26,920 nt of DNA, taken from positions 1 through 26,920 of the IMG/VR virus record IMGVR_UViG_3300025913_000096. One strand, given 5' to 3'. A model generated the notes under the pieces. It was not told where the DNA came from. It ran no database searches and was given only the letters and a program-made list of their open reading frames with translations. The stretch's first letter is position 1, and every line of letters starts with the position of its first letter. The DNA comes from a virus. Both the position numbers and the translations under genes were made by a program. Shown in pieces: positions 1 through 26,920 of the stretch.

Positions 1-150
1 CGGCAGTCCGCTCTCGCTGATCACAACGTATCCATTCCCGGTCGCGCCTTCGCATTGGAATCCCTCCAACTCGGCGAGTTGGCTCTTGAGAATGGCGATC
101 GTATCGGCTTTGGCCTTCAACATCTCGCCTTCGGTGTATTGCTTAGTCAT
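1..150 (-). CDS. Small hypothetical protein, N-terminal part
   Basis: A leftward reading frame starts at ATG 150-148 and stays open to the window edge (50 codons seen), so the gene is cut off. AGGAG lies 5 nt before the ATG. The visible N-terminus begins MTKQYTEGEM and continues with a heptad-like stretch (ILKSQLAELEG) that could form a short coiled coil, followed by a Gly/Thr-rich part. A sigma-70-like promoter lies about 50 bp upstream, so this is probably the first gene of a further leftward transcription unit. No family was recognised. Confidence 0.6.
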   Translation of the reverse strand, partial: MTKQYTEGEMLKAKADTIAILKSQLAELEGFQCEGATGNGYVVISESGLP

Positions 151-201
151 ATCGGCTCCTGGTTGTTTCTGTTGCGTTTGACTTCGGATGATGCGGAACC
201 T

Positions 202-230
202 ATTTTGAGTCAGAAGTGCGCCAGAGTCAA
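202..230 (-). promoter_or_regulatory. Sigma-70-like promoter, leftward
   Basis: Read on the minus strand, TTGACT (230-225) and CAAAAT (207-202) are separated by exactly 17 bp. The site lies in the 101-bp gap between the gene ending at 252 and the gene starting at 150. Predicted transcription start is near 195, giving a leader of about 45 nt. The -10 resembles the CAGAAT of the two larger leftward promoters. Confidence 0.55.
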
Positions 231-251
231 CGTACACTGGCGCTTTGATGA

Positions 252-497
252 TCAGAACGAAAGACAAAGAGGCTTGCGCGCACGTCCTTCGGCAACGGCG
301 AGTGACATGTCATTCTTCTGACGGTCGGTCATATCGCCTTTGAGACCGTGCGTCGCGAAGTAAGCCGGAACCCATTGATCGAGGACGACCTGACTCGTCT
401 CGTACACACAAATGCCGGTGGCGCCGTTTTGCTTCATGTTGGCAACTTCCCAGTCCTGGATTCCCAGGCGGTACTGCTCCTCTTTGGTCAGCTTCAC
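252..497 (-). CDS. Hypothetical protein (81 aa)
   Basis: The start chosen is GTG at 497, because AGGAG sits 8 nt upstream; a TTG at 515 in the same frame has no better site. The protein begins VKLTKEEQYRLG and is soluble, mixed-charge, ending in a basic Arg/Lys segment. No domain was recognised. It is the last gene of the long leftward run that begins near 4161, and a promoter for the next gene follows it. Confidence 0.6.
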   Translation of the reverse strand: MKLTKEEQYRLGIQDWEVANMKQNGATGICVYETSQVVLDQWVPAYFATHGLKGDMTDRQKNDMSLAVAEGRARKPLCLSF

Positions 498-511
498 TGA
501 TGAATCTCCTA

Positions 512-721
512 TCAAGGATAAACGAAATCGAACTGCCGGCCGTCCTCATAGAACTCACGGACGGTGACTGCGAAGTCGGACGCACGCCAGATCGCGGCGA
601 TGCGCATTGCGGCTTGCCTGCAGCCGGAAGGGCCGTTGTGATCCGCAGCAGAGAACGTGCGCTTTTGCTCTTGCCCATTCTTCATGGCGTGGACGCGCAC
701 AGATGTGACGACGTTGCTCAT
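512..721 (-). CDS. Hypothetical protein (69 aa)
   Basis: ATG at 721 overlaps the TGA of the preceding gene as ATGA, with AAGGTG just upstream, so the two are probably translationally coupled. The protein begins MSNVVTSVRVHAMKNG and alternates hydrophobic residues as in a small beta-rich fold, ending in FDFVYP. No known family was recognised. The next gene starts 14 nt after its stop. Confidence 0.65.
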   Translation of the reverse strand: MSNVVTSVRVHAMKNGQEQKRTFSAADHNGPSGCRQAAMRIAAIWRASDFAVTVREFYEDGRQFDFVYP

Positions 722-996
722 ACGGACACCTTTTCCATCGGGCAGGCCGTCTCAGGTTGCAGGCCCATGTGCGCCATTCCGCACACCACGGCTTTTCGGT
801 CATAGTTCGATGCGAGCATCATGCCACACCGCTTGCAGCGCCAAGCCTCATCCAACTTCAGATCGATCGACATTGCATCATCGATCTCACGACTTCCCAG
901 ATTGGCGATGGCGAACAGGATGGCGCAGGCCACAGCCATTCCTGCGAAGAATATCCCGAAGGCGAGCGCCAACGATCCAAGGTTCACCATTGTCAT
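718..996 (-). CDS. Membrane-anchored small Cys-rich (zinc-ribbon-like) protein
   Basis: This 92-aa protein has one N-terminal transmembrane segment at about residues 6-31 (LALAFGIFFAGMAVACAILF), then a soluble tail with CKRC at about 53-56 and two further Cys (CGMAH, ACPM) that could complete a zinc site. GGAG lies 8 nt before ATG 996. Its start overlaps the stop of the HNH gene as ATGA, and its stop overlaps the next start the same way. Topology would place the metal site in the cytoplasm if the N-terminus is outside. Function unknown. Confidence 0.65.
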   Translation of the reverse strand: MTMVNLGSLALAFGIFFAGMAVACAILFAIANLGSREIDDAMSIDLKLDEAWRCKRCGMMLASNYDRKAVVCGMAHMGLQPETACPMEKVSV

Positions 997-1370
997 ATGT
1001 CTAGCTCCAATTGTTCGATTGGCATATCAGGCCACTCCCAGCAGCCCTTTATGCTGTTTGCTTTCCAATGTGCCACCTGCATATTGTAATCGACGTGCAA
1101 GCCTGATACTACCTGGACACCGCCAATTTTGCCGATGAGCGGAACAACGTGGTCCACGACATGAAGCTCTCCGGTCTCTCGCGTTAGGCGCCTCGCCTCC
1201 TTGTACAGCGCGGCAATTGCCTTGCGGTCAGCCCAAGGTGGTGTCGCGCGACGCTCATGGCCCCGTCTTATAACGCCTTCCTTCCCCTTCGGACGGACCA
1301 AGCCTCGGCGCTTCTCCACAGGCGCGAAGAGCGGGCCGTGGCACCAGCCGCTGATGAGATCGAGGTTCAT
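993..1370 (-). CDS. HNH endonuclease
   Basis: The 125-aa protein carries an HNH core: VVDHVVPLIGK around residues 71-81 (D73-H74), then SGLHVDYNMQV at about 89-99 (H92, N96), and Asn105 in HWKANS. The segment TPPWADRK...ARRLTRETGE before the core is the usual helical lead-in of phage HNH proteins of the type that assists terminase cutting at cos sites or acts as a freestanding nicking enzyme. The start at 1370 lies 3 nt after the previous stop and lacks a strong Shine-Dalgarno, so expression probably relies on coupling. Fold assignment is firm; the biological role is inferred. Confidence 0.82.
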   Translation of the reverse strand: MNLDLISGWCHGPLFAPVEKRRGLVRPKGKEGVIRRGHERRATPPWADRKAIAALYKEARRLTRETGELHVVDHVVPLIGKIGGVQVVSGLHVDYNMQVAHWKANSIKGCWEWPDMPIEQLELDI

Positions 1371-1373
1371 AGT

Positions 1374-1607
1374 TCAGCGGATTACCAGAGTCAGGTTGCG
1401 CTGCAGCCTTCCAGAGATCATATGGATCAGCGCCACAGCTTCGACCGCAGACAGGTCGATCCAAAGCTCGCCATCGTCACCGTAGAACTTCAACCGAACT
1501 CTGGCAAGACTTTCGCCTTCGCCAGCAGGAGCGAACGCCGCAGTAACATCAACATTGACCTGCTCCGACTTCTCAGGCCTCTTGCAAAAACGCTTGTGGG
1601 CTTTCAT
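1374..1607 (-). CDS. Hypothetical protein (77 aa)
   Basis: The ATG at 1607 is preferred over upstream codons because AGAGG lies 7 nt before it. This makes the gene overlap the 3' end of the upstream gene by 35 nt, as in other genes of the run. The protein begins MKAHKRFCKRPEKSEQ, with a basic start, then a beta-rich middle (VRLKFYGDDGELWIDLS) and a helical end. No family was recognised. Confidence 0.6.
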   Translation of the reverse strand: MKAHKRFCKRPEKSEQVNVDVTAAFAPAGEGESLARVRLKFYGDDGELWIDLSAVEAVALIHMISGRLQRNLTLVIR

Positions 1608-1953
1608 TCTCGAACCTCTCAATATCCGGATCAATCCAATAGTCATCGTCACCATACTCGCGCTTCGATCCGTCCACGCGATACCAGCAGCGCAACGAAC
1701 CGCGCCGATGCATGGCACCAGTCATATTCCCAGCCCAGCTATACCCACAGCACATGCAACCGAGCGAACGATTCAGCGCCGTCCTCCGGTTCATCCATCC
1801 GTCGACGCGAAAGATTGGAACTCGCAGCCCGCGTATCGTCACATAGCGCTTGCCGCAGACTCTGCACTGTGGAACGATTTTATACGCGTCTGGATGTTGC
1901 GGCAGAACTCTGCGCGTATCGCAATGGCGGCAGCGGCAGTGAATTCTAGGCAC
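1573..1953 (-). CDS. Cys-rich zinc-binding phage protein (126 aa)
   Basis: The frame carries CRCRHC near the N-terminus, CRVCGKR about 30 residues later, and then CMCCGYSW followed by HRRGSLRCW. This arrangement resembles small phage zinc-binding proteins that end in an HRRGS..C element. The start is taken at GTG 1953 because it gives the natural beginning VPRIHCRCRHC and overlaps the stop of the upstream 36-aa peptide (GTGCCTAG), suggesting reinitiation. No Shine-Dalgarno is visible, and longer starts at TTG 2031 or GTG 1989 cannot be excluded. The acidic C-terminus (GDDDYWIDPDIERF) is distinctive. The role is unknown; nucleic-acid or metal binding is a guess. Confidence 0.6.
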   Translation of the reverse strand: MPRIHCRCRHCDTRRVLPQHPDAYKIVPQCRVCGKRYVTIRGLRVPIFRVDGWMNRRTALNRSLGCMCCGYSWAGNMTGAMHRRGSLRCWYRVDGSKREYGDDDYWIDPDIERFENESPQAFLQEA

Positions 1954-2056
1954 GATGTTGTGCTGACTGATCTTTGTCTTGTCGCCCACCAGACGCGCAC
2001 CATTGACCTGCCATGAATGGCGCAATGACAAACAGCAAGAACAAACGCCATTCCAT
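1946..2056 (-). CDS. Small membrane peptide (36 aa)
   Basis: ATG at 2056 shares a base with the upstream stop (TGATG) and has the best Shine-Dalgarno of the neighbourhood, AGGAGG 5 nt before. The peptide begins MEWRLFLLFVIAPFMAG, a hydrophobic segment long enough to span or insert into a membrane, then a polar tail to the TAG at 1946. It could be a signal-like or membrane micro-protein, or a leader whose translation controls the next gene, whose GTG start overlaps this stop codon. Confidence 0.5.
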   Translation of the reverse strand: MEWRLFLLFVIAPFMAGQWCASGGRQDKDQSAQHRA

Positions 2057-2325
2057 CACAACCTCCTCCACTTCACACATTCTTCCCAAATGCGCCTGTC
2101 GAGTTCAGTGGCGTGGTGAATGGATCGGCTCCACCCATTGTCATGAATGAACGTGCATCCGCCCATGCACTGGATGCCGTGCCAGCCGCCTGCATGGGCG
2201 GATGTGATCTCGCACAAGGCAGTGGAGCCGTCATTGTAGCGCACGAGCGTGCCTGGGTGAAGTTCTTCGGCCGTCGCGCGCTCGCCTCGTATCGGGTTGT
2301 TCACGTATTCATCTATCGCACTCAT
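2056..2325 (-). CDS. Hypothetical protein, SH3-like beta protein (89 aa)
   Basis: AAGGA lies 7 nt before ATG 2325, which overlaps the previous stop as ATGA. After a short helical start the protein has LHPGTLVRYNDGSTALCEI, typical of a small beta-barrel, then a Cys/Gly/His-rich part (IQCMGGCTFIHDNGW). The stretch resembles LRPGDIVKHEDAPCEVLCV of the gene just upstream, so the two may be diverged tandem copies. Function unknown. Confidence 0.6.
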   Translation of the reverse strand: MSAIDEYVNNPIRGERATAEELHPGTLVRYNDGSTALCEITSAHAGGWHGIQCMGGCTFIHDNGWSRSIHHATELDRRIWEECVKWRRL

Positions 2326-2522
2326 TTCTGATTCCTTTCTGATTGTTCAGGCCTGCGAACGAAATCTACCTCGTTTGGATGGACGAAAGACGCACACAAC
2401 GTGCGCTTGTTCATGATGAAGATAAGCGAACGCGCCGGGAAGACGCAAAGGACTTCGCACGGCGCGTCTTCATGCTTGACGATGTCGCCTGGGCGCAGGT
2501 CAGAACGGGATTGCTTCGTCAT
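2322..2522 (-). CDS. Hypothetical protein, SH3-like beta protein (66 aa)
   Basis: The first ATG of the frame is at 2522, inside the 3' end of the MazG-like gene (23-nt overlap). No strong Shine-Dalgarno is visible, so coupling is likely. The protein begins MTKQSRSDLRPGDIVKHEDA and looks like a compact beta domain. It shares the L-x-P-G-x-[LI]-V-x4-D pattern with the next gene downstream. No family was recognised. Confidence 0.55.
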   Translation of the reverse strand: MTKQSRSDLRPGDIVKHEDAPCEVLCVFPARSLIFIMNKRTLCASFVHPNEVDFVRRPEQSERNQK

Positions 2523-2964
2523 CGATAACAACAACTTCGCCGCCTGCCAGCTTCTCCGATCGTTCTAATAGCATGATGCCAGCCGAAACCCTGTCAGACA
2601 CCAAGTTGAACTTCTCCATCACCGCTGCGCCCAGATCGATGCCGAGTTGCGACATGGCCAGATCGAGATAGATGATTGCGTCAGCGGCTTCGCGCTGAAT
2701 CTTCAGCAGCACATCGTTCGGTAGATCGCGCAAGCGGCCTTCGTCCAGGCAATCCTTCACCTGCTGTCCATAGTCGCCGCGTGCTGCCTTCTTGAGCTCA
2801 CCGGAGAGCTCACCGCACTCGCCATAGAACGCGTTCATCCAGCGATCGATGGACCAGTCTGACCCGTCCGGCTTGCTGTGCGCGATGTTTCCACGGCGAT
2901 CACGGAAGCGCGGCAAACGCATCAAGTTCGCCTCGCGCAAAGCTGCGAATGTAAGCTTGTTCAT
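2500..2964 (-). CDS. MazG-like nucleotide pyrophosphohydrolase
   Basis: The 154-aa protein has the all-alpha NTP pyrophosphohydrolase pattern: E49-x2-E52 in FYGECGELSGELKK and E92-x2-D95 in REAADAIIYLDLA, the acidic residues that bind Mg2+ in the MazG superfamily. The following helix ends in MEKFNLVSDRV, as is common in phage MazG proteins. The family hydrolyses (d)NTPs or (p)ppGpp to monophosphates plus pyrophosphate; phage copies are thought to adjust host nucleotide or alarmone pools. AGGAG lies 11 nt before ATG 2964, which overlaps the previous stop as ATGA. Substrate cannot be judged from sequence. Confidence 0.8.
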   Translation of the reverse strand: MNKLTFAALREANLMRLPRFRDRRGNIAHSKPDGSDWSIDRWMNAFYGECGELSGELKKAARGDYGQQVKDCLDEGRLRDLPNDVLLKIQREAADAIIYLDLAMSQLGIDLGAAVMEKFNLVSDRVSAGIMLLERSEKLAGGEVVVIDDEAIPF

Positions 2965-3188
2965 ACTGGTTGAATCTCCTTCAATGTCACAAACAGATCA
3001 TACAGCGGAGGCCCGGTGAGCGATGAAGCTTGAACCAGGTTGTGTTTCACAGCCACCACGACGAATCTGCGATCGAGCAGCGTCACCGTATCTGTGCCGC
3101 TTTTCAGCGCGACGATTGCGTCTTCACAATGATTCAAAGACACACGGCCGAAGTACACTGTAGCGAGGAGTGATTGCGTCCACATCAT
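2961..3188 (-). CDS. Hypothetical protein (75 aa)
   Basis: The start is taken at ATG 3188 (MMWTQSLLATVYFG). A GTG at 3197 overlaps the upstream stop and is an alternative. GGAGGAG lies just upstream, 11 nt from the ATG and 2 nt from the GTG, which leaves the choice open. The protein is beta-rich (DRRFVVVAVKHNLV...YDLFVTLKEI), without a recognisable domain, and is coupled to the MazG-like gene by an ATGA overlap. Confidence 0.55.
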   Translation of the reverse strand: MMWTQSLLATVYFGRVSLNHCEDAIVALKSGTDTVTLLDRRFVVVAVKHNLVQASSLTGPPLYDLFVTLKEIQPV

Positions 3189-3193
3189 ATTAA

Positions 3194-3424
3194 TCACCGC
3201 TCCTCCAGCGAGAGCGCCGAGATCAGACCGTTGCTGAGCTTTTGCAGGTGGACGATTTCATTCTCAAGTGACTTGATGTACGACACGGCGTGGCGCAGAA
3301 CACGCTTCTCGTCGCTGTTGGCGAAGTGCGGATCAGCAGCGAAGTCTGCAAGTGCCTTGCACACGTGCACCGGCTTCGCGAGATCAGGGTGCGGACAGTT
3401 CGCCTGATTGAAATCGAAGTTCAT
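3194..3424 (-). CDS. Hypothetical protein with C-terminal coiled coil (76 aa)
   Basis: ATG 3424 overlaps the upstream stop (ATGA) and has GGAG 8 nt before it; the longer frame start at 3466 would lie inside the upstream gene. The protein begins MNFDFNQANCPHPD and ends in a heptad-like helix (SYIKSLENEIVHLQKLSNGL), suggesting a dimer. No family was recognised. Confidence 0.6.
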   Translation of the reverse strand: MNFDFNQANCPHPDLAKPVHVCKALADFAADPHFANSDEKRVLRHAVSYIKSLENEIVHLQKLSNGLISALSLEER

Positions 3425-3741
3425 CGGCCAATCTCCGGCACGCGGTTGTAGTTCTCCAGAACGCAATTGCTAAAGTCGTCCGCTGCCCATTGGGGTGGAT
3501 TTTGAATGTTGACGTTGTGCGCCGTCTCACCGCGCTGATACGCCAACAACTCGTCCTCCAGGACGTTGATCGGGTTGCGATACCGAGGATCGTCGCTGAT
3601 GTTCAGACGGTCGACCTTACGCGTAACAAGCAACTCCAAGATGTGGTGTTGCGGACCGTTTAGCGCATTGATCAACTGCACGAGAGCCGGACCGCTTACG
3701 ACGACTCGGTCAGGAATCGGATTCTTCAGATTATTCGACAT
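3421..3741 (-). CDS. Hypothetical protein (106 aa)
   Basis: ATG 3741 with AGGAG 8 nt upstream is clearly the start (MSNNLKNPIPDRVVVSG). A helical segment (ALVQLINALNGPQHHILEL) is followed by a polar, Asn-rich tail. The gene is preceded by a 114-bp gap holding a 10-bp perfect inverted repeat. It begins the tight ATGA-linked series that extends to about position 250. Function unknown. Confidence 0.65.
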   Translation of the reverse strand: MSNNLKNPIPDRVVVSGPALVQLINALNGPQHHILELLVTRKVDRLNISDDPRYRNPINVLEDELLAYQRGETAHNVNIQNPPQWAADDFSNCVLENYNRVPEIGR

Positions 3742-3769
3742 CGATAGGACTCCTGCGGTTGAATGTGAA

Positions 3770-3804
3770 AATGGCGCGCAATCCAGTGTAGGACGCGCGC
3801 CATT
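3770..3804 (-). terminator. 10-bp perfect inverted repeat, possible terminator or leader hairpin
   Basis: AATGGCGCGC (3770-3779) and GCGCGCCATT (3795-3804) are perfect inverse copies with a 15-nt loop. On the minus strand the stem is followed by TTCACA, only a short T-run, 29 nt before the next start at 3741. It may act as a weak or regulated terminator for the gene ending at 3856, or as a leader structure. The rest of the 3742-3855 gap shows no convincing promoter. Confidence 0.45.
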
Positions 3805-3855
3805 CAAACGAACGGACTACGGGTTAAGTTTACCTCAGTGCTGTGGCCCCGTATG

Positions 3856-4161
3856 CTACACAGCACCGGACTCCCGCAAGATGTCATCTTCGCTTTTTAA
3901 CTTGCCTTCGTGGTCGATCCACGCAACCTCCTCGCCTTTCTGGATGGACACGGCGCATCGTTTCGTCTTAACGTTCGCGACGATCGAGCGCGCGACCCAG
4001 CCTTGCTCGCCTGCGACGCGGAGAGCTTCGGCTTGGGCCACGGTCATGTATCGGGGTGCAGCTGCACGGATGCGCTTTTGTTGCGCGGTCTTGGTCTTGC
4101 TGCGAGCGGTTGGGACGGAAAGAGCTTTGAGCGCTTGGTTTGCAATAGTCTGAGCAATCAT
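3856..4161 (-). CDS. Hypothetical basic protein (101 aa)
   Basis: Two adjacent ATGs (4164, 4161) are possible; GGAG is 7 nt before the second, which is chosen. The protein has a basic, Ala/Lys/Thr-rich N-terminal half (ARSKTKTAQQKRIRAAAPRY), a TVAQAEALRVAGEQGW segment and a beta-rich end containing a single Cys. No family was recognised; nucleic-acid binding is possible from charge only. Confidence 0.6.
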   Translation of the reverse strand: MIAQTIANQALKALSVPTARSKTKTAQQKRIRAAAPRYMTVAQAEALRVAGEQGWVARSIVANVKTKRCAVSIQKGEEVAWIDHEGKLKSEDDILRESGAV

Positions 4162-4204
4162 CATGAATCTCCAAAGGTTAGATCAAAGGAATTAATGCAC
4201 CTTT

Positions 4205-4265
4205 AGTATAGATGATGATTGCGCGCACGAGTGGTACACCAACTGTCAAGTACGATCAATTGGTG
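4205..4265 (-). promoter_or_regulatory. Leader/promoter region with imperfect inverted repeat
   Basis: This 5' region precedes the gene at 4161. On the minus strand it holds TATACT (4210-4205) as a possible -10 and a 9-bp inverted repeat, CACCAATTG...CAGTTGGTG (4265-4237), with an 11-nt loop and one G-U-type mismatch. A TTGACA at 4249-4244 lies 33 bp from TATACT, too far to pair with it. The region is probably regulatory, but no full consensus promoter can be drawn. Confidence 0.3.
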
Positions 4266-4295
4266 CGCGAGCCAACTTATAATGTACGGACTACT

Positions 4296-4430
4296 TCAGA
4301 CTTTCGGCGGAGCGAGGCTGCTGCTTATGATGGCGAGGGAGATTTCGGCGAGAAGATGGTTGACCAGCGAGCCCCGGCAACCGCGCGGCAGTGTCGCCAG
4401 CGACAAGAGCCCTTGAGCTATCTTTGACAT
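4296..4430 (-). CDS. Small hypothetical protein (44 aa)
   Basis: ATG 4430 has a strong AAGGAG 6 nt upstream and lies downstream of an extended -10 promoter and a promoter-overlapping palindrome. The frame begins MSKIAQGLLSLATLPRGCRG and ends in a moderately hydrophobic helix (NHLLAEISLAIISSS) before TGA at 4296. It could be a membrane-active or regulatory micro-protein. Evidence is the promoter, ribosome site and clean open frame only. Confidence 0.5.
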   Translation of the reverse strand: MSKIAQGLLSLATLPRGCRGSLVNHLLAEISLAIISSSLAPPKV

Positions 4431-4449
4431 TTCGGTCTCCTTGGTTCGA

Positions 4450-4480
4450 ATGCCAACTTACTTTGGCATTGATTATATCA
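4450..4480 (-). promoter_or_regulatory. Extended -10 promoter with operator-like palindrome
   Basis: On the minus strand TGATATAAT (4480-4472) is a perfect extended -10 (TGnTATAAT); no good -35 is seen 17 bp upstream, as expected for this class. Immediately downstream ATGCCAA and TTGGCAT (4469-4450) form a perfect 7-bp inverted repeat with a 6-nt loop covering the predicted +1. The palindrome could be a repressor operator or a 5' RNA hairpin. Confidence 0.55.
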
Positions 4481-4545
4481 TAGGTCAAATCCGTGGAAAT
4501 AAAAGCGGAACAAACAGGGCCGCACCCTGCCAGTGTACGAGTGTG

Positions 4546-4575
4546 GACAAAAAGAAGCCCGCGAGTGAGCGGGCT
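4546..4575 (-). terminator. Intrinsic terminator, leftward
   Basis: On the minus strand AGCCCGC-TCACTC-GCGGGCT (4575-4556) forms a perfect 7-bp GC-rich stem, followed directly by TCTTTTTGT. It lies 35 nt after the gene ending at 4610 and upstream of the extended -10 promoter, separating two leftward transcription units. Confidence 0.8.
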
Positions 4576-4609
4576 GAGTCTGGAGCCAGAGAATTTTTAC
4601 AAATGACCG

Positions 4610-4987
4610 TTACACAGGAGCGTCGGCGCCTCCGCTTACATCGATCGACCATACCGTGCCGAGCGCAACTTGCATCGCGCGGTGAAGCGAGTTCCGAAAG
4701 TCGTCGAGCGCCGCATGCTCATCCGCACTGAGCTCAGAGTGCAGCTTGCGCATCTCCATCACCTTCATCGACAAATCGGCCTCGTGCCAGCTGAGCAGCC
4801 ACTCCTGGTAATTGTCGCTACTGCACAATTCGAAGCTGTTCTTGAGGCCGTGGACCCATCCGCCGACGCGACTGAGACTCCGGCAGGCATGGTCATAGTG
4901 CGCCTCGCTGATGGCCATTAAAGCCTTTACGAGCGTCCTGTTGAACTTGATTCTGAATGTCGGCTTTCCATGCACTGTGATCTTCAT
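4610..4987 (-). CDS. Hypothetical protein (125 aa)
   Basis: ATG 4987 shares a base with the upstream stop (TAATG), with AGGA 7 nt before. The protein begins MKITVHGKPTFRIKFNRTLVK, then helical segments containing SEAHYDHACRSLSRVGG and a long amphipathic stretch (DLSMKVMEMRKLHSELSADE). No domain was recognised. It is the last gene before the 4546-4575 terminator. Confidence 0.65.
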   Translation of the reverse strand: MKITVHGKPTFRIKFNRTLVKALMAISEAHYDHACRSLSRVGGWVHGLKNSFELCSSDNYQEWLLSWHEADLSMKVMEMRKLHSELSADEHAALDDFRNSLHRAMQVALGTVWSIDVSGGADAPV

Positions 4988-5403
4988 TAAGCGATCCTAT
5001 CTGTGGTTGGGAAGAAGTCGTTCAGAACTCGGACGAAACGAAGGTGCTGGTTGGCACGCGATCGGTACTCGCCAGAAAGACGCTCGCGATCCGCCACAGA
5101 CTTCGGCAGAACGCAGATCGACATGCGCCTATCAACGTCGTTCGCGCGCTTCGAGTAATCCAGGTACTGCGAGTAGTGCCACTTCCGAAGATCGCGCAGC
5201 TGGTCCAGGTTGCCGAGCAGCAAAGGCGCCTCACGCTCGTTCGGACTGTACAGAGCATCGTTGATCGACTCGGCGAACGGGAGCGCTCGTATAACGTCCT
5301 TTGCCTCTTCGATCGCGGCCACGGAATCCTTGTGGCCGGCTATGCGCATCCTAGAAATCGCGACATTCAGTCGGCTGAACAGCGTGCTACTTGCCTGCTT
5401 CAT
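4987..5403 (-). CDS. Hypothetical protein (138 aa)
   Basis: The start at ATG 5403 is supported by its ATGA overlap with the 53-aa membrane-protein gene upstream and by AAGGA just before. The protein is largely helical and highly charged (EEAKDVIRALPFAESIND; DLRKWHYSQYLDYSKRANDVDRR). No domain was recognised. Its stop overlaps the next start as TAATG. Confidence 0.65.
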   Translation of the reverse strand: MKQASSTLFSRLNVAISRMRIAGHKDSVAAIEEAKDVIRALPFAESINDALYSPNEREAPLLLGNLDQLRDLRKWHYSQYLDYSKRANDVDRRMSICVLPKSVADRERLSGEYRSRANQHLRFVRVLNDFFPTTDRIA

Positions 5404-5561
5404 GTCCTTGTTGTTCCGTCTGAGTTGCAGCAGTTATGAGGATAGTAAATCGGTTTGATGAATACGCCAAGGACTCGCTGAAGAAGAAGTCCGAGCGCGC
5501 CACCGATGACGGCCAGCAGCAGGAAGCTGTCCATCTTGGTAAGGAGTTCGATGCAGGTCAT
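5400..5561 (-). CDS. Small membrane protein (53 aa)
   Basis: ATG 5561 has GAGG 6-7 nt upstream. The peptide has one clear transmembrane helix at about residues 12-36 (SFLLLAVIGGALGLLLQRVL), with a short Cys-containing tail (PHNCCNSDG). Its TGA overlaps the next ATG as ATGA, which supports real translation. Size and topology are compatible with a holin-like or accessory membrane protein, but there is no lysis gene nearby, so no function is assigned. Confidence 0.6.
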   Translation of the reverse strand: MTCIELLTKMDSFLLLAVIGGALGLLLQRVLGVFIKPIYYPHNCCNSDGTTRT

Positions 5562-5583
5562 AGTCTACCTCAGTGAGTGATTG

Positions 5584-5599
5584 CCCGCCGTAGCGGGCG
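5584..5599 (-). other. Intergenic GC hairpin, copy 1
   Basis: On the minus strand GCCCGC-TACG-GCGGGC is a perfect 6-bp stem with a 4-nt loop, placed between the stop at 5606 (TAACCACC flank) and the start at 5561, and followed by AATCACTC. There is no T-run, so it is not a classical terminator. It shares flanks with the hairpin at 5775-5790. Confidence 0.55.
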
Positions 5600-5605
5600 C
5601 GGTGG

Positions 5606-5767
5606 TTAGACGCGGAAATGTTTAAATCCGTACTTGATCGCCACAACAATGCTTTCGGTGTGCCATCCCGATTTACGCGCACGCTTCGCGAATACCTTTG
5701 CACGGCGCGATGCATAGCGCTCAATGTTCATCAGTTTTTGGTATGCGTTCTTCACCATCATCCCCAT
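5606..5767 (-). CDS. Small basic hypothetical protein (53 aa)
   Basis: The frame runs from ATG 5767 to TAA 5606; a downstream ATG pair three codons in is an alternative start. The protein begins MGMMVKNAYQKLMNIERYAS and is strongly basic (SRRAKVFAKRARKSGWH), ending KYGFKHFRV. It is flanked on both sides by similar GC hairpins. No family was recognised; RNA or DNA binding is suggested only by charge. Confidence 0.5.
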   Translation of the reverse strand: MGMMVKNAYQKLMNIERYASRRAKVFAKRARKSGWHTESIVVAIKYGFKHFRV

Positions 5768-5774
5768 CGAGTGA

Positions 5775-5790
5775 GCCGGGACTGCCCGGC
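5775..5790 (-). other. Intergenic GC hairpin, copy 2
   Basis: On the minus strand GCCGGG-CAGT-CCCGGC is a perfect 6-bp stem with a tetraloop, between the stop at 5798 (again followed by CCACC) and the start at 5767, then TCACTC. The flanks match those at 5584-5599, and the stem is the same as at 12282-12297. Confidence 0.55.
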
Positions 5791-5797
5791 GTGGTGG

Positions 5798-5986
5798 TTA
5801 TTTGGTGCTGCGCGGCATCTTCCATTTCGCCGCATCGGCTGGGAATCGCTCGTACTCGATACCGTTTTCGATGAATTGCTCCCAAAGAACTTTTTTCGTG
5901 ATCGCGCAGCCAACGCTTTTTGCGTCCGCCTTTACTTCTTCGTAGAGCGTCGCGAATTCTTCTCGTGCCTGCTGTTCGGTATTCAT
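5798..5986 (-). CDS. Hypothetical protein (62 aa)
   Basis: ATG 5986 is chosen because AAGGGG lies 7 nt before it; ATG 5992 is too close to that site. The protein begins MNTEQQAREEFATLYEEVKA and is a mostly helical acidic-basic domain with ITKKVLWEQFIENGIEYERF. It is the first gene after a good sigma-70 promoter at 6024-6052. No family was recognised. Confidence 0.65.
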   Translation of the reverse strand: MNTEQQAREEFATLYEEVKADAKSVGCAITKKVLWEQFIENGIEYERFPADAAKWKMPRSTK

Positions 5987-6023
5987 CGTCATTCCCCTTC
6001 GTGTTGCGTTGTCGATATGAAGA

Positions 6024-6052
6024 ATCATACGCCACTTAAACAAAGTGAGCAA
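6024..6052 (-). promoter_or_regulatory. Sigma-70-like promoter, leftward
   Basis: On the minus strand TTGCTC (6052-6047) and TATGAT (6029-6024) are separated by 17 bp. The spacer contains CACTT-TGTTT-AAGTG, a perfect 5-bp inverted repeat that may be a repressor site. Upstream, at about 6066-6107, two further imperfect inverted repeats separate it from the gene ending at 6117; none has a T-run. Confidence 0.65.
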
Positions 6053-6116
6053 GATTTTTCTATCACTCAACTGAATCGATTGAGAGCCGAACCGAAGTCC
6101 GGCCTCAGAGAGGAAG

Positions 6117-6797
6117 TTACTCGGCGTCGATCTGGACGATGGAGAAGACGTACTTCTTACCGTTATGCTCGAACGTCTCGCTGCCACCGTTCTTGCGGTG
6201 CGCTTCTTTGAGCTTCAGGCGGAAGCGGATGTGCTTGTTATCCGGGAGTCGGTTGGCGCGGAAGGCGTCGCGCGTCGATTTGTACTGGCCGATGACCTTA
6301 CCGTCCAGCTTCACTTCCACGCCGTCGCGATGGAGGCGAGCTTTTCGAACTTCCGCATCCGCCCAAGTCGCCGCCACGCCTTCGGAGTTCGAGGCCTTCG
6401 CGGTGGAGCGCGAGGACGGCGTATAGTGCTGCGTTTGCGGCGAGCTTTGGATCGAGGACAGGACACTTTGCAGCGCGTTGAAAGCCGAACCGCCTTGCGC
6501 GGCGCGACGGCTCTCTTTCTCTTCGCGCTCCTCGTCGGTCTCTTCCGGCTCCTCTTCGTTCGCAACGGCGTCCGGGTGTACATTCGTGTCCGCTTTTCCG
6601 TTCGAAGGGGCCGGCGCAGCGGTTTCGGCGTCGATCTCTTCGAGCTTCGCGATCAAGTCGGCGACTCGCTTTTCAGCGGTGGCGCGATCGGCGAACTTTT
6701 TGATGATCTGGGCTTCATGGGAAACTTTTTGGACGTTCTCGTTGTAGAACGAGACGAGTTCAGCGGTCTTGGCTTCGGCGATGTTGATCGTTTGCAT
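6117..6797 (-). CDS. Hypothetical phage protein (226 aa), first gene of the leftward block
   Basis: ATG 6797 has AAGGAG 6 nt upstream and follows the shared leftward promoter. The N-terminus (residues about 10-55) carries AELVSFYNEN...KKFADRATAEKRVADLI, a helical motif I recognise from many unassigned phage proteins. An acidic, low-complexity linker (EEEPEETDEEREEKE) follows, and a C-terminal domain (about 150-226) rich in Lys/Arg and beta strands (VEVKLDGKVIGQYKSTRDAF; KHIRFRLKLKEAH). The C-terminal part might bind nucleic acid. Position next to the terminase raises the question of a packaging role, but it does not look like a known small terminase subunit. Confidence 0.7.
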   Translation of the reverse strand: MQTINIAEAKTAELVSFYNENVQKVSHEAQIIKKFADRATAEKRVADLIAKLEEIDAETAAPAPSNGKADTNVHPDAVANEEEPEETDEEREEKESRRAAQGGSAFNALQSVLSSIQSSPQTQHYTPSSRSTAKASNSEGVAATWADAEVRKARLHRDGVEVKLDGKVIGQYKSTRDAFRANRLPDNKHIRFRLKLKEAHRKNGGSETFEHNGKKYVFSIVQIDAE

Positions 6798-6856
6798 TTC
6801 GGGCTCCTTTCTGATTTCTTTCTGGGTCAGCGCTTGTTCGTCAGCGCATGAATAGG

Positions 6857-6885
6857 ATTCTGAGGCATATCGTCACGTCCGTCAA
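6857..6885 (-). promoter_or_regulatory. Shared leftward promoter, copy 1
   Basis: On the minus strand AAAGTTG leads directly into TTGACG (-35, 6885-6880), then exactly 17 bp, then CAGAAT (-10, 6862-6857). The same sequence elements and spacing recur at 12845-12873. It would drive the 226-aa gene at 6797 with a leader of about 50 nt. The remaining part of the 6798-7010 gap has TTCACTGAC twice (about 6893 and 7000) and a TAGAAT at 6976, with no good rightward -35. Confidence 0.7.
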
Positions 6886-7010
6886 CAACTTTCTTCACTG
6901 ACTGTGTGAAAAGATGGAAAAATATTTTTAATCGGTAGTCCAAGTCTGATAGTACATGGCCAGCCGCAGACGGCTAGAATACCCTGAACCAAATCGTTCA
7001 CTGACCAAAG

Positions 7011-8555
7011 ATGGCCCTGCCGCTTCGACACGACTACTTCTATGAACCGCCCCCGCCAACGGTGGCGTACTACGACGAAGCCAACCTGACGGTCACCAGG
7101 GCAATCAATGAGGTGCTGCGCTTCGGACGCGCGGCGAACGAGGAGAATGTGCGCGAGGACGCGATTGCCATCGCCCCTCCGATGTACTCGTTGAATCCGG
7201 CACTTCGATCATTTTGGTCCAGCCCAGGATATCGGTATCGCGTCCTGTACGGCGGACGGGGCTCGTCCAAATCGCACGATGCCGCTGGATACGCGGTGTT
7301 TCTCGCGGCCAACTACACGGTAAAGATACTCTGTGCACGCCAGTTCCAGAATCGCATTAGCGAGTCCGTATACACTCTACTGAAGGACAAGATCAACTCC
7401 AGTCCGTATCGAAGCGACTTTGAGATTCTGAAGACTTCGATACGACATAAGATCACCGGCTCTGAGTTCCTGTTCTACGGCATCGCGCGCAACCTCGAAG
7501 AGATCAAGTCCACCGAGGGCGTGGACATTCTTTGGTTGGAAGAAGCCCACTACCTGAACCAAGAGCAGTGGGAGGTAATCGAGCCGACGATTCGTAAAGA
7601 AGGATCGCAGGTTTGGCTTATCTTCAACCCTGACGAGTACACCGATTTCATATATCAGAAGTTCGTCGTCAACCCTCCGAGCGATGCGCTGGTCCGCGAG
7701 ATCAACTGGCAAGAGAACCCATACTTGTCAGAGACGATGCTGGATGTCATCTATGAGTATTACAAGCGCGAGCCGGAATCAGCGATACACGTGTATGGCG
7801 GAGCGCCTAAAATGGGCGCCGACAAGTCCGTCATTCCGCTCAAGTACATAATCGCCGCCATCGATGCGCACAAGAAGCTGGGCTGGGAGCCGAGCGGGCA
7901 AAAAACAGTCGGTTTCGATGTGGCGGACGACGGACGAGACCTTTGCGCGAACGTCAGCACGCATGGCAATGTCGTCATGTTCGCCGAAGAGTGGAAGGGG
8001 CTGGAGGATGAACTGCTCAAGTCGTGTACACGTACATGGAACAACGCTCGTCATTTCGGCGGCGCGATCATCTGGGATTCAATCGGAGTTGGAGCTCACG
8101 CTGGCGCGAAGTTCAAGGAGTTGAACGAAGGCAACAATATCGACCTTCGATACGAGCCGTTCAACGCAGGCGGTGGCGTAGAAGACCCGAAAGGCGTGTA
8201 CATGCGCTTGCCGCATGTGGACATCACAAACGGTGAACACTTCTCGAACATTAAGGCTCAAAAGTGGGACGAGGTTGCGACTCGGTTCCGGAAGACGTAC
8301 GAGTCGGTGGCGTTGGAAGTGAAGCATCCGTTCGATGAGCTCATAAGCCTGAACTCAGAAACGCTAGGGCCGTCGATGATCAACAAGATTCAAATGGAAC
8401 TCGCGGCGCCGCACAAAGACGTGGACAAGATGGGCAAGTTCAAGGTGGAGTCGAAAGAGGACTTGCTGGATCGCGGCGTGAAGTCCCCTAACGTGGCGGA
8501 TGCTTTGATTATGTCCCTGATCCGTCCGAAGCGCTCGTATGCGACGTTCTTTTGA
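7011..8555 (+). CDS. terL: Terminase large subunit
   Basis: This is the ATP-driven DNA packaging motor and headful/cos nuclease of the capsid. The 514-aa protein has a Walker A motif GGRGSSKS at residues 81-88, a Walker B VDILWLEEAH at 171-180 with the catalytic Glu, and coupling motif IFNPDEYTDF at about 204-213. An RNase H-like nuclease domain begins at TVGFDVADDGRD (Asp303), continues with IIWDSIGVGAHA (Asp356) and ends with the ADALIM Asp near 499. Length and motifs fit the PBSX-type terminase family. The ATG at 7011 has only a weak ribosome site (CAAAG). It stands alone between two leftward blocks, with no recognisable small subunit beside it. Confidence 0.93.
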   Translation: MALPLRHDYFYEPPPPTVAYYDEANLTVTRAINEVLRFGRAANEENVREDAIAIAPPMYSLNPALRSFWSSPGYRYRVLYGGRGSSKSHDAAGYAVFLAANYTVKILCARQFQNRISESVYTLLKDKINSSPYRSDFEILKTSIRHKITGSEFLFYGIARNLEEIKSTEGVDILWLEEAHYLNQEQWEVIEPTIRKEGSQVWLIFNPDEYTDFIYQKFVVNPPSDALVREINWQENPYLSETMLDVIYEYYKREPESAIHVYGGAPKMGADKSVIPLKYIIAAIDAHKKLGWEPSGQKTVGFDVADDGRDLCANVSTHGNVVMFAEEWKGLEDELLKSCTRTWNNARHFGGAIIWDSIGVGAHAGAKFKELNEGNNIDLRYEPFNAGGGVEDPKGVYMRLPHVDITNGEHFSNIKAQKWDEVATRFRKTYESVALEVKHPFDELISLNSETLGPSMINKIQMELAAPHKDVDKMGKFKVESKEDLLDRGVKSPNVADALIMSLIRPKRSYATFF

Positions 8556-8682
8556 CGTCTTCTTCGATTTGAACGGTCACCTTGCAATCCCAAGCGCCGT
8601 CCGTTCCGATGAACGCTTCGACTGAACTGGAGATTCCGTCCTTGGTCGAAGCGCTGATTGTTGCCCCGTCTTTAGCTTCCAT
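8509..8682 (-). CDS. Small hypothetical protein (57 aa), overlapping terL end
   Basis: ATG 8682 has AGGAAAGGG shortly upstream and begins 8 nt past the stop of the preceding leftward gene. The peptide begins MEAKDGATISASTKDG and has a beta-rich middle (AWDCKVTVQIEEDV). Its last 47 nt are antisense to the end of the terminase gene. No family was recognised. It is the last gene of the 12.8-8.5 kb leftward block. Confidence 0.55.
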   Translation of the reverse strand: MEAKDGATISASTKDGISSSVEAFIGTDGAWDCKVTVQIEEDVKRTSHTSASDGSGT

Positions 8683-8690
8683 GCCCTTTC

Positions 8691-9416
8691 CTATGGAGTG
8701 AAAACAAACATAATGCGCTTGGACTGGTCATATCCTTGCGCGATAGCGACGTGATTGAACTGGTCGACCGGGAGAAGTCGGAAGTTCTCATCGAGCGCCC
8801 ACCAAAGTTTCCAGCCGAGCTTTCGATTGGCCGAATCTGTGTACGAGAAGTACCGGCCGTCTTTTGTTACGGCGTACAGCTTCATCAGTCGGCCGTTCGT
8901 TACGTCGCACGTGATGATGTTCCAATCGTCCGGATTGTATGTGATGCCCAGCGGATAGAGATCGAATCCGTATGCGGGATTGCGCCACAACCAGCGGCAT
9001 CGCAAAAGGAATCGATTGAGGCCAGTCGGAGTTCCGGTGCCGCTGTAGGACCAAGCCCTGCTCCACCAACTCTTCGGCGACTCGTTCGTGAAGTACGCGC
9101 CTCGCCAACCTTGATCGACACTGGCGTCGAATGTCTGGAGCCAGCAAAGCCATGTAGGAAAGAATCCGTCAGGTCGAACGAAGGCCAACGCCAGCGGCGT
9201 CAACGGCACGGCAATGAGGTAGGTGAAGATAAGACCGACGAACGCAAGGAAAGCGTATCGGAGATAGGCGGTGAAGAGGTTCATTTGTTTCGGCTCCGTG
9301 ATGAAATAGAAGAATGTTACGAGGAGCCATATCGATGAAGCTGCAGTCTTTATGTGCCCGATCGGTTGGCCGTCTATTATCATGGCGACCAAGACGGCGC
9401 ACAAAATCGACTCCAT
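8691..9416 (-). CDS. DUF7338-like membrane protein (241 aa)
   Basis: ATG 9416 has GGAG 5 nt before it. The N-terminal 45 residues contain two short hydrophobic segments; at about residue 46 begins MNLFTAYLRYAFLAFVG, a further membrane pair ending TYLIAVPLTPLALAF. The soluble part has WLCWLQTFDASVDQGWR, SYSGTGTPTGLNRFLLRC and WRNPAYGFDLYPLG, typical of the phage DUF7338 type of protein. An in-frame internal ATG at 9281 with GGAG 9 nt upstream matches where relatives usually start, so either two products or a fusion to a small membrane protein is possible. Function unknown; membrane location is well supported. Confidence 0.7.
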   Translation of the reverse strand: MESILCAVLVAMIIDGQPIGHIKTAASSIWLLVTFFYFITEPKQMNLFTAYLRYAFLAFVGLIFTYLIAVPLTPLALAFVRPDGFFPTWLCWLQTFDASVDQGWRGAYFTNESPKSWWSRAWSYSGTGTPTGLNRFLLRCRWLWRNPAYGFDLYPLGITYNPDDWNIITCDVTNGRLMKLYAVTKDGRYFSYTDSANRKLGWKLWWALDENFRLLPVDQFNHVAIAQGYDQSKRIMFVFTP

Positions 9417-9472
9417 GAAAACTCCATCGCTTGGACACCGAAAGTTTACTGGACTTCCGGTGTCTGATGTCC

Positions 9473-9661
9473 TCAATGGAAGCGATTGAAAAGTAAGATG
9501 GTTGCCGCGCCGATGCAAAAACCGATCATGGCTGATATGATCAGATTTACCACAGAAGCGATTTCCAAGCTTCTGTGGTATCTGTCCAATTGGTGAAAAG
9601 GAACCTCGGCAATCCGATGCCGTTGGGCTTCAGGCGTATCAATGAATGGGACACGTTTCAT
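9473..9661 (-). CDS. Small membrane protein (62 aa)
   Basis: ATG 9661 overlaps the upstream TGA (ATGA) with GAGG upstream. The protein has a polar His/Arg-rich N-terminal half and one transmembrane helix at about residues 37-59 (VVNLIISAMIGFCIGAATIL). A 12-bp perfect inverted repeat lies within its coding sequence. No family was recognised; single-span C-terminal anchoring is the only structural inference. Confidence 0.65.
   Translation of the reverse strand: MKRVPFIDTPEAQRHRIAEVPFHQLDRYHRSLEIASVVNLIISAMIGFCIGAATILLFNRFH
9548..9580. repeat. 12-bp perfect inverted repeat inside a gene
   Basis: TACCACAGAAGC (9548-9559) and GCTTCTGTGGTA (9569-9580) are perfect inverse copies with a 9-nt loop, inside the codons preceding the transmembrane helix of the 62-aa protein. 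Transcribed in either direction it would fold into a stable hairpin. No T-run follows on either strand. Confidence 0.75.
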
Positions 9662-10272
9662 ATCTCTAAGGCCTCTTGAGCAGAGTCTATGGTTGAGCAG
9701 GCCTTGTCGATCGATTTGGCGAGCGCATCGCGACTTCGCTCCGCAACGGTGTTGATGCCGGCCTTCTCGTCTCGACTCGGATCATATCGACCGAGGATGA
9801 AATCAGGGCGGCGCTGATTCGGTTGCGGGCACGCGGCAATGATCTTCCACCCTTGGTCCAGATGCGTTTGCAACGCGTCCGTGCAGGCGTCCTCTGCCAG
9901 CATAACACTGTTGAAAAGCATCAGCCCCATTCCAGGCGTATAGACTTCGACGCGCTCGTTGAAGTGGGCATTGCCTGTTGCGCCAAATGAGCTTGCGAAA
10001 GTCTCCATCTTCGCCGCAAGGTGCTCCATTCGCTCCAGAGTTCGAATGTAGTGATCTTCGGTGATGAACGCCTCCGATACGACCTTGCCCTCTTCGCCAG
10101 ACAGAACCCAGGTTATGTACTGGTCTCCTGTCATCGTGATGTTTGTCATATTCACATCTGTGGCGTCTTGCACCTTGATGCCAAGGTCGCGCAACTTCTG
10201 CTTCCTTTTGGAAATCTTCTCTTCGCCTTCGGAGGCGTAAATGTACCCCAACTGAACAGTGAGAACTCTCAT
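9658..10272 (-). CDS. Hypothetical protein (204 aa)
   Basis: ATG 10272 lies 3 nt after the upstream stop, with only a weak GGATG site, so coupling is likely. Residues 1-40 are basic and end in GIKVQDATDVNM; the middle part includes GDQYITWVLSGEEGKVVSEAF and a helix with ERMEHLAAKMETFAS. The C-terminal half has THLDQGWKIIAACPQPNQRRPDFILGRYDP, which resembles the beta-hairpin repeats (DQGWxIxxxxP...PDYILGR) seen in small phage proteins of unknown function. No catalytic motif is visible. Confidence 0.65.
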   Translation of the reverse strand: MRVLTVQLGYIYASEGEEKISKRKQKLRDLGIKVQDATDVNMTNITMTGDQYITWVLSGEEGKVVSEAFITEDHYIRTLERMEHLAAKMETFASSFGATGNAHFNERVEVYTPGMGLMLFNSVMLAEDACTDALQTHLDQGWKIIAACPQPNQRRPDFILGRYDPSRDEKAGINTVAERSRDALAKSIDKACSTIDSAQEALEI

Positions 10273-10275
10273 GAT

Positions 10276-11055
10276 TTAGTCATCCAAGCGTTTGGTGATT
10301 TCGATTGATTGGCCGGCGCGATATCCGGCCTCCTTAGCGCGCTGCATATGAACATAGTCATCGATCGAGCCAGGCGCTGATACGGATCGAGATTTGCTCT
10401 GGTATTTCACTGACCCGAACTCCTCGTCGACCTGCGCCGCCTTGGCCACAACGAGAGAAGTTCCGGTGCCGTGGTAGGTGATCTTCTCTCGTTCGGTCAT
10501 CATCTCATCGAACTTGATTCGCAACGCCCTTGCAGCGTTAGTTTTGAACTCGGACCCTAGGCGAACGTTGTATCGGCCTGGGTGGTTCTCCTGCATGTAC
10601 TTCTTACAAAGATGGTCGATATTGTTCAGAAGTCTTTCCAGCATCTGCTTGGCCAACTCGACATCATTCTTGTAGCCTCTGAAGACAACCCTCTTGCCTG
10701 TGCTCTTCGTGAATCCTCCGCCAACTTTAGCGTTCTGATTGGCCTTGGATTGCATCTTGTAATCCATCGTCGCCCACTCGCTGACGGCGTGGCAATCGTT
10801 GTACTGCGCGATGGCGACAGAAAGGATATCGATGTGGTAAGGCATGGCGCTAAAGGCTCGCGTAACAGCCTCTCTAGCGAACTCCTGGGGCGCCGCTTCG
10901 GACACATCATACTCGTCCAGCTGGTGCTTGTCCATAAGCGCCCGTGCACGCTGCGCGGCGATCGCGGCCTCGTTCGGGCTGGAGGCGTCCTGCGCCATGG
11001 CCAGAAGCTTAGCGATACGTTCTTTGATCTTGTCGAGATTTTCGCGGGATTCCAT
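10276..11055 (-). CDS. DUF2786 domain protein (259 aa)
   Basis: ATG 11055 is chosen, with AAAGGA upstream; the frame is open further but lacks a ribosome site. Residues about 7-46 (IKERIAKLLAMAQDASSPNE...ARALMDKHQLDE) are a clear DUF2786 motif, a helical module common in phage and plasmid proteins. The remainder (AMPYHIDILSVAIAQYNDC...GYKNDVELAKQMLERLL) matches the accompanying conserved region often listed as DUF7168. The biochemical function of the family is not established. A 28-nt hairpin precedes the gene. Confidence 0.82.
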   Translation of the reverse strand: MESRENLDKIKERIAKLLAMAQDASSPNEAAIAAQRARALMDKHQLDEYDVSEAAPQEFAREAVTRAFSAMPYHIDILSVAIAQYNDCHAVSEWATMDYKMQSKANQNAKVGGGFTKSTGKRVVFRGYKNDVELAKQMLERLLNNIDHLCKKYMQENHPGRYNVRLGSEFKTNAARALRIKFDEMMTEREKITYHGTGTSLVVAKAAQVDEEFGSVKYQSKSRSVSAPGSIDDYVHMQRAKEAGYRAGQSIEITKRLDD

Positions 11056-11073
11056 TTCTTGTTCCTTTCTGAG

Positions 11074-11101
11074 AAAGCTGACGGAATTCTCCGCCAGCTT
11101 T
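11074..11101 (-). other. 12-bp leader hairpin
   Basis: On the minus strand AAAGCTGGCGGA-GAAT-TCCGTCAGCTTT folds into a 12-bp stem with one G-U pair and a 4-nt loop, between the stop at 11111 and the start at 11055. It is followed by CTCAGAAAGGA, the ribosome site. It may be a weak terminator/attenuator or a processing site. Confidence 0.5.
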
Positions 11102-11110
11102 GTGGAGCGA

Positions 11111-12046
11111 TCAACCGAAAAAGTTGTCAGCGCAAACTGGACCAATGCCGCGAGCCACGCTATCCGGATCAGTCAGATCACGGCCGCAGCAAGAGCACAC
11201 ACCGAACTTCTTGCCGAAAGCTATCGCAGAGTTCTCCGGATCGGCGCAAGCCGCTTCCACCGCATGCTTCATGTCGCCATCGCACTCGCGACTGGCAAAG
11301 AACTTTCCATCGGCGATCTTTCCGAGGTAGGTGCCGTCATTCGTCGAATGCTTAACGTACACAGCACCAGCATTCTTGCCGTGATCCGGCGCGCGAGAGA
11401 AGCAAAGCTTTACCGCCCCGCCCAACAGGTACATCTTCGGGAATCGCAACCCCTTCGACTTGGCGCGAGCGAACGCGTCCAGGATAGGTTGGATATTCAC
11501 CGGCGCGGCTGCAGCAACTTGCGCCTCTCGCTGGAGTTCGAGCGCCTTCTGGGCGTCGCCGAATTTCTGCGCGCACTTGAGTGCAGCGGTGATTTGCCCT
11601 GGCGTCAACGATCCAAATTTGCGCGCCTTCTCCCGGAGATCGATGGCGAATTGAAACGTGCTGTCTTTCCACCACGCGGCGATGGCTGGATACTCTGACT
11701 CGACCTTCGCTAAGTTCTCCTCCAGCTTCCGTTCCTTGCGCTCGGCGGATTTGATCTTGTTGGCGTCGCGCACCGCCTTGGGCGTCTTGAATGTCAAAAC
11801 TCCTTTTCCGTTGCAAGCGAAGCACTCAGAGCCGTAGTTGGAATACCCGCGATAGGTTCCGGTTCCACCGCACTTACGGCAAGGCTCGCTGTACAGTGTC
11901 TCAGCGCGATCGGTCGGCATCCTCTTTTCGAAGCGAGAAGGCTTCTTTCCGACGCGCTCGGCGCCGACTTCACCGACATCGTCGTCTTCCATGTCAGAGA
12001 AGAAGTCCGAGGACGAGCGATCGTCTTTACGGGTTGCGAGTTCCAT
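11111..12046 (-). CDS. DUF6011 protein with DnaJ-type zinc motifs (311 aa)
   Basis: Two CxxCxGxG repeats at C56-C59 (CRKCGGTGTYRG) and C75-C78 (CFACNGKGV) form a DnaJ-like zinc finger. The C-terminus (283-311) carries CSCCGRDLTDPDS...GIGPVCADNF, the DUF6011 zinc motif. Between them lie a charged helical stretch (about 95-120), a helical segment (SLTPGQITAALKCAQKFG) and a beta-rich part. Proteins with this layout are common in phages and actinobacterial plasmids and are not characterised; a nucleic-acid or protein-binding role is inferred from the zinc sites. The ATG follows one of four identical GGAGCTAAACGCCATG elements. Confidence 0.8.
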   Translation of the reverse strand: MELATRKDDRSSSDFFSDMEDDDVGEVGAERVGKKPSRFEKRMPTDRAETLYSEPCRKCGGTGTYRGYSNYGSECFACNGKGVLTFKTPKAVRDANKIKSAERKERKLEENLAKVESEYPAIAAWWKDSTFQFAIDLREKARKFGSLTPGQITAALKCAQKFGDAQKALELQREAQVAAAAPVNIQPILDAFARAKSKGLRFPKMYLLGGAVKLCFSRAPDHGKNAGAVYVKHSTNDGTYLGKIADGKFFASRECDGDMKHAVEAACADPENSAIAFGKKFGVCSCCGRDLTDPDSVARGIGPVCADNFFG

Positions 12047-12067
12047 GGCGTTTAGCTCCTTTGTGGA

Positions 12068-12262
12068 TCAAGCGACTACATTGAAGTAAAAGTGGACCTG
12101 CTTGTCGATGGCTCGTTGCCCGACTGCCACCGGGAAGAACCGTCCACCCTTCGTCATCATGACGAAGTAGCGCACGTCCGAGAACTTCTTGTCGAAGGCC
12201 TTCTTGGCGTTCTCTTCGGTCGCGTAGGTTTTGGACGGCTGGATTTCAAAGAAGTGGTTCAT
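12068..12262 (-). CDS. Small hypothetical protein (64 aa)
   Basis: The start is fixed by the repeated GGAGCTAAACGCCATG element at 12260-12275. The protein begins MNHFFEIQPSKTYATEENAK and looks like a small alpha/beta domain: a helix (EENAKKAFDKKF), then strands (VRYFVMMTKGGRFFPVAVG) and HFYFNVV. I recognise this general type from phage hypothetical proteins, but not a function. Confidence 0.7.
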   Translation of the reverse strand: MNHFFEIQPSKTYATEENAKKAFDKKFSDVRYFVMMTKGGRFFPVAVGQRAIDKQVHFYFNVVA

Positions 12263-12281
12263 GGCGTTTAGCTCCAATGGG

Positions 12282-12297
12282 GCCGGGTCGCCCCGGC
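12282..12297 (-). other. Intergenic GC hairpin with GNRA-type loop
   Basis: On the minus strand GCCGGG-GCGA-CCCGGC is a perfect 6-bp stem closed by a GCGA loop, between the stop at 12305 and the start at 12262. The stem and the preceding CACGCC are the same as in the hairpin at 5775-5790, 6.5 kb away. No T-run follows. Confidence 0.6.
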
Positions 12298-12304
12298 GTG
12301 AAGA

Positions 12305-12529
12305 TCAGTGGGTTTGACCGGCCCAACGCGTGATGCACTCAGCGCGCCAATCATACGAGTCCTTTGCGACATCGTATTGGCTCGGCTCGTAACGACCGAC
12401 CATCCTCCATTCGCGGTCAATGCGCACTTCCACGAAATAGTGGCTGAGTTGGAAATCGCCGTTGACCGCAACCAGACGTACCAAGTTGCCGTTGCTTGCG
12501 ACCGTCTTCTCTAATGTGGTGCTGTTCAT
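12305..12529 (-). CDS. Small hypothetical protein (74 aa)
   Basis: It starts in the second upstream copy of the repeated ribosome-site element. The protein begins MNSTTLEKTVASNGNLVRLV and has beta-strand pattern (FQLSHYFVEVRIDREWRMVGRYE) followed by a helical end with DWRAECITRW. No family was recognised. Confidence 0.65.
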   Translation of the reverse strand: MNSTTLEKTVASNGNLVRLVAVNGDFQLSHYFVEVRIDREWRMVGRYEPSQYDVAKDSYDWRAECITRWAGQTH

Positions 12530-12557
12530 GGCGTTTAGCTCCGTAAATTCGCGTTGC

Positions 12558-12797
12558 TCAGATGACGAGTTTCTTAATGGTCGGAAGAGCCGATACCGGC
12601 GTTCTGTACGAGGGGCTGAAGGTAAACGAATTTCCGTTCTGCTTTACTACTATTATGTAATTGCTGCCGACTTGAATGCTGACCGTATCTGTAATCTTTA
12701 CTTCGCCGTCCTCTGACTGATTTGCCTCGGATACGGAAATGGCCTTGATACCTTGCAGTTCGAGGAATTTGGCGACTTGCGCGGCTTTGAAATTCAT
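12558..12797 (-). CDS. Small hypothetical protein (79 aa), first gene of the block
   Basis: It starts in the repeated ribosome-site element at 12795-12810, about 40 nt after the predicted start of the shared leftward promoter. The protein begins MNFKAAQVAKFLELQGIKAI, a helix-strand opening, then a beta-rich domain (VSIQVGSNYIIVVKQNGNSF). Its amino-acid sequence is not clearly related to the next two genes despite the identical starts. Confidence 0.65.
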   Translation of the reverse strand: MNFKAAQVAKFLELQGIKAISVSEANQSEDGEVKITDTVSIQVGSNYIIVVKQNGNSFTFSPSYRTPVSALPTIKKLVI

Positions 12798-12844
12798 GGC
12801 GTTTAGCTCCGGTTCGTACTTCGTTTCATCACATCTGAGACTCA

Positions 12845-12873
12845 ATTCTGATCCATCTTTCTGGCGCCGTCAA
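12845..12873 (-). promoter_or_regulatory. Shared leftward promoter, copy 2
   Basis: On the minus strand AAAGTTG leads into TTGACG (-35, 12873-12868), 17 bp, then CAGAAT (-10, 12850-12845). The -35, spacing and -10 are identical to 6857-6885, while the spacer differs. It would drive the nine-gene leftward block from 12797 to 8509. Confidence 0.7.
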
Positions 12874-12940
12874 CAACTTTGCGACACTATTTTCAACTTT
12901 CTGAGTTTCTTCAACGATATCAACAGTTTACTGACTGTCA
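12870..12940. promoter_or_regulatory. Iterated TCAAC motifs in divergent region
   Basis: TCAAC occurs at 12870, 12893, 12911 and 12920 on the plus strand, and ACTGACTGT follows at about 12930. TCAACAACTTT and ACTGACTGT also occur together at about 6882-6904 in front of the terminase gene. The sites lie between the leftward promoter and the portal start and may bind a regulator. No consensus rightward promoter was found. Confidence 0.4.
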
Positions 12941-12945
12941 GGTAC

Positions 12946-15372
12946 ATGACTGTGGCCGTACAATACGCGCGATCACACCATATCCCGCGCGCCATGCTCC
13001 CAATGATTCTCAAGAAACTGTTCTCGCGCTCGAAGGCGCCCGAAGCCAAGCCGAACGAGGAGCAGCGCCGCGAAGCAATGGCCGTGGACCCATTGGACCC
13101 TGTGGCCCGGAGGAGCGGTTCCATGTCGCTTTCCGACTGGGACAGGAAAGAGCCACAGTTTCATGAGATAAGACTCAGAGCGGCCAACGAGTTCCCTGTG
13201 TTTGATGGCCTGCCCGGTGACGAAGTCGGTGTGACGACACAAAAGGCGATCGGCGATGCGGCCATGAAGATTCACAACATGGCAATGGACGACGATACCG
13301 GAATGCTCAAGCAAGGGCCGTCCGAGTACGCGGTGCCGGCCGGCTTGCAGGCTTGGTACATGTCCCAGTCGTTCATCGGATATCAGGCCTGCGCCATCAT
13401 CGCGCAGCACTGGCTCGTCGATAAAGCTTGCACGATGGCTGGCGAGGATGCCGCGCGCAATGGCTGGGCGATCAAGGCGCGCGGCGGCGACGATCTTACC
13501 GAGGACCAGCACGAAGAGGTGATGGAGGCCGACAAGGCATTCAAGGTAAAGGACAACTTGATCGAGCTCAACCGCTTCAAGAACATCTTCGGCATCCGCG
13601 TTGCGATCTTCCAGGTGGAATCTGACGATCCGCTGTATTACGAGAAGCCGTTCAACATCGATGGCGTCGCAAAAGGCTCATACAAAGGCATCTCACAGGT
13701 TGACCCGTACTGGATGATGCCTGTGATGACATCCAAGGGCACTAGCGATCCGTCCAGCAAGGACTTCTATGACCCTGAGTTTTGGACGATCAGCGGAAAG
13801 AAGTACCACAAGAGTCATCTGGTGATCGTTCGCGGTCCGCAACCTGCCGACATTCTCAAGCCCACTTATATCTTCGGCGGCGTGCCTCTTACGCAACGCA
13901 TATACGAGCGTGTCTACGCCGCTGAGCGGACCGCGAACGAGGCGCCCTTGATGGCGTTGTCCAAGCGGACGATGGCCATTCACACAGACATGGACCGCGT
14001 TGTCGCCAACCAAACGGCATTCGAAAATCGCCTGATGACCTGGATTCGCTATCGCGACAACCATGGCATCAAGGTGCTGGGCAAGGAAGAAGCGATGGAG
14101 CAGTTCGACATCAATATGTCGGACTTCGACAGCATCATCATGAACCAGTATCAGCTGGTCGCAGCCATCGCGCGTGTGCCTGCCACCAAGCTCCTTGGGA
14201 CATCGCCGAAAGGGTTCAACGCCACTGGCGAGTTCGAGATGCGCTCGTATCATGAGGAGCTTGAGAGCATTCAAGAGCACATCATGATGCCGCTGTTGCA
14301 ACGGCACTATGACCTGATGATGCGTCACCTTGGCCTCGCGACTCAGGTGGAAGTCGTTTGCAACGAAGTCGACTCGATGACGGCGAAGGAGCGCGCTGAG
14401 CTCAACGATCTGAAGGCGAAGACGGCCGAAACGCTCATCAACAATGGGACAATTTCGCCTGATGAAGACCGCAAGCGCATTCGTGAGGACGATAAGAGCG
14501 GTTACAATCAGTTGACGGACGCGGATGCCGAGACCAAGCCTGGACTCTCTCCCGAGAATCTTGCAGAATTCCAGAAGGCCGGCGCGCAGCAAGAGAAAGG
14601 GAACGCTGCGGAGTTAACGGCAGGAGAGAAGACGGGCGAACAGACCGCGCCAGTCACAAAAGACCCTGAAGAGGACACATTGGCTGGAGGCCAGACGGCC
14701 TCGCGATCGACGCTGCAAGCATTGATCCCAGCCATCTTGCACGGTCTCATAAAAGGCAACGAGCAGGACCAACCGGCAGACCCGATTCAGGCTGCGCTTC
14801 TTCTGCTCCTCCATAGTATAATCGGCAAGAAAGATCAAGAGGCTTTGGAGCACGTCGATCCTCCGATCAGAGGCACGGCCCCTGGGACGCGCGGCATCGA
14901 TCCATCAGTCGGTGGGATTCACAATGTTGTCGGAAAGGTCCAGGATTGGAACCCGGCAAAGCTGCCTAAGCTGCGCGTTGGCGGTCTGAATCTCGTCATC
15001 GAAAACCCACGCGGCACGATCCGCAAGGGAATGGATATGGACGGCAAGGAATGGCGAGTTAAGATGCCGCACCATTATGGATTCATCAAAGGGTACGATG
15101 GCGCAGACGGTGATGAGGTGGACTGCTTCGTTGGCCCGAATCCGAGATCGAGCAGCGTATTCGTCGTGAGCCAAAACGATTCACAAGGCGAGTTTGACGA
15201 GTACAAGTGCATGCTCGGATTCGACACCGAAGAAGAGGCAAAAAGGGCATATGATGAATCGTTCACACGCGATTGGGACGGATTTGGATCGATCCAGAGT
15301 ATGTCCATGGACGACTTCAAGAATTGGCTCGAAGCCGGAGAGGCAGCGCGTGCCGCTGAACAAGTGAAGTGA
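12946..15372 (+). CDS. Portal protein fused to a pyrophosphatase-like domain
   Basis: Residues about 60-480 are a DUF1073-type portal, the dodecameric ring at the packaging vertex: characteristic stretches are AGLQAWYMSQSFIGYQACAI, DPYWMMPVMTSKGTSDPSSK, FWTISGKKYHKSHLVIVRG and IARVPATKLLGTSPKGFNA. After a low-complexity linker (about 500-670) comes a second domain at about 676-798 with LNLVIENPRGTIRKG, HHYGFIKGYDGADGDEVDCF and an FKNWLE end. D721-G-D723-E-V-D726-C fits the inorganic pyrophosphatase signature and the phage-associated InPase domain of polyvalent proteins. The start is uncertain: ATG 12946 has only AGG upstream; 12994 and 13003 are alternatives, and the frame is open from 12739. 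It overlaps nothing downstream and is followed 2 nt later by the next ATG. Confidence 0.88.
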   Translation: MTVAVQYARSHHIPRAMLPMILKKLFSRSKAPEAKPNEEQRREAMAVDPLDPVARRSGSMSLSDWDRKEPQFHEIRLRAANEFPVFDGLPGDEVGVTTQKAIGDAAMKIHNMAMDDDTGMLKQGPSEYAVPAGLQAWYMSQSFIGYQACAIIAQHWLVDKACTMAGEDAARNGWAIKARGGDDLTEDQHEEVMEADKAFKVKDNLIELNRFKNIFGIRVAIFQVESDDPLYYEKPFNIDGVAKGSYKGISQVDPYWMMPVMTSKGTSDPSSKDFYDPEFWTISGKKYHKSHLVIVRGPQPADILKPTYIFGGVPLTQRIYERVYAAERTANEAPLMALSKRTMAIHTDMDRVVANQTAFENRLMTWIRYRDNHGIKVLGKEEAMEQFDINMSDFDSIIMNQYQLVAAIARVPATKLLGTSPKGFNATGEFEMRSYHEELESIQEHIMMPLLQRHYDLMMRHLGLATQVEVVCNEVDSMTAKERAELNDLKAKTAETLINNGTISPDEDRKRIREDDKSGYNQLTDADAETKPGLSPENLAEFQKAGAQQEKGNAAELTAGEKTGEQTAPVTKDPEEDTLAGGQTASRSTLQALIPAILHGLIKGNEQDQPADPIQAALLLLLHSIIGKKDQEALEHVDPPIRGTAPGTRGIDPSVGGIHNVVGKVQDWNPAKLPKLRVGGLNLVIENPRGTIRKGMDMDGKEWRVKMPHHYGFIKGYDGADGDEVDCFVGPNPRSSSVFVVSQNDSQGEFDEYKCMLGFDTEEEAKRAYDESFTRDWDGFGSIQSMSMDDFKNWLEAGEAARAAEQVK

Positions 15373-15374
15373 AT

Positions 15375-15671
15375 ATGATCACCAAATACATAGCAGTCGC
15401 CATTGTGGCCGTCGCCCCGCTTTCTTCCCATGCCGAATCAGGGCTGTGCGATTACATCTTGAAGACGGCCGACATGGCCATTCGAGATAGGAACGCGGGC
15501 GTGCCGTTGGCCACGGAATTGAATCGGTTCGCGTTGTATGACGGCGGAATGCTTCGCCTGCCCATGGACATCGTTCAAATGGATCAGGAAGTGATCCGAA
15601 AAGTCTATCGGCAAGAGTCCGACGACGTAACGATTAAGCGAGATATCATTCAATCTTGCATGGAGGCGTGA
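15375..15671 (+). CDS. Small exported protein (98 aa)
   Basis: The ATG at 15375 gives a classical Sec signal peptide: basic MITK, hydrophobic YIAVAIVAVAPLSSHA, with likely cleavage after SHA (about residue 18-20). A GTG at 15369 is an alternative. The mature part has two Cys (GLCDYI near its start, QSCMEA at the end) that could pair in the periplasm. It sits between portal and head genes, an unusual place for an exported protein, suggesting a late-inserted accessory gene. No family was recognised. Confidence 0.7.
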   Translation: MITKYIAVAIVAVAPLSSHAESGLCDYILKTADMAIRDRNAGVPLATELNRFALYDGGMLRLPMDIVQMDQEVIRKVYRQESDDVTIKRDIIQSCMEA

Positions 15672-15672
15672 G

Positions 15673-16170
15673 ATGCCACTCTCCAAAGGGACCGGAAAAG
15701 AGGCGTTCAGCAAGAACGTCGAGACCGAAATGGCGGCAGGGAAACCTCAAAAGCAGGCCGTCGCCATCGCTTATTCAAAGCAAAGGAAGAATCGAATGAA
15801 CAAGGATACCGCAAAGCAAGCAATGACCTTGATCCATGCGCTCGACAAGGCCCTTGATGCATGGAATGAGTCATCGCACAAACGCGCAGCCAACGGCCAG
15901 TTTGGCTCCGGTGGAGGCAGCAGCGGCAAGTCGGCGCCCAATGCTGGAAAGCAGCCAGATCACTCTTATGTGTCTCCAACAAAGGAGCACAAAAAGGCCA
16001 TTGAATCGATGTTCACCAAGAATTATCAGAAAGCTCAAAATTCTTCTGGTGAAGGAAATGCTTGGCACCGCGCAGTATCGATGACGGTGAGCCAACTTCG
16101 CAAAGCTAATCCTGAGCTCAAAGAAGAACACGCATATCGGCAAGTAAAAGAGACTGTTTCTGACGAGTAA
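15673..16170 (+). CDS. Hypothetical head-region protein with PLSKG...AIAYS motif (165 aa)
   Basis: GGAGG lies 6 nt before ATG 15673. The N-terminus PLSKGTGKEAFSKNVETEMA, continuing KPQKQAVAIAYSKQR, is a short conserved phage motif that often occurs in or next to portal/MuF proteins. A second conserved piece, HKRAANGQFGSGGGSSGKS (about 73-91), is of the type found near head-maturation proteins. An internal ATG at 15796 (MNKDTAKQAMTLIHALDKAL) could be a second start. The C-terminal half is helical and polar. Function unknown; virion or assembly association is inferred. Confidence 0.65.
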   Translation: MPLSKGTGKEAFSKNVETEMAAGKPQKQAVAIAYSKQRKNRMNKDTAKQAMTLIHALDKALDAWNESSHKRAANGQFGSGGGSSGKSAPNAGKQPDHSYVSPTKEHKKAIESMFTKNYQKAQNSSGEGNAWHRAVSMTVSQLRKANPELKEEHAYRQVKETVSDE

Positions 16171-17030
16171 TGGCCTTCCAAGCATCCAAGAAACGCGAAC
16201 GTCGCGCCCGACAACCGCTCGCGCTCGGAAAGCCGATCGGCCCGAGTGCGGCCGTTCGCGTTTGGGCCGAGTCGCAGGTCAACAGCGTCGTAGCCGCGAT
16301 GCTGGAGGATTATCGCGCTGAGATCAAGAAGGCGCTAGAGAATCCGGAAGTCCAAGAGCACTTCGCCGCCGACGCGGCCGAAACTTCCGTATTCCAGGCC
16401 GTACTGAGACGGCTACAGCGCAAGTGGGGAGAAGTGTTTCGAGGATTCAGCGCAAAGTACTCGGAGGAGTTTGTAGAGAAGGTCGACGAACACGCCAAGT
16501 CATCCACTTGGTACAGCCTGTCAGCCGCTGGCGTAACGCAGCCCAGATCGACTTACAGCGCGAACGTCGCCAACACGATTCAAGCCGCGAAAGACTTGAA
16601 CTTTACGTTGGTGACGCGCGTACAGGAAGAAGTACACGAGAAAATCTACACAGCGGTGATGCTTTCGCTCACTTCTCCGAATCCGGAAGAGCAAGGCGCA
16701 TCCGGCATCCAGAATGCACTGAAAGAAGTCGGAATCACAGCAAAAAAACGCGTTGAGCTAATCACGCGAGATCAGACCAGCAAGATGTACTCCTCTTTGG
16801 CTAGCGAACGTCTTCGCCAAAATGGATGCACTCATTTCAAATGGCTCCACTCCAGCGCCGGAAAGACGCCGAGAGAAAGCCATTTAGAAAAGGATGGTGA
16901 GATTTTTGAAATCGACGATCCGCGCTTATGGGAAGGCCCGAAAGGTGACCAAGGCCCTCCTGGATGGGCGATCAACTGTCGGTGCAGAATGACGCCTGTA
17001 TTCGGCTATGCCGATGAGGATGAAGAATAA
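16170..17030 (+). CDS. MuF-like minor head protein
   Basis: ATG 16170 overlaps the upstream stop as TAATG. The 286-aa protein has a helical N-terminal part and a C-terminal MuF domain (about 195-280): LITRDQTSKMYSSLASERL, FKWLHSSAGKTPRESHLEKDG, and PGWAINCRCRMTPVF with the paired Cys. In the family (Mu gpF, SPP1 gp7) it binds portal or enters the head and may be ejected with DNA. Its place between portal and coat genes is standard. Confidence 0.87.
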   Translation: MAFQASKKRERRARQPLALGKPIGPSAAVRVWAESQVNSVVAAMLEDYRAEIKKALENPEVQEHFAADAAETSVFQAVLRRLQRKWGEVFRGFSAKYSEEFVEKVDEHAKSSTWYSLSAAGVTQPRSTYSANVANTIQAAKDLNFTLVTRVQEEVHEKIYTAVMLSLTSPNPEEQGASGIQNALKEVGITAKKRVELITRDQTSKMYSSLASERLRQNGCTHFKWLHSSAGKTPRESHLEKDGEIFEIDDPRLWEGPKGDQGPPGWAINCRCRMTPVFGYADEDEE

Positions 17031-17234
17031 ATGGGAATGAAAGAGACCAACGGGGCCAATCAACCATTATGGAGCATCAAATTGGAACAAGCCAACTCCG
17101 TTGCCAGCACAAAGGTCGATGTAATCCGTGAACGGCTAATCGAGGCCATCGAATTCATCGAGGAACTTCCATTCATGAGGCCGCAGTGGTGGTCGCTGGA
17201 CATCGCGCTCATTCTACTGTTCGTGTGTTTTTGA
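17031..17234 (+). CDS. Small membrane protein (67 aa)
   Basis: ATG 17031 directly follows the MuF stop. The protein begins MGMKETNGANQPLWSIKLEQ, has an amphipathic helix (KVDVIRERLIEAIEFIEELP) and ends in one C-terminal hydrophobic helix (WSLDIALILLFVCF). This looks like a tail-anchored peptide. No ribosome site stronger than the coupled context is seen. Function unknown. Confidence 0.55.
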   Translation: MGMKETNGANQPLWSIKLEQANSVASTKVDVIRERLIEAIEFIEELPFMRPQWWSLDIALILLFVCF

Positions 17235-17433
17235 TGTGCGAGTTGGGGGAATTGAGTCAATTGCGGTATTTTCTATTCTCCCTACCTCTCTTCTCTTACT
17301 TCTCCTATTTAGAGTTGTAAATAATAGTCAACTACAACTTTCGGTGTTAGAAGTCTTGCGCGGCAAGCCGCACGCTCGGTGGGTTTGAAGTTGGCGCGGC
17401 AAAGACATAGGCCCAAACCGCAATTGGACCACG
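17235..17433 (+). promoter_or_regulatory. Control region upstream of capsid genes
   Basis: No gene is seen. It contains AATTGA-G-TCAATT (17250-17262, palindrome), a possible rightward promoter TTGAGT-16 bp-TATTCT (17252-17279), a strongly pyrimidine-rich tract at about 17265-17311, an inverted repeat AGTTGTA...TACAACT (about 17314-17340) whose loop includes GTCAAC, and two GCGCGGCAA direct repeats (about 17356 and 17393). The GTCAAC-TAC-AACTTT string is a variant of the element in the two divergent regions. Base composition is poorer in GC than in its neighbours. Confidence 0.45.
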
Positions 17434-18993
17434 GTGAGTGAATTCGTACACAGAACAAACACACAATACACGCGAAGCACATTTACATCACCGAATCCAG
17501 GAATGCCCCAAAGCGCTCGCCAACAAGATCAGAATGGATACCTCCTAATCAGAGGCTGTCCGATTTCGACTTTCGGCATTTTTCAATACAGCGCTGCACA
17601 AGTAGGGTTGCCAGGCGATCCAAACCGGATCGTCAACGTATATCGTCCGGAAGCGGCAGTAAGCGATCCTGAGTATGTGAATTCATTCCAAGTCGTGCCG
17701 TTGATAAACGACCACGAAATGTTGAGTGGATTCCAAGGCGATGAGAGCGCGACGGCCCCGGAAGAATACGGCATCGACGGCGTTCTTTACGACGTTGGCT
17801 ACAAGCAGCCTTGGACTCGCGGTGATCTGAAGATTTTCTCGCGTTCGATGCAAGCCGATTTGAACGCTGGTAAGAAGGATTTGTCGCTTGGATACACATG
17901 CGACTTCGTTTTGGAATCGGGCACGTTCGATGGTCAGGATTATGAAGTGATCCAGACCAATATGCGCGGCAACCACATCGCGCTCGTTGATATCGGCAGA
18001 GTGCCCGGTGCGAAGGTCTTGGACGGAAAGCGTCTTTGCTTTGATAGTCTGAGTTTCTCCACATTTTCTACCAACGGAGGGGCAATCATGCCTAAACCTC
18101 GCAGGGCGCTGGACAGCACCGTCGTCCAGCAATTGCAAGCCCAGCTGAAGGCACTGTTGCCCACCTTCGAACAGTTTCTGAGTGAGGAGGCCAGCGAGCC
18201 TGCCCATCAGGGCGGCGAGGGTGGTGCTGGTGCCGAAGCTGGTGCAGCAAACGCCGCAGCCAGCGGTGAAGAGCAATCGGCCGTGAATGCAGGCGGCGAA
18301 GAAGGCTCGAATGAAACAGGCATCGCCGCCGATCCGAACGCTGCTGAGGCAGGCGGCGAGATGAACGAAGGCGAAGAGGACGGCGAAAACGAAGCCGCCC
18401 TGATGGATGCTCTCAAGCAGGTGCAAGATATCTGCGCGAAACTGATGTCCCAGATGGGCGGCGCGCAAGCCGGCGCAGGCGGGGATGAAGGTGGCGAGGG
18501 CGGCGAGGGCGGCGCTGAAGGCGGGGAATCGAATGGTGCCGAAGGAACCACGGAGGACACCGTTGAAGGCCTGGCAGGCACGGCCCGCGAAGGTGAGGAC
18601 GGCGAAGAAGGCGCCGCGCTCGGAGAGGGCGGACAAGGCAGCGCGTCGGAAGGTCCGGCAGCAGGAAAGCACAAAGGTGCTGACGCTGCGCTTCGTTCTT
18701 TCTATGCTGACGCTGCTCGTAAGAATCGCCTCTACGACCGGCTGTCTCGTGTGGTTGGAGCATTTGACGGGGCAGTGGATGTCGCGGCTGCAACACATGC
18801 TGACATCGCTTCTTACGGGGTGAAGAAACTCGGCATCAAGTGCGCCAAGGGAACTGAGGCGATTGCGCTGGACGCCTATCTCACCGGTGTCGAGAAAGCC
18901 TGCAAGTCGAACGCGGTCACCACAACGAAACAACGCGCGCAAGACGCCGCCGCAGCTGCGGTGCCGGTCATCGAAGCGTACTTCAAGGAGTAA
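17434..18993 (+). CDS. DUF2213 prohead protease-like protein with acidic scaffold-like tail
   Basis: The start is a GTG with a weak upstream site. Residues about 35-205 are a DUF2213 domain (YLLIRGCPISTFGIFQY; VVPLINDHEML; KDLSLGYTCDF; MRGNHIALVDIGRV). By analogy with phage head-maturation proteases, His94 and Ser151 are candidate catalytic residues. Residues about 245-420 are very rich in Gly, Glu and Ala, followed by a helical C-terminal domain (about 425-519). An in-frame ATG at 18088 (MPKPRRALDSTVVQQL) with GGAGG upstream could give a separate C-terminal product, which would suit a scaffold. No other scaffold gene is present before the coat gene. Confidence 0.82.
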   Translation: MSEFVHRTNTQYTRSTFTSPNPGMPQSARQQDQNGYLLIRGCPISTFGIFQYSAAQVGLPGDPNRIVNVYRPEAAVSDPEYVNSFQVVPLINDHEMLSGFQGDESATAPEEYGIDGVLYDVGYKQPWTRGDLKIFSRSMQADLNAGKKDLSLGYTCDFVLESGTFDGQDYEVIQTNMRGNHIALVDIGRVPGAKVLDGKRLCFDSLSFSTFSTNGGAIMPKPRRALDSTVVQQLQAQLKALLPTFEQFLSEEASEPAHQGGEGGAGAEAGAANAAASGEEQSAVNAGGEEGSNETGIAADPNAAEAGGEMNEGEEDGENEAALMDALKQVQDICAKLMSQMGGAQAGAGGDEGGEGGEGGAEGGESNGAEGTTEDTVEGLAGTAREGEDGEEGAALGEGGQGSASEGPAAGKHKGADAALRSFYADAARKNRLYDRLSRVVGAFDGAVDVAAATHADIASYGVKKLGIKCAKGTEAIALDAYLTGVEKACKSNAVTTTKQRAQDAAAAAVPVIEAYFKE

Positions 18994-18999
18994 TTCGCC

Positions 19000-19623
19000 A
19001 TGTTGCAAACCACAGTCAATCGCGCTTACACGACCGGCTTCCAAGGTCAAATCGTGCGCGAAGGTCCGACGCGCGGCAAGGTGGCGCGCATTGCTTCGGC
19101 CACGATCGGAACCGATCCGGCCGCGTCAACCAACCGCATGTCGCGTGCGTTCGGTTACAGCGCTGACATCAGCATTCCTGGCGGCACGACCGTCGCGGCG
19201 CAAGAGGCCTCGGTTGTCGTCGGAGGCCCCACGTTCTTCGGCATCCTCGGTCACCCGGAGCGCTACGCCCTGTTCGGTAGCGCAAGTAGCTCGCTGTCGC
19301 CCAGTCTTGATCTTCCGCTCGGCTCTGAAGGCGAGTTCTTCGACATGACCACGGGCATGGTGATCGAGTGCTTCAACAGCACAACCGGCTCGTACACGGC
19401 CAACTTCGGCGACCAGCTGTGCTTTTGCCCCGCTGGCGTGTCGACGGCGAACAACCCGCAAGCCATGCCGTACGGTGCGCTGTTCAGCATCGCGGCAGGC
19501 GCAGCGGTTCCGACCGGCATGGTCCTGATTCCGAATGCGCGGATCATTAAGACCGTGACGATCGGCGCCTCGTCGGTTGGCTCGCCTGTTTCGGCGCTGA
19601 CCATCGTTCAACTCACGCAGTAA
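19000..19623 (+). CDS. Capsid cement/decoration protein
   Basis: AAGGAG lies 9 nt before ATG 19000. The 207-aa protein is Gly/Ser/Thr-rich and beta-like (TVNRAYTTGFQGQIVREGP; SRAFGYSADISIPGGTTVAA; SIAAGAAVPTGMVLIPNARI), the pattern of the phage structural cement protein family, and sits immediately before the coat gene where such proteins are usual. It would stabilise the expanded capsid from outside. Family recognition is from memory; position strengthens it. Confidence 0.75.
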   Translation: MLQTTVNRAYTTGFQGQIVREGPTRGKVARIASATIGTDPAASTNRMSRAFGYSADISIPGGTTVAAQEASVVVGGPTFFGILGHPERYALFGSASSSLSPSLDLPLGSEGEFFDMTTGMVIECFNSTTGSYTANFGDQLCFCPAGVSTANNPQAMPYGALFSIAAGAAVPTGMVLIPNARIIKTVTIGASSVGSPVSALTIVQLTQ

Positions 19624-19653
19624 TCTGCGGCGGACAAAAGGAGTCCTTTAACC

Positions 19654-20796
19654 ATGTTGCAACCTACCAAGGCCCGATCGTTCATCGCCGCACGCAAAAT
19701 GCGTCCGTTGTCGATGGACAGCAAGGACATCACAGCAGCTGCTGTGAAAGAACTCGCTGCCAAGTTTGGTATCGTTTTCGATCACTCCGTCGTGCTGGAA
19801 CAGGTCCGACTCTTGAACGAAGTCCAGCCGGGTTCCGGCATGGATGCTGCGTTCGTCGCTCCTGCCACCAGCGCATCGCTGCCGACGCCTGTCCAGTTTC
19901 TGCAAACCTGGCTCCCAGGGTTCATCAAAGTGATGACGGCCGCACGCAAGATCGACGACATCATCGGCGTGAAGACGATCGGAAGCTGGGAAGATCAGGA
20001 AATCGTACAAGGCATCGTCGAGCCGGCAGCGACGGCGACCGAGTACGGCGACTTCACGAACATTCCGCTGGCACTCTGGAATACGAACTTCATCAAGCGT
20101 ACGATCGTGCGCGGTGAGCTCGGTATCCAGGTCGGTTTGCTGGAAGAAGGTCGCAGCGCAGCGATGCGCCTGTCGTCCGCCGAAACGAAGCGCCAAGGCA
20201 GCGCAGTTGGCCTGGAAATCTTCCGCAATGCGGTCGGTTTCTATGGCTGGAACTCCGGCAACAACCTGACGTATGGCTTCTTGAACGATCCGAACCTCCC
20301 GGCGTTCATCTCGTCGTCCGTGACGGGCGGCTGGGGTTCGGCCAACGGCACGTTCCAAGCGATCACCGGTGACATCCGTATGGCGATCGTCCAACTCCGC
20401 ACGCAGTCGCAAGACCAGATCGATCCGGAAAAGGTCGAAATGACGCTGGCGCTGCCCACGGACAAGGTCGATTACCTGTCGGTGACCACCGACTTCGGCG
20501 TGTCTGTTCGCGACTGGCTGGAGCAAACGTACGGCAAGATTCGTGTTGTGTCGGCCCCTGAACTCGGCGCCGCCAACTCCGGATCGGACGTTTTCTACCT
20601 GTTCGCGGAAGAGATCGACAGCGCGATTGACGGCAGCACGGATGGCGGCGAGACGTTCGCGCAGCTGGTCCAAACGAAGTTCGTCACGCTTGGCGTCGAA
20701 AAGCGGGCCAAGTCGTACATCGAAGATTATTCGAACGGCACGGCAGGCACGCTTTGCAAACGGCCCTGGGCCGTGGTGCGCGTCACCGGCATCTAA
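19654..20796 (+). CDS. Major capsid protein (DUF2184 type)
   Basis: The 380-aa product has HK97-fold coat features of the DUF2184 family: an N-terminal arm, [72 protein letters not shown]-like strand ([20 protein letters not shown]), and a C-terminal [13 protein letters not shown]. Spacing to the cement gene is 30 nt with AAAGGAG upstream. A terminator-like hairpin follows. Codon use looks more uniform and GC-ending than in the neighbouring unknowns, as expected of a highly expressed gene. Confidence 0.9.
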
Positions 20797-20819
20797 CTCG
20801 TCGCAGACACGACGAACCC

Positions 20820-20853
20820 GAAAGGGGCCGTGCGGAAACGTCCGGCCCCTTTC
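20820..20853 (+). terminator. Terminator-like hairpin after coat gene
   Basis: GAAAGGGGCCG (20820-20830) pairs perfectly with CGGCCCCTTTC (20843-20853) around a 12-nt loop. The 3' arm ends in CCTTTCTC, a short T-run partly in the stem. It lies 24 nt after the coat gene stop and 60 nt before the next start. It may partly terminate, setting coat above connector expression. Confidence 0.6.
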
Positions 20854-20914
20854 TCACCATCGATTCCATAGGCTTCAGGGGCCGAACGGAACGTAACTAC
20901 AAGGACTGAGCACC

Positions 20915-21379
20915 ATGAGCAATGTATACATCCTCTCCACGATGACCAACTCGGTCTCGTATCGTGTCTACCGCACGATTGGCGATTCGCAACCCAGCAA
21001 AGGTCCGCGAATTGTTGCGCCGATCAACGAAGAGACGATCACGATCCGTGGTGGCGCCAATCGGCCCAGCACGAAGTCAGGCTTCGGAGATCGCACCGAG
21101 GACATCAATGGAAATGTCCTTTGGCACGCTCGCGGCGTGATCACGCCAGTTACCGATGAGCAGTATGAGAAGCTGAAAGAACACTGGTTGTTCCAGAAAC
21201 ACGTCAAAGGCGGATTCCTGGAAGTCGTTGGCGCTCGTGATGCTGGCAGCCATGAGGCCATCAAGAAGGTTACGTCAGCGATGAACAACCAAGACCCGCA
21301 CGCCCAGCTGACCAAGGACACCGTTGCCCAGCGCATCAAGGTGAAGACGCCTGCCAAGGACATTGCTCAGGAGTGGTAA
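20915..21379 (+). CDS. Hypothetical structural-region protein (154 aa)
   Basis: AAGGA lies 9 nt before the ATG. The protein begins MSNVYILSTMTNSVSYRVYR and shows GPRIVAPINEETITIRGGAN and ARGVITPVTDEQYEKLKEHW, a pattern like proteins that cap or decorate heads in related phages, but no named family is certain. The C-terminal part is polar. It lies between the coat and connector genes, so a head or head-completion role is inferred. Confidence 0.65.
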   Translation: MSNVYILSTMTNSVSYRVYRTIGDSQPSKGPRIVAPINEETITIRGGANRPSTKSGFGDRTEDINGNVLWHARGVITPVTDEQYEKLKEHWLFQKHVKGGFLEVVGARDAGSHEAIKKVTSAMNNQDPHAQLTKDTVAQRIKVKTPAKDIAQEW

Positions 21380-21382
21380 TCC

Positions 21383-21847
21383 ATGCCAGCTTACAATGAC
21401 GCGAACTTCCGTCAGCTGTTTGTCGCGTTCGCTGATACCACCAAATATCCGACAGCCACTCTTCAGATGTATTGGAACGTCGCGTCGGATTATATCAGCA
21501 CGGACGACAGCGCTTGCAATATGTTGAACGGCGCGTCATTGCAGCTGGCACTCGATTGCCTTTGCGCGCATCTGGCCACACTATTCTCGCAAGACGCGAC
21601 GAACGTGGCCGCTGGTGACGCGCCTGGGCAATCGGACGGAATCGAGACGTCATCCTCCATCGGCGCGATCAGCGTGTCGCAGCTGCCTCCGCCGATCGAC
21701 AACGACCCATGGAAGTACTGGCTGAACCAGACTTCCTATGGGCAGCAGCTGCTTGCGCTTTTGCGCATCAAGTCTGTTGGCGGATTTTACGTTGGAGGCC
21801 TCGCCGAGCGCGAAGGATTCCGCAAGGCCGGTGGAGTGTTTTGGTAA
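21383..21847 (+). CDS. DUF4054 head-tail connector protein
   Basis: The protein begins MPAYNDANFRQLFVAFADTT and has the DUF4054 features: an N-terminal helix followed by TLQMYWNVASDYIS, a helical pair (QLALDCLCAHLATLFSQD), and DNDPWKYWLNQTSYGQQLLALL before a GGFYVGGLAER end. Family members act as the first adaptor ring under the portal. Its position after the coat protein supports this. The next gene overlaps as TAATG. Confidence 0.8.
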   Translation: MPAYNDANFRQLFVAFADTTKYPTATLQMYWNVASDYISTDDSACNMLNGASLQLALDCLCAHLATLFSQDATNVAAGDAPGQSDGIETSSSIGAISVSQLPPPIDNDPWKYWLNQTSYGQQLLALLRIKSVGGFYVGGLAEREGFRKAGGVFW

Positions 21848-22230
21848 TGACTACGCCTGGCTCCAATCTCTACCGTCGCGCATCGAAGCTCATACGACAA
21901 GGAACGGTGCAATATTACCCGTTCCTGTCGCGCCAGCTGAACGCAGCGCGGCAATGGGCTCCGACTTTCGACACGCCATTCCCGCTGCGATGCAATGTGC
22001 AGGCCGTGCCGCGCAATTCGTACTCGGACATGGGGTTGGACTTCAACGCGTTTTATGTGCAGATTTACGCTTCATTGAACATCGTTGATCTTCAGCGCGA
22101 CTCGTCCGGTGATCGTTTCATTTGGAATGGCGATTGGTATCAAATGAAGGACGGAGAAAGCTGGTTTGAACAAGATGGCTGGGCAACGGCTTTGGCCGTT
22201 CGTGTCAAACAAAACGCGTCAGGAGTGTAA
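21847..22230 (+). CDS. Probable head-closure/collar protein (127 aa)
   Basis: ATG 21847 shares a base with the upstream stop; the longer frame from 21709 lies inside the upstream gene and is not used. The protein begins MTTPGSNLYRRASKLIRQGT and is beta-rich with DFNAFYVQIYASLNIVDLQR and FIWNGDWYQMKDGESW, the layout of small neck proteins that follow a DUF4054 adaptor. Assignment rests on position and general pattern. Confidence 0.6.
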   Translation: MTTPGSNLYRRASKLIRQGTVQYYPFLSRQLNAARQWAPTFDTPFPLRCNVQAVPRNSYSDMGLDFNAFYVQIYASLNIVDLQRDSSGDRFIWNGDWYQMKDGESWFEQDGWATALAVRVKQNASGV

Positions 22231-22833
22231 ATGACGCAAATTGCGCTCACCGACAATCAAGTCATCAACGTCCTTGCGACTTCGCTAGAGACGGCCAGTG
22301 CGCAGCTTACTGCGCAATTCGCGGCGATGAATCCGCCAGTCGCGTGGAGCGCAATCACGCTTCAGAAAGATCAACCGAGCCAGCAAGGCGCGCCGACCGG
22401 CCCTGCGATCTATTTCGAGAAGCTTTTTGATATGGCGTACGGCTTCCCCATGGTTAGCCGCGTGCATGTCGCTGCTGTCCCTCCGTCGACACAAGGAACG
22501 TTTTCATCGACAGAGGCGCAGTGGACTGAAACGACTTTTCAAATATCCGCCCAAGCCATACAAGACCCTGAAAACCTGAGTGTCCCAACGGCATCGGACA
22601 TAGTAAACTACATGAAGTTGTACATGAGCAGCCGTCCGAATCTGGCTTATCTCAAGGGGCAAGGAATCGGCATTCTGAGACCGGTGCAAATCAGAAACCC
22701 GTCTTTTAAAGACGATCGGAATGTTTTCGAATTCAATCCGAGCTTCGATATCGTACTGCAGTACTTGCGCTCAATAACGGCCGTGATTGGCGCCACGAAC
22801 ATTGTGCAAGATCAAGGCCTTTATCCAATTTGA
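22231..22833 (+). CDS. Probable tail terminator (neck) protein (200 aa)
   Basis: The ATG follows the upstream TAA with no gap; the ribosome site AGGAG is inside the upstream end. Residues include MNPPVAWSAITLQKDQPSQQ, KLFDMAYGFPMVSRVHVA and ISAQAIQDPENLSVPTASDI, ending in FEFNPSFDIVLQY. This matches the phage neck terminator (gp12-like) type known next to DUF3383 sheaths. It would cap the tube/sheath and join it to the head. Family is inferred from memory and position. Confidence 0.6.
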   Translation: MTQIALTDNQVINVLATSLETASAQLTAQFAAMNPPVAWSAITLQKDQPSQQGAPTGPAIYFEKLFDMAYGFPMVSRVHVAAVPPSTQGTFSSTEAQWTETTFQISAQAIQDPENLSVPTASDIVNYMKLYMSSRPNLAYLKGQGIGILRPVQIRNPSFKDDRNVFEFNPSFDIVLQYLRSITAVIGATNIVQDQGLYPI

Positions 22834-22835
22834 TC

Positions 22836-23345
22836 ATGGCTCGCGCTAAGACGCTCGTTGAACGGCACATCGAAGCGCTGAAGGCGTTAAAGGGCAAGTC
22901 CGTTGAGGCCGGTTGGTTCGAGACGAATCGATACAAGGCCGGCAAGAAGGGAAATGGCGATGAGATTTCTGAGAAGCTTATCGGCCAGCCAATCGCGAAG
23001 ATCGCGCGCATACAGGAGTTTGGCGCAACGATAAAGCGTGGCAAAAAGAGCATCGTAATTCCAGCAAGGCCGTTCATGAGATTAGCGCACTCGAACTTCA
23101 TGAAAAATCGCGCTGGGATTCAAAAGAAAATCGCTCGCGATTTGGTGAGCGGAAAAATTAAACCGGAGCAGGCATTAGGCCAAATCGGCCTCGCCCTGGA
23201 AGGTTGCATTGTGGACAGCATCAGGAATGGCGGTTGGGAGCCTAACGCCGAGTCCACGGTGAAAAATAAAGGCTTCGATAAGCCGCTGATTGACTCCTCG
23301 CAAATGTGGCAAGGCGTCACCAGCCAAGTGGTTTCTTCAACCTGA
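22836..23345 (+). CDS. Tail-completion protein, HK97 gp10-like (169 aa)
   Basis: ATG 22836 follows 2 nt after the previous stop; a TTG two codons earlier is not preferred. The protein has the usual pattern of this class: KGKSVEAGWFETNRYKAG, IARIQEFGATIKRGKKSIVI, PARPFMRLAHSNF, and a C-terminal SIRNGGWEPNAESTVKNKGF then KPLIDSSQMW. It would take part in joining tail to head. Not a membrane protein. Confidence 0.68.
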   Translation: MARAKTLVERHIEALKALKGKSVEAGWFETNRYKAGKKGNGDEISEKLIGQPIAKIARIQEFGATIKRGKKSIVIPARPFMRLAHSNFMKNRAGIQKKIARDLVSGKIKPEQALGQIGLALEGCIVDSIRNGGWEPNAESTVKNKGFDKPLIDSSQMWQGVTSQVVSST

Positions 23346-23357
23346 TGGAGTCCTAAC

Positions 23358-24890
23358 GTGATTTCTCAAAGCCGTTACGTCGATATCGTATCGGGCGTGG
23401 GTGCTGGCGCGGCGGTGGCGCAACGGCAGCTGATTCTGCGCTTGATCACCCAAAGCAACCTGTTGCCTCCCGGCCTGGTCGCGCAGTTCGCAAATGCCAC
23501 TTCAGTCGGCGCATACTTCGGAACGAGTTCTGAAGAATACTTCCGGGCCGTGGCATACTTCTCGTTCATCTCCAAGAACATCACCGCACCGCAACTGATC
23601 AGCTTTGCCCGCTGGGTATCCACGGCAATCGCTCCGATGATCGTTGGCGACACGACGACGAACGCAGCATCGAACGCGTTGGCAAACCTCGCAGCGATCA
23701 CGGCAGGCACGATCACGATCAACGATGGCGCGACGCCGATTCAGTTGACCGGCATCAACCTTTCGACTGCCACCACGCTGACGCAAGTCGCATCGCTGCT
23801 CCAAACGGCCTTCCGGCTCAACGCCGATCCGCAGTTGGCCAGTTGCTCGGTCTCGTTCAACACGAACACCAACCAGTTCGTCCTTACCGGGTCGACGCCT
23901 GGCAGCGGTACGCTCTCGGCGACGCCTTCCGGCCTCTCCACGGACATCGCGCCGCTTCTGGGCTGGACGACAGGCGGCACGGTCACCGTCGCAGGGCAAG
24001 CGGCCGATACGCCCGACGTTGCAGTGTCCAAATCGGTGGCAATCAGCAACAACTTCGGGTCGTTCGCGTATTGCACGCCGAGCACGCCGCTCACCAATAC
24101 GCAAATCGCGACGATCTCCGCTTGGACCGACAGCCAGAACAACCAGTATATGTACTCTCTGGCCACTCCGCTGTCGAACCTCCAAACGCTCTATGCTCTG
24201 ATCAAAGGCTACAGCGGCGTCGCGATCAACATTCTGTCGACGACTCAGGCCAACGATTACATCGAGCAATCGCCTTGCGAAATCCTCGCGGCGACGAACT
24301 ACAACAATCCGGCCGCGTCGCAGAACTACATGTTCTATCAGTTTGCGAAGCGCAACATCACCGTTACGGATGACACAACTGCTGATACGGTGGACGCGTC
24401 GCGTGGAAACTACATCGGCGTGACACAAAGTGCCGGACAGCAACTGGCATTTTACCAGCGTGGCGTGCTGTGTGGCGGATCGCAAGCAGCGGTGGACATG
24501 AACACGTTTGCGAACGAGATGTGGCTCAAGTCTTCGTTCAGCACCGCGTTCCTTTCGCTGTTCTTGAATGTTCCTGAAGTGCCTGCTGATCCGGAAGGCG
24601 CGGCGATGCTTCTGGGCCAGATGCAGCCGACGATCGAGTTGGCAAAAACCAACGGCGTCATCGCAAAAGGCAAGGCCCTGACCCAGACGCAACAAACGAC
24701 GATCTCCCAGATCGCCCGCGATCCGACTGCATGGCGCCAAGTCCAGACGTTGGGCTACTGGGTGAACATCACCTTCACGCAGCAAACGAACGCGAACAGC
24801 GGCTTGCAAGAATATGTCGCCAATTACCAGTTCGTCTATGCGAAGTCGGACGCGATCCGCCAAGTAATCGGCAGCGACGTGATGATCTAA
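23358..24890 (+). CDS. Tail sheath protein (DUF3383)
   Basis: GTG 23358 has GGAG 7 nt upstream. The 510-aa protein shows DUF3383 features: SRYVDIVSGVGAGAAV at the start, YFGTSSEEYFRAVAYFSFIS, a Ser/Thr/Gly-rich middle (about 115-215, inserted domain), LGQMQPTIELAKTNGVIAKG and a C-terminal LGYWVNITFTQQTNANSGLQEY...YAKSDAIRQVIGSD. This family forms the contractile sheath of a set of myophages. Its identity makes the particle a contractile-tailed phage. A 590-codon antisense frame over this gene is a shadow. Confidence 0.87.
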   Translation: MISQSRYVDIVSGVGAGAAVAQRQLILRLITQSNLLPPGLVAQFANATSVGAYFGTSSEEYFRAVAYFSFISKNITAPQLISFARWVSTAIAPMIVGDTTTNAASNALANLAAITAGTITINDGATPIQLTGINLSTATTLTQVASLLQTAFRLNADPQLASCSVSFNTNTNQFVLTGSTPGSGTLSATPSGLSTDIAPLLGWTTGGTVTVAGQAADTPDVAVSKSVAISNNFGSFAYCTPSTPLTNTQIATISAWTDSQNNQYMYSLATPLSNLQTLYALIKGYSGVAINILSTTQANDYIEQSPCEILAATNYNNPAASQNYMFYQFAKRNITVTDDTTADTVDASRGNYIGVTQSAGQQLAFYQRGVLCGGSQAAVDMNTFANEMWLKSSFSTAFLSLFLNVPEVPADPEGAAMLLGQMQPTIELAKTNGVIAKGKALTQTQQTTISQIARDPTAWRQVQTLGYWVNITFTQQTNANSGLQEYVANYQFVYAKSDAIRQVIGSDVMI

Positions 24891-24896
24891 GCCGGC

Positions 24897-24938
24897 AGCG
24901 CGGCAGGAGCCTTGAGTGTATGAGACACCTGCCGCGCT
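24897..24938 (+). other. 11-bp hairpin between sheath and tube genes
   Basis: AGCGCGGCAGG (24897-24907) and CCTGCCGCGCT (24928-24938) are perfect inverse copies around a 20-nt loop, starting 7 nt after the sheath stop. The 3' flank is AGTAAAATC, not a T-run. It may slow polymerase, stabilise the upstream message, or be cut. Confidence 0.65.
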
Positions 24939-24969
24939 AGTAAAATCAGGACATTCTTTGGAGCGATAA

Positions 24970-25431
24970 ATGTCGCAAGATATTTCAGTCTTTGGCTTGC
25001 AAGGAAACATCGTTGCAAGCAAAACGTTTCCGAATGGATTCACCGTTTCTGCATTCGCAGACGATGCTGATCCGCTCGATTCGCCCGACATCGATCTTGC
25101 CGACATGGCAATCGGGCCGAATGGCGACACGACTTGCTGGTCGCGTCCGCAACTGATCGAGATCGTCATCAATGTGATCCCGCAATCGCAAGATGATCTG
25201 AACCTGACCGCTTTGGCCGATGCCAACCGCGTCGCCAAGAATAAGTCATCGGCTCGCGATTCGATCACGATCATCTGGACGTATCCGAATGGGATGACTG
25301 TGACGGCATCGGACGGAAAGTTGGTGACCGGAAACGTTGTTCAGTCCGGCAACTCCGCAGGCAAAACGAAGTCGAAGCGGTATGCATTCCGATTCGGTCA
25401 AGTTACGCGACGCACGCCGCAGGCAACCTAA
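24970..25431 (+). CDS. Tail tube protein, DUF3277-like, paralogue 1 (153 aa)
   Basis: GGAG is 6 nt before the ATG. The protein begins DISVFGLQGNIVASKTFPNG, followed by FTVSAFADDADPLDSPDIDLADM, a beta-rich core, TIIWTYPNGMTVTASDGKLV and KSKRYAFRFGQV near the end. Location after the sheath and size fit the tube that lines the contractile tail. A second gene at 26370 shares the same plan. The next gene overlaps the stop as TAATG. Confidence 0.75.
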   Translation: MSQDISVFGLQGNIVASKTFPNGFTVSAFADDADPLDSPDIDLADMAIGPNGDTTCWSRPQLIEIVINVIPQSQDDLNLTALADANRVAKNKSSARDSITIIWTYPNGMTVTASDGKLVTGNVVQSGNSAGKTKSKRYAFRFGQVTRRTPQAT

Positions 25432-25790
25432 TGCTCGCAATTCCGCTATCGCAAATAGCGAATCAGTCGGTTGAGTTCAATGCAGACGGAGTGCTCTGGT
25501 CCATTAAAGTGTACCAGAGCATAAATTTTGTCTGCGCTGACGTAAGCCGTTCCATCCTTCCGTCCGATCCAGACGGAACGACAGGCCCTGTGCCTCTCGT
25601 GAATGGAATTCGATGCTTTGGCGGAATTCCTCTTTTGCAATACGCTTGGCAGTATGAGCCGAACTTGGGCAACTTCATTTTCGACTCGGACGCTGATTGG
25701 ACTAACTTCGGCGCCACTTGCCAGTTGTATTACCTTGAGCAGGATGAGATTTCTGAATTCTTGGCGGCGCTGCAAGCGGGAGTTATTTGA
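25431..25790 (+). CDS. Baseplate plug protein (Pam3 gp18-like, 119 aa)
   Basis: ATG 25431 overlaps the tube stop. The protein begins MLAIPLSQIANQSVEFNADG, then LWSIKVYQSINFVCADVS, VPLVNGIRCFGGIPLLQYAW, and NFIFDSDADWTNFGATCQLY, the characteristic order of the phage plug family defined in cyanophage Pam3. It would close the tube at the baseplate centre. Normally this gene lies after the tape measure with other baseplate genes; here it lies right after the tube. Confidence 0.7.
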   Translation: MLAIPLSQIANQSVEFNADGVLWSIKVYQSINFVCADVSRSILPSDPDGTTGPVPLVNGIRCFGGIPLLQYAWQYEPNLGNFIFDSDADWTNFGATCQLYYLEQDEISEFLAALQAGVI

Positions 25791-26152
25791 TGGCCACGCA
25801 AACGCTTCAATGCAACGAGAACAATGATCTTTACTTGCCTGACGGCCGGAATCTTGTGATGCTGTCGGGCGCGGCTGCATGCGCTCAGAACTTAACTCAA
25901 AAAGCATTGATGCGACTGGGCGAGAATCAATACAACGTCAACGATGGAGTTGATTATTTCGGAACGATTTTCACGCCGCAGGCGGATTACGATGCTGCGC
26001 GGAAATCGCTTTCGACAAATCTTCTTGAGTGCCCTGACACCGTCATGATCGAATCGCTTACGATAACGATTGATGGCGACTCATTTAACTATGAGGCGGA
26101 CATTCACACGGTTTATGGACCGATCAACACTAATGGAGCCTCCAATGCTTGA
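25790..26152 (+). CDS. Baseplate wedge, gp25-like (120 aa)
   Basis: ATG 25790 overlaps the plug stop (TGATG); a TTG one codon upstream is not needed. The protein has NDLYLPDGRNLVMLSGAAAC, AQNLTQKALMRLGENQYNVN and GVDYFGTIF, then helical and CPDTVMIESLTITIDGDSF, the general order of gp25/GpW-type wedge proteins (N-terminal strand, helix, GE-turn, C-terminal strands). It lacks a clear diagnostic motif, so the call is moderate. It would connect sheath and tube ends to the baseplate. Confidence 0.5.
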   Translation: MATQTLQCNENNDLYLPDGRNLVMLSGAAACAQNLTQKALMRLGENQYNVNDGVDYFGTIFTPQADYDAARKSLSTNLLECPDTVMIESLTITIDGDSFNYEADIHTVYGPINTNGASNA

Positions 26153-26360
26153 TGGAACCAAAGTGGCGCACGGCGTCATCCACTTCGAAGTCAGCAAAAA
26201 GCAGCCGCAACCGTCGTCCATCTTCGTCTCGCCCGTGGACAATCCGGCCAATTACGTCCGACACGTATCTATGGGCATCGAGCCTCCGCCCCCTGTCGTT
26301 CAATACGATACATCGACTGCTCCGGCTGAATCGGAGCAAAAAGAAAGCGAACAAGAGTAA
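26145..26360 (+). CDS. Small hypothetical protein (71 aa)
   Basis: ATG 26145 overlaps the end of the upstream gene by 8 nt and has GGAG 7 nt before it. The protein begins MLDGTKVAHGVIHFEVSKKQ, beta-like, continuing SIFVSPVDNPANYVRHVSMG, and ends in a Pro/Glu/Ser-rich disordered tail. No family was recognised; it sits in the tail/baseplate operon. Confidence 0.55.
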   Translation: MLDGTKVAHGVIHFEVSKKQPQPSSIFVSPVDNPANYVRHVSMGIEPPPPVVQYDTSTAPAESEQKESEQE

Positions 26361-26369
26361 GGCTCGTCC

Positions 26370-26867
26370 ATGATCGACATCAGCGCATTTGGGACTGGGA
26401 TAAACATAGTGGCGACCACGAGTTTCCCCTATGGGTTTCCATTGTCTCAATTCGCTGATGACGAAGACCCGATTTCGATCGAAGACCTGGAGGTAAGCGG
26501 ATTCGAGAAGCTTTACGATGGAAGCATCTTCACGTTTGACAAAACGTCACCAGTGCTGCTGTCCGTAGGCGTAATGCCGAATACGGACGACGATGCAAAC
26601 CTGAAGATACTTATGCAGATGCGGAAGAGTTCGCAGCACGTTCTGCCGCTCCCTGACACAACTTCGATGGTCATAACGTATCCGGACGGCGGGCGCGTCA
26701 TCCTGTCGAATGGCACCATTCTGAAGGGCGCCATTGCGGACTCAATCACCGCACAAGGACGAAAAAAGGGCAACGTCTATCATTTCGTATTCGGCACATT
26801 TGCCGGTGCCCAATCCGCTTCGCAAGTCGCGGCCGGCATAGTCCAAAATCTACTCAGCGTGATATAA
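26370..26867 (+). CDS. Tube-like protein, paralogue 2 (165 aa)
   Basis: The protein begins IDISAFGTGINIVATTSFPY and shares with the 24970 gene the pattern DIS-x-FG, T-x-FP-x-GF, FADD-x-DP, TYP-x-G and K-x-G/S...Y-x-F-x-FG in the same order. It is longer at the C-terminus (FAGAQSASQVAAGIVQNLLS), a helical tail the first copy lacks. It may be a minor tube or tube-initiator protein beneath the main tube, or an adaptor to the baseplate. The start at 26370 has GGCTCG rather than a strong ribosome site. Confidence 0.7.
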   Translation: MIDISAFGTGINIVATTSFPYGFPLSQFADDEDPISIEDLEVSGFEKLYDGSIFTFDKTSPVLLSVGVMPNTDDDANLKILMQMRKSSQHVLPLPDTTSMVITYPDGGRVILSNGTILKGAIADSITAQGRKKGNVYHFVFGTFAGAQSASQVAAGIVQNLLSVI

Positions 26868-26870
26868 ACG

Positions 26871-26920
26871 ATGGCGCAGACGATCCTCTCCAGTCTGCTA
26901 TCGCCATCCTCTCTGTCGAT
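26871..26920 (+). CDS. Start of next tail gene, truncated by window
   Basis: ATG 26871 lies 3 nt after the previous stop and is open to the window end (MAQTILSSLLSPSSLS). Only about 16 codons are visible, so no product can be assigned. By position a tail or baseplate function is expected. Confidence 0.45.
   Translation, partial: MAQTILSSLLSPSSLS

Follow-up and report, generated by a model that had tools for sequence, protein, structure and literature searches.

What does a phage portal protein gain from a C-terminal extension that resembles an enzyme, and is that extension still able to work as one? The question is raised by a single gene in the window, i.e., the whole 26,920-base stretch of viral DNA analysed here. 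Taken as a whole, the explanation that we regard as best, and as probably correct, is that the extension is a competent hydrolase of the InPase family, carried on the portal as a virion-borne payload.

A portal gene that runs on into an InPase domain

The open reading frame at 12739-15372 (plus strand, as are all window features given below) encodes 877 amino acids and passes from a portal domain through a linker into a C-terminal InPase domain of Pfam family PF18823 without a stop. Judged by the N-termini of relatives, the real start of the gene is probably 12994 or 13003, and the fusion gene is given here as 12994-15372. PHROGs keeps the whole fusion as a single family, phrog_4660, under the label 'minor head protein'; residues 7-760 of its 765 align with residues 94-871 of the 877 in the open frame. 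The portal core (PF06381, Phage_portal_3; 13381-14430, residues 215-564, E-value 5.2e-88) reaches 295.6 bits against a cut-off of 33.8 and spans positions 1-356 of 357, thus representing the full portal model. It is followed by a variable linker rich in A, E, K, G, T and Q (14431-14961), whose dN lies above that of the InPase domain in every comparison. The InPase domain itself (14962-15333, residues 742-865) was placed by a six-frame search, with an E-value of 2.6e-48 and a score of 163.7 bits (cut-off 26.8), over profile positions 11-135 of 135.

A preliminary description of the locus, made from the letters alone, had assigned a pyrophosphatase-like domain to the end of the portal frame at 14971-15342. 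Both the assignment and the unbroken frame are confirmed by the PF18823 match, whose borders differ by less than ten bases, and the two stretches that it quoted, LVIENPRGTIRKG (at about 14989-15027) and D-G-D-E-V-D-C, are present as given. A chance match or a pseudodomain is ruled out by the PF18823 E-value together with the selection acting on the domain (see below).

The neighbours make up an ordinary set of head genes, which encode a terminase, a Mu F-like head protein, a head maturation protease (17434-18993; phrog_3778, E-value 9.6e-139; DUF2213), a decoration protein and the major capsid protein (19654-20796; phrog_264, E-value 3.8e-71), in an order resembling the one seen in BcepF1 and in PB1-like phages, e.g., Epa14. 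Ten minus-strand open reading frames of the left arm gave no Pfam match, and positions 1-7000 hold mostly short open reading frames, of which those tested matched nothing in Pfam or PHROGs. The preliminary description had also proposed a MazG-like enzyme of the same genome as a source of pyrophosphate (PPi). This partnership was dropped, as no MazG or MazG-like family (PF03819, PF12643) is present in the six frames of the 26,920-base record, the remaining genome lying outside it.

Relation to inorganic pyrophosphatases

A profile search, named beforehand as a possible refutation of the pyrophosphatase kinship, does reach pyrophosphatases (PPases). A profile of 50 relatives run against the PDB sequences returned the portal of phage Pa193 first, followed by about 30 inorganic pyrophosphatases of solved structure, the latter at marginal E-values of 0.0019 and above. 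When the family was compared, profile against profile, with ten bacterial PPases drawn from genomes, the P-value was 1.1e-6 over 82 columns. In the hhalign alignment, the PPase residues E20, Y55, D65, D67, D70 and D102, a numbering that we take to be that of the E. coli enzyme, are paired with invariant or near-invariant residues of the phage domain. D-G-D-E-V-D-C also fits the PPase signature D-[SGDN]-D-[PE]-[LIVMF]-D-[LIVMGAC], in the form in which the preliminary description quoted that pattern.

The predicted fold agrees with this. An AlphaFold2 model of the InPase domain (pLDDT 89.6) contains strands at residues 26-32, 37-41, 47-51, 55-63, 69-74, 82-89 and 95-102. Searched with Foldseek, the model matched type I PPases only among the 50 PDB matches listed, with a best E-value of 8.4e-5 and a modest structural agreement (TM about 0.47). 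Sequence profiles and the comparison of the modelled structure support a kinship of the predicted fold with PPases, at superfamily distance.

The phage domain resembles type I soluble inorganic pyrophosphatases (PF00719) in its predicted fold and in the core metal residues, including D-G-D-x-x-D. Unlike these enzymes, it stays below the PF00719 cut-off (13.3 bits against 23.5) and shows no recognisable counterpart of the C-terminal PPase helix that bears the Tyr-Lys pair. For these two reasons PPi may not be the substrate; we consider PPi a likely, not a certain, substrate of the predicted hydrolase. The domain is the same as the one that the preliminary description had attributed to Aravind and co-workers, namely the InPase group of Iyer et al. 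2017 (PMC5512222), who describe polyvalent-type InPases as lacking a beta hairpin. The InPases of phage polyvalent proteins (DarB-like and others) share the Pfam family and the nine-residue signature described below; they sit in very large multi-domain proteins, whereas the InPase of the window sits on a portal.

Conservation of the predicted active site

The candidate active site comprises nine positions (E, R, Y, D, D, D, D, E, K), all of them near-invariant in a set of 67 non-redundant relatives; the counts below refer to the sequences aligned at each position. Glu31 of the domain (15001-15003), aligned by hhalign with E. coli PPase Glu20, is kept in 65 of 65, Arg38 (15022-15024) in 66 of 66 and Tyr56 (15076-15078), paired with PPase Tyr55, in 67 of 67; the arginine is also present in all 20 members of a portal-only set that includes the window. 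The D-G-D-E-V-D-C motif (15106-15126) contributes the candidate metal-binding residues Asp66 (67/67), Asp68 (65/67) and Asp71 (67/67), which are aligned with PPase Asp65, Asp67 and Asp70. A second motif, D-E-x-K at residues 96-99 (15196-15207), adds D96, E97 and K99, each found in 67 of 67, with Asp96 aligned with PPase Asp102.

The acidic triad is thus conserved in the relatives together with further residues, and the alignment retains all putative metal-binding acidic positions (E31, D66, D68, D71, D96 and E97). The same nine residues recur in 19 further InPases, sampled by portal similarity alone and in part from records already seen, with one exception in one sequence. The doubt that the preliminary description had left over the three aspartates is largely settled at the level of sequence, which predicts them to be functional. 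Two relatives carry an altered motif: D-E-Q replaces D-G-D in the InPase of L045 (5542-5925) and D-D-E replaces it in that of L032 (3421-3798 of its own record). Because the D-x-D core is changed, the activity of these two copies may be altered or lost.

Comparison of the window with its close relative L001 gave a dN of 0.007 and a dS of 0.366 for the InPase domain (dN/dS about 0.02), and a dN of 0.029 and a dS of 0.305 for the linker. For relatives beyond L001, synonymous changes are near saturation, so that only the contrast in dN is useful there. The InPase domain is under strong purifying selection. The C-terminal domain is very probably a catalytically competent hydrolase.

Distribution and origin of the fusion

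The architecture itself is already published. For phage BcepF1, a fusion of portal and InPase (BcepF1.124) was named by Iyer et al. 2017 (PMC5512222), who considered injection of the InPase possible and offered two candidate roles, PPi clearance or action on a nucleotide induced by infection. The window is a new environmental member of this architecture, to which we add conservation at the level of single residues, the number of carriers, the twofold origin of the fusion and its frequency in a payload-blind sample. Besides that work, no other portal with a pyrophosphatase domain was found in the literature, the coverage of which was incomplete. BcepF1 gp124 shares the PF06381-type portal core, the linker, the C-terminal InPase and a similar order of head genes with the window protein; the domains are about 55% identical, and there is no difference in kind.

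Among sequenced phages, 352 records contain a portal core that is 60-80% identical; when portal core and InPase were joined into one query, leaving out the linker, 347 records matched it over at least 80% of its length. The InPase is therefore practically fixed in this portal group, with about 350 sequenced PB1-like phages carrying the fusion. The more distant portal of Vibrio phage PGA (42% identical, 542 amino acids) has no InPase, which means that a portal can work without the domain.

On the tree of InPase domains, portal fusion requires at least two changes. One fusion clade is PB1-like and includes the window; the other holds the fusions of L059 and L094 alongside InPases that are encoded separately, close to a PF06381 portal (L061, L070, L073). 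In a payload-blind sample of the second portal clade, for which loci were chosen by portal similarity alone, InPase was fused or nearby in 15 of 32 usable non-redundant loci. Set against 470 of 50,697 phage records overall, as counted in a single-sequence search, this makes the association of InPase with the PF06381 portal family well supported.

Position in the virion and possible release

The same fusion is present in gp19 of the Pbunavirus (PB1-like) phages E217 and Pa193, and the sequence of PDB entry 9B41 matches the domain with an E-value of 7.6e-46. The solved structures of both portals are without InPase density, and the main texts of both papers mention no pyrophosphatase. By cryo-EM, residues 97-528 of 765 were built for the E217 portal, whose C-terminal barrel projects into the head and becomes disordered after ejection. 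The Pa193 portal has no density for residues 529-765, and its residues 1-93 went undetected by LC-MS. The linker of the window protein corresponds to the region after residue 528, which places the InPase in the part of the relatives' portals that was not built; a position inside the head is inferred from these cryo-EM data. By analogy with the portal dodecamer of relatives, there would be about 12 copies inside the head at the packaging vertex, each attached through a flexible linker to the face of a portal subunit that looks into the capsid lumen.

A candidate enzyme for processing is the head maturation protease. In both E217 and Pa193, cryo-EM shows the capsid protein only from residue 66 onwards. 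This start adjoins the A-M-D|S at residue 64 of the related Epa14 capsid protein, suggesting a processing site of the head protease. The capsid protein of the window carries G-M-D-A at residues 62-65 (19837-19848) as a putative N-terminal processing site. A putative protease motif of looser form, D-[SA]-[AN]-F or close to it, ends the N-terminal region in 19 capsid proteins, 10 of which fit the strict form [AG]MD[SAE]. Sites of A-M-D type also occur in portal N-termini, in the window portal at about residues 96-100. Of 50 portal N-termini, 16 contain the strict motif; none of 50 linkers or 50 InPases does. Release of the InPase by the prohead protease was set aside on this count, which is a weak negative since the motif is itself inferred and strict; its lack in all 50 linkers weakens the case for release and injection.

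Proposed function and alternatives

In the reading that we favour, the PF18823 domain would act as a metal-dependent phosphoanhydride hydrolase, and the payload enzyme would remove PPi or a nucleotide-like anhydride for the benefit of the phage. It would do so at entry if freed from the portal, or in the particle-producing cell if still tethered. That the putative enzyme is delivered at entry is quite possible, if somewhat short of an even chance, activity in the producing cell is somewhat less likely, and a mainly structural or DNA-related role improbable. Clearance of PPi by some thousand domains would bring little gain over the abundant PPase of the host.

The most probable alternative, albeit an unlikely one, assigns the domain to anti-defence or signalling, as an effector that hydrolyses a nucleotide made by the host upon infection instead of PPi. 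Such a role would fit a predicted active site that departs from that of PPases outside the shared core. InPase is found in large phage polyvalent proteins as well, and together with DarA_N in L087, and a known anti-CBASS domain occurs in other phage proteins with a Mu F-like match, e.g., the TopIB-Acb1 protein of L187. The effector role is also one of the options raised by Iyer et al. 2017 (PMC5512222). Both the substrate and the release from the portal are putative, however, and PADLOC, whose library consists of defence and not of counter-defence proteins, returned no match for the window protein.

It is improbable that the domain is a tethered module for handling DNA or metal during packaging or genome release, as opposed to a delivered enzyme. 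Linkers without a processing motif speak for tethering, as does the fact that InPase adjoins portal cores in the manner of topoisomerase IB (TopIB) domains, whose substrate is DNA. No packaging step is known to generate PPi, though, and a structural role would not call for catalytic-type residues to be conserved so fully. InPase also exists as a separate gene near the portal, so that tethering is not required. A degenerate passenger, i.e., an inactive remnant riding on the portal, could explain the altered D-x-D of L045 and L032, but is highly improbable given the low dN/dS against L001, the nine near-invariant positions and the presence of InPase in practically all phages of the 60-80% identical portal group.

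Topoisomerase IB and other possible portal cargo

InPase is not the only enzyme-like domain on these portals. Scans for the topoisomerase found TopIB fused to PF06381-type portals in 30 loci, near-copies included, and Pfam confirmed a PF06381 fusion in L029, L045, L062, L131 and L149. Three orders occur, namely portal-InPase-TopIB (L029, 3994-7455; L045, 3613-6930; L125, 4471-7428; L133, 2880-6101; L142, 3219-6368), portal-TopIB-InPase (L149, 6201-9464) and portal-TopIB; the six loci named with these orders, L029 and L045 among them, combine all three domains in one protein. By Pfam, TopIB is likewise attached to Mu-type PF06074 portals (L122, 6153-8819; L150, 5391-8777) and to PF04860 portals (L154, 6141-8765; L181, 3873-6362; L184, 409-2667; L189, 3770-6088). 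The fusion is therefore not confined to PF06381, and portals of at least three Pfam families carry it in environmental phages.

Nine representatives all share the Arg, Lys, Arg, Asn and Tyr positions, which we take to be the catalytic residues of TopIB. Isolate phages rarely have a TopIB of this type (2 of 50,697 records at the threshold applied), and no paper on a portal-topoisomerase IB fusion was found within an incomplete coverage of the literature. A partnership of InPase and TopIB was considered and rejected: TopIB occurs in 2 of 32 non-redundant payload-blind loci, a sample with little power for TopIB, and shows no association with InPase (Fisher p = 1). The apparent linkage in earlier loci partly reflects how these were gathered, which also renders a paired test there uninformative. 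Since they are not associated, the two domains look like alternative cargo rather than partners.

Two further observations concern other C-terminal and multi-domain architectures. A 1507-residue protein of L187 (6801-11321) combines GNAT, topoisomerase IB, the anti-CBASS domain Acb1 and a weak Mu F-like match, so that TopIB and a domain with an established counter-defence role occur together in a single head-type protein. The PF06381 portals of L219, L230, L238, L241 and L248 end in C-terminal tails of 210-306 amino acids with no Pfam match, which are possible further cargo domains.

These architectures lead us to a tentative proposal, that the portal C-terminus of environmental phages may be a general enzyme slot, to which InPase and TopIB were attached repeatedly and in both orders, to act on the genome or on nucleotides at vertex passage or at the onset of infection. 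The architectural part draws on observed fusions with intact catalytic residues; the functional part is a guess.

Significance

Therapy cocktails make use of PB1-like phages, and high-resolution structures of their virions exist. About one third of their portal protein is nevertheless without density, and this third includes a conserved enzyme-like domain that the main texts of the structural papers leave unnamed. An active domain would turn this structural ring of the virion into an enzyme carrier as well, as in the payload idea of 2017. Together with the portal-topoisomerase fusions, the wider pattern suggests that enzymes on portals are commoner than has been recognised.
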